DNA of 64,000 nucleotides from a bacterium (GTDB lineage Bacteria; Armatimonadota; UBA5829), in assembly GCA_021372295.1 (NCBI GenBank), contig JAJFUS010000043.1, forward strand, positions 1 through 64,000, written 5' to 3'. The notes beneath the pieces were generated by a model. It was not told the DNA's origin. It did not search any database and worked only from the letters and a program-made list of their open reading frames with translations. Positions 1-64,000 of the stretch are shown here, one piece after another; the first letter of the stretch is position 1, and each line of letters begins with the position of its first letter. The translations under genes and the position numbers were made by a program.

Positions 1-81
1 TATCTGAGACTTGCCAACATTACCAGACTCAAACAGCTCCACGGATTCTTTCTTGAACTCTTCGCAATACTCTTTCTTCAT
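1..81 (-). CDS. IS3-family transposase OrfA, N-terminal 27 codons (cut by window edge)
   Basis: The reverse strand from 81 to the window edge encodes MKKEYCEEFKKESVELFESG followed by NVGKSQI, which has the shape of IS3-family OrfA N-termini (charged start, helix, then the helix-turn-helix). OrfA binds the element ends and is normally fused by frameshifting to the OrfB integrase. A GAGGTG ribosome binding site lies 5 bases upstream of the ATG. The rest is outside the window, so whether the element is intact cannot be judged. Confidence 0.7.
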   Translation of the reverse strand, partial: MKKEYCEEFKKESVELFESGNVGKSQI

Positions 82-141
82 CGGACACCTCACGTTAGTA
101 AGTTTACTTGATTACCTGTCCGAAAAAGAAAGGGCTGTCCA
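1..141 (-). mobile_element. End of an IS3-like insertion sequence
   Basis: Upstream of the OrfA start the reverse strand reads to a sequence starting TGGACAGCCCTTTC at 141, the form of an IS3-family terminal inverted repeat (TG start, about 60 bases before orfA). The other end and the target duplication are outside the window, so the exact boundary at 141 is an inference. Confidence 0.5.
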
Positions 142-359
142 CTCATTGTGTGCCTCCGTGTATTTGTATCGGTTACCCTATGATCGCCCCCGTTTCCAAG
201 GCACTCTAACCCGCCTGAGCCAGAAAAGTTCTAAAGTCCTCCAGCCCTGTGGAGCCACGAAATTCAGACATTGCGTCTATTATATCGGCTTCTATATCTG
301 ATAAAATTTGAGCTTTGGTTTATTGCCTTGGCAAGATCTAAACCTCTTATCAGGATGGG
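142..359. other. Intergenic stretch with a possible gene remnant
   Basis: There is no complete gene between the IS end and the beta-helix gene. On the minus strand, 319 to 206 is an open frame without a good start that translates to a protein-like tail (includes LSDIEADIIDAMSEFRGSTG and ends FRTFLAQAG stop). It could be the C-terminal remnant of an older gene. No family was recognised. Confidence 0.25.
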
Positions 360-3300
360 CTAATTGAGCGACTGAATATCGTTAATCGACTCCACCCGCA
401 ATAGCCGCACCAAGTAATTGCCAACTCTCTTGCACGAACTGATGCATTTGATTGCCAATCGTTGACCCGAACTGTAGTTTGTACCGTCAAAGGCAACCCT
501 TACTCCAACGTTGTCTTCTTCTCCTGTTTGCGTACTATCTTGCAGGTTGCTTCCATCATCAATGTAGAAGTACGTGCCTGCAGGGTCTATCTGAGTGACC
601 TTTCCGACAATCTTTACAAATAGACCGATATTGTTGAGTCCAATCCCACCCATTACGCCTTGCTGAAAGCCGAAACTATCTCCTCCGAGCACTTTATCGA
701 GCATAAATAGCGGAGTGACTGAGCCTGTTCCAATCGATGATATTGTGTCAGCAAGAATGTAGCGCTCACCGTCACTATTTGTGTGCATTGAACCAGTAAT
801 GTCGACCATTGTACCGCGAGACAGCCCGTGTGAAGATTTTTCAAGTCGTATGCCAACGGGGCAGTCTGGAGATTCAACGTAAGAGAAATCGCTGAAAGCA
901 GCACTAACCACAACGCCATTACACGAGACCACCGCACCATCAGCGGTAGCCTTAAGGTCAGAAACCGACAATAACATCGGCCAGTACTCATCGGCTCCAA
1001 TGTCGACATTACCACCAGAAATTCTGCCCTCTCCATCAATGTCGAAAAGACCAATTTCATCGGCAGTGTTCGATCCAGCGTTAATGCACGGGGATACAGG
1101 CGTCAGATGGTAATCTCCGTCTTCGCTATTTACGAACAGCGGATCTTCACACATATCGCCTATTCCTGGATCAATGTTGACATAGTTCTCTACGTTTCCG
1201 AAGAAATCGTTGTAACTCAGGACAGGAATTGCGTATGCGTTGCTGCTTAATCGTTTTACACCAGCCTCGGAAAACGAAATGATGTTGTTAGCAATTTTGC
1301 ATCCCGTGTCCGATTGTACATACCAGTAGATGCCGGCTTGACTGCAACCGCTTATCGTATTCCCAGTGATCGTTGCCAGTCCCGTACAATAGATTCCTCG
1401 TCTAGCACCACTGATGACATTACTCCTAACCTTGACCGCGTTGCCAGAAATCTGAATTCCGTAGTCTGTCGTCTTCACAATGTTCTTTTCGACTGCTGCA
1501 CGAACACTACAATTAATGCCACAGTGATCGGCAGTAATTATATTTGATTTCACCATACTCTGAAGGACTCCGACATTGTGGGAAAGCTGAATAGCTGTCG
1601 AGTACTTGCCGCTATCAATTATGTTATTTAGCACTTTGCCACTATATGCTTGGATTCCGTTACCACCTCGAATGGTAAAACCATCGACCGTACACATTGC
1701 TTTCGCTCTTACAACGTCGCCTGAAAAGCTTGTATATCCCATTGTAGTAACATTAGAATTATAGTCTCTATCTTCCCTATCGGCCTCAGAGCCGACGAAT
1801 CCACCATACAAGTGGCACCACCATGGCAGATTGACAGTCTCCTCATAAGTTCCGGCAGCAACCCATACTTCGGCCGGCCCATTTACTCTGACATCTTCAG
1901 CCGCAGATCCTATCGTTTTGTAGGCAGAACCCCAGCTAGTGCCGTCTCCACCATCGTTTGCAAGGCTGTTTATATGCAGCACCCTGTGCTGAATAATAGG
2001 CTGGCTGCCATCGCACTCGTCAGCTCCAATGTCGATATTGCTCCCCTGCATTCGCGATTGCCCATCAATATCAACGAGAATACTCGATTGTGACAGTGAG
2101 CCTGCATCTTTGCAAGGCGATTCTGGCAGAATGTGGAAATCGCCATATTCCATATCAACAAACATAGGGTCTTGAGAAAGATTGCCCGGATCAATAGTCA
2201 CTTCCGTAAACGCGCCAACTCCATTGCCATAAATGTTACAAGACGTGATCGACCAGGTTGCGTCATCACCAATGAGTCCAAGACAGTTATATGCTATTAT
2301 ATTATTTGTCAAAGTCATCGAAGCCCCGTCTTCTGCCACTATTGAGTAATCCAAGTTTGCAGCTATGGTATTACCCTCAACAGTACATCGATCACTGCAT
2401 CTGATGCCTTCCCCAACATTTCCGACGATTAGATTGTTGGTTAAGACGGAATCCCCGAAACAGGTTATGGCATATGAATTAATTGCAGTTACGGTGTTGT
2501 TAGTGGCGGTCACGTTCATTCCGGTTATGCCTACTGAGGCATTTATGATGGTTAAGCCTGTGACTAACCCGTCACCAATTACTTCGATCGCTTTTGATTC
2601 CGAGACGCCGCCGCCATCTATTACAGTTCTGTTGCATAAAGGCAACGCCTGAGAGGACTCCGTTTCACTCCCAGCAAAACCTCCATATACTTTGCAGCCT
2701 GGAGGCAGTGTAATGCACTCTTGATAAACACCATCGGCAATCCAGATGTCGACAGCACCAAATATCTGAGCCACAGCTATGGCGTCTGATACGGAAGTAA
2801 ACGCGCCTTCCCAACTGCTTCCGTCGCCTCCTGATTGCGCCGAGGCGTCTACAAAAACAACTTTACGGTCGCAGGGCCATTGGGTTCCATCTGATTCATC
2901 GGCACCAATGTCGACCGCAGAACCGACTATCCTTTGTTGACCGTCTATGTCCAGTTCAGGCAAATGAGGCGCAGCACTGTTTCCACGGTCCTTGCAAGGG
3001 GATAGGGACTGAATGTGCAATTCGCTGTAGTAGCCACACTCAAATATCGGGTCTTCAGAGATATCCGTTGGTGCCTGAGAACAATTACTGTAGTCTGTCA
3101 CGTTGCCGTACACGCAGTTGCTTTGAGGCTCGGCTGTCCCGTTATAATAGTCTCTAATACCCACAGAATTGAATGCAACGATGTTGTTCCATATGATGTT
3201 GTCGGAAGTCTTGCATATCAGGCCCGTTCCGGTTCTCACCATGTTATTATTGATAATATAAGAGCTGTCCGACGCGACTATACCTCCACCATTACGAGAG

Positions 3301-4307
3301 ATCAGATTGTTTACAACTACAGCTGCCTCACAGATGAGCCCTTCTCTTTGGTTTTTACTTATGCGATTCGCACGTAGCTCGCCGCCGAGAGCAGAAACAC
3401 CAACTCCGCTGTTTGCCTCAACAAAGTTCTCTGCAACCAAGCCCGCGTCGAAGTAAATTCCGCCTGCTGTCATATGCTCTGGGCGACGGTGACCTACGTT
3501 TGACCGAACTTGATTGCCTGTGATTGTTGTTGCACCGCCTGTGCAATATATGCCTCCGCCTTCTCCGCCATACGGGAAGTAATCGTACTGATCTACCCAT
3601 ATGCAAATGTACCCGGCGTCATTATTCTCAATCAAGTTGCCTTCTATGTAAGAAGTTGAATTTTGTGTATATATGCCACCGCCGGCGCCTCCACCATATT
3701 CATACTCACTGATAGCCCACGGCTTTGCGTTATTGCTACTAATTCGGTTATTGATAATCTTAGGAGATCCTTCTGAGCAGTAGATGCCTCCCCCGTAGCC
3801 GTCGGAGTTGTTTATCCCGCCATCCGCTGTATTCTGTTTGATTAAGTTATTCTTTATGACTGGACTGCCTCCTGAGCAGTATATTCCCCCTCCGTTAGAG
3901 GCCTTTCCGTTCTGGATCGTAAATCCATCGATAACAGTGTTTTCATTCGCGTTATCTTGGACATTTATAACGCTTCCAGCCTCATTTGCGTCTAGTATTG
4001 TTTCGTTCACCGCCGAGTCCCTGCTGACCCAGCCGGCACCTCCTACTGGGAAGCCACCATAAAGTTTCACGCCAGAAGTCAAGGTAAGGCACTGAACATA
4101 GGTGCCAGATGCTACCCAGACCTCGTCACCAGGTGTGGCTGTATTGATACCAGCTTGGACGGTTAGTTTAGCCTGCGCCCAACTGGAACCGTCGTTGCCG
4201 TCATCGCCAGTCTTTGCAACATAATAGATTTCACTATGTGCTGAAAGAGCACACAATATAAGGATTGTTACGAGCAATAACGTGAATGTTGAATGGTGCT
4301 TCCTCAT
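360..4307 (-). CDS. Large secreted right-handed beta-helix protein with three choice-of-anchor-Q-like units and a C-terminal OB-like domain
   Basis: Predicted secreted protein of about 1315 residues. A signal peptide (MRKHH, hydrophobic core, AHS-EIYY) is followed by three similar units. Each opens with a G-D-G-S-S-W motif and a strand pair ending YGGF, continues through parallel beta-helix repeats rich in N-N-x-I and ends with DIDG...DIGADE (near residues 468, 761 and 1104), typical of choice-of-anchor-Q surface proteins. The last 200 residues form an OB-like domain resembling the C-terminus of the protein at 41064-43979. The start at 4307 is preferred over ATG 4313 because the GGGGG ribosome site is 8 bases away rather than 2. 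Such folds often bind or cleave polysaccharide, but no catalytic residues were identified. Substrate and anchoring are unknown. Confidence 0.85.
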   Translation of the reverse strand: MRKHHSTFTLLLVTILILCALSAHSEIYYVAKTGDDGNDGSSWAQAKLTVQAGINTATPGDEVWVASGTYVQCLTLTSGVKLYGGFPVGGAGWVSRDSAVNETILDANEAGSVINVQDNANENTVIDGFTIQNGKASNGGGIYCSGGSPVIKNNLIKQNTADGGINNSDGYGGGIYCSEGSPKIINNRISSNNAKPWAISEYEYGGGAGGGIYTQNSTSYIEGNLIENNDAGYICIWVDQYDYFPYGGEGGGIYCTGGATTITGNQVRSNVGHRRPEHMTAGGIYFDAGLVAENFVEANSGVGVSALGGELRANRISKNQREGLICEAAVVVNNLISRNGGGIVASDSSYIINNNMVRTGTGLICKTSDNIIWNNIVAFNSVGIRDYYNGTAEPQSNCVYGNVTDYSNCSQAPTDISEDPIFECGYYSELHIQSLSPCKDRGNSAAPHLPELDIDGQQRIVGSAVDIGADESDGTQWPCDRKVVFVDASAQSGGDGSSWEGAFTSVSDAIAVAQIFGAVDIWIADGVYQECITLPPGCKVYGGFAGSETESSQALPLCNRTVIDGGGVSESKAIEVIGDGLVTGLTIINASVGITGMNVTATNNTVTAINSYAITCFGDSVLTNNLIVGNVGEGIRCSDRCTVEGNTIAANLDYSIVAEDGASMTLTNNIIAYNCLGLIGDDATWSITSCNIYGNGVGAFTEVTIDPGNLSQDPMFVDMEYGDFHILPESPCKDAGSLSQSSILVDIDGQSRMQGSNIDIGADECDGSQPIIQHRVLHINSLANDGGDGTSWGSAYKTIGSAAEDVRVNGPAEVWVAAGTYEETVNLPWWCHLYGGFVGSEADREDRDYNSNVTTMGYTSFSGDVVRAKAMCTVDGFTIRGGNGIQAYSGKVLNNIIDSGKYSTAIQLSHNVGVLQSMVKSNIITADHCGINCSVRAAVEKNIVKTTDYGIQISGNAVKVRSNVISGARRGIYCTGLATITGNTISGCSQAGIYWYVQSDTGCKIANNIISFSEAGVKRLSSNAYAIPVLSYNDFFGNVENYVNIDPGIGDMCEDPLFVNSEDGDYHLTPVSPCINAGSNTADEIGLFDIDGEGRISGGNVDIGADEYWPMLLSVSDLKATADGAVVSCNGVVVSAAFSDFSYVESPDCPVGIRLEKSSHGLSRGTMVDITGSMHTNSDGERYILADTISSIGTGSVTPLFMLDKVLGGDSFGFQQGVMGGIGLNNIGLFVKIVGKVTQIDPAGTYFYIDDGSNLQDSTQTGEEDNVGVRVAFDGTNYSSGQRLAIKCISSCKRVGNYLVRLLRVESINDIQSLN

Positions 4308-4313
4308 TAACAT

Positions 4314-4677
4314 GACCCCCGTTTATCTACACTGTGTGATTGCTTGCCATCACGTTTAATCTATCATCATTCTGTACATGTGTCAACTGATCGCGTAATA
4401 AAAAAAGACGATTAATAATGTATATTGAGCCAATTGTCGAAACATGACGGTCTATCTGATTTTGCCAGATTGGAAGCCGAGTGGAAGATGCACACTGTCC
4501 GATTGTTCACTGCGTTGTCGAACTCAAGAATCCGATTGGTTTGCCAATTGATCCAAATCCTATGACTCACCGTGTTTTTTGCATGGCCGAAGCCAACATA
4601 ATTGGTAGCAAAGTGGTTGGAGCGGGTACGGCAGATAGCTGCCACGGACAAGGAAACAAGGTTCACGATATTTGTGA
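4314..4677. other. Intergenic region with one doubtful small ORF
   Basis: This gap separates the divergent beta-helix and arsR genes. A 66-codon plus-strand frame (GTG 4481 to 4681, containing PIDPNPMTHRVFCMAEANI) looks protein-like but has no convincing ribosome binding site and no recognised family. It may be a remnant or chance. No RNA gene or repeat was seen. Confidence 0.3.
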
Positions 4678-4725
4678 TTGACAGGACAATTTGCTGGTGA
4701 TAATATATATGCGTATACGCATATA
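4678..4725 (+). promoter_or_regulatory. arsR promoter and ArsR-type operator
   Basis: A consensus -35 TTGACA (4678-4683) is followed 17 bases later by a weak -10 TAATAT (4701-4706). Positions 4706-4725 are a perfect 20-base palindrome centred on GCGTATACGC. It ends 14 bases before the arsR ATG. AT-rich palindromes of this kind next to arsR are where ArsR/SmtB repressors bind, so autorepression relieved by arsenite is the natural inference. Confidence 0.7.
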
Positions 4726-4739
4726 ATGATGGTGAGGCT

Positions 4740-5060
4740 ATGGACGAAATATTTAAGGCGCTAGGTGATCCGACAAGACTGCGGATAGTTCAATTGCTCG
4801 CTCAGCAAGGTGAAGTGTGTGTTTGCCGAATAGTGGATGAGCTTAAGATGAATCAACCTGCCATATCACAACATATGGCGAAGCTAAAGCAAACCGGGCT
4901 GGTGTGTCATCGCAAACAGGGCCAGTGGATATTCTACTCGCTCAATATCGATAATCTGAAAAAAGGACCCCTTGCGTTGTTGTCTGAGATTATCTCGGTG
5001 GCGGAAAACACGCAGCAAGCCATTGGCAGTGCTTTCTGCTGTGGAGGAAAACAAGGTTAA
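4740..5060 (+). CDS. arsR: ArsR-family metalloregulatory repressor
   Basis: A 106-residue winged helix-turn-helix repressor. The N-terminus MDEIFKALGDPTRLRIVQLL is the ArsR signature. A C-V-C pair in GEVCVCRIVDEL sits in the alpha-3 metal site where As(III)/Sb(III) sensors carry ELCVCDL. The recognition helix is MNQPAISQHMAKLKQTGLV. A CCGG pair near the C-terminus may add a third thiol. It is the first gene of the arsenic cluster, just downstream of the 20-base palindrome, and is expected to repress arsC-acr3-arsM until arsenite binds. The ribosome site GGTGAGG lies close to the ATG. The family call is secure; arsenite rather than another metal is inferred from the neighbours. Confidence 0.92.
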   Translation: MDEIFKALGDPTRLRIVQLLAQQGEVCVCRIVDELKMNQPAISQHMAKLKQTGLVCHRKQGQWIFYSLNIDNLKKGPLALLSEIISVAENTQQAIGSAFCCGGKQG

Positions 5061-5062
5061 GG

Positions 5063-5334
5063 TTGAAGAAGGTCTTATTCGTCACACACACAATTTTGGC
5101 CGAAGTCAGATGATCGAAGCGTTCGCAAAGAAGATTTGTGCTGCCAAGATCATAACCGAGTTGGCCGGAACCGCGCACGGTGGAGATGCTTGACCGGCAG
5201 TGTTTGTGGAATCTGAGGACCGGGGACTTGAAGACCCCAAGGGTCAGCACATTGAGAAAGTCCGCGAAGCTTGCGACCAGATCAAAACAAAAGTAGAAAA
5301 ACTGATCGCAGAGATGACAAAGGGTGAGGGTTAG
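5063..5334 (+). pseudogene. arsC: Decayed thioredoxin-type arsenate reductase
   Basis: A TTG start at 5063 gives KKVLFV, the classic ArsC N-terminus. At the catalytic P-loop cysteine the frame slips: a two-base stretch at 5084-5085 replaces the Cys codon, then THN-F-GRSQMIEAFAKK continues in another frame. After ITELAGTA the central third of the protein is missing. The sequence resumes at GGDA, an in-frame TGA (5191-5193) where the family has the Cys of GDACP, then ESEDRGLEDPKGQHIEKVRE to a normal C-terminus and TAG at 5334. Both catalytic cysteines are lost, about 45 residues are deleted and two reading-frame lesions are present, so no active reductase is expected. It sits between arsR and acr3, the usual arsC position. 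Confidence 0.85.
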
Positions 5335-5335
5335 T

Positions 5336-6382
5336 ATGAGCGAAGGAATCACTAAAAAGCTTTCATTTCTGGACAGATATCTCACGCTGTGGATATTTCT
5401 GGCGATGGCTATCGGCGTGGGAGCGGGCTATTTTGTGCCTGGCACTGCTGATTTTTGGAATCATTTTTCAGTCGGAACGACCAATATCCCCATAGCGATA
5501 GGCCTCATTCTGATGATGTATCCGCCGCTGGCCAAAGTGAAATATGAGGAGCTTGGCGAGGTGTTTCGGAACTGGCGAGTGCTTACACTCTCGCTTGTGC
5601 AAAACTGGATCATCGGCCCGATCCTCATGTTCTTCTTGGCAATAACATTCCTGCGCAATTACCCGGAGTTCATGGTTGGCCTCATCATGATTGGCCTCGC
5701 GCGGTGCATTGCGATGGTAATCGTATGGAACGAGCTTGCCCATGGCGACACAGAGTACGCCGCTGGTCTTGTGGCGTTCAACTCGATTTTTCAAGTGCTG
5801 TTTTTCTCGGTTTACGCGTATGTGTTTATCACTGTGCTGCCGCCGCTCTTTGGTTTGAAGGGAAATTCTGTTCACATCACCATAGGCGAGATAGCCAAAA
5901 GCGTGTTCATCTATCTGGGAATTCCATTCATTGCTGGAATGCTGAGCAGGGTGATCGGACTAAAGACTAAAGGCCGTGAGTGGTATGAAAAACGCTTTAT
6001 CCCTAAGATCAGTCCTATCACGCTGATCGCACTGCTTTTTACCATCCTGGTCATGTTCTCGCTCAAGGGCGAGTATATTGTCAAGCTGCCGATGGATGTG
6101 ATCAGAATAGCGATCCCGCTGCTCATCTATTTTGCGGTAATGTTCCTGGTTAGCTTCTATTTGGGCAAGAAGATCGGGGCGGATTATCCCAAGACGGCGA
6201 CATTGTCATTCACTGCGGCGAGCAATAACTTCGAACTGGCGATTGCCGTCGCGGTGGCGGTCTTCGGAATCAACTCAGGACAGGCGTTCGCCGCTGTTAT
6301 CGGGCCATTGGTAGAAGTGCCGGTGCTTATCAGCCTGGTATATGTTGCCTTGTTCTTCCAGAGAAAATACTTCAAACAGTAA
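5336..6382 (+). CDS. acr3: Arsenite efflux transporter, ACR3 family
   Basis: A 348-residue membrane protein with about ten hydrophobic segments. It exports arsenite using the proton motive force. Diagnostic sequence includes [20 protein letters not shown] at the N-terminus and [19 protein letters not shown] near residue 125, which holds the conserved membrane cysteine of Acr3 transporters. [19 protein letters not shown] near the C-terminus is another family hallmark. The start at 5336 (MSEGITKKL) is preferred over an upstream in-frame GTG because GGGTGAGGG is correctly spaced. It begins two bases after the arsC remnant stop, so it is probably cotranscribed from the arsR promoter. Confidence 0.93.
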
Positions 6383-6426
6383 TTGTGTGCGCAAAGCACA
6401 CAACCAGAATGAAGGAGGTCAAGACG

Positions 6427-7299
6427 ATGTTTAGCAAGGTGTTGCTGGCAACCGATTTGTCCATGGCTTCTGACAAAGTGGTAGAGTATGTGAAAACACT
6501 TCGTGCGCTGGGCTGCCGGGAGGTAGTCCTAACCTATGTGATATACGTCAAGCATTTGGTAGGACTCAGTGAGGCGCTTAGGGATGAGGCATCACCCAGG
6601 CTTGACGCTCAGAAAGCTGCTCTTGAGGGCGATGGGTTCAAGGTTTCTGTGGAAACTCCATCTGGGGTTCCCGGTGTCGAGATCACTAGTCTGGCGCTCG
6701 ATATAAACTGCGATGCCATCGTTATCGGCTCTCATGGGCACAGTCTCGCGCGCGAAATTGCGTTGGGCGGTGTCGCTACGGATGTCGTGCATCGGGCGGA
6801 GATTCCTGTTCTGGTGGTTAGGCTTGAGATACTTGCAGAAGACGAATCAGCATGTTGCCGGGTTATGTCGACCGATGTGCGTTCTAACGTGCTATATGCG
6901 ACTGATTTCTCGGATAATGCCGAACGGGCTTTCCATTACGTTGAGGCGTTTGCAAGGAATGGATGCAAGAAGATGACTCTGGTGCACGTTCAGGATGTAT
7001 CTCGCATTCATCCTCATCTGGAGCATAGATTGTCGGAGTTCAATGAGATCGACCGGTCACGACTGGAGCGTATGGCTTTGCGACTGCGTGACCTCGGTGT
7101 TACCGAAGTCAGCATTGAGATTCCATATGGCGCTCCAGCTAAGGAGATTGTCGATTTAGTGCGGCGTGGTTGTTTTTCGATTGTTGTGATGGGCGCTCAT
7201 GGGCTGGGGTTTATTTCCGACATCTTCATGGGCAGCGTATCGCATAATGTGGCACGCCTTTCGCAATCACCGGTTCTATTGATTCCACCAGTTCGTTGA
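6427..7299 (+). CDS. Tandem-domain universal stress protein (UspA)
   Basis: A 290-residue cytoplasmic protein made of two UspA domains (about 1-145 and 155-290). Domain 1 starts FSKVLLATDLSMASDK and ends IGSHGHSLAREIALGGVATD. Domain 2 starts SNVLYATDFSDNAERAF and has MGAHGLGFISDIFMGSVSHN, which fits the G-x2-G-x9-G-S ATP-binding motif; domain 1 has G-G-V at the end of the motif. ATG 6427 follows a strong AAGGAGG; an upstream in-frame GTG at 6385 is less likely. It lies between acr3 and the other arsenic genes in the same direction. A direct role in arsenic resistance is only inferred. Confidence 0.9.
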   Translation: MFSKVLLATDLSMASDKVVEYVKTLRALGCREVVLTYVIYVKHLVGLSEALRDEASPRLDAQKAALEGDGFKVSVETPSGVPGVEITSLALDINCDAIVIGSHGHSLAREIALGGVATDVVHRAEIPVLVVRLEILAEDESACCRVMSTDVRSNVLYATDFSDNAERAFHYVEAFARNGCKKMTLVHVQDVSRIHPHLEHRLSEFNEIDRSRLERMALRLRDLGVTEVSIEIPYGAPAKEIVDLVRRGCFSIVVMGAHGLGFISDIFMGSVSHNVARLSQSPVLLIPPVR

Positions 7300-7337
7300 T
7301 CGTGACAGACATATAAGCATACAATGGAGAACATTCT

Positions 7338-7604
7338 ATGTTAGCCCCAAAAACACGAGATTTGATCGCAATAGCGGCCTCGGTAGTGGCTAAATGCCAG
7401 CTGTGCCTTGACTACCATGTTGAGGAAGCTCGGAAGGCGGGTGCATCTGATTCAGACATGAAGAATGCCATCAGTATCGCACGAGTGATACTAAAGACTG
7501 GCAATGATAAAATGGACGCATATTCGGACGAGAAACTCGGAGCAATGGCAGAGCAGGATCGTCTTTCGGGCTTCTGTTGCAAAGAAGAAAGATGTTGTGG
7601 TTAA
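7338..7604 (+). CDS. Small carboxymuconolactone decarboxylase/AhpD-like protein
   Basis: An 88-residue all-helical protein of the CMD/AhpD superfamily. The family motif C-x2-C-x3-H is present as CQLCLDYHVEEARKAGAS, the redox pair and histidine of AhpD-like thiol enzymes. The tail GFCCKEERCCG adds four cysteines, unusual for the family and suggestive of metal or arsenic binding. It lies between a universal stress gene and arsM with a good ribosome site. Small CMD proteins occur often in arsenic operons; their reaction is not established, and here it is likely thiol redox chemistry. Confidence 0.8.
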   Translation: MLAPKTRDLIAIAASVVAKCQLCLDYHVEEARKAGASDSDMKNAISIARVILKTGNDKMDAYSDEKLGAMAEQDRLSGFCCKEERCCG

Positions 7605-7642
7605 TATTCAGAGTAGAATTCGGTAAAAGGTGAGGTGTATAA

Positions 7643-8518
7643 ATGGCTGAGAACAAATGCGGATGTTGCTGCGGAGGCAATTCAACCTCTAATTGCAATG
7701 ACATCAAGGAATTCGTCAAAGAGAAGTACGGTCAGGTCGCGATAAATGCCGCGCAGAGCAAGGAGACAAGCTGCTGCGGAAGCGGCACGAGCAAAGATGC
7801 GATAACTCGTGACCTCTACTCGGAAGCAGAGACTCAGGGAATACCAGTTGAGGCACTTCTTGCATCAATGGGTTGCGCAAATCCGATTGCTCTGGCAAAC
7901 TTGAACCCGGGTGAGGTCGTGCTGGATTTGGGAAGCGGCGGTGGAATAGACGTGCTGCTATCGGCGAAGCGCGTCGGTCCGACCGGCAAAGCCTATGGCC
8001 TTGACATGACTGACGAAATGTTGGAGTTGGCTCGTAAAAACCAGAAAGAAGCGGGCATAGAGAATGTCGAATTCCTAAAAGGCGAGATCGAGAGCATACC
8101 GCTACCGGACAAATCGGTGGATGTCATCATCAGCAATTGCGTGATCAACCTGTCGACCAATAAGGATCGAGTGCTTCGTGAAGCGCATCGAGTGCTCAAG
8201 GCTGGCGGCCGGTTTGCTGTGGCTGATATCGTGCTCACAAAGCAGCTTCCGGAAGATATTCAGAAGCACATCGGGCTATGGACTGGATGCGTTGCGGGCG
8301 CGCTTGAGATCAACGAGTATAAGACCAAACTTACTCAGGCAGGCTTTACTGATGCTAGTGTTGAAGTAGTGAAGACTTATTCTGAGGACGACATTGATGG
8401 ATTAGTTCCTGAAGAAGTTGTGTCCCAGTTTGGCAAAGAGAGGGTTTCCGAACTGATGGGGACGTTTGTCAGCGCATTCGTGAGGGCCACAAAGCCGAGA
8501 TGCTGCTGTTGCGGATAG
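7643..8518 (+). CDS. arsM: Arsenite S-adenosylmethionine methyltransferase
   Basis: A 291-residue enzyme that methylates As(III) to less toxic or volatile methylarsenicals. The SAM-binding motif is [20 protein letters not shown] (about residues 90-110), followed by the acidic [10 protein letters not shown]. The arsenite-binding cysteines of the family are visible: the N-terminal CCG region, SNCVINLS and WTGCVAGAL. The N-terminus (CGCCCGG) and C-terminus (RCCCCG) carry extra cysteine runs. It is the last intact gene of the arsenic cluster. With arsC broken here, it would act on arsenite entering directly or reduced elsewhere. Confidence 0.93.
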
Positions 8519-8520
8519 AG

Positions 8521-8658
8521 ACTGTCGAGAGTGTAGCTGGGATGCTTAAAGAACTTAATGATGAGGGTATTACAATAGTAATCGTCACTCACGATCCGAG
8601 AATGGCAGCTCACGCCGGTCGCGTGGAAAAGCTGGTTGCAGGAAAGATAGCTGCCTGA
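8521..8658 (+). pseudogene. C-terminal fragment of an ABC transporter ATPase
   Basis: Just after arsM an open frame reads VAGMLKELNDEGITIVIVTH then DPRMAAHAGRVEKLVAGKIAA stop. This is the H-loop region (IVTHD) and C-terminus of a LolD/MacB-type export ATPase. Walker A, the signature motif and Walker B are absent, and the frame can only be extended back to ATG 8500 inside arsM. It is a truncated relic, probably left by the rearrangement that joined the arsenic genes to the DUF1573 cluster. Confidence 0.7.
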
Positions 8659-8702
8659 GAATGTCAGAGAAATTACTCCGCAGGCAAAGCAGTCGGATTT
8701 GC

Positions 8703-8743
8703 ATGCGGCGTATCCATACGTCATACGTGTTGATGCGCCGCAT
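8703..8743. repeat. Strong inverted repeat between the arsenic and DUF1573 clusters
   Basis: ATGCGGCGTATC pairs with GATGCGCCGCAT (12 pairs, one wobble) around a 17-base loop that contains the direct repeat ATACGT-C-ATACGT. There is no T-run, so it is more likely an operator or RNA structure than a terminator. It lies 33 bases before the first DUF1573 gene. Confidence 0.5.
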
Positions 8744-8775
8744 ACTGTATAGCTGCATAAAGGAGAAGCCAATAA

Positions 8776-9477
8776 ATGAGAATATATTTCGCAGTTGCCT
8801 TGCAGATGATACTGATTTTTGGGACGATGACCGGCACATGTTTATTTGCGGCTCCGGTGATTGAATTCGAGACGACATCGTTCGATCTCGGCAAACCTAT
8901 TGAGGGCGAGAAGGCCAAGGCGATGTTTTTATTCAAAAATACAGGCGACACCGATCTGGAGATCACTAAAGTCCGAGCAGGTTGTGGCTGCACAAATGCC
9001 AGTGCAACCGAAACCAAAATCACACCTGGCAACTCGGCGGCCATTGAGGCGATTTTTAACACTGCAGGCTACCCCGGCAATATTTCCAAAACCGTTACTG
9101 TGATTACCAATGATCCCGCTCATTCAAGCGTCGTATTGAAGATTACGGGCGAGGTCGTCCCTATAGCCGAAATACAACCACAGAGAAGACTGAATCTGGG
9201 AAACGTCAAACCAGGCGCGATTGTCTTGAAGGATATTGTCGTTGTACCTAAGATCGAGCAGCGGTTTCGCCTGGTTAAGGTAAAATCGTTGGGCAAGCGC
9301 GTGACCATGCTGGCGTTTGACAAGAGCAAGAATAAGGCAGGAAACTATAAGCTGAAGATAAGATTCATGGCTGGCAGCGTACTTGGGCGATTCAATGAGC
9401 AAATTAGTATTATGACCGATCTTCCGGGCAATCCGGTGATCAAGTGTTCAGTATACGGAAATGTTGTAAGCGAGTAA
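8776..9477 (+). CDS. Secreted DUF1573 protein (first of a tandem pair)
   Basis: A 233-residue exported protein. A signal peptide (MRIYFAVALQMILIF...CLFAA) is followed by a DUF1573 domain: FDLGKPIEGEKAKAMFLFKN, then NTGDTDLEITKVRAGCGCTN, the hallmark G-C-G-C-T of the family, then VITNDPAHSSVVLKITGEV. A second Ig-like beta domain fills the C-terminal half. DUF1573 domains are Ig-like and common in Bacteroidetes and Planctomycetes, with unsettled function. It is the first gene of a close set with its paralogue, a rhodanese and a MauE-like protein, all envelope-targeted, suggesting a periplasmic thiol or sulfur role (inference). Confidence 0.85.
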   Translation: MRIYFAVALQMILIFGTMTGTCLFAAPVIEFETTSFDLGKPIEGEKAKAMFLFKNTGDTDLEITKVRAGCGCTNASATETKITPGNSAAIEAIFNTAGYPGNISKTVTVITNDPAHSSVVLKITGEVVPIAEIQPQRRLNLGNVKPGAIVLKDIVVVPKIEQRFRLVKVKSLGKRVTMLAFDKSKNKAGNYKLKIRFMAGSVLGRFNEQISIMTDLPGNPVIKCSVYGNVVSE

Positions 9478-9504
9478 TGCTCTGAATCGAAAGGAGACGC
9501 ACTG

Positions 9505-10221
9505 ATGAAAACGTGGCGTTTTGGCGCGCTTATGGCTGTGGCTATCTTTTGGTGTGGTAGTGCTGCTTCGGCTGCGCCTGCTATCAAATTTGAAAAAACT
9601 GTCTGCGATTTCGGAAAGATCACAGCAGGACAGAAATGCACGGCCGAATTTGCGTTCAAAAACTCAGGGGATCAACCTCTGGAGGTAACAAAAATACGCG
9701 CGATTTGCAAATGCACAACAGTGGCAAAGGCGTCGATGCCTGCGGTCGCTCCGGGGAATTCAGAGATGGTCGAAGTGGAATTTAACTCGAGCGGAATGCA
9801 GGGAAAAGTCGTCAAGCGTGTGCTTGTGAAATCGAATGACCCCACGCATGAGAAAACGCTGCTCACAATACAGGCCGACGTTCAGCCGATTGCAAAACTT
9901 ACGCCTACAACTGTGAACTTCGGGTCGATCAAGCCAAATGGGAAGTATGAGACAACCATCACTCTGACGCCGATGACCCCCAAACCGTTTAAGATTGTGA
10001 AGACTGAGAAAGGACAACATTCGCGAATCGCCGATTTCAAGCCCATCAAGGATGGCAAGGGTAGTTACAAGCTCAGTTTAGTCGTAAGTGCCGGTAAGGT
10101 CGAGGAGAGGGTGATGGATGAACTGATGATCGTCACCGATTTGCCTGGACAACCATCAATCATGTTGACTGTGTTTGGAAACGTGGATAAGGAGCCGAGT
10201 GAAAATGCAAGTGGGTCTTAG
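9505..10221 (+). CDS. Secreted DUF1573 protein (second of a tandem pair)
   Basis: A 238-residue paralogue of the preceding protein, with the same layout. It has a signal peptide ending ASAA, then CDFGKITAGQKCTAEFAFKN, GDQPLEVTKIRAICKCTTVA and VKSNDPTHEKTLLTIQADV, and a C-terminal Ig-like domain with IVTDLPGQPSIMLTVFGNV matching the sister protein. The family Cys pair is I-C-K-C-T here instead of G-C-G-C-T. A good ribosome site AAAGGAG precedes ATG 9505. The pair clearly arose by local duplication. It overlaps the rhodanese gene start by 17 bases, so the two are translationally coupled. Confidence 0.85.
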   Translation: MKTWRFGALMAVAIFWCGSAASAAPAIKFEKTVCDFGKITAGQKCTAEFAFKNSGDQPLEVTKIRAICKCTTVAKASMPAVAPGNSEMVEVEFNSSGMQGKVVKRVLVKSNDPTHEKTLLTIQADVQPIAKLTPTTVNFGSIKPNGKYETTITLTPMTPKPFKIVKTEKGQHSRIADFKPIKDGKGSYKLSLVVSAGKVEERVMDELMIVTDLPGQPSIMLTVFGNVDKEPSENASGS

Positions 10222-10900
10222 AATAGTTGCCGGATCATGCGCGATAGTTTTAGTGGCAGTAGTATTTGGGCTGACAGCAAATGCATTTCACAAGGACGGT
10301 CTTCCGCTCATACGAAAGCCTCTTAGTCAGACGAGAAAGGTCGTCAAGAGTGCAGACTTGGTGGCAAAGACTTCTACTGATGTTAGGAGCCCATCTGCGG
10401 CAAAAAAGGCAGCGGTATCCATTACAGAAGTTGATCAGCCGGAAACAAAGAGTTCAGATACAAAGATTGGCGAAACCATAAAACCCAAAACAGTAGCCTT
10501 GGTGCCAAAAGCAAAGAAATCCCTTAAGACACCAGTCGAACCGAAGAAAATACAGGCATTGTTTACCACCTTGAAAGACGCGAAGGCTTGCTTTGACAAA
10601 AAGAGCGCGATCTTTCTAGATGCAAGGGCAATAGAGGACTTTGACACCGAACACATTTCAGGGGCATCGTGGCTGGGCTATGAGTCCCTGGATGAAAATT
10701 ATGGCAAAGTGCTCGGTAAAACACCCAAGAGCCAGCTGATTGTTACCTATTGCAGCGACCAGCAGTGCGCATCCGCAATCAACCTGGCGGACGCGCTTGT
10801 CGCGCGCGGGCATACTCGGGTTGTCATTATGCTGGAAGGGTTGCCCGGCTGGAAAGATGCGGGCTATCCTGTGGTGTCAGAAGAGGAGGCCAAAAACTGA
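10205..10900 (+). CDS. Membrane-anchored rhodanese-domain protein
   Basis: A 231-residue protein with an N-terminal membrane anchor (about residues 5-25), a long Lys/Pro/Thr-rich linker (about 35-115) and a C-terminal rhodanese domain (about 118-228). The domain shows AIFLDARAIEDFDTEHISGA and the active-site loop TYCSDQQCASA with the catalytic cysteine, then LEGLPGWKDAGYPV. Rhodaneses move sulfane sulfur or carry thiol redox chemistry. The linker would place the domain outside the membrane, near the DUF1573 partners. ATG 10205 or GTG 10199 could be the start, both served by AAGGAG at 10189-10194. Its stop overlaps the start of the next gene. Confidence 0.85.
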   Translation: MQVGLRIVAGSCAIVLVAVVFGLTANAFHKDGLPLIRKPLSQTRKVVKSADLVAKTSTDVRSPSAAKKAAVSITEVDQPETKSSDTKIGETIKPKTVALVPKAKKSLKTPVEPKKIQALFTTLKDAKACFDKKSAIFLDARAIEDFDTEHISGASWLGYESLDENYGKVLGKTPKSQLIVTYCSDQQCASAINLADALVARGHTRVVIMLEGLPGWKDAGYPVVSEEEAKN

Positions 10901-11373
10901 TCAGAGCAAGAATCTTCGAATTGCTGCTAAAGCGGCCTGTTGTGATTATATGCCGTATCATATTGGCGGTTGTCTTCATATATGCGGCTGTAGGCAAGAT
11001 GCTCGATCCGTCCAAATTCGCTGATAGTGTGGCGGGATTTCGAATACTTCCAATATGGACGGTGAATATCTTTGCTATTGTGTTGCCATGGGTCGAGCTG
11101 CTCTGCGGCATATCTCTGCTGACCGGCATTATTGCCCGAAGCGGAGGATTGCTGTTGGCTGGTCTGAACGTAGTATTCATCGTCGCTGCCGCATCGGCGA
11201 TGGCAAGGGGACTAAGCATTGAGTGTGGTTGCTTCACGCTGTCGCGGGCACATGATAATGTTGGCTGGAGCCTGATAGCTAGGGACGTCGGGTTCATTCT
11301 TTTGTGCATCCCGATAGTTTTGCATAGTGCGCACTCCAAGACCAGTGTGTCTGAAACTGTGGTATTGCACTGA
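10897..11373 (+). CDS. MauE/DoxX-family membrane protein
   Basis: A 158-residue protein with four hydrophobic helices. Features of MauE/DoxX proteins are present: ICRIILAVVFIYAAVGKMLD (helix 1 with the conserved G-K-x-x-D), ELLCGISLLTGI and the C-G-C-F motif in GLSIECGCFTLSR. MauE-like proteins support disulfide formation or electron transfer to periplasmic partners, often with thioredoxin-like or rhodanese proteins. No ATG, GTG or TTG lies at the expected place. A strong GAGGAGG is followed 7 bases later by CTG 10897, overlapping the rhodanese TGA as CTGA, so a CTG start is proposed. It is the last gene of the envelope cluster. Confidence 0.8.
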   Translation: MIRARIFELLLKRPVVIICRIILAVVFIYAAVGKMLDPSKFADSVAGFRILPIWTVNIFAIVLPWVELLCGISLLTGIIARSGGLLLAGLNVVFIVAAASAMARGLSIECGCFTLSRAHDNVGWSLIARDVGFILLCIPIVLHSAHSKTSVSETVVLH

Positions 11374-11380
11374 ACCCACG

Positions 11381-11518
11381 GTGAAGCAAAACGTTGCTTT
11401 GAACACAGAAATACCCTGCGAAAAGTTCGAGGAAATCGAAAGTGGATACCGCGATGGACTAGTTAAAGAAGTGCGGTCGATTTCGGAGAGAATGAAAGTG
11501 GCGAGAGGCCGGTTGTAA
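11381..11518 (+). CDS. Possible 45-residue protein, unrecognised
   Basis: An open frame from GTG 11381 encodes a charged, probably helical peptide (includes EKFEEIESGYRDGLVKEVRS). It sits between the MauE-like gene and the rpmH promoter. Ribosome site and homology are not convincing, and it may be a chance frame or a remnant. Confidence 0.3.
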   Translation: MKQNVALNTEIPCEKFEEIESGYRDGLVKEVRSISERMKVARGRL

Positions 11519-11542
11519 GTTATCGCGCCGTTATGATATAAT
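11513..11542 (+). promoter_or_regulatory. rpmH-rnpA promoter
   Basis: TTGTAA (11513-11518) and a perfect TATAAT (11537-11542) are spaced 18 bases apart. The ATG of rpmH follows 31 bases after the -10. This is a good housekeeping-sigma promoter for the rpmH-mnmE group. Confidence 0.7.
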
Positions 11543-11572
11543 GGCTCAAGCTAGGGGGTATATTCTAGAGAA

Positions 11573-11707
11573 ATGAAACGTACATACCAACCAAAATGCC
11601 GTGCGCGTAAGCGGGAACACGGTTTTATGTCGCGCATGTCTTCGCGTAACGGACGCAGGGTTTTAAAATCCCGCAGAGCGAAGGGGCGTTGGCAATTAAC
11701 GGTTTAA
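11573..11707 (+). CDS. rpmH: 50S ribosomal protein L34
   Basis: A 44-residue basic protein beginning [20 protein letters not shown] and containing [16 protein letters not shown], the universal L34 pattern. It is usual length and in its usual place upstream of rnpA. AGGGGG lies upstream of the start. Position 9 is a cysteine instead of the usual asparagine or serine. No DnaA boxes or dnaA gene are visible next to it. Confidence 0.97.
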
Positions 11708-11776
11708 TGATGAACGCGCGGTGGCGCGTCCTTTTTGCAGGGCGCGCGGTCGCCGTGAACCGCTGAGGCGCATATT

Positions 11777-12115
11777 ATGTTACCCTCGGCGTTCAGGCTG
11801 CGGCAGAGGTCGCACTTTGGAAGGGTATATGCAAAAGGGAGGTCCTGTGCAACGGACCTCGTTGTCGTGTACGCTCTTCCGAATAGGGGAGAAATCACCC
11901 GTGTCGGTTTCTCCGTCAGCAAAAAATTAGGGAATGCTGTGGCTCGCAATAGGGTCAAGAGACTGCTTCGTGAGGCTGTGCGGCAAATTCTTCCCGACAT
12001 TGCGGGCGGGTACGACGTAATTGTCGTGGCGAGACGAAACGCTGCTGGAAAATCGCTGGTGGAGTTTGGCTCGTCATTAGACAGGCTTTTTCGAAAGCTG
12101 GGCATCCTGAAGTGA
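11777..12115 (+). CDS. rnpA: Ribonuclease P protein component
   Basis: A 112-residue basic protein that partners the RNase P RNA in removing tRNA 5' leaders. It starts MLPSAFRLRQRSHFGRVYAK and has the family signature KKLGNAVARNRVKRLLREA, with the RNR motif. It lies between rpmH and yidD, and its stop overlaps the yidD GTG as GTGA. The length matches the family. Confidence 0.95.
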   Translation: MLPSAFRLRQRSHFGRVYAKGRSCATDLVVVYALPNRGEITRVGFSVSKKLGNAVARNRVKRLLREAVRQILPDIAGGYDVIVVARRNAAGKSLVEFGSSLDRLFRKLGILK

Positions 12116-12327
12116 TACGCAAGTTTATTCTACTGCTGATAAGGGGTGTTTACCAACAGGCTTCGAGGCGATTCTGGCCGCGAACCTGCAGATATTTGCC
12201 GACTTGCTCCGAATATACGGCGCAAGCCATCGAAAAATATGGGTGTCTTAAAGGCATCTGGATGGGCGTCTGCAGGATTTGTCGCTGTCACCCCTGGTGT
12301 GAAGGGGGCTACGACCCGGTGAAATAA
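12112..12327 (+). CDS. yidD: Membrane protein insertion efficiency factor YidD
   Basis: A 71-residue protein with the conserved YidD features: an N-terminal amphipathic helix (IRKFILLLIRGVYQ), CRYLPTCSEYTAQAIEKYG, and HPWCEGGYDPVK at the C-terminus. It sits at the inner membrane and helps YidC insert proteins. GTG start overlaps the rnpA stop by four bases. The position between rnpA and yidC is standard. Confidence 0.94.
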   Translation: MIRKFILLLIRGVYQQASRRFWPRTCRYLPTCSEYTAQAIEKYGCLKGIWMGVCRICRCHPWCEGGYDPVK

Positions 12328-12356
12328 ACCGGGAAAGTGCCTGTTTATCGCTGATT

Positions 12357-13604
12357 ATGAGACTTTCAAGAACAACATTTGCACTGACATTCACTCTTCT
12401 GATTGCGTTGCTGATCTCAAGCGCGAGTTTTGCCTCCAAAGCCGATGAACTTTTTGCTGAGGCGAAAAAGTCTGTCACGGCTGCCGAGAAAGCTACTCGT
12501 ACATCGGAAAAGAACGAAGAATACCAGGACGCGATCAAGTCCCTGAACGAGATCGCCAACGACAAGAAATACAGTGGCATGCCCGAGGGCGCTAAGGCGC
12601 TTTACGAGATGGGCATAATTTACGGAACCGCCGACAAGAGGACAAAGACTTACAACCTCAATACGTCCTCCGAAACATTCAAGAAGCTGATTAACGTTTA
12701 CGATCAGCCCATCTCCTCGTTGCTACAAAACATGGAGAAGTCTGAGGCAAAGCAAGTACTCGCGACAGTCGCCGACGCGAAGAAGATGCGGTTTGAAGTT
12801 GCATCCAAACTCGATAAGCAGAACTCAAATGGCGTGCTCTACAAGATCATCGACTCTCTTGTGAAACTGACGGGCAGCATTCCTTGGTTCAGCTATGGGT
12901 TCGCGGTTATACTGATTACGGTGGTTGTCAAGGTCATAATCACCCCTCTTACCAAAGCGCAGTTCAAGAGCATGAAAGAGATGCAGAAGATCGCGCCGCT
13001 GGTCAAGGAACTTCAGGAAAAGTATAAAGGTGACCAAAAGGCCATCGGTGAGAAGACGATGGATTTATATAAAGAGCATGGTGTCAACCCGTTCGCGAGC
13101 TGCCTGCCTCTGTTGGTGCAGATGCCGATATTGATGCTGCTCTTTTATATGATCAACGCCTACAAGTTCCAGTTTGAAAAGGGAAGTTTCCTGTGGATAG
13201 GCAGTGGACTGTCGAACATGTTCGGGTTTACTATCCCGTTTGTCCCAGGTGGCAAAGTATGGTTGACTGCGGGAAACCTGGCAGAAGCCGACCTGATACT
13301 GGTCGTCTTATATGTAATTAGTATGTATATATCGACTAAGATGTCCGCTGTTGACCCCACACAGGCCGAGCAGCAGAAAATGATGTCGATAGTGATGCCG
13401 CTGATGTTCGCGTTCATATTTGCGGGCTATCCTGCGGCGTTCCTGCTTTATTGGCTTGTGTTGAACATTCTGCAGACGGTGCAGCAGTATTTGATTATGC
13501 GCGCTCCCGAGCCCGTTGCGGCGGCAGGTTCTACCGGCGGTCAGCCTACGGACGATTCTGGCGCGGACAGAGCATCTCGCTCCAGGCGCAGGCGCCGCAG
13601 ATAA
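12357..13604 (+). CDS. yidC: Membrane protein insertase YidC/Oxa1
   Basis: A 415-residue insertase. A signal/anchor segment (residues 5-25) is followed by a soluble helical region (about 28-155) resembling a TPR-type spacer rather than the large proteobacterial beta domain. The conserved five-helix core then begins at IPWFSYGFAVILITVVVKVI with TPLTKAQFKSMKEMQKIAP. NPFASCLPLLVQMPILMLLF and YWLVLNILQTVQQYLIMR are family hallmarks. The C-terminus ends in an Arg-rich tail (SRSRRRRRR) that may contact the ribosome. It lies in the rpmH-mnmE group. Confidence 0.95.
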   Translation: MRLSRTTFALTFTLLIALLISSASFASKADELFAEAKKSVTAAEKATRTSEKNEEYQDAIKSLNEIANDKKYSGMPEGAKALYEMGIIYGTADKRTKTYNLNTSSETFKKLINVYDQPISSLLQNMEKSEAKQVLATVADAKKMRFEVASKLDKQNSNGVLYKIIDSLVKLTGSIPWFSYGFAVILITVVVKVIITPLTKAQFKSMKEMQKIAPLVKELQEKYKGDQKAIGEKTMDLYKEHGVNPFASCLPLLVQMPILMLLFYMINAYKFQFEKGSFLWIGSGLSNMFGFTIPFVPGGKVWLTAGNLAEADLILVVLYVISMYISTKMSAVDPTQAEQQKMMSIVMPLMFAFIFAGYPAAFLLYWLVLNILQTVQQYLIMRAPEPVAAAGSTGGQPTDDSGADRASRSRRRRRR

Positions 13605-13654
13605 GCCCGTGTCTGCAACACAATGCAATCATTACCTGTTTACGGAGACGTGAA

Positions 13655-14365
13655 TTGAAGAAAATTGAAGCTAGTGGAAGAACATTGGAAGAAGCCGTCC
13701 ATATAGCGACCCAGGAATTGGGTGTGAGTGCGGATGGCGTTGAATATGAAATCGTCGAGGAAGGAACAAAAGGCTTCTTAGGGCTGGGACAGTCGCCAAC
13801 TACGGTGACAGCCTGGGTCAAAGAAGGCTATGTGCCGACAAGCACGTTTGTCGCGGCTCCTGTGGAAGTAATCTCGGACGAAGAAGAAGTCAGCGCGTTT
13901 GTCGAAGAGGGCGACGTCTTTGTTGACGAGATTTTGCGCATTGTCAGGGACGTTCTCAAGGCAATGGAAGTCGACGCCAAGCCTGTTCTGCAATCATCCG
14001 ACAGTGAAGAAGTGACGGTGAATATAGCAGGCGGAGATGTCGCGATCCTTATCGGTAAGCACGGTCAGACTCTGGATGCCCTTCAGTATATTGTCGGACT
14101 TGCCGCGGCCAAGTATTCCGACACACGTCGACGTCTCATTCTCGACGCAGAGGGCTATCGCGCTCGCCACCAGGAAATGATCGAGGCAAAAGCACGTGAG
14201 TATGCTGACGCCGTGAGAGCCGAGGGTAAAGAGGCTGTTTTGGACCCTCAGAACCCGCGGGATCGCAGGATCGTGCATATGTATCTTGCCGATGATCCCG
14301 ATGTATATACTTACAGCGAGGGCGAGGGTGATTATCGCCACGTAGTGATCTCGCCAAAGAAATAA
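13655..14365 (+). CDS. jag: Jag/KhpB RNA-binding protein
   Basis: A 236-residue protein with three domains. Jag_N (about 1-50: EASGRTLEEAVHIATQELGV and GTKGFLGLGQ) is followed by an acidic linker, a KH domain with IGKHGQTLDALQYIVGLAA (about 130-150), and an R3H domain ending YRHVVISPKK. KhpB-type proteins bind many RNAs and affect division and envelope synthesis. The start is TTG 13655, chosen for GGAG 7 bases upstream and because KKIEASGRTLEEA matches family N-termini. It sits between yidC and mnmE as in Firmicutes. Confidence 0.93.
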   Translation: MKKIEASGRTLEEAVHIATQELGVSADGVEYEIVEEGTKGFLGLGQSPTTVTAWVKEGYVPTSTFVAAPVEVISDEEEVSAFVEEGDVFVDEILRIVRDVLKAMEVDAKPVLQSSDSEEVTVNIAGGDVAILIGKHGQTLDALQYIVGLAAAKYSDTRRRLILDAEGYRARHQEMIEAKAREYADAVRAEGKEAVLDPQNPRDRRIVHMYLADDPDVYTYSEGEGDYRHVVISPKK

Positions 14366-14375
14366 AACTGTTGTC

Positions 14376-15755
14376 ATGCAACTAACCAGCACCATTGCCG
14401 CTATAGCCACTCCGGTAGGCTCAGCGGGCATAGGCGTGATAAGAATCAGCGGGCGCGAGGCGTTTGACGTTGCCTCGCGCCTGTTTACGTCAGGGCGCAA
14501 GCGAGTAACCGATCTGCCTTCACATACGGCGCATTTTGGCGCTCTGGTCAATCCAACTTTAAGCAATCACATTGATGATGTGATAATCACTTTATTTCGT
14601 GCGCCATCAAGTTATACCGGCGAGGATGTGGTCGAGATTTCGTGCCATGGTGGGATAGCCATTCTCAAGGCGGCGCTTTCTGCTGCACTGGATGCGGGCT
14701 GCAGGCTTGCCGAACCGGGCGAGTTCACCAAGCGCGCATTCCTTAACGGCAAGCTCGACCTGACCCAGGCTGAAGCCGTGAACGACCTCATACGCGCCCA
14801 AACCGACGACGCTCGCAAAGTGGCGTTGCGCCAGCTGGACGGCGCACTTTCCAAGCGGGTGGGGGAGATCAATAGCCGGGTGCTTGGTGTAATTGCCGCT
14901 ATCGAGGCCGCTATCGACTTTCCCGACGATGTTCCAGAGCCTACCCCCGATTGGCTGCGCTCCGAGATTGAGTCGGCGCGAGATGCCGTGACGCAATTGC
15001 TCACGTCATTCGGCAGAGGTCGGGTTTATCGCGAGGGGCTGAGGGTCGTTATCGCGGGCCGGGTCAATGTGGGCAAGTCCAGTCTGCTGAATGCGCTTCT
15101 GAGACACGCGAGAGCAATTGTCACTCCGATTCCTGGAACCACTCGTGACGTAATTGAAGAGAGCCTGGAAATTCAAGGCATACCCATCGTCGCCATTGAC
15201 ACCGCCGGTTTGAGATCGACTGATGACCCTGTCGAGAAGATTGGAGTCGAGCGGACGAAACAATCGCTGGAGTCGGCTGATATAGTCCTGCTCGTAATCG
15301 ATGCCGAACATGACATTTCCCTGCAAATTCCCGACGATGCGCGCGGCAAACCGACTATTATCGTAATGAATAAGATCGACCTGATACCGTCCGAGCGATT
15401 GCCAGAAGTGTTATCGGAGCGCTCGCGGGCGTTGGGGCATGTCGGGCCGATTCTTGGGACGAGCGCGGCTATCGGTCTTGGTATCGAAGAACTGGAGCGA
15501 CAAATCGCTGAGCTTGCCGCTGCATCGAATTCCGCCGAAAGTGTGCTTGTGAGCAATGCCCGTCACGAACGCCTGCTGGTTTCTTCAACGGAGAGCTTGA
15601 ATCGCGCACTCGATACGCTTTTGGATGGTCAGCCGATTGACATGCTGGCGATTGATCTTGTAGATACACGGAGGTCGCTTGGAATGATTACCGGCGAAAC
15701 CGCGTCCGATGACCTCATCGACCGAATTTTTGGGGAGTTTTGCATCGGGAAATAG
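14376..15755 (+). CDS. mnmE: tRNA modification GTPase MnmE
   Basis: A 459-residue GTPase that with MnmG modifies U34 of certain tRNAs. The N-terminal folate-binding domain starts TIAAIATPVGSAGIGVIRIS. The inserted G domain carries G1 GRVNVGKSS, G3 DTAGL and G4 NKID. The protein ends in the obligatory C-terminal CIGK with the catalytic cysteine. Full length, no lesions. mnmG is not in the window. It ends the rpmH group; the next gene starts after a 78-base gap. Confidence 0.96.
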   Translation: MQLTSTIAAIATPVGSAGIGVIRISGREAFDVASRLFTSGRKRVTDLPSHTAHFGALVNPTLSNHIDDVIITLFRAPSSYTGEDVVEISCHGGIAILKAALSAALDAGCRLAEPGEFTKRAFLNGKLDLTQAEAVNDLIRAQTDDARKVALRQLDGALSKRVGEINSRVLGVIAAIEAAIDFPDDVPEPTPDWLRSEIESARDAVTQLLTSFGRGRVYREGLRVVIAGRVNVGKSSLLNALLRHARAIVTPIPGTTRDVIEESLEIQGIPIVAIDTAGLRSTDDPVEKIGVERTKQSLESADIVLLVIDAEHDISLQIPDDARGKPTIIVMNKIDLIPSERLPEVLSERSRALGHVGPILGTSAAIGLGIEELERQIAELAAASNSAESVLVSNARHERLLVSSTESLNRALDTLLDGQPIDMLAIDLVDTRRSLGMITGETASDDLIDRIFGEFCIGK

Positions 15756-15833
15756 AATACTTGACAAAAAACCGAAATGCTGCAAAGATATGCCTGATTG
15801 GTAAGCCTCAATTCTGATGTGGAGGTGCCGTCG

Positions 15834-17021
15834 ATGGGACATATCGCTGCTACGGTCTTGGACGCCGCCGATAGTCGGGTGTACGAATGTCTGCTGCCCG
15901 ATGATCGGGGTGCTGCCTGTGTTGCTGCCCGCCTCGCCGAGTTGATTCACCTTCCTTTGATCGGAACGGACAACAATCCTCTTGCTTACGGTCTCGTTCT
16001 CAAGCACGGCTGCGCTGTCGACCCTCAATCGAATCTTGGAGACCTGCGTCTGCCTAGTCATCCCACATTCCGGCTCGTTCCTACGCTTGTCGCGTGCAAG
16101 GAGACTTTGAGCTTCTCGTTTGACGATCCTCCAACTGCCGGTGACAAGCCGACGGAGGTAAGAATCCTGTCGGAAAACACGCTGATGAATGATGTGGAAA
16201 TCGGTCTGAAGTCCGATGTGCGGATAAACGCCGGCGTGCACAGAGAGATCGAGCGGTTCGCAGGCAGGGGTCGTCAGGTCGAGTGCGCCGGATTGCTGCT
16301 GGGAACTGCAAGCATGGAGGGACGCCAGCGCGTAATACATATCAAGGCGGCCGTGTCCGCAACTCAAGCCGAAGGCAATCGCACCAGTGTGACGATTGGA
16401 CTGGCCGCTTGGGAGTCGATGCTGCAGGTTCGCGATAAGGATTATAGCCATCTGGATGTGCTCGGTTGGTTTCACACCCACCCAGGATGGGGAGTATTTC
16501 TGTCGGATGCCGATGTGTTCATTCACAGGAACTTCTTTGCGCACCCGGACATGGTGGCCTATGTGCTCGATCCGACAGCCGGCAGAGACGGTTTCTTTTA
16601 TTGGCAGAATGGCAGGCTCACTTTGTGCCCGAACTACGGTCTAGTGGGCGCGGCTCTGGCCAAACGCCGTCGAAAGGGCGCTTTCCGGCGCACTGTGATC
16701 GCACTGATTGTGGCGACGCTTGCATATTTGGGATATGCCTACTTGCCGGTCGATAGAATGCTTGGATTTCTGCGAGAGAAGCCTCCGGCTAGAGTAGAGA
16801 AGCGGGAAGCGCCGCCGAAGCCGGTTGAGATTAAGGTGCAGGTATATGCGCTGCAAAGGGGCGACACGCTTTGGCGGGTGTGCCGTCGATTTTATGGACG
16901 TGGGGAACTGGCGGACGCTCTGGCGCGTTATAATTCTATAAATGAATCCGGTATGGCGAGTATGCGGCCTGGGCGGGAGATACGTATTCCGCCGAAGGAG
17001 TGGTTGGAGAAGGGGCGATAG
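15834..17021 (+). CDS. Ubiquitin-like domain / JAMM metalloprotease / membrane helix / LysM fusion protein
   Basis: A 395-residue multidomain protein. Residues 1-95 look like a YukD-type ubiquitin-like beta-grasp (ends HPTFRLVPTLVA). Residues about 125-280 are an MPN/JAMM domain with upstream Glu in QVECAGLLLG and the full zinc motif GWFHTHPGWGVFLSDADV (H-x-H-x7-S-x2-D), so it should be an active isopeptidase or deubiquitinase-like peptidase. A hydrophobic helix (about 285-310) follows, then a LysM domain with VYALQRGDTLWRVCRRFYGR. The ATG at 15834 has GGAGGTG 6 bases upstream. By the positive-inside rule the JAMM part is probably cytoplasmic and LysM outside. It stands alone with no E1- or E2-like gene nearby. 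JAMM and LysM are secure; the ubiquitin-like call rests on pattern only. Confidence 0.8.
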   Translation: MGHIAATVLDAADSRVYECLLPDDRGAACVAARLAELIHLPLIGTDNNPLAYGLVLKHGCAVDPQSNLGDLRLPSHPTFRLVPTLVACKETLSFSFDDPPTAGDKPTEVRILSENTLMNDVEIGLKSDVRINAGVHREIERFAGRGRQVECAGLLLGTASMEGRQRVIHIKAAVSATQAEGNRTSVTIGLAAWESMLQVRDKDYSHLDVLGWFHTHPGWGVFLSDADVFIHRNFFAHPDMVAYVLDPTAGRDGFFYWQNGRLTLCPNYGLVGAALAKRRRKGAFRRTVIALIVATLAYLGYAYLPVDRMLGFLREKPPARVEKREAPPKPVEIKVQVYALQRGDTLWRVCRRFYGRGELADALARYNSINESGMASMRPGREIRIPPKEWLEKGR

Positions 17022-17066
17022 CTTTATTCGGCGATATCCAATTGTTTATGAAAGGAACCCCCCATA

Positions 17067-17852
17067 TTGCAATTAGATGAATTCATGCAAGACATCGCCC
17101 TGGGCGCAGGGCAGATAATCAAGAGCAAGTTTCACCACATAAAGAAATGGCACACCAAAAGTGACCCCGGCGATATCGTGACCGAAGCCGATGAAGCCTC
17201 GGAAAAGTATGTGATCGATCGCATCCGGTCAGCGTATCCCGATGACCGCATCCTCTCCGAAGAAAGCGGCGCTATAGGCGACGGCAACAGTGGCCGCGTC
17301 TGGATAATTGACCCTCTGGATGGCACTCGTAACTATATGATGGGCATACCGCTTTTCTGCGTGTCAATCGGGCTGGCTATTGACGGCAGTCCTATAATGG
17401 GCACGATCTACGATGCCATACACGATGAAATGTTCTTCGCCGAGCGCGGCAAGGGAGCGTTTATGAACGGCGATCCGATCTCGGTTTGCAGAGAAGAGTC
17501 GCTGGAAGACAGCCTGGTTTCGGTGAGTTGGGTGCGGCGAAAAGTCGATGGACAGGCGTTTGTCGAGTATGTGGAACAAATTAGCAGGGATACATCGTAT
17601 TTTAGGAGGTTCGGTTCGGCGGCGCTGGTGATGGCATATATCGCGAGCGGCAGGATTCACGCCTATATGCAGGGCGGCCTTAATCCCTGGGATGTCGCTG
17701 CCGGTGTGATAATAATCGAGGAGGCGGGCGGAGTGGTGACCGACTTCCATGGCCGACCCATTGACCTGAGAAACCAGGACATCGAGATACTGACGGCCAA
17801 CCCGGCGCTTCACTCTATGCTGCTTCGCGATGTGGTGTCGCAGCGCGCTTGA
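17067..17852 (+). CDS. Inositol monophosphatase-family phosphatase
   Basis: A 261-residue Mg-dependent sugar or inositol phosphatase. Metal-binding motifs are all present: DIVTEADEASEK, ILSEESG (metal Glu pair), WIIDPLDGTRNYMMGIP (signature 1) and GGLNPWDVAAGVIIIEEAGG (signature 2). It could act on inositol-1-phosphate, FBP or PAP; the sequence does not separate these. The start TTG 17067 lies after AAGGAA; ATG 17085 is the alternative. Confidence 0.92.
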   Translation: MQLDEFMQDIALGAGQIIKSKFHHIKKWHTKSDPGDIVTEADEASEKYVIDRIRSAYPDDRILSEESGAIGDGNSGRVWIIDPLDGTRNYMMGIPLFCVSIGLAIDGSPIMGTIYDAIHDEMFFAERGKGAFMNGDPISVCREESLEDSLVSVSWVRRKVDGQAFVEYVEQISRDTSYFRRFGSAALVMAYIASGRIHAYMQGGLNPWDVAAGVIIIEEAGGVVTDFHGRPIDLRNQDIEILTANPALHSMLLRDVVSQRA

Positions 17853-17903
17853 TTTTCCTGGGAATAATGAATTATTATTAGCTTGTTTTTCAAGGAGTGG
17901 CAA

Positions 17904-19103
17904 ATGAAAAAATTCATCGGCTATGTGGCGGTTTTTGTTCTGGGATTCATTGTGTGCGCAGGGGTGCTTCGTCATTGGTACGGTCAGCCCGGAACAACGG
18001 GGCCGGTCTCCGCGCCTATCCTCAACCGGGGAGGCGTAGGCCTGATTGACGGCGGCTCCAACAAGGTGCGAAAAGCCGCCGGGGTAGTCGGCAATTACGT
18101 AGTCAATATCGACACTATCGGCAAACCTGTGCGTGAATCGGGCGGATTTCCAGGCATGCCCGATTTCTTCGGTATTCCTTTTGGCCCATCGCAGGAAGTG
18201 ATTCCCAAAGGACGGGCGTCGGGAGTTATATATACGTCCAACGGCTATATTCTGACGAACAACCACGTCGTTGAGAACGCTACGCGACTCACTGTCACTA
18301 TGCACAGCGGCAAGAAATATTCCGCCAAACTCATCGGGCGCGATCTTAAGTCAGATCTTGCAGTTATCAAGATTGATGCCAATAATCTGCCGTTTGCACG
18401 CTTTGCGGATTCCAACAGCCTGCAGGTGGGTGATTGGGTAATTGCGGTCGGCAATGCGTTGGGGCTCGGCCCGACCGTGACCGTAGGTGTCGTGAGCGCC
18501 AAGCGCACTGTCGACATAGACGGCAAGAAGCTGGAAGGCGTAATTCAGACCGATGCCGCGATCAATCAAGGCAACAGCGGCGGCGCTTTGTCTGATATCA
18601 ACGGCAACCTGGTCGGCATCAATACGGCAATTCTCTCGACCTCTCCAGGCGGCGGCAATATCGGCATTGGTTTCGCGATTCCAAGCAACAATGCTAGGCG
18701 AATCGCCGAGCAGCTTCAGAAAACCGGCCGCGTCGTTCGACCCTACCTCGGCATTCGCTACACTGGCCTGAATAATGAACTCAGGAAGAGTCTTACGCAG
18801 CGCGGCGTCACAAAATTGCCGAAGAAAGACGGCGCGCTGATAGTCGAGGTGTACGAGGGCAGTCCCGCAGCCGAGGCCGGTCTGCAGCCGCAGGATGTTA
18901 TCTTGAAGATCAACGGCAAACCCGTATCGCCGAACGAGAAGCCCGCCAGGGGCACGGTCAGCATTGCCGAGGCAGTTAGTAAGGTCAAGGTTGGTGACCG
19001 TGTGACAATGGAAGTCTGGCATGCCTCCAACGGCCGTATTGGGACAGTAGGCGTGCGAGTGGCTCAGATGCCCGCCGATTTCGGGAATCAGCCGCAGCAA
19101 TGA
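17904..19103 (+). CDS. HtrA/DegP-like serine protease
   Basis: A 399-residue envelope protease of family S1C. An N-terminal membrane anchor (about residues 5-24) is followed by the trypsin-like domain with the triad His in LTNNHVVENA, Asp in LKSDLAVIKI and Ser in NQGNSGGALSD. A single C-terminal PDZ domain (about 275-385) contains VYEGSPAAEAGLQPQDVILK. It degrades or refolds damaged periplasmic proteins. ATG 17904 has AAGGAG at good distance. Its last four bases overlap the next gene (ATGA). Confidence 0.95.
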   Translation: MKKFIGYVAVFVLGFIVCAGVLRHWYGQPGTTGPVSAPILNRGGVGLIDGGSNKVRKAAGVVGNYVVNIDTIGKPVRESGGFPGMPDFFGIPFGPSQEVIPKGRASGVIYTSNGYILTNNHVVENATRLTVTMHSGKKYSAKLIGRDLKSDLAVIKIDANNLPFARFADSNSLQVGDWVIAVGNALGLGPTVTVGVVSAKRTVDIDGKKLEGVIQTDAAINQGNSGGALSDINGNLVGINTAILSTSPGGGNIGIGFAIPSNNARRIAEQLQKTGRVVRPYLGIRYTGLNNELRKSLTQRGVTKLPKKDGALIVEVYEGSPAAEAGLQPQDVILKINGKPVSPNEKPARGTVSIAEAVSKVKVGDRVTMEVWHASNGRIGTVGVRVAQMPADFGNQPQQ

Positions 19104-19660
19104 AAATCGGAGTAATCAGCGATACGCACGGCAATATAATTGCTTATGAAAAGGCTTTGCAATTTATCGGCGACGCCGATTTGATAGTTCACGCGGGAGA
19201 TGTGCTGTATCATCCCCCGCGATTGGGCTTTACCGATGGTTACGATATTCCTGCTCTCGCCGACGCACTCAACTTACTTGCAGTGCCGATTGTAATCGCT
19301 CAGGGCAACTGTGATGCGCAGGTCTACGAAGAACTTCTGGAAATGCCGGTTCAGTCGCCGTACGCGTATGTTTCGTGCGGCGACACTCGCATATTGGTCA
19401 ATCATGGGCACATGCTTTCGCGCAATCAGATGATCGACATTGCCCACCGTTACAAAGCCGACTATTTCGTGTCTGGCCACACACATGTGCCGGTGATCGA
19501 ACGAGTAGGCAGCATTGTCCTGATGAACCCCGGCAGTCCGTCGATCCCCAAATTTGAGATCGACGGCATTCCCGTCCCGACCGTCGGCCTGATAACCGAA
19601 AACGGCGCTTGGGTTATCAACATCGAGGACGGTTCGGTAATCATCGAGTTGCATTCATGA
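19100..19660 (+). CDS. YfcE/MJ0936-type metallophosphoesterase
   Basis: A 186-residue calcineurin-like phosphodiesterase with all metal motifs: ISDTHGN, HAGDVLY, QGNCD, VNHGH and SGHTHVP. YfcE-type enzymes cleave phosphodiesters such as bis-pNPP; the physiological substrate is unknown. It overlaps the htrA-like gene by four bases and is probably translated from the same mRNA. It converges with the GH115 gene, 24 bases away. Confidence 0.92.
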   Translation: MKIGVISDTHGNIIAYEKALQFIGDADLIVHAGDVLYHPPRLGFTDGYDIPALADALNLLAVPIVIAQGNCDAQVYEELLEMPVQSPYAYVSCGDTRILVNHGHMLSRNQMIDIAHRYKADYFVSGHTHVPVIERVGSIVLMNPGSPSIPKFEIDGIPVPTVGLITENGAWVINIEDGSVIIELHS

Positions 19661-19684
19661 TGTGGCGACCCACGATATAAGTCT

Positions 19685-22246
19685 CTAATCTTTTTCCGTC
19701 TCGCCAGCGACACCGTACACCGAAAGGTCCACGATTGTGCTAACCTGCGCGTTCTTGTCATAACTCAGGTTTACTGTCAATTCATCAGCTGGCGGCAGAT
19801 CGGATGGAATGCTGATATAACTGATTCGTTCTCCTGAGATGCTTGCGATGTCCCGGCCATTTACGGTTACTTTGACGGGCCCTTTAACAATGGAATCAAA
19901 GTCCAGAACGAGCAGATCAGGCTTCTGAGTCGGGTCCTTGATTGCAAACCGTGCGGAGCAGCCGGTCGGCTCAACAGGCAACGACCCCGTGTAACCCCAG
20001 CGCGTTTGCCCGAAACCTGCCAGCCTGCTGTAATCCCGTTCGGTGAACGCATCGAGACGCGCAAGCAACGGGCGATTGGCGATGTCGCTGTGGTCAAGAG
20101 CTTTTGAGAATGCATCGCAAGCCTTCAAGGCCCACGAAAAACCGGTCAAGGGCTGGTAGCTGTAATACCCTGCCCACTTGTCGTGCTCCGACTTCTTTTC
20201 AAGCTGCAAAACGTAATCAATGGAAGGACGAGCCAAAGCCAGCGTCTGTCTTGACTGCGAGAAATCGCCATCCAGGTATTGGAGAGCACTTCTAGTTGAG
20301 TCACGAAGCCACTTGGTGCTTGCGCACGCGGTGTGGCACTGCAGCAAAACGTTGTCACGGTAGAACTGCCGCCTGGATGCGGGCACCAGTTTCTCGATTT
20401 GATCCATTCGTTTACACAGTTTGTCCCACTTGGGAGCATCTATGGTGGCAAGACCATTCAGCCATTCCGCCGTTTCCCTCAATGATTTGCCCTGATGCCA
20501 ATAGCCCCAGAGCCCGGCCCATTTCTTGGAGAAGTCTCGGCGGCGGGCGGCGTCAAGGATGAGCACTCCATACCGGATCATCCCTTGAACCTTGAGATGA
20601 TAATCCTCCTTATCGCCAAACCTGGAAGGCAATGCGAATTGCTCTTTGTAAGCTTCCTCGATCTCCGGCGCTGCCTTGTCCCCGTATTGCTCCCGGCACC
20701 AGCGCTGGTAGAATTCCTCGGCGTTGTAATCACCTGTCCAAGTGGCATCGGCCAGTCCTCGAATACCCATCACAAACTCGCGGATATTGGCGACATTAAG
20801 CAGGAAGTACGTGCTGAGATTATACTTCTTTATGAGCTTCATTGCAGTTTCTATTCTCTGCGGATGCACGGTCTGGACGAGATGACTGTCGTGATCGTCA
20901 TGGTATGCCACGTGATAGTATACTCCCGCGCTATTGTCCGGGAATGGCTTTAGACCCATCTTGTCCAGATGATCCATATTCCCTTGATGGTAATCACTGA
21001 TAATAACAACAACATCATCGGGCAGTTTCAGATAGCCATCCAGGTACAAATCCAGACATTCATTCCATAGAGTCACAGTCATCGGAACTTCATTCGACCC
21101 GCTCGCCTTTTTTGCGATGCTCCTCTGCAAGTTGATCGCGTCTAGAATCTGATTGGCCCTTCCCTGTGGATCCTTCGGAAACGCCTTGTCGAAGCTCCAT
21201 ATCGCATCGTCGGTCTTCCCTCGAAGTCCCAACTGCCACAAACCCATATACGGCGCGTAGGCATTCGCAGAGTCGCTCCATATTTGCTCAAACTTGTCCC
21301 GGTTCTTGACGTAAGAAAACTCGACATCCATGCCTTTAGAGTGCCAGTAACTGTCCCAGTCCGAGCCCCACACGCCCAAACACTGAGAATGATGCGTGGT
21401 GAGAATCATACCATAGTCCTTGACCATCTTCAGCATCCGACGATCTATTGGATCGGCGACGTTGAAGTTAGTTGCGGGTATGATCATGTTTTGTCGAAGC
21501 CGAAGCGCAGTGGCGAGGATTACGTCATAGATCTCGGGTGCAATCTTGTGGAATGTGCCGTGCCAGCCCTGCAAAAGATCCTCGTCATTGGTAAACCAGC
21601 CTCTGTACGCGAAAAATGGCTGGCCCTCAAGGTGCTCCATCTTGCCTAGAAACAAAGTCTTTCTGGGAGTAACCGGCTTCTCAGTCCAGAAGCGCAGGGG
21701 GTCTACTCCAAGCCCATCTTGCGTAAGTGAGTAGAGACCGTATATTGCTCCGCGCATATCGCTGCCCGCAATTACAATCGCACCCTTACAGCCGGGAAAC
21801 GGATCGGTTACCGTAGCGAGCTGAAACGACTCACTTTTTCCAGACAACGAGGACAGGTCGATCTTTCCGGCGGCTTCCAGGGCACACAGCGGCTTGCTCG
21901 TTCCAGCAACGCCTGCAATGATCATATATTGGTTGTCAGATCGAACCGGCACGGTGTTGACCACAGGAAATACCAGCCCGGTTATATCGTAAAGGTCTCC
22001 GCAGACATCTCGAAGTGTTCGCTGTATTGCGTAAGGTTCGTCTTCATCTACGAGAAACGCAGCCGGACGGCCGCTATTCTCGCATAGGACGACTTCCGCT
22101 TTGTTTTTTGCATCCACCCATGGAAACTTGATCGAACCTACAATGGTTCGTTCTGCAGCGGCGTGGGCCAGTCCCGTGCATATCAAGAACAGGCAAAACA
22201 ATAAAGCAAAAAGAAAGACTACGTGAGTCAAGCGAGTAGTGTGCAT
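19685..22246 (-). CDS. Secreted glycoside hydrolase family 115 protein (alpha-glucuronidase type)
   Basis: A 853-residue exported enzyme. A signal peptide (residues 1-30, ends AHA) is followed by a GH115 core. Hallmarks are FAYRGWFTNDEDLLQGWHG, the MVKDYGMILTTHHSQCLG segment, KLPDDVVVIISDYHQGNMDH and SAGVYYHVAYHDDHDSHLVQ. GH115 enzymes remove 4-O-methylglucuronic acid from xylan, including at internal residues. A family C-terminal beta domain seems shortened. Its presence implies plant polysaccharide use; no other xylanolytic genes are in the window. Confidence 0.82.
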   Translation of the reverse strand: MHTTRLTHVVFLFALLFCLFLICTGLAHAAAERTIVGSIKFPWVDAKNKAEVVLCENSGRPAAFLVDEDEPYAIQRTLRDVCGDLYDITGLVFPVVNTVPVRSDNQYMIIAGVAGTSKPLCALEAAGKIDLSSLSGKSESFQLATVTDPFPGCKGAIVIAGSDMRGAIYGLYSLTQDGLGVDPLRFWTEKPVTPRKTLFLGKMEHLEGQPFFAYRGWFTNDEDLLQGWHGTFHKIAPEIYDVILATALRLRQNMIIPATNFNVADPIDRRMLKMVKDYGMILTTHHSQCLGVWGSDWDSYWHSKGMDVEFSYVKNRDKFEQIWSDSANAYAPYMGLWQLGLRGKTDDAIWSFDKAFPKDPQGRANQILDAINLQRSIAKKASGSNEVPMTVTLWNECLDLYLDGYLKLPDDVVVIISDYHQGNMDHLDKMGLKPFPDNSAGVYYHVAYHDDHDSHLVQTVHPQRIETAMKLIKKYNLSTYFLLNVANIREFVMGIRGLADATWTGDYNAEEFYQRWCREQYGDKAAPEIEEAYKEQFALPSRFGDKEDYHLKVQGMIRYGVLILDAARRRDFSKKWAGLWGYWHQGKSLRETAEWLNGLATIDAPKWDKLCKRMDQIEKLVPASRRQFYRDNVLLQCHTACASTKWLRDSTRSALQYLDGDFSQSRQTLALARPSIDYVLQLEKKSEHDKWAGYYSYQPLTGFSWALKACDAFSKALDHSDIANRPLLARLDAFTERDYSRLAGFGQTRWGYTGSLPVEPTGCSARFAIKDPTQKPDLLVLDFDSIVKGPVKVTVNGRDIASISGERISYISIPSDLPPADELTVNLSYDKNAQVSTIVDLSVYGVAGETEKD

Positions 22247-22415
22247 GTTGGATTCCCCATTACTTCTACTACCTTGGCGTATTGCATTGTTGATTCAAGG
22301 CAGGGTGTTATATGTGTTGGCAATAATGTAGCACAGGCAATGTCGATTGTCAACGCATTATCGAAAGTACGAAGCCCCTGAAAAGTTCAAGTTACGTAAA
22401 AACCAGCCGGGGCGA

Positions 22416-22892
22416 TCAAAGCTCATCCTGCATATCAATGGCCAAGCCATCCACGGAAACTACCCTCCACACTTTTACGGGGATCAATAAAGCGTGGCGT
22501 CCATCTTCTTTCGCGAGGCGCAGGGTCAGGTTGCGACTATATATCGGGCCGCCATCGACTGCTGTTACCGAAACATGAAGGTAGACAGTTGCGGTGTTAG
22601 CATGGACATCGATTCGCTTGATCTGCGCGCGCGCAGTATATTCGCGCTCGACCCTAAGCGCCTGGGCTGCGAGCAGCCTTAGCCGGTCGTAATTCGTTCC
22701 CGACGAGTCCTTGTAGCTTTTGGACACACATAGTATCGTGCCGCCGAGGTCGCGCTTCTGGATCGACGAAACTGTCCGCCCGATCATCGAGCGAATCTGA
22801 GCGTCGTTGCTGCTTCTGTCGAGTGTTGCCAGCCCAACGATCACATAAGTGACTGCCGCGATGAGCAATGCCAACCATATATACATTCGCAT
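22416..22892 (-). CDS. Membrane-anchored protein of unknown function
   Basis: A 158-residue protein not assigned to a family. The N-terminus is a signal-anchor (MRMYIWLALLIAAVTYVIVG), followed by a soluble domain with alternating hydrophobic residues (ATVYLHVSVTAVDGGPIYSR) that fits a small alpha+beta fold. SMIGRTVSSIQKRDLGGTIL suggests an NTF2-like helix, but this is weak. It is preceded by GGAGGACGG and diverges from the Clp1-like gene 95 bases away. No catalytic motif is visible. Confidence 0.7.
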   Translation of the reverse strand: MRMYIWLALLIAAVTYVIVGLATLDRSSNDAQIRSMIGRTVSSIQKRDLGGTILCVSKSYKDSSGTNYDRLRLLAAQALRVEREYTARAQIKRIDVHANTATVYLHVSVTAVDGGPIYSRNLTLRLAKEDGRHALLIPVKVWRVVSVDGLAIDMQDEL

Positions 22893-22986
22893 AGCCGTCC
22901 TCCTCAGAAAGCAGATGTTGGTTTGTTCTTATCTGAATGACTTCTCGACGAAGGAATTTGTTTCCCTTTATTTTAAGACGTAGAGT

Positions 22987-24036
22987 ATGGCGAATGTAAT
23001 ATCCGAGGTAACGTCATCGCCGGGAATCGTGATGGTGATCGGCGGCGTGGACACCGGCAAGACCAACCTCTGCATGCAAATGTGCAACGCCGGTTTCGAG
23101 GCCGGGCTACCGACAGCCGTGGTTGATGCCGACTTGGGACAGTCCGAGATAGGCTCGCCGGGAACTATCGGTATGGCCATCGCGGACAGAGCCATCGAGT
23201 CGCTTTCCGATCTTCGAGCCAAGAGACTGTATTTCGTGGGGAGCACCAGTCCGGTCGGACATACGCTCGAAAGCGTTGTCGGGACGAAGAAGATGGTCGA
23301 TACTGCTCTCCGTTTGGGCGCAAAACTGGTCATTGTGGACACAACCGGACTCATCGACGGCCCAATCGGTCGCAAACTAAAGACCTGCAAGACCGACCTT
23401 ATTCGCCCGGACTACCTCATCGGCATCGAGAAGCACCGCGAGATCGAGCATCTGCTGATGCCGTTTACTAAAGTCAGTCCGATAAAGGTGCGCAGGCTCG
23501 CCGCGTCCGACGAGGCCAGGAGGAAACCGCCCGAGTTTCGCACGGCTCGCCGCAGGCTCAACTTCTACAAGCATTTTCACGACGCTCCCGGTCATATCAT
23601 TCGCCTGGACGACGTATCCTGCTGGAACACATGGCTCGGAACGGGCCGGCCGGTGAAGTGGCAGTATATCAAGTCGGCCGAAGAATCGCTGAAGCGCCGA
23701 ATCCTGCACGCCGAGGTCACCGGGCGAGGGATATTTATTGTAACAGAGCGTCGATGCAACGCAGGCGGATATAAGGCCGTCGAGGAGATATTCAAGACCG
23801 GCAACATCACAATTGTGGTAGGCGAGACGTTTCAAAATCTGTTGGTCGGGCTGGCCGACGAGAATGCAAACACGCTTAACGTCGGGTTGATTCAAGCAAT
23901 CGACTTCAAGCAGCGACTTATGTTCGTATTATCGCCGATAAGGACTATTTCGCCCGTAAAAGTGGTGCAATTTGGCGCGATACGTGTCATGCGCGACGGC
24001 ACCGAACTCGAAACACTCAAGCAGGGAGAGATATGA
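22987..24036 (+). CDS. Clp1/Grc3-type P-loop polynucleotide kinase
   Basis: A 349-residue protein with the Clp1/Grc3 kinase core: Walker A VIGGVDTGKTNLC (about 18-30), the distinctive VVDADLGQSEIGSPGTIGMA with the D-x-D-x-G-Q-S motif, and VDTTGLIDG after the Walker B strand. In eukaryotes and archaea these enzymes phosphorylate RNA 5'-hydroxyl ends. The C-terminal half (about 175-349) is a separate beta-rich region like the Clp1 C-terminal domain. The gene is coupled by ATGA overlap to a histidine phosphatase. Substrate is inferred. No strong ribosome site precedes ATG 22987. Confidence 0.8.
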   Translation: MANVISEVTSSPGIVMVIGGVDTGKTNLCMQMCNAGFEAGLPTAVVDADLGQSEIGSPGTIGMAIADRAIESLSDLRAKRLYFVGSTSPVGHTLESVVGTKKMVDTALRLGAKLVIVDTTGLIDGPIGRKLKTCKTDLIRPDYLIGIEKHREIEHLLMPFTKVSPIKVRRLAASDEARRKPPEFRTARRRLNFYKHFHDAPGHIIRLDDVSCWNTWLGTGRPVKWQYIKSAEESLKRRILHAEVTGRGIFIVTERRCNAGGYKAVEEIFKTGNITIVVGETFQNLLVGLADENANTLNVGLIQAIDFKQRLMFVLSPIRTISPVKVVQFGAIRVMRDGTELETLKQGEI

Positions 24037-24686
24037 CAGCATTATACATAGTAAGGCACGGCGAAACCAGGGACAATCTGGAGGGCCGCATTCAGGGTCA
24101 CACCGATTCGCCTCTTACTCCACTGGGAATCAGGCAGGCTGAGGCGATTGCGTCGCGGCTTGCGTCCGAGAAGTTTGATGCCATATATTCGAGCGACCTT
24201 GGCCGCGCTGTAGATACTGCCGAGGCCATAGCATCTTGTCACAATTTGCCCATCCAAACTACTGACCTTTTGCGCGAGGCCAATTTGGGCAAGGTTCAGG
24301 GGCTTACCCAGGCCGAGTTCGAGAGTAGTTATCCCGACGAATATCGCAAGTGGCGCACAGATTCAGTCAGCAATCGTCCGCCGGACGCCGAATCGCTTGA
24401 AAGCGTAATCTCGCGCTGCAAAAAGTTCCTGAAGATGATTCTGGAGAACTACAAGGACGATGAACGTATCCTAGCCGTGGTGCATGGCGGTTCAGTGCGC
24501 GGTCTGTTCTGCGCGACATTCGGGCTGCCGCCGACGTTTTTCAAGCACATTCGCACAGCCAACGCGAGTCTTTCCATCATAAATATCGGCGAGCGGCCAT
24601 CGGTGGAACTGCTCAACGATACCTGCCACCTATGGGAAGTCCGTGTAACTGAAGAGGATGCCGACAACGCGGGAGCTCTCGAGTAG
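24033..24686 (+). CDS. Histidine phosphatase (phosphoglycerate mutase-like)
   Basis: A 217-residue enzyme of the branch-1 histidine phosphatase superfamily. The catalytic motif YIVRHGETRDNLEGRIQGHT is at the N-terminus with the phosphorylated His. SSDLGRAVDTAEAIA, the acid EANLGKVQGLTQAEFE and VVHGGSVRGLF with the second catalytic His complete the active site. Members include GpmB, alpha-ribazole phosphatase (CobC) and broad phosphatases; the sequence does not decide. It overlaps the upstream kinase gene by four bases, so opposed phosphorylation chemistry is conceivable. Confidence 0.9.
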   Translation: MTALYIVRHGETRDNLEGRIQGHTDSPLTPLGIRQAEAIASRLASEKFDAIYSSDLGRAVDTAEAIASCHNLPIQTTDLLREANLGKVQGLTQAEFESSYPDEYRKWRTDSVSNRPPDAESLESVISRCKKFLKMILENYKDDERILAVVHGGSVRGLFCATFGLPPTFFKHIRTANASLSIINIGERPSVELLNDTCHLWEVRVTEEDADNAGALE

Positions 24687-24712
24687 TAATAGTTCAGTCT
24701 TCAGGCTTTTTC

Positions 24713-24912
24713 TTGGGGCTCCGCCCCAATCTCCGCTAGAGATTCTGTCTCTGGACTCTGCCAGGAAACCCAGTTTCCTGGACCTTCTGACTCAGATTTA
24801 TATACTCCCTTAAGAGAGTATATAAATCTGCGCTAGGGGTCTGGGGCCCGCGGCCCCAGCGGGTTCCAAGGGCAGAGGCCCTTGGTCGGGAGTCTGAGGG
24901 TGAAACCCTCAG
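24713..24912. repeat. Array of seven consecutive perfect hairpins
   Basis: Seven inverted repeats follow each other: 24713-24729 (7 bp, TTGGGGC arm), 24736-24754 (7 bp, one wobble), 24761-24781 (9 bp, CCAGGAAAC), 24793-24830 (15 bp, CAGATTTATATACTC), 24841-24859 (8 bp, CTGGGGCC), 24866-24885 (8 bp, CCAAGGGC) and 24894-24912 (8 bp, CTGAGGGT). The arms differ in sequence and loops are 3-8 bases. It fills the gap between the phosphatase gene and hydE. Part may act as terminator or as a mobile intergenic repeat. Confidence 0.85.
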
Positions 24913-24976
24913 AAGATTCTCGCAAAACAAAAACTCTTATCTCGACTAATCCGGCTGAAAATCATACAATATATGT

Positions 24977-26035
24977 ATGATGAATGCGGATGCAGTTTTG
25001 GATAAATGCATAAAGTCGGGAGATATGTCCAGGGATGATATAGTTTATCTCTTGAACTTAGACAACGACAGTGACGTCGCTCGCCTACTCAAGGCAGGCG
25101 ATGAGGTCAGGAAAGCCAATTGCGGTGATGCGGTTCAGATCAGGGCGCTCATTGAGTTCTCGAACATCTGCGCGCGTCAGTGCAATTACTGCGGCCTTCG
25201 TTCACCAAACAGTAAAGTCACTCGATACAGGATGCCGCCGGACGAGATAGTCGAGCTCGCGGTCTATTTGAACGGCAAGGGTCTTAAGACTGTGGTCATG
25301 CAGTCCGGCGAAGATCCGTATTACACCGGCGAAATTATCGCGGATATTGTCCGGCGCATCAAAGCGTCCACCGATACGGCGATTACACTCTGTGTCGGCG
25401 AGCGTCCGTATGAAGATTACAAGCTGTGGAAGGAAGCCGGTGCGGACAGGTATCTGCTCCGTCATGAGGCAGCCAACCGTGATCTTTTCAAGCATCTTCA
25501 CCCTGATTGCGACTTCGACAACCGCATCCGCTGCCTGCATTGGCTGCGTGAATTGGGTTATCAAGTGGGAGCTGGATGCATGGTTGGCTCGCCTGGTCAG
25601 ACTATCGAGCATCTTGCCGACGACATTGAGTTTTTGCGCGACTTCCAGCCGGACATGGCGGGCATAGGGCCGTTTATACCACATCCCGACACGCCTTATG
25701 CGAATGAGAGCACCGGCATGGTTCAAATGACGCTAAAGATGGTAGCTCTTGCGCGGATAGTGACTCGCGACGCTCTTCTTCCTGCGACTACGGCCATCGG
25801 CTCCATTGAGGAAATGGGACGGGAGATGGCTCTGGAGGCGGGCGCGGATGTGGTGATGCCCAATTACACGCCTCTCAAATATCGCGAAAACTACGAAATT
25901 TATCCCAACAAACGCTGCATAACCGAAGACCCAGAGCAGTGCCATTCGTGCATGAGACTGCGCATACAGGCCATCGGTCGAACTGTCTCCACGGATCAGG
26001 GTCATTCCAGGAAAAGTTTCCAGGCTGCGCTATAA
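24977..26035 (+). CDS. hydE: [FeFe] hydrogenase maturase HydE-like radical SAM enzyme
   Basis: A 352-residue radical SAM enzyme. The cluster motif is IEFSNICARQCNYCGLR (C-x3-C-x2-C) near residue 65, followed by YRMPPDEIVELA. RYLLRHEAANRDLFKHLHP, GAGCMVGSPGQTIEHLADDI and GPFIPHPDTPY match HydE. HydE acts with HydF and HydG to build the [FeFe] H-cluster. No hydrogenase, hydF or hydG gene is in the window, so this copy is an orphan here, and HydE-like proteins of other function (PylB relatives) cannot be excluded. Confidence 0.82.
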   Translation: MMNADAVLDKCIKSGDMSRDDIVYLLNLDNDSDVARLLKAGDEVRKANCGDAVQIRALIEFSNICARQCNYCGLRSPNSKVTRYRMPPDEIVELAVYLNGKGLKTVVMQSGEDPYYTGEIIADIVRRIKASTDTAITLCVGERPYEDYKLWKEAGADRYLLRHEAANRDLFKHLHPDCDFDNRIRCLHWLRELGYQVGAGCMVGSPGQTIEHLADDIEFLRDFQPDMAGIGPFIPHPDTPYANESTGMVQMTLKMVALARIVTRDALLPATTAIGSIEEMGREMALEAGADVVMPNYTPLKYRENYEIYPNKRCITEDPEQCHSCMRLRIQAIGRTVSTDQGHSRKSFQAAL

Positions 26036-26070
26036 ACACCTGTTTTTGACATACACCCCAAGCGCAAATA

Positions 26071-26101
26071 GACCGGGCGTCAGTGCCACCAACACCCGGT
26101 C
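26071..26101. repeat. Inverted repeat between convergent genes
   Basis: GACCGGG pairs with CCCGGTC around a 17-base loop, between the convergent hydE-like and YHS genes. It could end transcription from either side, but no T-run follows on either strand. Confidence 0.35.
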
Positions 26102-26143
26102 GGCAAGGATATTTATTCGGGTTGGTTCCCAACTCCTCAGATA

Positions 26144-26323
26144 CTAAAAAGTTTCTTCTTCTTCGTAAATCATTTCGGATTCCGAAGTGTACATCTCAGG
26201 GTCGGTATCAAACTCGTCCTTGCATTCTTCACTGCAGAAACAATAGTGCTTCCCTCTAAAATCAGTGCAGGCCGCCGCATGTTCTTCGGCCACAACCATT
26301 CCGCAAACGGGATCTATCGGCAT
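26144..26323 (-). CDS. Small YHS-domain protein
   Basis: A 59-residue protein. PIDPVCGMVVAEEHAA and KHYCFCSEECKDEFDTDPEMY show the YHS metal-binding pattern (DPVCGM, then C-x-C-x3-C), followed by a very acidic tail (YEEEETF). YHS proteins bind transition metals such as copper. The start at 26323 (MPIDPVCG) is chosen for the GGGAGGTG ribosome site 6 bases upstream. It converges with the hydE-like gene. Confidence 0.88.
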   Translation of the reverse strand: MPIDPVCGMVVAEEHAAACTDFRGKHYCFCSEECKDEFDTDPEMYTSESEMIYEEEETF

Positions 26324-26456
26324 CTGGCTCACCTCCCAGGAGTTTGTGCGTACAGCAGGATTCCCATCGCACGACAGGTTAAAACGCCTGTGCAAAGAGT
26401 AAAGTGGGTAAAAAGATTCTGAGGAATCCAATATCGGAAAGTGAAGTGATGAAGCG

Positions 26457-27014
26457 ATGGAAACAGTTCATGAAGGGGGCGACTGGTGGTTCTACGTTAC
26501 CCTTGGAGTCCTTATGATAGCATTGGGCATACTGGCGATTGGTGTGCCGTTCGTTACGACACTCGCTCTGGCCTACGTGCTGGGGCTTATCGTTTTAGTG
26601 AGCGGGATTGCGGTATGCATTCACGCATTTAAAACAAGGTCGGTCGGAGGGTTTGTCCTGAAACTTGTTACCGGAATCGTGTATATTGCGGCGGGTATAT
26701 TTCTGCTGGCATATCCGTTGGCCGGGACAGTAGCATTAACGCTCGTGCTCGCGATTTTCTGGACTGTGGCGGGCATAGTAAAGATAATTCGCGCCATATC
26801 CGAGCGACACGAACCAAACTGGGGATGGACTCTCTTCAACGGCATCGTGACACTGATCCTCGGTCTGATAGTCTGGAGTATGTGGCCGACAGCGAGTCTA
26901 TGGGTTTTAGGGCTCTTTGTCGGAATCGACCTGATTATAGCCGGGTGGACGGTGGTTGCGCTTGCATTTGCCGCTCGCGGAGGGTTCTTTACCCCGTTGT
27001 ACCACCCGACCTGA
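26457..27014 (+). CDS. HdeD-family membrane protein (DUF308)
   Basis: A 185-residue protein with six hydrophobic helices in three pairs. The repeated pattern L-G-I-L-A-I-G-x-P and AGIFLLAYPLAG are typical of HdeD/DUF308 proteins, linked to acid stress in enterobacteria but of unknown mechanism. ATG 26457 starts METVHEGGDWWFYVTLGVLM. A hairpin terminator follows 12 bases after the stop. Confidence 0.85.
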   Translation: METVHEGGDWWFYVTLGVLMIALGILAIGVPFVTTLALAYVLGLIVLVSGIAVCIHAFKTRSVGGFVLKLVTGIVYIAAGIFLLAYPLAGTVALTLVLAIFWTVAGIVKIIRAISERHEPNWGWTLFNGIVTLILGLIVWSMWPTASLWVLGLFVGIDLIIAGWTVVALAFAARGGFFTPLYHPT

Positions 27015-27026
27015 CGCAAAATGGGG

Positions 27027-27059
27027 TAGGGCGGCGGCTTATGAAGCCGCTGCTCTACC
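27027..27059. terminator. Hairpin between convergent genes
   Basis: GTAGGGCGGCGGCTT pairs with AAGCCGCTGCTCTAC (15 pairs, wobbles included) around a 3-base loop. It lies between the convergent HdeD-like gene and the membrane protein gene at 27071, where a bidirectional terminator is expected. T-runs are short on both strands. Confidence 0.55.
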
Positions 27060-27070
27060 TATGTACAAGG

Positions 27071-28048
27071 TCAATCTCCTTCAGATGACTCCGTATTGTT
27101 ACTGCTCGGCGGAATTTGCTCCTGCCCCTGCGCGGGAATTTCGCGTGTACGCCGGTCGATTTCGTCCGCGAGCAGTTGGAGGTCGAAGCCTTCTTTGCGT
27201 ATGCGAAGATCGTAATAGAGCAGGATCACGACTATTGATGTTATCGGCATCAGAATCGTGCTCACAATGCCGTTTACAACATTGTGAACAATCAGCACAC
27301 CGGTACCAGGCAGGCTGCCCGCCATCGAATCTCGCATCACGACGAATGACGTGGGAGCCGACAGCATACCCTCAATGAGAAACACCACTACTCCGGCGAT
27401 AAGAATAGCGCCAAACGCTTTCAGCATGCCGCCCTTTATCAAATTCCAACTTCGTTTCATGGCCGCGATCGGCCTGTGCGATTCCACGAAATATGCAGGT
27501 GCAAGCATTACGAGTTTCATAATAATCCATATCGGCAGGGCAAACGCTGCAACACCGGCGAACAATAGCGCAATGCCTGCGCCGACTGCAGCCGCCGTCC
27601 TGATTGCCGCAATCAACGCCATTCCCATCGATATGAGGACAATGGGCAGTGTCAACGCGGCAATGGCAATGAGTCCGGTGAGGGCTGTCGCGCCGATAAA
27701 CGGCAGCAAAACGCCTAATTTTCCGACGCGTCGGTAACATTCGACAATCGAGGCCGGTCGATCCAAATATCGTTCTGAAACAGCGAAAGTCAGTGCGGCC
27801 GTCACCAGAGGGTTTACCACCACGTACAGCAGCAATATAGCCAGCGCAATCCAAATCATAGCGCCCGGGTCAAATGTTTTTTGCATGAGCCGTGGTTGGG
27901 GAATAAATTGCATCAGCAGCGAATACGGAATATACAAGACAGCCGATATCCCCACAAGCAGCACGAAATTGCTCTTGTATATTTCGACGGTCTCGTCCAA
28001 AATGTCCGCGATACTCAACTGACGAAGACGCCTGTTTCGCGTATTCAC
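27071..28048 (-). CDS. Polytopic membrane protein, DUF975/YciC-like
   Basis: A 325-residue protein with about six hydrophobic segments. It begins RRLRQLSIADILDETVEIYK, the usual start of these glycerophosphodiester-phosphodiesterase-membrane-domain-like proteins, and has VESHRPIAAMKRSWNLIKGG after a long helix pair. The C-terminal 50 residues are soluble and acidic. Function is unknown. It follows tatD by 9 bases and is the last gene of the minus-strand group lptD-like, tatD, membrane protein. The start is GTG 28048 behind GGGGG. Confidence 0.75.
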   Translation of the reverse strand: MNTRNRRLRQLSIADILDETVEIYKSNFVLLVGISAVLYIPYSLLMQFIPQPRLMQKTFDPGAMIWIALAILLLYVVVNPLVTAALTFAVSERYLDRPASIVECYRRVGKLGVLLPFIGATALTGLIAIAALTLPIVLISMGMALIAAIRTAAAVGAGIALLFAGVAAFALPIWIIMKLVMLAPAYFVESHRPIAAMKRSWNLIKGGMLKAFGAILIAGVVVFLIEGMLSAPTSFVVMRDSMAGSLPGTGVLIVHNVVNGIVSTILMPITSIVVILLYYDLRIRKEGFDLQLLADEIDRRTREIPAQGQEQIPPSSNNTESSEGD

Positions 28049-28057
28049 GATAACCCC

Positions 28058-28843
28058 CTATAGCCCATTTCCGAACAGCGCTTTCGCGTTGCGGGTCGTT
28101 ATTTCAGCCAGTTCTTCAACTGTCATGCCCTTGACTCGGGCAACTTCTTCAAGAACATAGCGAACGTAAGCCGGTTCATTGCGCTTGCCCCTATATGGAA
28201 CCGGACTCAAATACGGACAGTCGGTTTCCACCAGAAGCCGGTCGGACGGACACATCTCCACAACTTTGCGTTGATCTTCTGATGACTTGTATGTTATAGG
28301 ACCATCAGCACCGATGTAAAACCCAGCGTCCAATACTCGACGCGCAAAATCGCAGTCTCCAGAGAAAAAATGAAACACTCCACCCACAATATTCGACATG
28401 CGCGTTTCAAGCACCTGCATCACCTCCGAATTGGACTCTCGGCTGTGAATAACAATAGGGAGCTTGAGGTTTGCAGCCAGGTCGATCTGTAACTCGAATG
28501 CTCTGCGCTGATCCGGCCTCGGGCTGAAATCGTAGTGAAAGTCCAGCCCAATCTCTCCTATTGCCACCACTTTCGCGCACTGAGCCAGTTTGATCAATTC
28601 GTCGGCGACTTCATCGTCGTAGTTCCTGGCGTCGTGTGGATGCACTCCCACTGTGGCAAAAATACACTCGTAACGTTTGGCTAGCTCCACTGCGGCCCGA
28701 CTCGAGGGCATATCGTAGCCGGGCACGATTATTCGACCGACCCCTGCGTCATTTGCGCGCGCAATCACATTGTCGAGGTCGGCTGCAAATTTTGGGTCGT
28801 TGAGATGAGCATGAGTGTCGATGATTGTAATGTCTGGGTTCAT
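28058..28843 (-). CDS. tatD: TatD-family metal-dependent hydrolase
   Basis: A 261-residue TIM-barrel hydrolase. IIDTHAHLNDPKF gives the H-x-H pair, VVAIGEIGLDFHYDFSPRP the metal Glu, LPIVIHSRESN and GVFHFFSGD the two other His, and LLVETDCPYLSPVPYRGKRN the C-terminal Asp motif. TatD enzymes are 3'-5' DNA/RNA exonucleases or D-Tyr-tRNA-like hydrolases. ATG 28843 (MNPDITIIDTHAHL) is preferred to TTG 28855. It is cotranscribed with its minus-strand neighbours. Confidence 0.92.
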   Translation of the reverse strand: MNPDITIIDTHAHLNDPKFAADLDNVIARANDAGVGRIIVPGYDMPSSRAAVELAKRYECIFATVGVHPHDARNYDDEVADELIKLAQCAKVVAIGEIGLDFHYDFSPRPDQRRAFELQIDLAANLKLPIVIHSRESNSEVMQVLETRMSNIVGGVFHFFSGDCDFARRVLDAGFYIGADGPITYKSSEDQRKVVEMCPSDRLLVETDCPYLSPVPYRGKRNEPAYVRYVLEEVARVKGMTVEELAEITTRNAKALFGNGL

Positions 28844-28861
28844 TTGTCTCGTCAATCGCGA

Positions 28862-30253
28862 TCACAAGTTGATAAGAGTTACGTCGAACGACAATCGCTG
28901 TATTCTGTCTCTCCAGCGGATCCAGGACGCCAGACAATCGCTGTGCCATCCGTACATTGCTTCCCAGTCATAAAGCTGTTCGGCGTCGATGTCGTAGCTG
29001 AGCACCAGCCCGACCGTATGGCTGCTGAAATTGACTTGAAAAGCTCCCTGGAACTCGTGAAATATGTCTATGTTGTCGAACTGAAACGGCGTGACGCCGG
29101 ATTCGCTGCGCGTTATATATCTGACGGACGCGTACGACGAATTCGACCACAAATGGCTGGCGTCGACGGCATAGGCCGCCTGCTGGTAAGAATCTCCGTT
29201 ACTGTATGTCGCCCAGGTGTGCGAAATCACTGGCTGAACGGTGGTGGATGGCCCTAGCGACCAGAAATTCAGACCAGCAGTCGCGTTGATAAGACCTCGA
29301 TCCGTATAGCCCGGCAGCCCGGGAGACTCGCGATAACGCCCCCATGTCGTGATGATCTCGGGGTATATGTCCAGCCTCGGGTCGAGTTTCGTCCCTGTAA
29401 AATTGATCTGTTTGCCTATATATCTCAGCCCCAACTCGGGTTGCTTGTAGACTATGAGATTGTCGTTTTCAATGTCATAGGTCCTCTGTTTGAGCGAAAA
29501 AGTGCCGAAAGCCCTCAGCCGCGCGGCATTCACAGGCTCCATCGACTCCGGCGAACACGGTCCGCCCACCGGCTCCTTAGGCAACTCCAGCACATCTGCG
29601 CGCAGGCTATCATAAGTTAGAAAGCGGCCCGGAAAATAATCGAGGTTTCCGTTGAGGCCGTAAATGCCCGTGAACTGTCCCTGCACGCCGTTTTCGGTTG
29701 TAAGGCGCAGATCCGCGACGGTGCGAAACCTGTCATTATCTATGAGCCTCAAGTTCTGAGACAGAGTGAAGCCGTCATCAGGATCGAACCCAGGAATCGG
29801 AAAGACGTTATTCGCAGCACTTTGTCCGCCTGTGCTCAGCTTGATCGACGGAAGTGTCAGCACCCTCAGGTTGCCAAGAAAAAGCGAGGCATCTCGGGCG
29901 CGTAGTTTATTATTTGGAAGTAATGTCACCTCGCGTGCTTCCAGGCGATAATCCGGCTTCCGGCGTTCGCAGGTCGTGAAGATCACGTCCTGCATCCTGC
30001 CGGAGCGCGCATTGTAGTCATACTCAGCCACAGATGCATTCAGACGCGCCTTTCCCTTTTGAAAAAAGACACTTCCGAACGCGCGCAGTGTCGATCCGGT
30101 ATGCTCATATTTTTGAGCCTCTATCAACACAGGCTCCGGCTGATTGGTTACGCATACAGGCTGAGGACGTACGAGATCAGTATCGACAGTGACTTGCGCA
30201 ATCGCCGGAACGCAAAATATCAAACAGAGGATTATAGTAAAACGAAGTATCAT
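28862..30253 (-). CDS. LptD/OstA-like outer membrane protein
   Basis: A 463-residue exported protein. A signal peptide (MILRFTIILCLIFCVPAIA) is followed by an OstA/LptA-type beta-jellyroll: EPVLIEAQKYEHTGSTLRAF, GSVFFQKGKARLNASVAEYD and VTLLPNNKLRARDASLFLGN. The rest (about 170-463) alternates like a beta-barrel and ends QRLSFDVTLINL. LptD places lipopolysaccharide in the outer leaflet. At 463 residues it is shorter than proteobacterial LptD (about 750-800), as in several non-proteobacterial diderms. It supports an outer membrane in this organism. Confidence 0.78.
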   Translation of the reverse strand: MILRFTIILCLIFCVPAIAQVTVDTDLVRPQPVCVTNQPEPVLIEAQKYEHTGSTLRAFGSVFFQKGKARLNASVAEYDYNARSGRMQDVIFTTCERRKPDYRLEAREVTLLPNNKLRARDASLFLGNLRVLTLPSIKLSTGGQSAANNVFPIPGFDPDDGFTLSQNLRLIDNDRFRTVADLRLTTENGVQGQFTGIYGLNGNLDYFPGRFLTYDSLRADVLELPKEPVGGPCSPESMEPVNAARLRAFGTFSLKQRTYDIENDNLIVYKQPELGLRYIGKQINFTGTKLDPRLDIYPEIITTWGRYRESPGLPGYTDRGLINATAGLNFWSLGPSTTVQPVISHTWATYSNGDSYQQAAYAVDASHLWSNSSYASVRYITRSESGVTPFQFDNIDIFHEFQGAFQVNFSSHTVGLVLSYDIDAEQLYDWEAMYGWHSDCLASWIRWRDRIQRLSFDVTLINL

Positions 30254-30324
30254 TACAGGCTCAATCTAGCACAGCAGTCGCGTCATTGTCAAACCTAGAC
30301 GCGGGAAACACAGCGATATGGCTG

Positions 30325-30353
30325 TTTACATACGCGCGAATTTCGACTATATT
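30325..30353 (+). promoter_or_regulatory. Promoter of the sugar importer genes
   Basis: TTTACA (30325-30330) and TATATT (30348-30353) are 17 bases apart and end 9 bases before the ATG at 30363. This is close to consensus but leaves a nearly leaderless message. Confidence 0.5.
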
Positions 30354-30362
30354 GGATAGCAA

Positions 30363-32696
30363 ATGAGAAGTAAACTGACCATAACCGCAACCATATTGCT
30401 GCTTTTCGCTGCGCTTGTGACACCGGTGCAGGCCAAAGAGACAATCGTCTTCTGGTATGGAGCCACTCAGGACGAACGCGCCGCGTATGAAAAGATGATC
30501 GCCGACTTTGAGCGCGCCAACCCCGACATCAAAGTAAACGCAATGCTCGTGCCGATGAGCTATGTCGAGCGTAAGATGATTCTGTCAGTGGCTGGAGGCG
30601 TGCCGCCGGACGTTGTGCGATTCTACGCGCATCTTGGCGGCGAGTTGATGTCACGAGGTGGGCTTGAACCTCTGGATGATCTGATTGAGCGTGACAAGTT
30701 TGATCTGGCGGATTTCTACAAAGTCGGGGTCGAGCAGAATACATATCAAGGCAAACTGTACGGCATTCCGTGGGTCCTCAGCCCTAATGCGCTGTTTTAT
30801 AACAAGAAACTGTTTAAGAATGCTGGGCTAAACCCTAACAAACCTCCACGCAATTGGGCCGAACTCGAAGACTATGCAATGAGGCTTACCAAACGTGATG
30901 CCGGGGGTCGCATCGAACGCATAGGGTTTGCGGACTTCTTTAACAACAATCCCTACAATTTTTCTTTGTATTTGTGGCAATCCAACGGCCAGTTGCTGTC
31001 GCCTGACGGTCGCACTGCTCGATTTAACAGTCCCGAAGGCGTTGCAGCGCTTACATGGATGAAGTCGTTTTTATACAGAGAAGCCGGCGGCGTGAAACAA
31101 CTCCAGACGTTCAATGCGAACTTCAAGGGAGCAACTCAGGACCCGTTTGGCCAGGGGCTTGTCGCGATGCGCGTCGATACGCCGTTTCGCATTCCCGACC
31201 TGCGCAAATATTTCCCCGATCTCGACTTCGGAATCGCCGCGATTCCATATAAAGACAAGGCCGCAATTGAGGTTGTCGGCAACTCTCTGGTGATTCCGCG
31301 TGGAAGCAAGCATCGCGAGGCGGCGTGGAGGTTCGTAAAGTTCGCCACAAGCCCTGAGCAGCTCGCGGCGATATGCAAGGTGGCGGGAAGAATTCCTGCA
31401 AGGGAGTCGGTCGCTCACAAGCCGGAGTTTTACTCCGACCCCATCACGCGCGCGTTTGTCGATCAGATACAATATGGTCATACTGTTCCGATAGTGCCGG
31501 GCTGGAAGGAAGTGGCCGATGACCTTGCTCGAAACATTGAACAGGCGCTCAAAGGGCAGGCGACTCCGAAAGCTGCTCTGGATACCGCTGCTGCGTCAGC
31601 CGATAAGATACTCGCCAAAGCCAACGAGGATATGTCCGGCTTCGCTCTTGTGCCATGGAGGGCTCTGGGCATAATCGCGCTGGTCGCGTTGGTCGCGGCT
31701 CTTGTGACAGCGATTGTGTTCGTGCGAAAAAAGACTGCCGACAGCCGCTCCGAACGCAAAGAGGCGATTACTTTTTATCTGTTCGCGATGCCGTGGATAG
31801 TCGGGTTTCTGGTGCTCACACTCGGCGCAATGCTGGCGTCGCTTGTGATGAGTTTCAGTAAATGGGACGCGCTCTCACCCGCCCATTTCATCGGTGCGCG
31901 CAATTACATTGATATGTTTACGTCGGATCCAAGGTTCTTCAAAGCAATCGGTGTGACGGCATATTATGCGGTTTTCAGCATACCGCTCGCGATTGTCGGC
32001 GGGTTGGGTGTGTCGGTATTGATGAACCAGAAGATTTTCGGAATACGCATATTCCGCACGATATTCTATCTACCGGTAGTCATATCGGGTGTCGCCACTT
32101 CAATGCTGTGGCTGTATGTGTTCAACCCTACCACTGGGATCTTGAACAAACTTCTTATGTTGCACGTCATTCCAGGCATTTCGGAAGGCCACTTCGCATG
32201 GATTCCGTTATGGGCAAATCCGCCTGCATGGCTGCTCGATCCACAGTGGGCGATGCCTGCGTTCATAATAATGGGATTTTGGGGAGTGGGCGGCGCCATG
32301 ATAGTATATCTTGCCGCACTTCAGGGAATCCCCGAAGAGCTCTACGAGGCAGCAAAGCTCGACGGCGCGGGTTCGTGGAAAATATTCCGGCATGTCACTC
32401 TGCCTCTACTTACTCCGGCGATATTTTATCAACTGGTTGTCGGCACGATGTATGCGCTTCAAATGTTCACACAAGCGTATATTATCAGTTACATCGCGAG
32501 TGGAACCGTGGGTGGGCCGGACGACTCAACTCTGTTCTATGCGCTGTACTTGTGGAAAAACTCGTTCGAGTTCATGAAAATGGGCTATGGTTCGGCGATG
32601 GCGTGGGTGCTGTTCCTGATTGTGCTGGCGATTACCTTGATTCACCTCAAGGGATCAAAGCGGTGGGTTTATTACGAGGGGTCACAAGACAAATGA
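30363..32696 (+). CDS. Sugar ABC importer: substrate-binding protein fused to permease
   Basis: A 777-residue fusion. Residues 1-25 are a signal or anchor; 26-425 a family-1 sugar-binding protein (VFWYGATQDERAAYEKMIAD, GIPWVLSPNALFYNKKLF, FVKFATSPEQLAAICKVAGR). A helix (about 430-455, ALGIIALVALVAALVTAIVF) leads into a MalF-type permease (about 465-777) with YLFAMPWIVGFLVLTLGAML and the EAA loop EELYEAAKLDGAGSWKIFRH (about 656). No frameshift separates the halves. The fusion tethers the binding protein to the membrane. Substrate unknown. It overlaps the second permease by four bases; the ATPase is not in the window. Confidence 0.9.
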   Translation: MRSKLTITATILLLFAALVTPVQAKETIVFWYGATQDERAAYEKMIADFERANPDIKVNAMLVPMSYVERKMILSVAGGVPPDVVRFYAHLGGELMSRGGLEPLDDLIERDKFDLADFYKVGVEQNTYQGKLYGIPWVLSPNALFYNKKLFKNAGLNPNKPPRNWAELEDYAMRLTKRDAGGRIERIGFADFFNNNPYNFSLYLWQSNGQLLSPDGRTARFNSPEGVAALTWMKSFLYREAGGVKQLQTFNANFKGATQDPFGQGLVAMRVDTPFRIPDLRKYFPDLDFGIAAIPYKDKAAIEVVGNSLVIPRGSKHREAAWRFVKFATSPEQLAAICKVAGRIPARESVAHKPEFYSDPITRAFVDQIQYGHTVPIVPGWKEVADDLARNIEQALKGQATPKAALDTAAASADKILAKANEDMSGFALVPWRALGIIALVALVAALVTAIVFVRKKTADSRSERKEAITFYLFAMPWIVGFLVLTLGAMLASLVMSFSKWDALSPAHFIGARNYIDMFTSDPRFFKAIGVTAYYAVFSIPLAIVGGLGVSVLMNQKIFGIRIFRTIFYLPVVISGVATSMLWLYVFNPTTGILNKLLMLHVIPGISEGHFAWIPLWANPPAWLLDPQWAMPAFIIMGFWGVGGAMIVYLAALQGIPEELYEAAKLDGAGSWKIFRHVTLPLLTPAIFYQLVVGTMYALQMFTQAYIISYIASGTVGGPDDSTLFYALYLWKNSFEFMKMGYGSAMAWVLFLIVLAITLIHLKGSKRWVYYEGSQDK

Positions 32697-33514
32697 GATA
32701 TATTCGCACGGCTCTCATATATATACTGATTATTGCTGGAGCGGCGCTGTTCCTGATTCCGCTAATGTGGATGCTGACTGTGTCATTGAGCACTCCACAG
32801 GAGGTCGCACAGCCGGGTATACGGCTGTTTCCCACACAGTTTCGATGGAGCAACTACAAGACCGCGCTCACACTCATGCCGTTCGCAAAATACGCGTTGA
32901 ACACAATGACCGTGACGTTTCTGGCCGTAATCGGAGGGATGCTTTCCAGCGCGATGGTCGCATTCGCATTTGCTCGACTTAAGGCTCCCGGTAAAGACGG
33001 ACTTTTCGTGGTGATGCTCTCGACAATGATGCTCCCGGCGATGGTTACGATGATCCCGCTCTTTATAATCTTCAAAAGCCTGGGCTGGTACGACACTCTC
33101 CTGCCGCTTATAGTGCCTGCGTTCTTCGGCAATGCATTTTATATTTTCCTGATGCGACAATTTTTTATGACGATTCCGGTCGACCTGGAAGACGCCGCCA
33201 AAATCGACGGCTGTGGGACATTTCGCATCTTCTGGCAGATTATTATGCCTCTGTCCAAGCCGGTGCTGGTGAGTGTGGCGGTGTTTTCGTTTGTCGCGCA
33301 CTGGAACGACTTCCTCACGCCGCTCATATACTTAAATTCGGTCGATAAACGCACCCTTGCGCTGGGCCTGGCAACTTTTTCGGACGTGTGGGGAGTGGAT
33401 ATTGTGTCGCTCATGGCCGCCTCGACGGCTGTTTTGCTGCCCGTGCTGGTGATCTTCTTCTTGGCACAAAAATATTTCGTGCAGGGTGTCGTGATGACTG
33501 GGATGAAGGGGTAG
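32693..33514 (+). CDS. Sugar ABC transporter permease, MalG type
   Basis: A 273-residue permease with six helices. It begins MRYIRTALIYILIIAGAALF and carries the EAA motif VDLEDAAKIDGCGTFRIFWQ, which contacts the ATPase, and the C-terminal FLAQKYFVQGVVMTGMKG typical of MalG proteins. It partners with the permease half of the preceding fusion. ATG 32693 overlaps the upstream TGA. An ATP-binding subunit may be supplied by a shared MsmK-like protein elsewhere. Confidence 0.93.
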   Translation: MRYIRTALIYILIIAGAALFLIPLMWMLTVSLSTPQEVAQPGIRLFPTQFRWSNYKTALTLMPFAKYALNTMTVTFLAVIGGMLSSAMVAFAFARLKAPGKDGLFVVMLSTMMLPAMVTMIPLFIIFKSLGWYDTLLPLIVPAFFGNAFYIFLMRQFFMTIPVDLEDAAKIDGCGTFRIFWQIIMPLSKPVLVSVAVFSFVAHWNDFLTPLIYLNSVDKRTLALGLATFSDVWGVDIVSLMAASTAVLLPVLVIFFLAQKYFVQGVVMTGMKG

Positions 33515-33530
33515 CGCGGCTGAGATTTAT

Positions 33531-33560
33531 TTGACTGTTCGCCGCCGGATACTCTAGAAT
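33531..33560 (+). promoter_or_regulatory. Promoter ahead of the DUF3788 and purine genes
   Basis: TTGACT (33531-33536) and TAGAAT (33555-33560) are 18 bases apart. They follow the sugar permease stop and precede the DUF3788 gene by about 80 bases. No purine riboswitch or PurR box was recognised. Confidence 0.45.
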
Positions 33561-33640
33561 ATAGTTGGATGATGAATTGGAAGAATGTGGTCGCTTAGAC
33601 TTCAAGCTTTTCGACCATGCTTGTTCCAAGGACGAAACTG

Positions 33641-34081
33641 ATGCCTGATCCAAACGAACGAATGTTGGATAAGTCCATTCCGCCTGATGATATGTCCGTG
33701 GCCGGTTGGCTGGGCACGGAAGGCTACGAATACTGGCGGCAGATAGTTGAGTTTATTGAAACCAACTATCCTGGGGTATTTCAGCCTGATTGGTTGTTTG
33801 GCGGAAAAAAACACGGCTGGGGTTTGCGTTACAAAAAGTCAAAGTCGTTTTGTACGCTGATTCCTGAACGCGGAAGAGTTTTGATTGTGATTGTGTTTGG
33901 TGTAGTGGAACGCGGGAATGTTGAAAGCATTCTTCCGGAGTTGGCCTCACACACACGTCGTGATTATGAAACGGCGACTAACTACCATGACGGCAAATGG
34001 CTTGCACTGGCGGTAGACAATGATGATACTCTTTTCGATGTCAAACGTCTGCTGGCTATCAAACGACGTCCTTTGAAATGA
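33641..34081 (+). CDS. DUF3788 family protein
   Basis: A 146-residue soluble protein. PNERMLDKSIPPDDMSVAGW, NYPGVFQPDWLFGGKKHGWG and NYHDGKWLALAVDNDDTLFD, ending IKRRP, match DUF3788 over full length. Function unknown. ATG 33641 is preferred over ATG 33617 because AAGGA lies 8 bases upstream. It sits 40 bases ahead of purS, maybe by chance. Confidence 0.82.
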   Translation: MPDPNERMLDKSIPPDDMSVAGWLGTEGYEYWRQIVEFIETNYPGVFQPDWLFGGKKHGWGLRYKKSKSFCTLIPERGRVLIVIVFGVVERGNVESILPELASHTRRDYETATNYHDGKWLALAVDNDDTLFDVKRLLAIKRRPLK

Positions 34082-34121
34082 TTAGGCATATCTCATTCTT
34101 GGCTATTTTTGAGGAAAATCT

Positions 34122-34364
34122 ATGGCTAAAGTAAACGTATATGTAACTCTAAAGCCCGCTCTGCTGGATGCGCAGGGCAAGGTGGTGCAGGGCGCTCTGG
34201 AGAACCTTGGGTTCGACACCATTCAGAGCGTTCGCATGGGCAAATTTATTGAGATCGAAGTTGATGGCGGCAATGGCACGCTGGAGGCCGATGTCGAAGA
34301 GATGTGCAAGAAGCTTCTCGCCAACCCAAATACGGAGAATTACCGGTTCGAGATAGTAAAATAA
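34122..34364 (+). CDS. purS: Phosphoribosylformylglycinamidine synthase subunit PurS
   Basis: An 80-residue protein, MAKVNVYVTLKPALLDAQGK at the start, then GFDTIQSVRMGKFIEIEVDG and CKKLLANPNTENYRFEIVK, matching PurS. It joins PurQ and short PurL to form FGAM synthase, as in Gram-positive bacteria and archaea. GAGGAAAATCT lies before the start. It leads the purS-Q-L-F-M-N run. Confidence 0.95.
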   Translation: MAKVNVYVTLKPALLDAQGKVVQGALENLGFDTIQSVRMGKFIEIEVDGGNGTLEADVEEMCKKLLANPNTENYRFEIVK

Positions 34365-34377
34365 GGACAACTAACCC

Positions 34378-35067
34378 ATGAAATTCGGCGTAGTAATATT
34401 CCCCGGCTCCAACTGCGACCAGGACGCGTATTTCGCCGTGCGCGATGTTCTGAAGCAGCCGGTTGAATACATCTGGCATCAGGAAACCGACCTCAAAGGC
34501 TTCGATTGCATAATTCTGCCGGGCGGTTTTTCTTACGGCGATTATCTGCGCACAGGCGCGGTTGCAAAATTCAGCCCAGTGATGAATGCCGTTCAGGAAC
34601 ACGCGGCAAATGGCGGCAGGCTGATCGGAATCTGTAATGGCTTCCAGATTCTCTGCGAATCAGGTCTATTACCGGGCGCACTCATCCCAAATAACGGCCT
34701 GCGGTTCATCTGCAAGTATGTAAATTTGCGAGTTGCGAACAATCGCACGGGCTTCACCAACATGTGCGCCGAGGGCCAGGTTCTTAATATCCCGATAGCG
34801 CACCACGGCGGCAACTATTACGCTGACCCCAACACATTGAAGCGCATCGAAGACAACAATCAGGTTATATTGCGCTACTGTGATGAGTCGGGCAACGTAA
34901 CACCTGAAGCAAATCCCAACGGATCACTGAACAACATTGCTGGAATCATAAACGAGTCGGGCAACGTCGCGGGTATGATGCCTCACCCCGAGCGCGCGGT
35001 GGAACCGATTCTTGGCAGCGACGACGGACGATTGATAATGCAATCCATCGTGGAGAGCATGGCGTAG
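34378..35067 (+). CDS. purQ: Phosphoribosylformylglycinamidine synthase subunit PurQ (glutaminase)
   Basis: A 229-residue class-I glutamine amidotransferase that supplies ammonia to Pur[21 protein letters not shown] is the PurQ N-terminus, [20 protein letters not shown] contains the nucleophile Cys, and [12 protein letters not shown] holds the His/Glu of the triad. It starts 13 bases after purS. Confidence 0.96.
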
Positions 35068-35075
35068 AGGAAACA

Positions 35076-37337
35076 ATGAGTATAACTAACACCGATCCCA
35101 TCGAACCGTCGGTCTACCGTGAGATGGGGCTTAATGATGAAGAATACAAGAAAGTAACCGAGGTGCTCGGGCGGCATCCCACATATACCGAGATCGGAAT
35201 GTACGCCGTTATGTGGAGCGAGCACTGCGGATACAAATATTCCCGCCCGATCCTGCGATACTTCAGCAAGTACAAAGAGGCTATCGATGGCGAAGGTCTC
35301 GAAAACGCAGGCATTATCGACATCGGCGACGGTCTGGGCGTGTGCTTCAAGATCGAAAGCCACAATCATCCGTCAGCGGTCGAGCCATTCCAGGGTGCTG
35401 CGACGGGCGTCGGTGGAATCCTCCGCGACATCTTTACTATGGGCGCAAGGCCCGTTGCGTGTTTGAACTCACTCCGGTTCGGTAGTCTGGACGATGCTCG
35501 CACACGCTATTTATTCGAGCATGTGGTAGGCGGAATCGCGTTTTATGGCAACTGTGTAGGCGTTCCCACCGTAGGCGGCGAGGTCTATTTCGAGGACTGC
35601 TACGCGGGCAACCCCCTGCTTAACGCAATGGCTGTCGGCATTATGAAGCACGATGATGTAGCCTATGCCCGGGCGGAAGGCGTCGGTAATCCGGTGCTGC
35701 TGGTCGGATCAAGAACCGGACGCGACGGCATCCACGGTGCGACTTTCGCGTCAGTCGAACTCACCGAGGAATCCGAGAGCCGCAAGTCCAACGTGCAGAT
35801 GGGCGATCCGTTTACCGAAAAACTTCTTATCGAGGCGACTCTTGAGGCCTTGAAGACAGGCTATGTCACCGGCATTCAAGACATGGGCGCGGCCGGAATC
35901 ACTTGTTCGACCTGTGAGACCAGCGCCAAAGCCGGAACGGGCATGAAGATCGACGTGCGAAAAGTCCCGCTCCGCGAAACAGGCATGACCCCATACGAGA
36001 TTATGCTCTCGGAGTCGCAGGAGCGCATGCTCGCGATTGTCGAAAAAGGACATGAGAGCGATGTCGCGGCGGTCTTCAAGAAGTGGGGGCTGCACGCGGT
36101 TGTAGTCGGAGAGGTCACGGACGACGGCCTGGTGCATGTATATGACGGCGACGAACTGGTCGCGCAGGTTCCGGCGAAGTCCTTAGCGGACGATGCCCCG
36201 ACCTATCAGCTCAAGACCGAGGAACCCGCCTATCTGAATGACGTTCAAAACTACGACCTCTCCAGCATGCCAGAACCCGAAGATTATACTCAGGCGTTGT
36301 TTAAGCTCATCGGATCGCCATCTATTTCGAGCAAGGAGTGGGTCTATCAGCAGTATGATCATATGGTTCAGACCAACACCGCCATACTGCCCGGTTCGGA
36401 CGCGGCTGTAATCCGAATTCGCGAAACAAAGAAAGGTATAGCCGTCACGACCGACTGCAACGGCCGATATGTTTATCTCGATCCGTACGCAGGCGCGCAG
36501 ATAGCTGTCGCGGAAGCCGCAAGGAATCTGGCATGTTCGGGCGCTCGACCCATAGGCGCGACGGACTGCCTCAACTTCGGCAATCCTGAAAAGCCCGAGG
36601 CTTTCTGGCAGTTTGAGCGAGCGGTCAAGGGCGTCGCTGACGCGTGTGATTTCTTCGGAGCACCTATCGTGAGTGGCAACGTCAGTTTCTATAATGAGAC
36701 GCCCGAAATGGCGATCTACCCGACGCCTGTGATCGGTTTATTGGGTCTTCTTGATGATGTGGAGAAGCGCTGTACATCTCATTTCAAGAATCAGGGCGAT
36801 TTCATCGTGCTGATATCCGGTGCGCCTGCTGATGACGACCGCGGCGCAGGCGTATGTGAACCCGAGTCATTGGGCGGCAGCGAGTATTTGAATACGATTC
36901 ATGGCCTTGCGGTCGGGTGTCCTCCAATGCTGGACATGGAACGCGAGAAGAAAGTCCATGAAGTCGTTCTTCAGGCAATCGACAAGGAGCTTTTGAGTTC
37001 GGCTCACGACTGTGCCGATGGCGGCCTTGCTGTAACTCTTGCTGAGTCGTGTATAATAGGTAAGGTTGGTGCTGATGTGTCGCTGCTGGCGAACTGTTCG
37101 GCATCGGCTGCGCTGTTTGCCGAAAGCCAGTCGAGGATAGTCGTCTCACTGCCTGTTGACAAGCTCGGCGCATTGAGGGAGATTGTCGAAAAGATCGGTG
37201 TCGAGAGCACGGTTCTGGGCAAAGTCGGAGGCGATGCGCTCAAGATTAAAGTCAATGATGTGGCGGTAATCGATGCAAACGTGAGCAAGATGGAATCGTG
37301 CTGGCGGACAGTTATTGGAAATAAGATGGAAGCCTAA
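35076..37337 (+). CDS. purL: Phosphoribosylformylglycinamidine synthase subunit PurL
   Basis: A 753-residue short-form (Bacillus-type) PurL that performs the ATP-dependent amidation of FGAR. It has YAVMWSEHCGYKYSRPIL near residue 50, FKIESHNHPSAVEPFQGAAT, GVGGILRDIFTMGARP and, in the second half, SAHDCADGGLAVTLAESCII. It lies 8 bases after purQ, with its partners PurS and PurQ upstream. Full length, no lesions. Confidence 0.96.
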   Translation: MSITNTDPIEPSVYREMGLNDEEYKKVTEVLGRHPTYTEIGMYAVMWSEHCGYKYSRPILRYFSKYKEAIDGEGLENAGIIDIGDGLGVCFKIESHNHPSAVEPFQGAATGVGGILRDIFTMGARPVACLNSLRFGSLDDARTRYLFEHVVGGIAFYGNCVGVPTVGGEVYFEDCYAGNPLLNAMAVGIMKHDDVAYARAEGVGNPVLLVGSRTGRDGIHGATFASVELTEESESRKSNVQMGDPFTEKLLIEATLEALKTGYVTGIQDMGAAGITCSTCETSAKAGTGMKIDVRKVPLRETGMTPYEIMLSESQERMLAIVEKGHESDVAAVFKKWGLHAVVVGEVTDDGLVHVYDGDELVAQVPAKSLADDAPTYQLKTEEPAYLNDVQNYDLSSMPEPEDYTQALFKLIGSPSISSKEWVYQQYDHMVQTNTAILPGSDAAVIRIRETKKGIAVTTDCNGRYVYLDPYAGAQIAVAEAARNLACSGARPIGATDCLNFGNPEKPEAFWQFERAVKGVADACDFFGAPIVSGNVSFYNETPEMAIYPTPVIGLLGLLDDVEKRCTSHFKNQGDFIVLISGAPADDDRGAGVCEPESLGGSEYLNTIHGLAVGCPPMLDMEREKKVHEVVLQAIDKELLSSAHDCADGGLAVTLAESCIIGKVGADVSLLANCSASAALFAESQSRIVVSLPVDKLGALREIVEKIGVESTVLGKVGGDALKIKVNDVAVIDANVSKMESCWRTVIGNKMEA

Positions 37338-37401
37338 TTGGGTGATGGGTATCAGTGAGTGTATTTCCGATACCCGGCACCATAAACCAAGGAATTATAG
37401 A

Positions 37402-38832
37402 ATGATCTACCATGACAGGCCCGAAATAGCGGAAGAATGCGGAGTATTCGGCGTATACGGAAGTGGTGAAGATGTCGCCAGAATTGCGTTCTTCGGCCTA
37501 TTCTCTCTGCAACATCGAGGCCAGGAGAGCGCAGGGATAGCCACATCCGACGGCAATATCATCAGGATGCACCGCGACATGGGACTTGTCACCCAGGTCT
37601 TTCAGGAAGAGGCGCTGGTTTCGCTTAAGGGACATCTGGCAATCGGGCATACGCGATACTCCACCACCGGGTCGAGCGTACTGCGGAATGTCCAGCCGAT
37701 GCGATGCGACTGCAGTTTCGGTGAGATTGCTCTGGCTCATAACGGCGACTTAATAAACGCCTCTCAAGTCCGCTCTGAGATGGAGAACGACGGCATCGAG
37801 TTCGAGACCACAAACGACAGCGAAGTGATCGTCAAGCTGATAGCCAACTCATGCGCTAGCACCCTTGAGGACGCTATTGCCGAAGCTATGTCACGCATTC
37901 GCGGAGCTTATGCCGTGGTGGTGATGAACGGCGACAAGCTGATCGGGTTCCGTGATCCGTACGGCATCAGGCCGCTTAGTATGGGCAAACTCAACGGCAG
38001 CCATTACGTGCTTGCCTCGGAGACTTGCGCGCTGAACACAATCGGCGGTGACTTCGTGCGTGAGGTCGAGCCGGGCGAAATGATTATCATAGATTCAAAC
38101 GGCATGCGCGAACGTCAGGCGGTTCCAAAACAGGGTCAGGCGCTGTGCGTGTTCGAGTATGTGTATTTCGCTCGACCCGACAGCCGCATGTATGGCAAAA
38201 GTGTCCACGAGGCACGCAGGCGAATGGGGCACGAGCTTGCGAAAGAGCATCCGGCTCCCGGTGCGCACATTGTAATCCCGATCCCGGACACCGGAACACC
38301 CGCAGCTATCGGCCTTGCAGAAGCCTCTCGAATACCCTTCGCCGAAGGAGTCATCAAAAACCGTTACATCCACCGAACTTTTATTCAGCCTGACCAGAGA
38401 ATGCGTGATTTGGGCGTACGCATGAAGCTCTCGCCACTCAGAGAAGTTTTGGCTGGCCGGCGTGTGGTGATGGTCGATGACAGCATCGTGCGTGGCACGA
38501 CTATTGGCAAACAGATCAAACTGATGCGCGAGGCGGGTGCGGTGGAGGTTCACGTGAGAATTTCGTCGCCGCCGTACAAGCATCCTTGCTTCTACGGCAT
38601 AGACACAGCTAACCAGAACGAACTCATCGCGGCTAAGATGTCCGTGGAGGAGATCAGGCAGTATATTGGCGCCGACTCGCTGGGTTTCCTGAGCTTGGCA
38701 GGGCTGGTCCGCGCGGTAGGCGTTAAGAAAGACAAACTCTGCTGCGCATGCCTGGACGGAAAATACCCCGTCGATATCTCCAAGGAAGCGAAACTCAGCA
38801 AATTTGTATTTGAAGAACCGACGCATGCCTGA
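37402..38832 (+). CDS. purF: Amidophosphoribosyltransferase (PurF)
   Basis: A 476-residue enzyme for the first committed purine step. MIYHDRPEIAEE is a propeptide before the nucleophile Cys in CGVFGVYG, as in Bacillus-type enzymes that are processed. SLQHRGQESAGIAT and NTGDLI-like LAHNGDLINA mark the glutaminase; VVMVDDSIVRGTTIGKQIKL is the PRPP loop. Cysteines in KDKLCCACLDG near the C-terminus fit the [4Fe-4S] ligands of this type. ATG 37402 has AAGGA upstream and gives the expected propeptide length; a longer frame starting 37315 lacks support. Confidence 0.95.
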   Translation: MIYHDRPEIAEECGVFGVYGSGEDVARIAFFGLFSLQHRGQESAGIATSDGNIIRMHRDMGLVTQVFQEEALVSLKGHLAIGHTRYSTTGSSVLRNVQPMRCDCSFGEIALAHNGDLINASQVRSEMENDGIEFETTNDSEVIVKLIANSCASTLEDAIAEAMSRIRGAYAVVVMNGDKLIGFRDPYGIRPLSMGKLNGSHYVLASETCALNTIGGDFVREVEPGEMIIIDSNGMRERQAVPKQGQALCVFEYVYFARPDSRMYGKSVHEARRRMGHELAKEHPAPGAHIVIPIPDTGTPAAIGLAEASRIPFAEGVIKNRYIHRTFIQPDQRMRDLGVRMKLSPLREVLAGRRVVMVDDSIVRGTTIGKQIKLMREAGAVEVHVRISSPPYKHPCFYGIDTANQNELIAAKMSVEEIRQYIGADSLGFLSLAGLVRAVGVKKDKLCCACLDGKYPVDISKEAKLSKFVFEEPTHA

Positions 38833-38886
38833 CGACGAATTTTGGATTGACGAAAAAACGACCGGCAACTGAGGACTTGATTTTAT

Positions 38887-39924
38887 ATGACCGATGAAAG
38901 CGCAACCTACAAAGCAGCAGGTGTAGACATAGAGGCGGGTGAAGAAGCCGTTTTCCGAATGAAGGAATACGTCCATTCGACCTACAACGAAAATGTTTTG
39001 ACCGATATCGGCACGTTTGGGGGCATGTTTCGCCTGAATACGGGCGCTATGGCCGAACCCGTGCTTGTGACAAGTATCGATGGCGTGGGAACGAAAGTCA
39101 AAATCGCCGCGATGATGAACAAGTATGACACAGTGGGTATGGACATCGTCAATCACTGCATAGACGATATACTGGTACAGGGCGCAAAGCCCCTTCTATT
39201 TCTCGACTATTACGCCACAAGCAAACTGGAGCCTGCGGTGGTCGAGCAGGTGGTAAAAGGCATGTCCGAAGCGTGCCGTGAAGCGGGATGCGTGCTCATA
39301 GGCGGCGAGACTGCCGAGATGCCCGGCGTATATGTGCCCGGAGAGTTCGACATTGCGGGGTGCATCGTGGGCATTGTGGACAAGTCGAACGTCATAGACG
39401 GCTCGAAAGTCCAGCCTGGTGACGTGCTTGTCGGGATCGCATCGTCGGGGTTGCACACTAACGGCTACTCGCTGGTGCGCAAAATCCTTTTCGAGGATAA
39501 CAATTACAAGGCCGATCAGTATGTCCCGGAGCTTGGCGCAGTGCTTGGCGACGTGCTGCTGGCCCCTCACAAATGCTATCTGAAGCCTGTATCGGCAGTG
39601 ATGGAGCGATGCCCGATCCATGCGATGGCTCACATCACCGGCGGCGGGTTTTACGGCAACATTCCGCGTGTGCTTCCGAGCGATTGCCAGGTGAACGTCG
39701 AGCGGCGAAGTTGGGGGGTGCCGCCGATCTTCCAATTGCTCCAGGACAAGGCCGGGATCGAACCGATGGAGATGCATCGCACGTTCAATATGGGCATCGG
39801 AATGGTGCTGATCGTCGCAAAAGAGCATGGGATTGAAGTCGTTCAGATGCTTGAAGAGATGGGCGAGTCTGCATGGATCATCGGCGAGGTGCGCCATGGC
39901 GGCCGAGAGGTCAACGTAATATGA
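38887..39924 (+). CDS. purM: Phosphoribosylformylglycinamidine cyclo-ligase (PurM)
   Basis: A 345-residue AIR synthetase that closes the imidazole ring. TYKAAGVDIEAGEEAVFRMK at the start, TSIDGVGTKVKIAAMMNKYD, CVLIGGETAEMPGVYVPGEF and HITGGGFYGNIPRVLP are family hallmarks. It follows purF by 54 bases and overlaps purN by four bases (ATGA). Confidence 0.96.
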   Translation: MTDESATYKAAGVDIEAGEEAVFRMKEYVHSTYNENVLTDIGTFGGMFRLNTGAMAEPVLVTSIDGVGTKVKIAAMMNKYDTVGMDIVNHCIDDILVQGAKPLLFLDYYATSKLEPAVVEQVVKGMSEACREAGCVLIGGETAEMPGVYVPGEFDIAGCIVGIVDKSNVIDGSKVQPGDVLVGIASSGLHTNGYSLVRKILFEDNNYKADQYVPELGAVLGDVLLAPHKCYLKPVSAVMERCPIHAMAHITGGGFYGNIPRVLPSDCQVNVERRSWGVPPIFQLLQDKAGIEPMEMHRTFNMGIGMVLIVAKEHGIEVVQMLEEMGESAWIIGEVRHGGREVNVI

Positions 39925-40550
39925 CGAGAATCGCCGTGATGGTTTCAGGCGCGGGGCGCGGAAGCAACATGCAGGCGATTATTGACGGATGTAAGTCGGG
40001 CAAGATCGACGGTGAAGTGGCGCTCGTCATTGGCGTGAAAGACGACGCTCCGGCGATGGAGCGAGCGCGCAGTCAGGGCATCCAAACCATCGCGATTCCG
40101 CCCAAATCGTTCGACTCAATGCAAGATTACGATGATGCCGTCTTCAGCACGCTTCAAAACAGCAATATTGACCTTATATGCCTGGCCGGTTATATGCGGG
40201 TATTGGGTCAAAACGTTATTGACGCGTACCGAAACAGGATTATGAACGTCCATCCGGCGCTGATACCGTCGTTTTGCGGCAAGGGAATGTATGGACACCA
40301 CGTCCACGAGGCCGTGATAGCGCGAGGCGTAAAATTCACAGGCGTAACCGTCCACCTGGTGGATGAGGAATACGACACCGGCCCCATCATTTTGCAGGCA
40401 GTGGTGCCGGTTGAGGAAGACGATACCCCAGATACCGTCGCCGCCCGAGTGCTCGAACACGAACACGAGACTTACACCGACGCAGTCGCATTATTCGCGC
40501 AGGGCCGCCTTAGAGTGGAAGACCGGAAAGTGAAAATTCTACCCAGTTAA
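39921..40550 (+). CDS. purN: Phosphoribosylglycinamide formyltransferase (PurN)
   Basis: A 209-residue folate-dependent GAR transformylase. It begins TRIAVMVSGAGRGSNMQAII, and has LICLAGYMRVLGQNVIDAYR, the catalytic NVHPALIPSFCGKGMYG and GVTVHLVDEEYDTGPIILQ with the Asp. It is the last gene of the purine run; purD, purE, purK, purC, purB and purH are not in the window. Confidence 0.95.
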   Translation: MTRIAVMVSGAGRGSNMQAIIDGCKSGKIDGEVALVIGVKDDAPAMERARSQGIQTIAIPPKSFDSMQDYDDAVFSTLQNSNIDLICLAGYMRVLGQNVIDAYRNRIMNVHPALIPSFCGKGMYGHHVHEAVIARGVKFTGVTVHLVDEEYDTGPIILQAVVPVEEDDTPDTVAARVLEHEHETYTDAVALFAQGRLRVEDRKVKILPS

Positions 40551-40571
40551 TCCCATCTGCGGCAAGATGCT

Positions 40572-40862
40572 TTAAGCGACTCGCTTGGTCTGAGAACTCA
40601 TTTGCTCTATCACACTGGGACCCGCAAGTTCAACCTCACAGACAATATCCCTAATCCCTGACTTTTGGCGCAAGAGCTTGATGAGCAGATGCAGTTCCTC
40701 GCCAATGTTCAAATCTTCATCGTAGCCCCTGACCTTATCGAGCGTGCCCCGAAGATAGATCACTCCATGTGTTACGTGTACATCCAGACCGCTTATATCC
40801 AGCGGGCGCTTCGAGATGTCCCGCAGAACCTCTCGAGTCATAGCCGAATCGACAAGTGACAT
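40572..40862 (-). CDS. Small BON-like domain protein
   Basis: A 96-residue protein. LDVHVTHGVIYLRGTLDKVR and SGIRDIVCEVEL match the beta-alpha-beta pattern of BON domains (a G-V-I-Y-L-R-G-T core), which bind phospholipid or act as osmotic-shock-type modules. No signal peptide is present, so it is probably cytoplasmic. Start ATG 40862 (MSLVDSAMTREV) is preferred. It converges with purN. Confidence 0.7.
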   Translation of the reverse strand: MSLVDSAMTREVLRDISKRPLDISGLDVHVTHGVIYLRGTLDKVRGYDEDLNIGEELHLLIKLLRQKSGIRDIVCEVELAGPSVIEQMSSQTKRVA

Positions 40863-41000
40863 CCTGATCGCCTCCCCCAACTAGAGATTAGAAGTTAGAT
40901 GCAAAAGTCTGATGTTACAAACTGCCATGCGTATGAGGCAGTATACCACCTTTTCCCTGAATATGGGCAACAATCCAATATGTTTATGTCCATGTTATAT

Positions 41001-41046
41001 AAAACAGGCAACATGACCGGGTAAAATCCGATCCGTTGCCTGTTTT
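41001..41046 (-). terminator. Intrinsic terminator of the propeller-protein gene
   Basis: AAAACAGGCAAC (41001-41012) pairs perfectly with GTTGCCTGTTTT (41035-41046). On the minus strand the 12-bp stem lies 18 bases after the stop of the 41064 gene and ends in TTTTATAT, a clear intrinsic terminator. Confidence 0.85.
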
Positions 41047-41063
41047 AGGTGATCGATATACTC

Positions 41064-43979
41064 TCATTCCAAGACTACTATATCGTCCTGATCTCTGGGC
41101 AGGATTGCGCGAGACGTCGAGCCGGATATTACCTCGCAAGAAGAAATGCCCGTGACCGTCACGAAGTCGCCCACACCGGGTTCCGTCAGCGAATTCGATA
41201 TTACTTTCACATACGTGCCGGGTTTGGCTTCGATATAGAAATAAGTCGAGGTCGCGGATGTGACTGGACCCCATGTTTTTACCAGCAGGCCGATATTGTT
41301 CGGGCCATTGGCTCCCGTGATTCCAGGCGTGTAGTCGTTGAGGTCGCTGCCTCCAAGGAAGTCTCCACGCATCCCAAGCGGCCCTGGAGGATCGCTGGCG
41401 ACACCCATTTCGTATGCTTCCGTGCAGTTGATCTGTCTTTCACCATCGGATATTGTGATCGCGCCGACCACGTCTATAAGGCTATCACGCGTCACCGACA
41501 TATCCGAAACAACTCTGATTCCACTGGCTCTGTTCATATCTTCAATGTAAAAGTAGCCTGAAAAGACCGCCGTCACAATCTTGTCGGCGAGCGCGACAGT
41601 TGTGCCTGTAGGAAGAGACCTTGCCTGGGCAATGGAATCGACTTCCTTCACCGACCGATCCAGAAGCGTCACGCAACAGGCGCAGTTCGAGTGGTTAAAC
41701 AAGCGGGAATAAGTCAGTATGCCTTCGCCGCCGGAGAAAAACACAGCGGGAAACAGCTGTGGCTTCAAATCGGATACGAGTGCAATTGTCGGCGACGACG
41801 ACACCGTTCCGTTGTAGGACACAGTCGTGTAGTAAACGTCCGAGTTGGTCGAGTCGGACGACCTATAGTCTTCCCACACGACTCTGTAACCCGTTCCGTC
41901 CCAGCATGCGCTCGGATGCAACTTGATCTTGGAACCGCTGTCGATCGCAATGCCCGAACTGTCAATCAAAGCGCCGGCGGTCGATACGCGGCATCCCGAG
42001 ATTTGATAGTAATCGGACCAAACAACAAAATAGCATCCGCCGCCATAACAGATATTCGGCCCGGTCTGGTAATAAGACAGTTTGGGAAGCGCAACACCAC
42101 TTGAGTCCTTTACCACCGCCGCGGAGGTAACTCTGGTTCCGTATATAAGCGGGTAGGATAAATTTCGATAGTCTTCCCAGACCACGAAATAGTCTGTGCC
42201 GTTAGAGGCCGCCTTGGGATTGTACTGACAACCCGTTGCGGGGCTGATCGCCGGAGACGTAGCCGTAACCGTGCCGCTCGACGAAACAATCGCGCCATAG
42301 ATGTCGGTATAGTAGGTCGGCGATACGGCGGATCGTGAGTCTTCCCACACAACAAGGAAATTGCTGCCGTTTGACGCAACGCTTGGCATTGCTTGATCCT
42401 CTGTAGCTGCGGAAATTGTAATGGGCGATGTGCTGAGCAAATTGAGATCGGAATTGAGGAACCAGCCTCGGATATCCCATTCGGTTGCCGAATAGCTTTC
42501 GTTGCCCGACCACACCACCAGATATTTCGACCCGTTCCATGCAATCGACGGCTCGACCTGATCGCCAGAGTATGTGGATGTGATGTTGACCGGAGTCTCA
42601 TTCAAAGGTTCGCCGGAATAAGAAAGTCTGGCTGCCATAATGTCTTTGCTGCCATTTGCGGTTTGAGACCAGACCACTGCGTATTCGCTGCCGTTGTCTA
42701 CAACAGAGTAGTTGTCTTCATCGTCCAAAGCCATCGAGGTAGTGACACCTGCCGGACTCGCGACGCTGCCGCTGTCGGTGACAAGTGTCGAGAGTACATC
42801 GGTGTCGGTTACACTTAAGCTGTTCCAACCTGCAACAAAATCACCATCTAAACCGTCAACACAGCCACAAGTGGAACCCGCCATGCCGGAATAAATCGTC
42901 AGGCTGGTGGAGTCGAGCACTGAACCGCTGCTGCTGATCCTGGCTCCTCTGAGCAATCTCGATGTACCGTTCCTCCAGACTGCGAGAAGTCTGTTGCCGT
43001 CGTAGCCGACAGCCGGGAGTTCACCTCCGCCCGATTCCGTCGATATGGCGATACCGCCTTTGTCGGATATGACCGCCGCCGATGTTACGCGTGTGCCGTA
43101 TACGTCGGAATCAGTCGTACTGTTTCTGTAATCCTCCCAAACGACAAAACATGTGTTGCCCATTGTGCAGATACTTGGGCTTAACTGTATGCCTGGCGCG
43201 CCCGTTGTGCTTGACGATGACGTGCATGATACCAGGATGTCCGACGCCATACGCACACCGAGTTTGGATACGCGACAGCCATATATATCGGTGTCTGTGG
43301 AGGCGTAGTTACGATAATCGCGCCATACCACGAAATAGGTCGTTCCATTGTAGGCCACATCAGGAGCTTGCTCGTTGTCACTGCGGGTTGATATTCCGTA
43401 TATACTGCCCAGAGTGCCATTGACGTTGACCTTGCAGCCGTATATATCCTCTGATGAGCCTTTCGTGTCTTGCCAGACCACCAACCATCCGCTGGACTCT
43501 CCCGCGACCTTGGGGTAGAATTGACCACCGGTGCTTCCTGAAATCAGGAAACCTTCGGTGTCGAGCACTTCACCATCCGGCCGCACTCTCGCGCCGTATA
43601 TGTGCTGAAGCGAACCGCGCTTGTCGCCCCAGACCACAAGGTATTCGGTGCCGTTCCACGCGACGTCAGGCGTCACCTGTTTACCGCTATATGAACACAC
43701 CGATATGCCCAGTGTGTCCAGCACCTCACCGTCAGCGCTGATCCTGCAGGCGAATATGTCCGCATCGTCGCCTCGCGAGTCAGACCAAACCATCAAATAG
43801 CCGTTTGAGCCTGCCGCAACGCTGGCTGAGACTTGGTTGCCGGGCGCGGCTCCGAAAGTAGGACAAATTGGCGTTTCCGTGCCCACTACAGGAATATCGG
43901 CGAAGGCAGGCGTCAGCGCAGCGACGATAGTTGCAAACATGACAATAAAGGCTTCATTTACAATGCGTAATCGGTTCAT
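41064..43979 (-). CDS. Large secreted 14-repeat beta-propeller protein with C-terminal OB-like domain
   Basis: A 971-residue secreted protein. After a signal peptide (NRLRIVNEAFIVMFATIVAA...PAFA) come about 14 repeats of 50-65 residues with the pattern P-x-V-A-x-N-G-x-x-Y-x-V-V-W-x-D-x-R...D-I-Y-G-x-R-V (for example VAWNGTEYLVVWGDKRG). Fourteen repeats suit two seven-bladed propellers. The last 200 residues (from about 790) are an OB-like domain with NNIGLLVKTWGPVTSATSTY, resembling the C-terminus of the beta-helix protein at 360-4307. ATG 43979 has GGAGGA 11 bases upstream. Function unknown; probably surface or extracellular binding. Confidence 0.82.
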   Translation of the reverse strand: MNRLRIVNEAFIVMFATIVAALTPAFADIPVVGTETPICPTFGAAPGNQVSASVAAGSNGYLMVWSDSRGDDADIFACRISADGEVLDTLGISVCSYSGKQVTPDVAWNGTEYLVVWGDKRGSLQHIYGARVRPDGEVLDTEGFLISGSTGGQFYPKVAGESSGWLVVWQDTKGSSEDIYGCKVNVNGTLGSIYGISTRSDNEQAPDVAYNGTTYFVVWRDYRNYASTDTDIYGCRVSKLGVRMASDILVSCTSSSSTTGAPGIQLSPSICTMGNTCFVVWEDYRNSTTDSDVYGTRVTSAAVISDKGGIAISTESGGGELPAVGYDGNRLLAVWRNGTSRLLRGARISSSGSVLDSTSLTIYSGMAGSTCGCVDGLDGDFVAGWNSLSVTDTDVLSTLVTDSGSVASPAGVTTSMALDDEDNYSVVDNGSEYAVVWSQTANGSKDIMAARLSYSGEPLNETPVNITSTYSGDQVEPSIAWNGSKYLVVWSGNESYSATEWDIRGWFLNSDLNLLSTSPITISAATEDQAMPSVASNGSNFLVVWEDSRSAVSPTYYTDIYGAIVSSSGTVTATSPAISPATGCQYNPKAASNGTDYFVVWEDYRNLSYPLIYGTRVTSAAVVKDSSGVALPKLSYYQTGPNICYGGGCYFVVWSDYYQISGCRVSTAGALIDSSGIAIDSGSKIKLHPSACWDGTGYRVVWEDYRSSDSTNSDVYYTTVSYNGTVSSSPTIALVSDLKPQLFPAVFFSGGEGILTYSRLFNHSNCACCVTLLDRSVKEVDSIAQARSLPTGTTVALADKIVTAVFSGYFYIEDMNRASGIRVVSDMSVTRDSLIDVVGAITISDGERQINCTEAYEMGVASDPPGPLGMRGDFLGGSDLNDYTPGITGANGPNNIGLLVKTWGPVTSATSTYFYIEAKPGTYVKVISNSLTEPGVGDFVTVTGISSCEVISGSTSRAILPRDQDDIVVLE

Positions 43980-44158
43980 GACGAGAGTCGTCCTCCTTGG
44001 CTGGCTCTGCACTAGAGCGCGTATATGTGCGTCCGGCTGCCAAATTTACATACACGAGTATACCCGTCTGCTCGCCAGAAAAACCTTGTGCTTGAAAGTA
44101 TTTTACCAAGGTAGAGTTTGTAATTATAATACGTCATATTGGCCAGCTCAGGCGATTT

Positions 44159-44175
44159 CTGGCACGTATCTTGCA
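44159..44175 (+). promoter_or_regulatory. Sigma-54 (RpoN) promoter of the PEP-CTERM gene
   Basis: CTGGCACGTATCTTGCA matches the sigma-54 consensus YTGGCACGRNNNTTGCW in all fixed positions except R (T here), with correct -24/-12 spacing. It lies about 113 bases upstream of the PEP-CTERM gene start. PEP-CTERM genes in other bacteria are known to depend on RpoN and PrsK/PrsR. Activator sites were not identified. Confidence 0.75.
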
Positions 44176-44287
44176 CGTGAAGAGTCGTATGAGACCGACT
44201 TGTGACAGATACATTCGCTTATTGATGTGCCAGCACAAAGTAGTTTAAAAATCGGACAGCTCAGCAGCTAAAGGAGGGCGGAGTCTG

Positions 44288-44794
44288 ATGCGAGCGTTTT
44301 TGATCGCCGCGATACTCGTTGCCTGTTGCATTCCTGCATGGTGCGTGCAGGAATACAGCGCGCTTGTCGTGGGAGCACCAGTCGACATAGCGAATCCCAC
44401 GTCGTGGATTTACACGTTGACCAATACCAGCTCCAGTTCGAGCTTTACAGTATGGCTTCTGGCCATAGAAATAGACGAGGGAACGGATGTCACAAACATT
44501 CATTCTCCAAGCGGGTGGTCATGCGACTGGAGCGTGCCGCATTTCATAAACTGGATGTATGTCTCAGGCGAACTGCCTGCAGGAGAGTCTCTATCCGGGT
44601 TCCAGGCTGATTATAGTCGGGAGCCGGAGTTACAGTCATGGACAGTGATGTTCAACAATACGGACAATCCGGGCGAGACGCCAACGGACTTCGGCACAGT
44701 ATCGTTGTTGTCGGTACCGGAACCGTCGAGCATTGTGGCTCTTCTAGTAGGAGTCACGGCTCTTTGCGGTCGGAAAAGAAGGAAGCATTCCTGA
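44288..44794 (+). CDS. PEP-CTERM sorting-domain protein
   Basis: A 168-residue exported protein. The signal peptide (MRAFLIAAILVACCIPAWC) is followed by a Ser/Thr-rich beta domain (ANPTSWIYTLTNTSSSSSFT) and the C-terminal tripartite sorting signal VPEPSSIVALLVGVTALCGR with a basic RKRRK tail. Exosortase (not in this window) would cleave it and anchor it at the cell surface or in extracellular polysaccharide. AAAGGAGGGCGGAG precedes ATG 44288. A consensus sigma-54 promoter lies upstream and a terminator just downstream, so it is a monocistronic unit. Confidence 0.9.
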   Translation: MRAFLIAAILVACCIPAWCVQEYSALVVGAPVDIANPTSWIYTLTNTSSSSSFTVWLLAIEIDEGTDVTNIHSPSGWSCDWSVPHFINWMYVSGELPAGESLSGFQADYSREPELQSWTVMFNNTDNPGETPTDFGTVSLLSVPEPSSIVALLVGVTALCGRKRRKHS

Positions 44795-44809
44795 TACCGT
44801 AGCTTGTTC

Positions 44810-44838
44810 GACAGCCCGACAATTCACGCCGGGCTGTC
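44810..44838 (+). terminator. Terminator after the PEP-CTERM gene
   Basis: GACAGCCCG (44810-44818) pairs with CGGGCTGTC (44830-44838), a perfect 9-bp stem with an 11-base loop, followed by GTGTTT. It lies 15 bases after the stop. Confidence 0.7.
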
Positions 44839-45002
44839 GTGTTTAGCAGTTATTCGTTCCATATCCACTGCGGGCAGAACTCTTCGTCGACGATTCCTCA
44901 ATAGATGTCACAAATCTACCAAACACGGCGTTCAGATTCCTATACCTTTACCCGTTCGATGGCATAAACTGACTGCGTAGGTCAGCATTGGAGGGCAAAG
45001 CT

Positions 45003-45773
45003 ATGTATAACGAGACGCTCCACGCAGTCGGTGAGACGGCAGGAAAAAAAGTCGCTTGTCTTGCAAGCAATCCGGTCGAATATTTCATTTCATCTGTTTT
45101 GGCTGGAGCCTATGTAGGAGTGGGTGTGTTTTTGGCGTTCATTGTCGGAAGTTCGTTTGCCGACAGCCAGTCTCCCTGGCTGCGGATTGCCATGGGAGGA
45201 TCATTTGCCGTAGCGTTATCTCTCGTCATTTTCGCCGGTGGAGAACTTTTTACCGGCAACAACATGTCGATGGTTGTGGGATACCGATTACGCAAGGCAT
45301 CGCTCTCAAGTCTGGCAGGTATCTGGACGGTTTCCTGGCTCGGCAATCTCATTGGAGCTGTTATACTTGCCGTCTTACTGTATTATTCGTCCACACTAAA
45401 CGGAAAGCCGGAGATTCTCCTGGTACAAGAAGTGGCTGAAAAGAAAATGCATCTTTCCGTAGTCGAAATGATATGCAGAGGCGCATTGTGCAACTGGCTG
45501 GTATGCTTGGCCGTCTGGTGCACCCACAGGATGAAGTCCGAGTCCGGCAAACTGATAATGATTTTCTGGTGCTTATATGCTTTTGTCGCTTCAGGCTTCG
45601 AGCACTCCGTGGCAAATATGACGTTGCTATCGTTGGCCCTGTTGCAACCTCACGCTCCTGCTTTATCGGTCGACGGTATGGCATACAATCTTTTATGGGT
45701 CACTATCGGCAATATTATTGGTGGGTCGGTGTTTGTGGGAGCGGCTTATCTTTCCGGCAATCGGCCCGCGTAA
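45003..45773 (+). CDS. Formate/nitrite transporter family channel (FocA/NirC)
   Basis: A 256-residue membrane channel with six hydrophobic segments. SSVLAGAYVGVGVFLAFIVG, FAGGELFTGNNMSMVVGYRL and ALCNWLVCLAVWCTHRMKSE, then FVASGFEHSVANMT, are the FNT helical and omega-loop motifs with the pore His in the last. It moves formate, nitrite or hydrosulfide. ATG 45003 follows GGAGGG. Nearby genes do not indicate the substrate. Confidence 0.92.
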   Translation: MYNETLHAVGETAGKKVACLASNPVEYFISSVLAGAYVGVGVFLAFIVGSSFADSQSPWLRIAMGGSFAVALSLVIFAGGELFTGNNMSMVVGYRLRKASLSSLAGIWTVSWLGNLIGAVILAVLLYYSSTLNGKPEILLVQEVAEKKMHLSVVEMICRGALCNWLVCLAVWCTHRMKSESGKLIMIFWCLYAFVASGFEHSVANMTLLSLALLQPHAPALSVDGMAYNLLWVTIGNIIGGSVFVGAAYLSGNRPA

Positions 45774-45776
45774 GTA

Positions 45777-45805
45777 TTGCAAAAGGATATGGTGTCTGAT
45801 ATACT
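45777..45805 (+). promoter_or_regulatory. Promoter of the nusA-infB operon
   Basis: TTGCAA (45777-45782) and TATACT (45800-45805) are 17 bases apart, ahead of the hairpin leader of nusA. In many bacteria rimP sits here; it is absent upstream of nusA in this window. Confidence 0.65.
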
Positions 45806-45833
45806 ATAGTAGAATTGAGTGGTGAAGTATTTC

Positions 45834-45860
45834 AGAGTGGGAGTGAGACCCACTCTTTTC
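45834..45860 (+). terminator. Leader hairpin (possible attenuator) upstream of nusA
   Basis: AGAGTGGG (45834-45841) pairs with CCCACTCT (45849-45856) around a 7-base loop and is followed by TTTC. The hairpin lies between the promoter and the nusA ATG (45893), so termination here would reduce expression of the operon. The T-run is short, so partial readthrough is expected. Confidence 0.6.
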
Positions 45861-45892
45861 AGTTTTGTAAGGTATCGGGAGAATAACGGATA

Positions 45893-47044
45893 ATGAATGC
45901 TGATTTCCTGGATGCTCTCCGGCAAATCGAAAGAGAGAAAGAGATACCTCTTGAGGTATTGCTTTCAGCTATAGAATCTGCGCTTGAGACGGCCTATAAG
46001 AAGAATTACGCCACCACAGGTGACATTCGCGTTCGCGTGAGTTCGTCCAAGGGCGGGTTCCACGTATATTGTGAGAAGGATGTTGTCGAGACCGTCGAAA
46101 ACGAGCATACCGATATCAATATAGAGGACGCCCGCAAGCATGACCCGGATGTTCACGTTGGTGATGTGATCGAGATTGAAGTTACGCCGGAAAACTTTGG
46201 CCGAATAGCGGCACAGACGGCGAAGCAGGTGGTTGTTCAGAGAATCCGCGAGGCCGAGCGCGAGCGTGTATATGAAGAGTTCGGCGACCGCGTCGGTGAG
46301 GTGCTTACTTGCACCGTCAGCCGGAGAGAACAACGCAATGTGTTCATCAACCTCGGTAAGATCGAGGCATTGCTGCCGCCGGCGGAGCAGGTTCCGACCG
46401 AGCCGTACAGGTTCAACGACCGCCTCAAAGTCTATGTACTTGAGGTAAGGCGAACCCCAAAAGGGCCGCAGGTTGTTGTATCTAGGACTCATCCGAGCCT
46501 GATCAGGCGTTTGTTCGAGTTTGAGGTGCCTGAGATAGCCGAGGGGATCGTCGAGATCAAATCGGTTGCGCGTGAGCCTGGAGCGCGGACTAAGGTCGCT
46601 GTTAGCTCCAACGACGAAAAAGTCGATGCGATGGGCGCGTGTGTTGGCCACAGAGGAAGTCGCGTGCAGTCGGTTGTGAATGAGCTTTACGGTGAAAAGA
46701 TCGATATTGTGCGCTGGAACGATAACATCGAGAAGTTTATCGGTGAAGCGCTGTCGCCCGCCAAGGCAATATCCGTCAAGTGCGATGAACAGACTAAGAC
46801 TGCATTGGTTATAATGCCGGACAGTCAGCTGTCGCTGGCGATAGGCAAGTCCGGTCAGAACGTTCGCCTTGCCGCGAGGCTTACAGGTTGGCGCATCGAC
46901 ATCAGAAGCGAGTCACAGTTGGCGAAAGCCGCGCTTATGGGCGAGGATGTGGTCGCAGGCGAGTCGGCAATTGTGGCGGAGCCAGACGTCGATATTGAGC
47001 ATAACGAAGATGCTGTCGAAGTGCAGAACATTTCTGAAGAGTAG
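45893..47044 (+). CDS. nusA: Transcription termination/antitermination factor NusA
   Basis: A 383-residue RNA polymerase factor. The NusA N domain (NADFLDALRQIEREKEIPLE) is followed by an S1 domain (about 130-200; DRVGEVLTCTVSRREQRNVF), then KH1 (VGHRGSRVQSVVNELYGEKI) and KH2 (AIGKSGQNVRLAARLTGWRI). The C-terminus is acidic with no proteobacterial repeats. ATG 45893 lies after GGGAGAATAACGG. First gene of the operon, downstream of a hairpin leader. Confidence 0.96.
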   Translation: MNADFLDALRQIEREKEIPLEVLLSAIESALETAYKKNYATTGDIRVRVSSSKGGFHVYCEKDVVETVENEHTDINIEDARKHDPDVHVGDVIEIEVTPENFGRIAAQTAKQVVVQRIREAERERVYEEFGDRVGEVLTCTVSRREQRNVFINLGKIEALLPPAEQVPTEPYRFNDRLKVYVLEVRRTPKGPQVVVSRTHPSLIRRLFEFEVPEIAEGIVEIKSVAREPGARTKVAVSSNDEKVDAMGACVGHRGSRVQSVVNELYGEKIDIVRWNDNIEKFIGEALSPAKAISVKCDEQTKTALVIMPDSQLSLAIGKSGQNVRLAARLTGWRIDIRSESQLAKAALMGEDVVAGESAIVAEPDVDIEHNEDAVEVQNISEE

Positions 47045-47053
47045 CAGGCCGAC

Positions 47054-47329
47054 ATGAGTGGTCACGAGCGGAAAGTTCCTATCAGGACATGCGTGTCGTG
47101 CCGAGTGTCGTCTGAGAAAAAGCGGCTGGTGAGGATTGTTCGCACCGGCGATGGTGATGTGGTTATCGATCCGAGCGGGAAACTGCCGGGTAGGGGCGCA
47201 TATCTATGCGGCTTGAGTGAATGTACGGCTGCGGCCATTAAAGCTAATAAACTTGGCAGGGCGCTCAGATGCGAAATCCCTGAGCGCCTAAAAGAAGAAC
47301 TGAAGAAATTGGGCAACGATGAGGACTAA
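47054..47329 (+). CDS. ylxR: YlxR-family RNA-binding protein (DUF448)
   Basis: A 91-residue protein. PIRTCVSCRVSSEKKRLVRI holds the family C-x2-C and DPSGKLPGRGAYLCG the G-R-G-A-Y motif. YlxR binds RNA and can modulate RNase P. It lies 9 bases after nusA, as usual in nusA-infB operons. Confidence 0.93.
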   Translation: MSGHERKVPIRTCVSCRVSSEKKRLVRIVRTGDGDVVIDPSGKLPGRGAYLCGLSECTAAAIKANKLGRALRCEIPERLKEELKKLGNDED

Positions 47330-47542
47330 CGTGATGGCGAAGAGGATATGGCGTATGGAAGCTGAATAACACTGGTCTACGTGTGTTTTCCGCGTTCATC
47401 CCTCTTCTCGTCCTCCGGCAGTCTTCCTCATGCCCATTGATCCAACGAATTTTGTCACTAATGGAAGTTAAACGGTGTCTGAGGGTAATATTCTAACCTC
47501 TAACCTCTAACTTCTAATATCTGGAAGAGGTGGACTGAATAT
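47330..47542 (+). other. ylxR-infB gap with short tandem TCTAACY repeats
   Basis: This 213-base gap holds no convincing gene. Near its end a short tandem series (CTAACCTCTAACCTCTAACT then TCTAATATC, 47492-47521) lies just before the infB ribosome site. The 13-mer TCTAACTTCTAAT also occurs in reverse near 40888-40900. No hairpin terminator was seen. Confidence 0.5.
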
Positions 47543-49489
47543 ATGGGCGAGATTAAAGTACACGAACTCGCAAAAAATCTGGGGATTACAAATTCTGACC
47601 TGCTCGCTGTCCTGAAGGACTTGGGCGTGGAGGCCACGAGTGGATCCTCGGATTTGGACGCCTCTACAGCCGATACTGTCCGGGAAATGATATCGCAGGA
47701 CAAGGGGGTCATCAGTCAGGCTAAGACCATCGAGGTCCCGCAGGCGCTGTCGGTCAGGGAACTGGCGGATGCGCTGGGGGTTAATTCCGCGGATGTTCAG
47801 AAGCGGCTCGTAGAGATGGGCATCCTGGCGAGTGTGAACCAACAAATAGGCGCTGATGTTGCAGGAAAAGTGGCCGAGAAGTGGGGGTTTTCTGTAAAAA
47901 TAGTCGCTAAACAAAAAACTGCCGACAAGCCAGCGAAACTTGCGCCGCAGCCGAAGTCCAAACACTCCGGCAAATTGCAGCCGAGGCCGCCGGTAATCAC
48001 GGTTATGGGTCACGTCGATCATGGCAAAACGACCCTTCTCGACGCCATTCGCCGTACTAATGTCACTGAGTCTGAGTTTGGTGGAATTACGCAGCATATC
48101 GGCGCGTATCAGGTCGATTGGCACGGCAAGAAGATCACATTTTTGGACACACCGGGCCACGCGGCGTTTACGGCTATGAGAGCCAGAGGCGCCAGCGTGA
48201 CTGATATAGCAGTACTGGTGGTTGCAGCCGACGACGCCGTCATGCCTCAGACAATTGAGGCCATCGATCATGCCAAGGCCGCCGGAGTGCCGATTATCGT
48301 TGCTGTTAACAAGGTCGACAAGCCAGAGGCGAATGTCGAGCGCACGCTGCAGCAACTTATGGAACACGAGTTGATGCCTGAGGAATGGGGCGGCGACACA
48401 ATTGTCGTTAAAACTGCCGCTAAGAAAGGCGAAGGTATTAACGACCTGCTGGAGATGATCCTGCTGGTATCCGAAATGGGTGATCTCAAAGCCGAAGTAT
48501 CTGCAAGCAAGGTGCAGGGCAGCGTAATCGAGGCTCAGGTCGATCCGCACAGAGGACCGGTCGCGACCGTTCTGATCCAGCGAGGTACATTGAAGATCGG
48601 TGCTGCGGTCGTTGCTGGAGAAGCTTACGGCAAGATCAAGGCGATGTTCGACGATAAAGGTGAACGCATTACCAAAGCTACACCGTCAACGCCCGTCGAG
48701 ATACTTGGATTGTCCACCGCGCCGCAGGCCGGAGACCGACTGGAATCCGCGAAAGACGACAGAGAGGCTCGAGCCATCGCCGATAAGCGCGCCATGGAGG
48801 CTCGTCAGGAGCGAATGGCGTCCACAAACAAGATTACTCTCGAAGATTTGTATAAGCACATTCAAGATGGAGTAGTGAAGAAGCTCGGGGTCGTGCTCAA
48901 GGCCGATGTCCAGGGTTCGGAAGAAGCCGTAAGGCAATCGCTGCTCAAGATCGAGCACGAGGAAGTTCGGGTCGATATTATTCACTCCAGTGTGGGCAAT
49001 GTCAATGAATCGGACATTCTGCTGGCTTCGGCATCCAACGCAATTGTGCTGGGGTTTAACGTCAAGGTCGCTCCTGAAGCCGCGCGGATGGCTGAAGCCG
49101 AGCATGTTGAAATTAGAACCTATAACGTCATCTACGAACTCACTAAAGATGTGAGAGGCGCTATGGGCGGCCTGCTGGAGCCGGTATTTGAAGAAGTTCA
49201 TCTGGGCGAGGCGGAAGTGAGAGCGACATTCCGCGTGCCGAACCAGGGTCTGGTGGCCGGGTGCTATGTTACCGATGGCCGCATGGTCAGAAACGAGAAC
49301 GTGAGAGTTCGCCGCGACGGTGAAGTCATCTTTGAGGGCAAACTCGATTCGCTGCGTCACATCAAGGACGAAGTGAAGGAGATGGCGCAGGGCTATGAGT
49401 GCGGCATCAAGACCACAGGGTTCAACGAATATCAGGTCGGCGATATAATCGAAGCGTTCGCCAGGAAACAAATCGCCAGAGCGGTCTGA
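47543..49489 (+). CDS. infB: Translation initiation factor IF-2
   Basis: A 648-residue initiation GTPase. An N-terminal IF2_N-type segment ([20 protein letters not shown]) and a short linker precede the G domain with [20 protein letters not shown] (about 150-170), DTPGHAAFT and NKVDKPE. IF-2 C-terminal domains complete the protein ([20 protein letters not shown] at the end). The linker is short, giving a compact protein. GGAAGAGGTGGACTG precedes the start. Confidence 0.96.
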
Positions 49490-49521
49490 TTTAGTATTGT
49501 GAATTTGATATTTGGTGCTTC

Positions 49522-49803
49522 ATGATTATTGGGGTGCTCACGGTAGACGTGTCAGTTCCGGGCAGCGATTCGCTTAAGGACAAGCGGCATGTCGTTAAGA
49601 GCCTGCTCGATCATATTAGGAATAAGTTCAATGCATCCGCGGCGGAAGTAGGTCATCTGGACTCTCATCGCCGCGCCGAGCTTGCGTTCGCATGCGTAAG
49701 CAACGAGCAGGCGCTGGTAAACAGGATGCTCAACAAGATATTAGACCAAATCGAGTCCAACCCGCTGTGCGAGGTGGTGGACTCCGGGATGCAGTTTCTA
49801 TGA
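49522..49803 (+). CDS. ylxP: DUF503 (YlxP-like) protein
   Basis: A 93-residue protein, start MIIGVLTVDVSVPGSDSLKD with KDKRHVVKSLLDHIRNKFNA, typical of DUF503. It is usually found between infB and rbfA, as here, and likely aids ribosome assembly, although its mechanism is not established. Its stop overlaps the rbfA start by four bases. Confidence 0.9.
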   Translation: MIIGVLTVDVSVPGSDSLKDKRHVVKSLLDHIRNKFNASAAEVGHLDSHRRAELAFACVSNEQALVNRMLNKILDQIESNPLCEVVDSGMQFL

Positions 49804-50147
49804 GTACACGACAAGAAAAAATTTGCGGGCTTCTCAAAGAAGAAGTCAGTGATATATTGTTCCGCGAGTTCAAAGACCCTCGTCTGGGATTCATTACGGT
49901 TACAGACGCAGAGATCACACCGGATTTACAGCACGCGCGCATATTCGTGAGCGTGCTTGGGAATGACGAAGAGCGCGCGACTAATATGGCGATCCTCAAG
50001 AGGTCGCAGCATTTCGTCAGGCAGGAATTAAAGAAGCGCATTCACATGAAGACTCTGCCTGATATCGAGTTTAAGCTCGACACTACAGCTGACCAGGGCA
50101 TCAGAATTTTCGAGCTGTTGGAAGAAATAAAGCATGACGAGGAATAA
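49800..50147 (+). CDS. rbfA: Ribosome-binding factor A
   Basis: A 115-residue KH-fold protein that binds 16S helix 1 during 30S maturation. EKICGLLKEEVSDILFREFK, DPRLGFITVTDAEITPDLQH and LPDIEFKLDTTADQGIRIFE match RbfA. ATG 49800 overlaps the upstream TGA. An upstream extension of the frame to 49692 is an artefact. Confidence 0.95.
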   Translation: MSTRQEKICGLLKEEVSDILFREFKDPRLGFITVTDAEITPDLQHARIFVSVLGNDEERATNMAILKRSQHFVRQELKKRIHMKTLPDIEFKLDTTADQGIRIFELLEEIKHDEE

Positions 50148-51096
50148 AAAGGCCTGGACGCAGTTCATCGGGCAGCAATCGTTTGTATTGGCATGTCACC
50201 AGCGCCCTGATGGCGATACACTCGGCAGCGCGCTCGCATTGGCGCATGTTTTGAGGCAGCTCGGCAAGGATGTAGTGGTGCTTTCTGAGGACGGCGTGCC
50301 GGACAATTACACATTTCTGCCGGACTCCGAAACTGTGCAAACTTCTACTCCCCGCCGCGATTTCGACGTGGGTGCGCTCGTGGATAGCGAGGGTCTTAAG
50401 CGTATTGGAAGTGCGTCCGAGGCCATATCGGGCTCGAAAATCAAGGTGTGTATAGATCATCACGTACCTAACGGCGAGTTCGGCGATATACGTGTGGTCG
50501 ACCACTCACTGAGTTCGACTGCCGAGGTCGTGGCCGAGCTATTTCACGCCAACGACGTCAAGATCGACAAAGCCGCCGCCACTCAGCTTCTCACGGGTCT
50601 GATTTCGGACACTGGCGCGTTCAGGTTTGCCAACACTACCGCCCGCACGTTCGAGATTGCCTCTCATTTGCAGTCGCTTGGGGCAGAGGCGTCCGTTATT
50701 TCGCGCGAAGTGTATGAAAACCGTCCTCTACGGGCCGCAAGGCTTCTTGGACGGGCGCTGACATCTCTTCAAATGGACGAATCGGGGCAAGTTGTTTGGG
50801 CGAGTGTATCGAAAAATGACCTTGACGAACTCGGTGCGACGGATGCCGACACCGACTCAATTGTGAACCAGGTAGCGGCCGTTAAAGGCCCAAGAGCAGC
50901 AATATTTTTCCGCGAAACCAAGCAAAATTCTATTCGCATCAGCATTAGATCGCGCAATGGGGTGGACGTAAACCAGATCGCAAAAGTCTTTGGCGGAGGC
51001 GGACATGTCGCGGCTGCCGGATGTCACTACGATGGCTCACTAAAAGATGCCCAAAATGCGGTGGTGACAGAGGTCTTGAAGTGGATGGGATCGTAA
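50134..51096 (+). CDS. nrnA: DHH-family nanoRNase/pAp phosphatase
   Basis: A 320-residue DHH/DHHA1 phosphoesterase. ACHQRPDGDTLGSALALAHV, VDSEGLKRIG, VCIDHHVPNGEFGD and VVDHSLSSTAEVVAELF hold the metal residues, and AKVFGGGGHVAAAGCHYDG is the DHHA1 substrate motif. NrnA degrades short oligoribonucleotides and pAp. It overlaps rbfA by 14 bases and truB by 16 bases in the translation operon. Confidence 0.92.
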   Translation: MTRNKKAWTQFIGQQSFVLACHQRPDGDTLGSALALAHVLRQLGKDVVVLSEDGVPDNYTFLPDSETVQTSTPRRDFDVGALVDSEGLKRIGSASEAISGSKIKVCIDHHVPNGEFGDIRVVDHSLSSTAEVVAELFHANDVKIDKAAATQLLTGLISDTGAFRFANTTARTFEIASHLQSLGAEASVISREVYENRPLRAARLLGRALTSLQMDESGQVVWASVSKNDLDELGATDADTDSIVNQVAAVKGPRAAIFFRETKQNSIRISIRSRNGVDVNQIAKVFGGGGHVAAAGCHYDGSLKDAQNAVVTEVLKWMGS

Positions 51097-51980
51097 ACGT
51101 CCACAAGACCGCCGGGCCAACCTCTCACGATATTGTCTATGATGTCAGGCGCATATTCGGACAGAGGCGAGTCGGGCATGCGGGCACGCTCGACCCTATG
51201 GCAACCGGTGTGCTGGTGGTCTGTCTCGGGAAAGCCACGCGCATCGTCGAGTATTTGATGGGCGCGCCGAAAGAATACGTCGCAAAAATGACTCTCGGGC
51301 AATCCACCGACTCTGAAGACTCCACCGGAACCGTGACCTCCGAATCGGATGCATCTTATGTAACATTCGAAGCGCTGGAAGATGCCGCAAGGTTGTTCGT
51401 TGGCGAGATCATGCAGGTTCCACCGATGGTCTCTGCTGTAAAACATGCAGGTCAAAGGTTATACAAACTTGCACGACAAGGCAGGACTGTCGAGCGCGCT
51501 CCCCGCAGGGTCACGATCTACGCACTAGACATTCTGAATTTCATTCCTGGAACACTTGCCGCGGTCGAGATGCGCGTCAAGTGCTCCAGTGGCACGTATA
51601 TCAGGACGCTTTGCTCGGACATTGGTGACAAACTCGGATGCGGCGGGCACATGTCGGCTTTGACTCGAACAAGGGTAGGGGACTTTACTCTTGACGAGGC
51701 ACACACAGTAGAAGAAGTGCGCGGTATTCTTGAACAAGGTTGTATCGACAAAGTGGTAATCGAGCCGAGGAAAGCTCTTGAGAGTATGCCGTTTGTCGAA
51801 ATTGCTGAGTCAGATGTCGAAAGAATTTGCCACGGGATGGTTGTGCAAGCCAGCAGCGGCACAGAGGGCGATACCGTACGTATTATTTCATCAGATCGGC
51901 TTATCGCCATTGGGACAATCGCCACTGTCGATGGCCGCAATGTTGTGAAGCCTCATAAGGTGTTCGAAGCCTTTGATTAG
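51081..51980 (+). CDS. truB: tRNA pseudouridine-55 synthase
   Basis: A 299-residue pseudouridine synthase. GIVNVHKTAGPTSHDIVYDV at the start, and RVGHAGTLDPMATGVLVVCL with the catalytic Asp in G-T-L-D-P. SGTYIRTLCSDIGDKLGCGG is the second hallmark. The GTG at 51081 (V-D-G-I-V-N-V-H-K) is chosen as start, inside the end of nrnA; a longer frame from 51021 lacks support. Its stop codon overlaps that of the convergent folP (51977-51980). Confidence 0.94.
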   Translation: MDGIVNVHKTAGPTSHDIVYDVRRIFGQRRVGHAGTLDPMATGVLVVCLGKATRIVEYLMGAPKEYVAKMTLGQSTDSEDSTGTVTSESDASYVTFEALEDAARLFVGEIMQVPPMVSAVKHAGQRLYKLARQGRTVERAPRRVTIYALDILNFIPGTLAAVEMRVKCSSGTYIRTLCSDIGDKLGCGGHMSALTRTRVGDFTLDEAHTVEEVRGILEQGCIDKVVIEPRKALESMPFVEIAESDVERICHGMVVQASSGTEGDTVRIISSDRLIAIGTIATVDGRNVVKPHKVFEAFD

Positions 51981-53209
51981 CGACCTCTCACGATAGCATC
52001 TGACATCTTCGCCACTCGAGCCATCTCCTTTACGTCGTGCACCCGCACAATATCTGCTCCATTTGCAATCGAGATCGCGACGGTCGCTGCAGTGCCTTCC
52101 ACGCGGTCATTCGGCGGAAGGCCACCCAGCGTTTGCCCGACAGTTGATTTGCGGGAAGTTCCGACCAGAATCGGTCTGCCGGTGGATGTAAACTCGCGCA
52201 GCCGTCGAAGCAGTTCCAGATTGTGCGCGACAGTCTTGCCGAACCCAAAGCCTGGGTCGATGATGATAGCACGTTCATCCACACCGGCGTCGACCAGTGT
52301 CCTCATCTGTTTTCGCAGAAAACTATGTACTTCACCCAGCAAATCGTCATACTCGGGGTTGGTCTGCATATTCTTGGGCGAACCCTTGATGTGCATAATC
52401 ACGACCGGGCAGCGTCGTTCCGCAAGCATGTGAGGCATACTGACGTCGAACGTGGCGCCGCTGATGTCGTTTACAATAAACGCCCCCGCATCTAGCGCGG
52501 CTGCGGCCACTTCAGCCTTATATGTGTCGATAGAAATTGGAACTTTGATCTGTGGGGCGATTTTTCGAATCGCCGGAACAACTCGCTCGATCTCATCGTG
52601 GGTCGACACTGCGTCAGAGCCTGGCCGCGTAGACTCGCCGCCGATGTCGATGATGTCTGCGCCGTCTTCCACCATTCGCAGTGCCGCTTCGACTATCGCA
52701 TCGGTGTCTGCATATTTCCCGCCGTCCGAGAATGAGTCCGGCGTGATGTTCAAGATGCCCATGACGAGCGTGCGAGAACCGATTTGCGTGAACATCTCCG
52801 CGAGCCTGTGATCCATCGCGAGTTCGGATGTTGGAACATTTGGCGTCGAGTCGAAGTGCCTGATCGCCGATTCGATCTCGACCGCAAGCTCCTTGCACCC
52901 AAACCCCTGTTCCAGCAAAGAGCGCAAAACATATTGAAACTGCTTCCGAGTGCCCATCAGAATGACGTCGCTGTCCGTGATCTTTGCCGTAATAACATTC
53001 CGGCTGATTGCGGCGTCGCCTCCACTGGAAAGAAACGCTTCCTTGAGAATGTGCACGATGGGACGTCGCACTTTCTCCAGTTTTACCAGATAGTGCTGCG
53101 CTTTTGGCAGCATGTGCCGTGCGCCGGCATCTTCCGTGTCGATGAGCTTCATCTCACGGTTGATCTCAGAGTCATTTTTAAGGCAGAGCACTCTCGCTTT
53201 ATGAGGCAT
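51977..53209 (-). CDS. folP: Dihydropteroate synthase with N-terminal accessory domain
   Basis: A 410-residue folate enzyme. Residues 1-135 form the N-terminal domain seen in clostridial-type FolP (DTEDAGARHMLPKAQHYLVK, SSGGDAAISRNVITAKITDS). The TIM-barrel core follows: MGILNITPDSFSDGGKYADT, DIIDIGGESTRPGSDAVS, IIIDPGFGFGKTVAHNLELL and ILVGTSRKSTVGQTLGG. It condenses pABA with dihydropterin pyrophosphate. ATG 53209 (MPHKARVL) has AGGA 8 bases upstream; ATG 53218 is possible. It converges with truB with a 4-base stop overlap. Confidence 0.93.
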   Translation of the reverse strand: MPHKARVLCLKNDSEINREMKLIDTEDAGARHMLPKAQHYLVKLEKVRRPIVHILKEAFLSSGGDAAISRNVITAKITDSDVILMGTRKQFQYVLRSLLEQGFGCKELAVEIESAIRHFDSTPNVPTSELAMDHRLAEMFTQIGSRTLVMGILNITPDSFSDGGKYADTDAIVEAALRMVEDGADIIDIGGESTRPGSDAVSTHDEIERVVPAIRKIAPQIKVPISIDTYKAEVAAAALDAGAFIVNDISGATFDVSMPHMLAERRCPVVIMHIKGSPKNMQTNPEYDDLLGEVHSFLRKQMRTLVDAGVDERAIIIDPGFGFGKTVAHNLELLRRLREFTSTGRPILVGTSRKSTVGQTLGGLPPNDRVEGTAATVAISIANGADIVRVHDVKEMARVAKMSDAIVRGR

Positions 53210-53315
53210 GTTCACCATCCTAACCCGATAGAAGCCTGTTTGGTCGTTTATATGTATGCTTACCAGCTTCTTATGCTTCACAAAACCAGTATCCTGCTGA
53301 TTTTGCCTGGTCTTG

Positions 53316-53331
53316 TGGCACGGAGGTTGCA
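53316..53331 (+). promoter_or_regulatory. Sigma-54 (RpoN) promoter
   Basis: TGGCACGGAGGTTGCA fits the sigma-54 -24/-12 consensus TGGCACGRNNNTTGCW at every position. It lies 26 bases upstream of a 41-codon ORF with a GGAGG ribosome site, and diverges from folP. With the element at 44159, two consensus sites occur in this window, both outside recognised coding sequence. Confidence 0.65.
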
Positions 53332-53356
53332 AAATAACTCTTATACGGAGGAATGG

Positions 53357-53482
53357 ATGATGATCAAAGTCAATATTAGGGTTACTCGCGGAAACAAACG
53401 TTGCAATTCGCTGCAGTCGAGCATATGGGTCAATATGGCTGGGCGCATGGCCTCGCTTTGGAACAGCGGAAACTTCGAGTAG
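53357..53482 (+). CDS. Possible 41-residue protein under sigma-54 control
   Basis: A small frame MMIKVNIRVTRGNKRCNSLQ continuing SSIWVNMAGRMASLWNSGNFE stop. GGAGG lies about 5 bases before ATG 53357 and a consensus sigma-54 promoter just upstream. It ends 5 bases before the end of the convergent mtnP-like gene. No family was recognised. The regulatory context, not homology, supports it. Too short to judge coding bias. Confidence 0.45.
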   Translation: MMIKVNIRVTRGNKRCNSLQSSIWVNMAGRMASLWNSGNFE

Positions 53483-53487
53483 CTATC

Positions 53488-54261
53488 CTACAACTTCAAA
53501 CCGGTGTTTGTTCCGCATGCGCATCCACGCGTTTCAGGAATACTCTTTATTGCACGATCCAGCACTGCCGCAAGAGTCGTCGACGATGACAATACCGCGG
53601 CGCGCACATCGTCGTGAGCCAGTGGAGTGGGGGAGATGCCGGACGCCATGTTAGAGACAATCGCCAGCGCGCCATAACACAAACCCGCCTCACGAGCCAG
53701 TATTACCTCTGGCACGTTTGTCATACCGATCACATCTCCGCCCCAGGACGCATACAGTCTGATCTCCGCAGGGGTCTCATATCGCGGCCCCTCGACACCA
53801 ATGTAAACCGCATTTGCCTCAAACGAGATATCTTCGTCGCGGCAGGCATCATGCAGCGCTTGTGAAATCTCGGGACAGTAAGGCTGGGTAAAATCTGTAT
53901 GCACAACTGGACCATTAGGGTCGTCGAAAAACGTGTCGGCACGCCTTTTTGTCAGGTCTATAAAGTCTTTAAGAATAGCAAGCGAACCGGTAGATAGCCC
54001 TGAGTTAAGCGACCCAACAGCACATACACCTATTATTTGGTGAACGCACATCTTTTTGATGGCGGCGATCTGCGCGCGGTAATTTATCGCCCCTGGAGCG
54101 ACTGAGTGACCGGTTCCATGCCTTGGAACAAACAAAAATGTCGTATCGCGCAAACGAGCTTCCACAACTTCTGCTTCTCCGAAGCGAGTCGTCACTGTGG
54201 TTATATCGCCGAAGTCGATCAGTTCGTCAACTCCGGTTCCGGCTATTATTGCTGTCTTCAT
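53488..54261 (-). CDS. mtnP: S-methyl-5'-thioadenosine/purine nucleoside phosphorylase
   Basis: A 257-residue phosphorylase of the MTAP/PNP family. KTAIIAGTGVDELIDFGDIT, FLFVPRHGTGHSVAPGAINY and NAVYIGVEGPRYETPAEIRL are hallmarks, with VIGMTNVPEVILAREAGLCY the purine-binding region. It cleaves MTA (or nucleosides) with phosphate for methionine and purine salvage. The sequence does not fully settle MTA versus inosine. ATG 54261; preceded by weak ribosome site. Confidence 0.9.
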   Translation of the reverse strand: MKTAIIAGTGVDELIDFGDITTVTTRFGEAEVVEARLRDTTFLFVPRHGTGHSVAPGAINYRAQIAAIKKMCVHQIIGVCAVGSLNSGLSTGSLAILKDFIDLTKRRADTFFDDPNGPVVHTDFTQPYCPEISQALHDACRDEDISFEANAVYIGVEGPRYETPAEIRLYASWGGDVIGMTNVPEVILAREAGLCYGALAIVSNMASGISPTPLAHDDVRAAVLSSSTTLAAVLDRAIKSIPETRGCACGTNTGLKL

Positions 54262-54606
54262 GTTTGTTACCTCAGAGATAAATTTCCATCGGCGGAGAAA
54301 AATATCCTTCCAGAAATAGCCGAGTTCCTGTGGTTATGCGCGTTTGGGGTATGTCATTGAGACGGAAATATAGTATAATATAGCCGGTATGAGCTGAATG
54401 GCGCGTATCCGAGGCGCTGCGATAACTCATGGAAGGGTTAACAGTGCGCAGTGTCTAAGAGGTCTTACATAGTTCTGGCAGTGTATTATCACGACCCGGA
54501 CGGGTGCATATTGCGCACTGGGGAGTCTATGGACGGTCATATTGTGGCTGGTCCGACTTTTGGGCTGAGTTTGGGCCGTCGCAGTCGTGAAAGGAGTTCA
54601 ACGCCA
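54262..54606 (+). promoter_or_regulatory. Intergenic leader with long-range stem ahead of the STAS gene
   Basis: This stretch separates mtnP from the STAS gene. A TATAAT lies at 54374-54379. CAGTGCGCA (54442-54450) pairs perfectly with TGCGCACTG (54512-54520), enclosing a 61-base region with an inner ACCC/GGGT hairpin (54494-54505). This looks like a structured 5' leader RNA. No known riboswitch class was recognised. An upstream in-frame extension of the STAS gene to 54451 is not supported. Confidence 0.4.
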
Positions 54607-54975
54607 ATGGAAATGGATCTTCAAATCAACATCCGAAAAAACGGTACCACCAGCGTTATAGATCTGACGGGAGAAGTGGATGCTTACACGTCAGCACGGT
54701 TCAGAGAGATTATGCTCGAACTGATTGACGATGGAGGTACCGATCTTGTAATAAACATGTGCAAGGTCGAATATATAGACAGTTCAGGATTGGGCGCTCT
54801 TGTGGGCGGGCTTAAGCGCGTCAGTGAGCGCGACGGCAAGATTGTAATTGTCTGTGACGGCCCTCAGGTAAGGAAAGTCTTTGAGATTACAGGGCTGGAA
54901 AAGGTATTTCCCATATATGGCGTCGAGGAAGCCGCCTTGGAAGCAATCCGCGGCTACGCCGGATCGAAGGAGTGA
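54607..54975 (+). CDS. STAS-domain anti-sigma factor antagonist
   Basis: A 122-residue single-domain STAS protein of the SpoIIAA/RsbV type. TTSVIDLTGEVDAYTSARFR and CKVEYIDSSGLGALVGGLKR hold the phosphorylatable serine in the D-S-S-G loop, followed by VCDGPQVRKVFEITGLEKVF. It would bind a RsbW-like kinase to free a sigma factor, or act in a related switch. No anti-sigma kinase is in the window. Start ATG 54607 has AAAGGAG upstream. The downstream glycosyltransferase gene begins 4 bases after the stop. Confidence 0.9.
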   Translation: MEMDLQINIRKNGTTSVIDLTGEVDAYTSARFREIMLELIDDGGTDLVINMCKVEYIDSSGLGALVGGLKRVSERDGKIVIVCDGPQVRKVFEITGLEKVFPIYGVEEAALEAIRGYAGSKE

Positions 54976-54978
54976 TGG

Positions 54979-56331
54979 ATGCCGAAAAAGGACGAAGCTG
55001 CTGTCCCAAACATGGACTTATCAGTACCTGAAGAGTTTGCTCTTCGTGACGAAGTAAGGTGGCTTAAAAGCGAAGACTTGAAATTGTTCGGTTTTCTGCG
55101 TGAAACGATGAACAAGATCGAGCCGGCATATATTTCCACCTATCCGCCGAGCGAATGCGGAATCGCGACGTTTTGCAAAGATCTATCGTCTTCGGTTGCG
55201 AAATACACACCATTCTCTAAGCCAAGTATTGTGGCGGTGAAACGGGAACAAGAAATCGAGCCGTACGATCGCGTCGTTCGGTTTCAGATACTCAAAGAAA
55301 ACAAACAGTCATACCTAGATGCCGCTAAATTCATCAACGATTCGACTATCGACATTGTAAGCGTTCAGCACGAGTTCGGCATATATGGCGGCGACGATGG
55401 CGAGTATATCCTGGATTTTCTCGAAGCACTGGAAAAGCCGGCTGTTGCCACATTGCACACAGTGCTCCAGAGGCCGAGCCCAAACCAGAAGCGCATAATC
55501 CAGGAAATGGGCAAAATCTGTGGCGCAATGATCGTAATGGTTCGCACGGGCAGAGAAATATTACTGGACGTGTATGATATCGATCCTAAGAAAGCCACAA
55601 TTGTTCCGCACGGAGTGCCCAACGTTCACCGGGTGTCGGCTGCAAGCGTAAAACGGGCCTTGGGGCTGGCGGACAAGTCAATTCTTTCCACGTTTGGATT
55701 GATTAGTCGAGGCAAGGGAATCGAGTACGTTATAAAGGCAATGCCCAAAATCCTCGAAAAACATCCCAACGTAATCTATCTTGTCCTCGGCGAAACTCAC
55801 CCCGGTGTCAGAAAGCACGAGGGCGAGTCTTACAGAAATAAGCTTACCGAGACGGTCAGCGAGTTGGGAATCGAGAACAATGTCCGGTTCAACAACCGTT
55901 TCCTCACACTCAATGAGCTGGTGCGCTATTTGTGCGCAACCGATGTCTACATAACTCCGTATTTGAGCAAAGATCAAATCACCAGCGGCACTCTGGCTTA
56001 CGCTCTTGGTTGTGGAAAAGCCATCGCCAGTACGCCTTATCTTTACGCGGAGGAAGTCCTGGCGGAAGGTCGGGGCACGTTGGTCGATTTTGAATCACCG
56101 GACAGCATCGCGGAAACGGTAATTCGTATTCTAGACGATAAGGATCTTAAGGAATCTATGGAAAATGCCGCATATACTTATGGCAGACGAGCTGCATGGT
56201 TCAACGTGGCAGTCGATTATCTGGATCTTTTCCATAGAGTCATAGCATTGAAAAAAAGCACCCAAAAAGACGCGAGCGCGACAAATGCCGTGCTTGTGCC
56301 CGCTGAAATGAAAAGAGAAGAAAAGAGGTAA
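54979..56331 (+). CDS. GT4-family glycosyltransferase
   Basis: A 450-residue GT-B glycosyltransferase. The acceptor domain has AYISTYPPSECGIATFCKDL and VSVQHEFGIYGGDDGEYILD. The donor domain has ILSTFGLISRGKGIEYVIKA and the loop TPYLSKDQITSGTLAYALGC with the E-like donor region. The sugar is unknown; related proteins include mannosyl- and glucosyltransferases next to six-hairpin or GH130 proteins. It follows the STAS gene by 4 bases, and the following ORF continues in the same frame after its single TAA. Confidence 0.9.
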   Translation: MPKKDEAAVPNMDLSVPEEFALRDEVRWLKSEDLKLFGFLRETMNKIEPAYISTYPPSECGIATFCKDLSSSVAKYTPFSKPSIVAVKREQEIEPYDRVVRFQILKENKQSYLDAAKFINDSTIDIVSVQHEFGIYGGDDGEYILDFLEALEKPAVATLHTVLQRPSPNQKRIIQEMGKICGAMIVMVRTGREILLDVYDIDPKKATIVPHGVPNVHRVSAASVKRALGLADKSILSTFGLISRGKGIEYVIKAMPKILEKHPNVIYLVLGETHPGVRKHEGESYRNKLTETVSELGIENNVRFNNRFLTLNELVRYLCATDVYITPYLSKDQITSGTLAYALGCGKAIASTPYLYAEEVLAEGRGTLVDFESPDSIAETVIRILDDKDLKESMENAAYTYGRRAAWFNVAVDYLDLFHRVIALKKSTQKDASATNAVLVPAEMKREEKR

Positions 56332-56337
56332 CTCAAA

Positions 56338-57378
56338 ATATATCCGCCAATAGTATTTGAGCATCTGGAGACGTTGACCGACTCCACAGGGGTCATTCAG
56401 CACGCCATATTCTCGATTCCAAACCGCAGAACGGGCTACACAACCGATGACAACGCCAGGGCGTTGATTGCGGCCATTATGGAGTTCGAGCGGACTGGTT
56501 CGAGACAAACATTGCAGTTGGTCAGCAAATATCTGAGCTTTCTGCACTATGCTCAGACGCCGTCCGGTCATTTCCACAACTTTATGTCGTATGATCAGGT
56601 TTGGTTGGACGATCAGAGCAGTGATGACTGCTTCGGCCGCGTTATATGGGCGTGTGGGTACGCGCTCTCGGCTGAGTTGCACTCAAACGTCAAGAAAGTG
56701 GCCAGGCAGCTTTTTGACGCCGGCAAACGATGGATCAATCCCAGCCAGAGTCTTCGAGCGCGCGCTTATATGATTATGGGATGCCATTATTATCTCAAGA
56801 ACGTTCCCGATGGCGAGGATGTCCGCGCAATGCTGGAGAAGCTGGCCGACTCGTTGTGCGCCGATTACAAATGGTACGCCAAACCGGACTGGAAATGGTA
56901 TGAAGATGTCCTTACATACTCAAACGCAATGCTTCCAAGAGCGCTGTTCTTCGCACATCAGACCTTGGGAAAGCAGGAGTATCTGGATATGGCAGTCGAG
57001 AGCCTGGACTTTCTGACATCAGTCTGCGTGCTGGACGGCATGTTGTATCCCATCGGCTGCAACGGCTGGTATGTCAAGGGCTATGAGCGAGCCTATTATG
57101 ACCAGCAACCTGTTGACCCTCTGGATCATACCCTATCTTATATTGCAGCTTATGACACAACCGGCGACACTAAGTATCTAAACTTAGCCAAGGTGTGTTT
57201 CGACTGGTTTTTTGGCCATAACTCGGTCGGTGCACCGTTGTATGATCCAGTTACGGGAGGCTGTTATGACGCACTCGCGCCGGATGGATCGAACCTCAAT
57301 CAGGGTTCGGAATCCACTATATGCTGTCTGCTGGCTCAGTTGGCGATGCAGCCTTACCTTGATAAGCTGAACGCTTGA
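56338..57378 (+). CDS. Six-hairpin glycosidase-like protein, start unclear
   Basis: A protein of about 347 residues with an (alpha/alpha)6 pattern, as in family neighbours of GT4 enzymes: FEHLETLTDSTGVIQHAIFS, NRRTGYTTDDNARALIAAIM, YSNAMLPRALFFAHQTLGK, ACGYALSAELHSNV and YDALAPDGSNLNQGSESTIC. It may be a glycoside hydrolase or phosphorylase of mannosides or glucosides. The frame equals that of the upstream gene and is separated only by TAA 56329-56331. No ATG/GTG lies before the conserved start; ATA 56338 with GAGG upstream, or TTG 56374, could initiate, or readthrough could join the two. Confidence 0.7.
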   Translation: MYPPIVFEHLETLTDSTGVIQHAIFSIPNRRTGYTTDDNARALIAAIMEFERTGSRQTLQLVSKYLSFLHYAQTPSGHFHNFMSYDQVWLDDQSSDDCFGRVIWACGYALSAELHSNVKKVARQLFDAGKRWINPSQSLRARAYMIMGCHYYLKNVPDGEDVRAMLEKLADSLCADYKWYAKPDWKWYEDVLTYSNAMLPRALFFAHQTLGKQEYLDMAVESLDFLTSVCVLDGMLYPIGCNGWYVKGYERAYYDQQPVDPLDHTLSYIAAYDTTGDTKYLNLAKVCFDWFFGHNSVGAPLYDPVTGGCYDALAPDGSNLNQGSESTICCLLAQLAMQPYLDKLNA

Positions 57379-57454
57379 TGGAGTGGGGGATCCCATACAT
57401 TTCTGTGCATTTCTGCCAATAATAATGGTGAGCAATCACTCGCGGCGGGAATAA

Positions 57455-57483
57455 TTGACTGGCGACTGCCCTCGTGCTATACT
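57455..57483 (+). promoter_or_regulatory. Promoter of the response regulator gene
   Basis: TTGACT (57455-57460) and TATACT (57478-57483) are 17 bases apart, close to the housekeeping consensus, 33 bases before GTG 57516. Confidence 0.75.
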
Positions 57484-57515
57484 TGAATCTGATGGATTAA
57501 TAAGGAGGTCCCAGC

Positions 57516-57929
57516 GTGGCGAGGAAGATTCTTGCATGTGATGATGAAAAACACATTGTTCGCTTAGTTCAGGTGAACCTTGAGCGAGCTGGATATGAAG
57601 TAGTTACAGCAAACGATGGAAAAGAAGCGCTGCAGAAAGTCGCGGAGGAAAATCCCGATCTGGTGGTGCTGGACGTTATGATGCCGTATATGGATGGTTT
57701 CGAGGTTCTGCAGAATCTGCGAAGAAATCCGGCCACACGTGACATTCCAGTCATTATGTTGACAGCGAAGGCGCAGGATGCCGACGTGTTTAAGGGTTGG
57801 CAGTCGGGCGTTGACTGTTACCTGACCAAGCCATTCAACCCTATGGAACTACTCTCTTTTGTAAAGAGAATTTTTGATTCTGGAGACGGCGGCCCCGGCG
57901 GGGACGTTCGATATGAGATTAAGCTCTAA
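57516..57929 (+). CDS. Single-domain response regulator (receiver only)
   Basis: A 137-residue CheY-like receiver. ARKILACDDEKHIVRLVQVN has the acidic pair, LVVLDVMMPYMDGFEVLQN the phosphorylated Asp, VIMLTAKAQDADVF the Thr and CYLTKPFNPMELLSFVKRIF the Lys. A short Gly-rich tail follows. No output domain is present, and the partner kinase is not in the window. GTG start with AAGGAGGTCCC upstream. Confidence 0.93.
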   Translation: MARKILACDDEKHIVRLVQVNLERAGYEVVTANDGKEALQKVAEENPDLVVLDVMMPYMDGFEVLQNLRRNPATRDIPVIMLTAKAQDADVFKGWQSGVDCYLTKPFNPMELLSFVKRIFDSGDGGPGGDVRYEIKL

Positions 57930-57977
57930 AAATTAGACCCGCGAAAGGATTCGCGCGGAAGTTCAAGGAGAAAGGTC

Positions 57978-58172
57978 GTGACTGACAGGAAAACACTCGC
58001 TATTGTATTGGGGGCCGCTGTTGGCGTAGCTGCTGTAGCGACTATAGGAGTCTATGTTTCCCGGCAGCACGAGTCGGCAGCGCCGAACGTCAACGACGTA
58101 TTTGAGAAGGCAAAGCAGACTGTGCGCAAACTCGACGAGGCTGTTGAAAGTCTGCGCAAGTCGGCTGCATAA
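57978..58172 (+). CDS. Small membrane-anchored protein
   Basis: A 64-residue protein with an N-terminal helix TLAIVLGAAVGVAAVATIGV and a charged helical tail (NDVFEKAKQTVRKLDEAVES). It is like YtxH-type small stress proteins in layout but not by clear homology. GTG 57978 has AAGGAG upstream. A strong terminator follows. Confidence 0.6.
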   Translation: MTDRKTLAIVLGAAVGVAAVATIGVYVSRQHESAAPNVNDVFEKAKQTVRKLDEAVESLRKSAA

Positions 58173-58184
58173 TTCCAGTTCTGG

Positions 58185-58235
58185 AAAAGACAAAGTGTCA
58201 GGGGGAGTGGGGTTCCATTGGCACTTTGTCTTTTT
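58185..58235 (+). terminator. Intrinsic terminator
   Basis: AAAAGACAAAGTG (58185-58197) pairs with CACTTTGTCTTTT (58222-58234), a 13-bp stem with a 24-base loop that itself has G-rich bases, followed by T. It ends the response regulator and small-protein transcript. Confidence 0.85.
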
Positions 58236-58329
58236 GATAAGCGACGCGCTATAATATATATTATGTTAACCAGCTGCGGCCGAGTCATTAATGCTAAGCA
58301 GCAATAAGGTGCTAACTACTATTTTTGCA

Positions 58330-59397
58330 TTACATACGCATGTTCAGCCATTCACCGTCATTCGCACACTTTCCTTCGTCAGTCACGCCGCCGACGACCC
58401 TCGTCTCGTAACCCGACCGCCGCACAACCAGATTCCCGCATCTCGGGCAATATGTATTTTCGCCGGTGTCGGTTGCGATATTGCCCAGATATACAAACTC
58501 CAGCCCGGCTTCTTTGCCGATTCTGACTGCTGTTTCAAGTGTGGCGGACGGTGTCAGCGGGACATTTGACAGCTCGCCATAAGGAAAAAACCGAGTGACA
58601 TGCCATGGAGTCTTCGTGCCGAGTGTGTCAGCGATCCATCGGGCGGTTTTTGTGAGATTGTCGACGCTGTCGTTCCAGCCGGGGATGATATTCGTCACAC
58701 ATTCGACATGCATCCCCCACTCCATCTGCGCACGCCGCGTGACGTCCAGGATTCCCTGCGCTGACGGCACTTTCGCCAGTTGTTTGTAAAAATGATCGTC
58801 CATAGACTTGATATCCACGCGATATACGTCAAGATATGGCCCGATCAGGTCGAGACCCTCAGGTGTCGCGTAACCGTTGGTCACGTAGACGGTATATAGC
58901 CCCGCTTCTTTGCAGAGTTTGGCGCAGTCCAGCGTGTAATTGAGCCAGATCGAGGGTTCATTATATGTCCACGCAACGCCTTCACAATTAATATCCTTTG
59001 CCCAGGCAACAAGAATCTCAGGAGTGACACCCGTGCGACATGCTTCTTCACCCGATTCCACCGGGTCGGCATAGGCTATCTGCCAGTTCTGGCAAAACAC
59101 ACACCTGAAGTTACACCCAAGAGTCCCTACGGAGAAGCATCTGCTGCCGGGTTTATAATGATATACGGGCTTCTTCTCAATCGGATCGGCGGCGGCGGAC
59201 GATATCACACCGTAAATTGTGTCGTAAAGTGTACCATGGTAGTTGACCTTGGTTCGACAGTATCCCACCCCACCCTCGGAGATCCTGCATCTGCGTTGGC
59301 AGATATTGCACTCAATTCGACCCTCGCCAATATTCTCGGCGAGCACGGCTTTCTTAAGCGCTCCAAATGCTCGCAGCTGCGCTATGCGCTTATCCAT
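58330..59397 (-). CDS. amrS: AmmeMemoRadiSam system radical SAM enzyme (AmrS)
   Basis: A 355-residue radical SAM protein. The cluster motif is TLGCNFRCVFCQNWQIAYAD (C-x3-C-x2-C) near residue 95. CNICQRRCRISEGGVGYCRT at the N-terminus and YCPRCGNLVVRRSGYETR at the C-terminus complete the AmrS signature. The system (AmmeMemoRadiSam) has AMMECR1- and Memo-family partners that are not in the window; its reaction is not known. It diverges from the GGDEF/HD-GYP gene 76 bases away. Confidence 0.9.
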   Translation of the reverse strand: MDKRIAQLRAFGALKKAVLAENIGEGRIECNICQRRCRISEGGVGYCRTKVNYHGTLYDTIYGVISSAAADPIEKKPVYHYKPGSRCFSVGTLGCNFRCVFCQNWQIAYADPVESGEEACRTGVTPEILVAWAKDINCEGVAWTYNEPSIWLNYTLDCAKLCKEAGLYTVYVTNGYATPEGLDLIGPYLDVYRVDIKSMDDHFYKQLAKVPSAQGILDVTRRAQMEWGMHVECVTNIIPGWNDSVDNLTKTARWIADTLGTKTPWHVTRFFPYGELSNVPLTPSATLETAVRIGKEAGLEFVYLGNIATDTGENTYCPRCGNLVVRRSGYETRVVGGVTDEGKCANDGEWLNMRM

Positions 59398-59473
59398 GGC
59401 ATTGTCCCCTCAGTCATTTATATGGGATATTATAGCACTGAATAATTGTTTCATTTGTGCCGATAATCCTTTT

Positions 59474-61798
59474 GTGGAAATACGACTACCTGCTATAAAA
59501 ACACGTGGAACCGCTCATAATGTTCCACTGATTGTTGTTACCATCTTCGCACTCGCACTAACCGCGTACGCTATCGCCTGTCGAAATACGGCCTGCATTA
59601 TAACGGCAGGTGTCGCTTGGCTGTGCGCGTTGTCGATAGCGGCCATTCTGCTGCACAAAACGCGCGCCGAGCTTCGATCTGCCATTGAAAATGCCCGCGA
59701 TGGTGATGAAGTAGCCGCTCAAACACTGCAAAGACTGCAACCCGTGTTCGGCACAATGGCAACTATTGGACCCAACGCCCGACTCGACGATTTAAAGAAA
59801 TCAATTGTTTCAGCGTGTACAGGTACTCTCGAAACAGAGTTTGTAGCTCTGTTTACCATAGACCCCTGCCTGGGTGGCATCGAATGTGAATGCACTGAAA
59901 AAGTCACCGTTGCAATCCAGAATTCGTTCCTGGCACTGGCTGGGAATCTTGTTTCCGATAGAGAATGCAGAGATCCCTGGATTGTGGACAATATCTCCGT
60001 AGAGTCCGATTCAATCGCGGAAGTCGAATTGGCTAAGGCCGGCATCGGAACAGTGATCGCTTGCCCGATCAGGTCCGAACTCGGAGCCAGTGGAAGCCTT
60101 GTGGCGTTTTATCCTAGCAAGCAGGCAGTCAAAAGCCGCACACATCTGATTGAAGCCATTGCCGCGCAGGCTTCGGCAATGATCTCATATTGTCTGGCGA
60201 TAGAACAGTCATGCAACTTGCTGGATGATCTTGCCGGGGCCAATCAGGAGCTTTCCGTGCAGGCGGCAATAGATGGCCTGACAGGTCTTGCCAACCATCG
60301 CACGCTACAGCAGACTCTGCAGGAGATGTGCAGACACACATCTGCGAGCCGTGGTAATCGCACATTTTGCCTGGTTATGGCCGATGTGGATCATTTTAAA
60401 GTATACAACGACACTCACGGTCATCAAGCGGGCGACGCAGTGCTTAGGACAGTGGCGAGAGTATTTTCCTCCAAACTCAGACACGGTGACATGGCTGCTC
60501 GCTACGGTGGCGAGGAGTTTGCGCTGATACTCAAAGGAGTCGGAAAAGAAGAAGCTCAGGCTATAGCCGACCGTATTCGGTCCACGGTTTCCAGGCAATC
60601 TTACGATTCCGGTAAAGTAACTATCAGCATGGGAGTCGCAGAGTATCCTATGGATGCCGAAACTCCTGGTGAACTTGTCGAGAAGGCCGACCGCGCACTC
60701 TACCATGCCAAGATCACAGGGCGCAACCGCATAGTCACGTGGGGCAGTAATGTGTGTTCCGTAAAGGCGGATGAAGCCGTCTGCGATACTGATTGCAACA
60801 AAAAGCCTAAGACCATTCTTGTGGTGGAAAGTCTAAACGATGAACATGCTGGCGACATCTGTAACATGCTGTCAGCGCATATATATGATGTGATGACTAC
60901 AGCTACCGCCTCTGATGCCATGGACATCCTGCGAACCCAGGTTTTCGATATTGCATTCGTCAGCGCTAATGCTCTGCCTTACAATAATCTTAAAGCCTTG
61001 AGCGACCTGACTTCAATACATCCGCAGATGCCCGTTGTGCTCATTACTCAAAGCAATCAACTGGAAGAAAGCCGCGAGGCTCTTCAAAGAGGCGCGTCCG
61101 ACACACTGCTGACACCATACAATCCGACGGAACTCCCAATGCTGGTGGAAAGAAATGTCGAACGATGCAGGCTCGAACGTGAAAGGATGACCCAGAAGGG
61201 TGTAGGGATGATGCTCCAGTCTATTGATGCGCTGGTTTCGGCAATCGATGCCAAAGATCACTGCTCATCAGGTCACTCTCAAAGGGTAACCGCGCTTTCA
61301 CTTGCCATCGCAGACGATCTGAATTTGGCTGCGGAAGAACGTACTGCACTGGAATTCGCCGCCAGGCTGCACGACATAGGCAAGCTGGCGCTTCCAGACA
61401 GCACACTCAATAAGAATTCACAGTTGACAGATCAAGAGTGGTCCGCAATGCGACAGCACCCGATAACGGGCAGCAAAATAGTGGAAGTGATCGACGAACT
61501 GGCTTACGTCAGCACGATTATCAGGCATCACCACGAGCGCCTGAATGGAACCGGCTACCCCGACGGTCTCAGGAGCGAGGCCATTCCTTATCCTGCGCGA
61601 ATAATAGCTGTAGCAGATTCATACGAAGCCATGACTTCCCACCGAGCTTACAGGTCTAAACGCTCGCCACTTGAAGCCTTTGATGAACTGAAAAAACATT
61701 CGGGCACGTTTTACGCTCCGGAAATTGTCACTGCGCTGGGCAACGTGCTTCTCGCGTCTGGAGAATTGAACCCGTTGTCTGACCAGAGAGCCGCATAA
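59474..61798 (+). CDS. GAF / GGDEF / pseudo-receiver / HD-GYP cyclic-di-GMP protein
   Basis: A 774-residue protein. Two N-terminal hydrophobic helices (about 15-60) precede a GAF-like domain (about 90-250), a GGDEF domain with ADVDHFKVYNDTHGHQAGDA and RYGGEEF (active), and an RxxD inhibitory site RHGD five residues before GGEEF. A receiver-like domain (about 445-555; KTILVVESLNDEHAGDI) lacks the phospho-Asp. The HD-GYP domain has RLHDIGKLALPDS and IIRHHHERLNGTGYPDGL. It should both make and break c-di-GMP. GTG 59474 is the likeliest start; the long upstream frame overlaps the divergent promoter. Confidence 0.9.
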   Translation: MEIRLPAIKTRGTAHNVPLIVVTIFALALTAYAIACRNTACIITAGVAWLCALSIAAILLHKTRAELRSAIENARDGDEVAAQTLQRLQPVFGTMATIGPNARLDDLKKSIVSACTGTLETEFVALFTIDPCLGGIECECTEKVTVAIQNSFLALAGNLVSDRECRDPWIVDNISVESDSIAEVELAKAGIGTVIACPIRSELGASGSLVAFYPSKQAVKSRTHLIEAIAAQASAMISYCLAIEQSCNLLDDLAGANQELSVQAAIDGLTGLANHRTLQQTLQEMCRHTSASRGNRTFCLVMADVDHFKVYNDTHGHQAGDAVLRTVARVFSSKLRHGDMAARYGGEEFALILKGVGKEEAQAIADRIRSTVSRQSYDSGKVTISMGVAEYPMDAETPGELVEKADRALYHAKITGRNRIVTWGSNVCSVKADEAVCDTDCNKKPKTILVVESLNDEHAGDICNMLSAHIYDVMTTATASDAMDILRTQVFDIAFVSANALPYNNLKALSDLTSIHPQMPVVLITQSNQLEESREALQRGASDTLLTPYNPTELPMLVERNVERCRLERERMTQKGVGMMLQSIDALVSAIDAKDHCSSGHSQRVTALSLAIADDLNLAAEERTALEFAARLHDIGKLALPDSTLNKNSQLTDQEWSAMRQHPITGSKIVEVIDELAYVSTIIRHHHERLNGTGYPDGLRSEAIPYPARIIAVADSYEAMTSHRAYRSKRSPLEAFDELKKHSGTFYAPEIVTALGNVLLASGELNPLSDQRAA

Positions 61799-61937
61799 TC
61801 CCATCAAGGACTATGTGACTTGTGAAACTTGGTCCGCATTTTCCGTCGATATAGTACGCATCCCCCTTATAGTCGTTGGCCATGACGTTTCCTCACCTAA
61901 CGCTCTGGTCACGACCATATAATCCTCCCCAGTCGCC

Positions 61938-61968
61938 TTGCCCATTTTTTTGCCAAGTTTGCTATAAT
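61938..61968 (+). promoter_or_regulatory. Promoter of the metal importer genes
   Basis: TTGCCC (61938-61943) and TATAAT (61963-61968) are 19 bases apart, ahead of ATG 62001. No Zur or Mur box was recognised. Confidence 0.45.
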
Positions 61969-62000
61969 ATGTGCGGGCAAACACAGGCAGGAGGGCTTTA

Positions 62001-62903
62001 ATGAGATCAATCGCACGTCAATCAGCCTTGCTAGTAATTGTATGCGTTGCAGCCTTCGCGGTTTTAGGCTGCGGTCGAACTGTAAATAAGCCGAGCGGCA
62101 AGATGCTCGTTGCGGCAAGTATAGGCCCGCTTGGAAATTTTGCCGAGAAAGTCGGCGGAAAACTGGTGGACGTGCGAATACTTGTGCAGCCGGGAGCCAG
62201 TCCTCATACTTATCAGCTTACGACCGAGCAGATGGAAATGCTCAGCAATGCTTCCGTACTGGTGTTGAATGGTGTCAACCTGGAGTTTTGGGCAAATAAG
62301 GCCATTGACGCAGCCGATAATCCCAAGTTGATTGTAACAAGAACCGCAGAAGGTTTGCCTGTGCTCGCATCCGGTGACGATCACGACCACCTCGGCGGCA
62401 ATCCGCATTTATGGCTCAACCCGGTCTATGCGGTCCGCCAGGTCGAGATGATCCGCAGTGCATTTATAATGGCTGATCCCAAGCATGCAGATGATTACAA
62501 ATCAAACGCGGCGAAGTATATAGCTGATCTCAAGAGGCTCGACAAAGACATTCGCAAAGAAGTCAAAACGTTCAAGTCCAAGGATTTCATCGCTTATCAT
62601 CCCGCCTGGGTATATTTCGCCAAAGAGTATGGGCTGCGCCAGGCTGCCGTGATTGAAGAAACGCCCGGCAAGGAGCCATCTCCGTCCGAACTGGCTGACG
62701 TAATAAAAGTTTGCAAGAAAACTAAAGCGCGAGCCATATTCGCCGAACCGCAGTTCTCACCTAAAGCGGCAAAAGTGATAGCCGGCGAGTGCGGCGCGAA
62801 TGTGCTTATGTTGGATCCTATAGGCAAACCGCCGCATTACGACTATATCGCGACTATGCGAGCCAATCTCAAACAGATGACAAAAGCGTTGGGCCAGAAA
62901 TGA
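62001..62903 (+). CDS. znuA: Zinc/manganese ABC transporter substrate-binding lipoprotein
   Basis: A 300-residue lipoprotein of the cluster-9 (ZnuA/AdcA/TroA) family. Signal peptide ends FAVLGCG, a lipobox with the lipidated Cys. Metal ligands: PGASPHTYQLTTEQME (His), NPHLWLNPVYAVRQVEMIRS (His), and IAYHPAWVYFAKEYGLRQ (His). A short DDHDHLG loop may help bind metal. Zinc or manganese cannot be told apart. GGAGGG precedes ATG 62001. Overlaps the ATPase gene (ATGA). Confidence 0.92.
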   Translation: MRSIARQSALLVIVCVAAFAVLGCGRTVNKPSGKMLVAASIGPLGNFAEKVGGKLVDVRILVQPGASPHTYQLTTEQMEMLSNASVLVLNGVNLEFWANKAIDAADNPKLIVTRTAEGLPVLASGDDHDHLGGNPHLWLNPVYAVRQVEMIRSAFIMADPKHADDYKSNAAKYIADLKRLDKDIRKEVKTFKSKDFIAYHPAWVYFAKEYGLRQAAVIEETPGKEPSPSELADVIKVCKKTKARAIFAEPQFSPKAAKVIAGECGANVLMLDPIGKPPHYDYIATMRANLKQMTKALGQK

Positions 62904-63682
62904 CATCTTTCGAGCACGCAGTCCAGCTGACTAACATCACCGTCAAGCAAAACGATATGGTCACCATCGACTCCGTTACCCTGACGATCAACAAAGGCAA
63001 CTTTGCTGCCATAATCGGGCCCAACGGCGCGGGTAAGACTACCCTCGTTAAAGTAATACTGGGACTGATCCGGCCTGACTCGGGAACTGTAAAGGTCTTC
63101 GACAGGCCGTCGGACGAACTGGGCGAGCTTCGCTCCAAAATAGGGTACGTGCCTCAGATATTTTCCATTGACATCAAATTCCCGGTAACCGTCTTTGAGA
63201 CAGTGCTGATGGGAACTTACGGCAAATTGGGCGTCGGCAAAAGAGTGACTTCCGCCGAGCGCGAGGCCACATATCAGGCGATGGAGAAAGTCGGGATCAC
63301 GGATTTGAAAGATCGTCCCATCGCGAGGCTCTCCGGCGGGCAGAGACAGCGCGCATTCATCGCCCGGGCGCTTGCGAACAACCCTGACTTACTGGTGTTG
63401 GACGAACCGACCACTGGAGTAGACATCGCAACAACCGGAAACCTCTACGCTTTGCTTAGGCAGCTCAAGAGCGAAGGGGTCACTGTGCTTTTGGTGTCGC
63501 ATGACGTGGGCGTTGTCGCGTCATATATCGATACACTGGCGTGCCTCAACGTATCTCTGGTGGCGCACTGCAGGCCGGGCGAAGTCGAGTGTACTGATGC
63601 TTTGAAGTCGATGTACGGCTGCGATGTGGCGTTCCTGCACCACGGCGATGCGCCGCATATAGTTGTGGAGGAACACGAATGA
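62900..63682 (+). CDS. znuC: Zinc/manganese ABC transporter ATP-binding protein
   Basis: A 260-residue ATPase. IIGPNGAGKTTLVKVILGLI is Walker A, RLSGGQRQRAFIARALANNP the signature, LLVLDEPTTGVD Walker B, and VLLVSHDVGVV the H-loop. Together with the lipoprotein and permease it forms a cluster-9 metal importer. It overlaps both neighbours by four bases, so the operon is tightly coupled. Confidence 0.94.
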   Translation: MTSFEHAVQLTNITVKQNDMVTIDSVTLTINKGNFAAIIGPNGAGKTTLVKVILGLIRPDSGTVKVFDRPSDELGELRSKIGYVPQIFSIDIKFPVTVFETVLMGTYGKLGVGKRVTSAEREATYQAMEKVGITDLKDRPIARLSGGQRQRAFIARALANNPDLLVLDEPTTGVDIATTGNLYALLRQLKSEGVTVLLVSHDVGVVASYIDTLACLNVSLVAHCRPGEVECTDALKSMYGCDVAFLHHGDAPHIVVEEHE

Positions 63683-64000
63683 TGGACATCCTCGGCTACT
63701 CATTTATGCAGAGAGCGATGGTGGCTGGAGTGCTCATCGGGGCGCTGTGCGCCGTGATCGGCGTATACGTGATCCTCAGAGGCATGGCCTTTATGGGATC
63801 AGGGATCGCGCATACATCGCTGGGCGGGGTCGCCATCGGCATATTATTGGGAGTCAATCCGATCTGGAGCGCGGTTGTTTTCTCGATCCTCGCGGGATGG
63901 GGAATCGCTGCGGTAACACGCCGCGGGCAAATCAAGGAAGACACCGCCATCGGAATTATATTCGCGTCGGGAATGGCAATGGGCATACTAATTATAGGAC
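63679..64000 (+). CDS. znuB: Zinc/manganese ABC transporter permease (partial)
   Basis: The first 107 residues of a cluster-9 metal permease, cut by the window edge. DILGYSFMQRAMVAGVLIGA is the family N-terminus and VYVILRGMAFMGSGIAHTSL, then GGVAIGILLGVNPIWSAVVF, match ZnuB/MntB. ATG 63679 overlaps the ATPase TGA; the second ATG (63682) is possible. Confidence 0.93.
   Translation, partial: MMDILGYSFMQRAMVAGVLIGALCAVIGVYVILRGMAFMGSGIAHTSLGGVAIGILLGVNPIWSAVVFSILAGWGIAAVTRRGQIKEDTAIGIIFASGMAMGILIIG

Follow-up and report, generated by a model that had tools for sequence, protein, structure and literature searches.

A YukD-type ubiquitin-like domain fused to a predicted membrane-tethered JAMM peptidase with a LysM domain in one Armatimonadota family

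What role can a ubiquitin-like (Ubl) domain have on a deubiquitinase-type peptidase in a genome where no Ubl conjugation machinery is detected? This question is raised by a gene at 15834..17021 (+) in a 64,000-nucleotide stretch of Armatimonadota DNA (the window; genome G000, genus g1). The open frame starts with ATG, encodes a Ubl-JAMM-TM-LysM fusion protein of 395 aa (TM, transmembrane helix) and has a Shine-Dalgarno sequence, GGAGGTG, about 6 bases 5' of the ATG at 15834. An alternative TTG start at 15798 is possible and would add 12 aa. An earlier note on this DNA had read a Ubl-like domain, a JAMM protease, a helix and a LysM domain in this frame, and had proposed a survey of homologues for the same architecture. 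Nine more full-length copies and one fragment came from a search of 41 genomes, giving ten complete copies in all. Because nine full-length orthologues with 33-55% identity exist, chance is excluded for the fusion architecture, and an assembly or frameshift artefact is ruled out. These results indicate that the fusion gene is real.

Domain organization and predicted topology of the fusion protein

The N-terminal domain (residues 1-90, 15834..16103) had been called YukD-type by the earlier note from pattern only. AF2 applied to the domain alone predicted a beta-grasp fold for residues 1-92 with a mean pLDDT of 90.4. The best Foldseek matches were CsUb (6fnn) and a bacterial Ubl in complex with its deubiquitinase (8tyx); EccD of ESX-3/ESX-5 was also near the top, and the Ubls of USP4/11/15 were among the fold matches. 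A profile of fused Ubls, which took in two Leptolinea Ubls, matched the free Ubls end to end in hhalign with 99.1% probability. When the free-Ubl profile was run over the window's genome, the fused domain was the sole match (E 1.8e-6). Pfam YukD (PF08817) matched 3/10 fusion copies, the G001 orthologue reaching 39.6 bits against a cut-off of 27; the window's own protein lies below the reach of this Pfam family, and its residues 1-98 alone gave no Pfam match. The beta-grasp prediction, the hhalign match and the genome-wide profile match together confirm the Ubl assignment by fold and homology.

Talin/FERM domains and the toluene monooxygenase protein TmoB (Z 11) were among the best VIA-align rows for the Ubl model. 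This likeness reflects the common beta-grasp fold and was not read as a sign of function. Against viral structures, Foldseek matched ubiquitins and an assortment of proteins that contain a domain like this one.

A variable linker follows (residues 91-109, 16104..16160), which was unconserved and predicted with low confidence (pLDDT <50 at 92-103); the AF2 run on the fusion protein gave a pTM of 0.65. The JAMM domain occupies about residues 110-272 (16161..16649) and was detected by Pfam as JAB (129-234, 8e-12) and Prok-JAB (5e-6). Its MPN fold aligned to CsRpn11, Rpn11 and CSN5 with VIA-align Z values of 18.3-19.5. As the earlier note had observed, the JAMM motif is complete, with E150 in QVECAGLLLG and H214-x-H216-x7-S224-x2-D227. 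All five residues were invariant in 10/10 fusion copies, so the homologues keep every zinc and catalytic residue. The domain is thus catalytically complete by its residues and is predicted to be a metalloprotease. A search of a plasmid collection gave one weak match, covering the JAMM domain only.

The membrane helix and the LysM domain were also borne out. A single TM helix was assigned to residues 281-306 (16674..16751) from hydropathy and a predicted helix at 281-302; the only hydrophobic segment of the protein is 288-306 (hydropathy 1.97), and 7 K/R precede it. The LysM domain (residues 336-390, 16839..17003), predicted to be extracytoplasmic, was matched by Pfam above cut-off at 341-386 (1.4e-4). 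All ten complete copies matched both Pfam JAB and LysM, the best orthologue giving 8.4e-8 for LysM. Among the nine copies in which the helix is the top hydrophobic segment, K/R were more numerous before the helix than after it in 8/9, with four to seven preceding. By the positive-inside rule, this excess suggests that the Ubl and JAMM domains lie in the cytoplasm and the LysM domain on the far side of the membrane.

Distribution of the fusion and of conjugation genes

Of 291 genomes of the phylum searched, only members of the window's Armatimonadota family carried the full-length fusion. One pattern scan of 84,980 species, at the sensitivity of that scan, found no fusion outside Armatimonadota. 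In the set of 15 family genomes, four genera carried the fusion: g1 (five genomes, one by the fragment), g2, g3 and g4. A tree built from 44 JAMM domains placed the fused JAMMs in one clade with a support of 99/100, and the deeper placement of this clade was poorly supported. The single clade suggests that the fusion most likely arose once, in an ancestor of this family, and was then inherited. We also considered, and set aside, a recent operon collapse, in which a Ubl-E1-JAMM arrangement lost its E1; the fused clade was long-branched and did not fall within the operon JAMM-TM-LysM enzymes of the same genomes. Between two g1 members, dN/dS was about 0.09 for the Ubl domain and about 0.05 for the JAMM domain, and dN was far under dS in the Ubl, JAMM and LysM parts. 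These results show that both the Ubl and JAMM domains are under purifying selection in a genus where no conjugation machinery was detected.

The surroundings of the fusion gene are ordinary, with YidC, Jag and MnmE on the 5' side and an inositol-monophosphatase-family (IMPase) gene, an HtrA-like protease and a phosphodiesterase-like gene on the 3' side. The statement of the earlier note that no E1/E2-like partner lies within 8 kb is true. The IMPase gene (17067..17852, +) is directly 3' of the fusion gene; the two adjoin in the four genus members with a full flank and in G007, and in some genomes they overlap or almost abut. The IMPase gene was not found at this place in other genera, and the neighbour is no functional clue to the fusion.

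The fusion gene is unlinked to Ubl, E1, E2 or RING genes, and none was found elsewhere in the genome. Neither in the draft assembly of G000 nor elsewhere in g1 or in one further genus did we detect an E2 (UQ_con), a RING, a free Ubl or an operon-type E1; G000 contains one generic ThiF-family protein. Its match to the operon E1 was weak (1.4e-14, compared to 1.3e-231 for the operon E1 of G007), and such weak ThiF-family matches in g1 are as expected of housekeeping relatives. E2, RING and free Ubl were not found in any of the five g1 members or in G005, which are metagenome-assembled, so that genes may be missed; four of the five g1 genomes have a completeness of 98-100%. Across the 15 family genomes, E2 was limited to g3, g4 and g5, and RING above cut-off likewise occurred only there. 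In g1 and g2, the sole match to the free-Ubl profile was the fusion itself. G005 also carries a second, different Ubl with a weak YukD/ubiquitin match, together with a 503-aa ThiF-family protein (L097, 1827-4547, -). This YukD-like match belongs to a separate Ubl/ThiF locus and was set aside.

The survey for linked E1 and E2 genes, also proposed in the earlier note, showed that operons of relatives carry both halves of the fusion as separate genes. Homologues of residues 1-90 also exist as separate proteins of about 90 residues, encoded beside JAMM genes on other contigs. Full operons contain Ubl, E1, E2, RING, FHA and trypsin-like genes and a JAMM-TM-LysM enzyme, and similar gene sets are present in several further Armatimonadota families. 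In G011 (L033), the order is E2, trypsin-like protease, Ubl, E1, JAMM-TM-LysM, three Prok-RING_1 genes, a second E2, a second JAMM and an FHA protein (UQ_con 1e-10, YukD 2e-14, ThiF 2e-54, JAB 6e-11, LysM 1e-6). Since such operons include the JAMM-TM-LysM enzyme, we presume that it is the deconjugase of a bacterial Ubl system. Burroughs, Iyer and Aravind reportedly described YukD/RING operons in 2011 and are said to have proposed that YukD-like Ubls are conjugated.

Other arrangements of these genes were also observed. In G012, the genes for Ubl, E1, E2 and JAMM, with roughly a dozen RING matches, are spread across many contigs (C7, C30, C35, C45, C62 and C120) and do not form one operon. In Leptolinea (Chloroflexota; L085, 5013-5921, +), one 302-aa protein joins a YukD-type Ubl to an E2 (UQ_con); its gene adjoins a JAMM gene, an FHA gene and a gene for a free Ubl with the ending DITAG. 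In this case the Ubl was taken up by another enzyme of the system. In Ignavibacteria and Bacteroidetes (L076-L084, e.g. L076 3959-5788), a JAMM-TM-LysM gene lies directly before an E2-like gene, and a third conserved gene there reads as gamma-carbonic-anhydrase-like; Ubl or E1 was not found in the flanks examined.

The Ubl tail and the function of the fusion

The tail of the fused Ubl, PTLVAC, aligned with PEITAG of the free Ubls, which places Cys88 at the position of the terminal Gly. A terminal Gly was present in 19/19 free Ubls, compared to 2/10 fused copies; the counts are not independent, because the fused copies form one clade. One of the 19 free-type Ubls is itself fused to an E2. In the free Ubls (e.g. 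L033 6638-6907 and L119 5533-5832), Ala-Gly was followed by 0-10 residues, within PE(I/V)TAG in Armatimonadota. Residues past Ala-Gly in several of them indicate that trimming is needed before activation. The last two tail residues were A-C, A-A, A-A and A-G in the window's genus, and I-G, I-S and V-Y in three other orthologues, with I-S and V-Y belonging to G006 and G010. At position 53, Lys/Arg of the free Ubls was replaced by Gly/Ala in the fused form; by alignment, this strand is the ubiquitin Ile44 strand. Of the features of a conjugatable modifier, the fused Ubl has Cys88 in place of Gly, and neither an operon-type E1 nor an E2 was found in its genome or genus (draft assemblies).

These tails bear on the view of the earlier note that the Ubl is the substrate of its own peptidase in a self-contained processing module. 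A reading near to this is that the JAMM domain cuts past the Ubl tail, at about residue 88, in cis or in trans, and frees the Ubl and a trimmed JAMM-TM-LysM protein. The fused tail does match the free tails, several of which need trimming, in length and sequence pattern. CsRpn11 cuts linear Ub fusions and tolerates Ala as the final residue, and bulky tail residues stop it (PMC6043591); self-cleavage of the fusion is to this extent sterically feasible. By analogy, the g1 tails, which end in two small residues, would probably pass this rule, and those of G006 and G010 would probably fail it. However, cleavage would yield a Ubl without its terminal Gly in 8/10 copies, the I-G, I-S and V-Y tails also count against cleavage, and no E1/E2 was found in g1 to use the product. 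Since the JAMM domain is intact in all copies and the Ubl tail is not, tail cleavage is unlikely as a common function. The processing module is therefore unsupported as stated, and we regard a self-processing precursor as fairly improbable. It is similarly doubtful that the fusion is a plain deconjugase of the YukD system, with the machinery missed in incomplete assemblies or another E1/E2 serving it. Both g3 and g4 contain the fusion and the whole operon together, and JAMM-TM-LysM is the operon's own enzyme type, but the absence of E2, RING and free Ubl extends to the 98-100% complete g1 genomes as well as to G005, and the ThiF-family protein of G000 is only a weak match to the operon E1.

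A decaying remnant of a former conjugation operon would account for the orphan position, the loss of glycine and the lack of a conserved neighbourhood besides the IMPase gene. It was already disfavoured and is very unlikely, as the frame is intact, the active site is invariant in 10/10 copies, dN is far below dS and the gene is retained in four genera. We consider it highly improbable, too, that the Ubl is an EccD/YukD-like component of type VII (ESX) secretion. EccD is a membrane-fused YukD-like domain and ranks among the best fold matches, but no WXG100 protein scored above cut-off in the genome (one sub-threshold match, 16.9 compared to 27.3 bits), and the closest sequence relatives of the domain are the operon Ubls.

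The reading that we favour, with about an even chance of being right, is that the fusion is a membrane-tethered JAMM peptidase whose Ubl serves as a fixed regulatory or docking domain and not as a conjugated modifier. A YukD-family Ubl would have been joined once to a LysM-type membrane JAMM in the ancestor of the family. The catalytic domain would face the cytoplasm, and the LysM domain, on the face of the inner membrane towards the wall, may tie the enzyme to the cell wall. We infer that the Ubl could dock in cis at or near the Ubl-binding pocket of the JAMM domain, or on a partner, and thereby gate or target the peptidase; such a regulatory role is suggested by analogy only. Where relatives have the operon, Ubl conjugates at the membrane may be the substrate; in the window's genus the substrate would have to differ from these. 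A further and more tentative proposal, for which we see clearly less than an even chance, is that a deubiquitinase-type enzyme with its own non-conjugatable Ubl as a built-in gate acts at the envelope without any Ubl conjugation in the cell, as a signalling protease derived from, and independent of, a bacterial Ubl system.

Relation to known systems

Both LysM-JAMMs and conjugation operons of the YukD type were known or predicted before. The LysM-associated JAMMs of YukD-Ubl/E1/E2/RING operons have the same JAMM-helix-LysM order and align over 127-389 with 33-34% identity; the fusion differs in having a YukD-type Ubl in front, in lying outside an operon and in belonging to a genus in which conjugation genes were not found. 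Free YukD-like Ubls (PF08817) have the same fold and match end to end including the tail, whereas in the fused form the Ubl continues into 300 residues of JAMM-TM-LysM. By Foldseek, CsRpn11 and CsUb of Caldiarchaeum subterraneum (PDB 6fnn) rank among the nearest solved relatives of the two halves (JAMM 28-29% identical). However, they are separate proteins with no helix or LysM described, and the Ub is processed to a Gly-Gly end. The work on CsRpn11 omitted a group of "bacterial lysM-associated JAMM sequences" from its map (PMC6043591). Mycobacterial EccD also has a membrane-fused YukD-like domain, but its membrane domain is multi-helix (12 helices; PMC1779556) and it has no peptidase. BilABCD and related bacterial ubiquitination operons (PDB 8tyx, 8tyz) likewise combine a Ubl with a JAMM deubiquitinase, in separate genes, with E1 and E2 in the operon and without LysM. 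Eukaryotic USP4, USP11, USP15 and USP14 offer an analogy in how they work, as each carries a non-conjugated Ubl in cis on a deubiquitinase; they are cysteine peptidases with a catalytic domain unrelated to JAMM.

As far as could be checked, in a check that did not cover the Burroughs papers, what is new and undescribed here is a Ubl that lacks its glycine, has been taken up by a deconjugase-type enzyme and persists without a conjugation system. If true, the loss of a conjugation system need not remove its deconjugating enzyme, which can persist by taking in the modifier as a domain; this route may also bear on eukaryotic Ubl-bearing deubiquitinases. It would also tie a bacterial Ubl system to the cell envelope via LysM, a recurrent and unexplained feature of the operons. 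Fused and free Ubls in sister genera form a natural comparison that is directly testable.

The window also encodes, at 22987-24036 (+), a CLP1_P-family polynucleotide-kinase-like protein (2e-34). This family, found here in a bacterium, is best known in eukaryotic and archaeal RNA processing.
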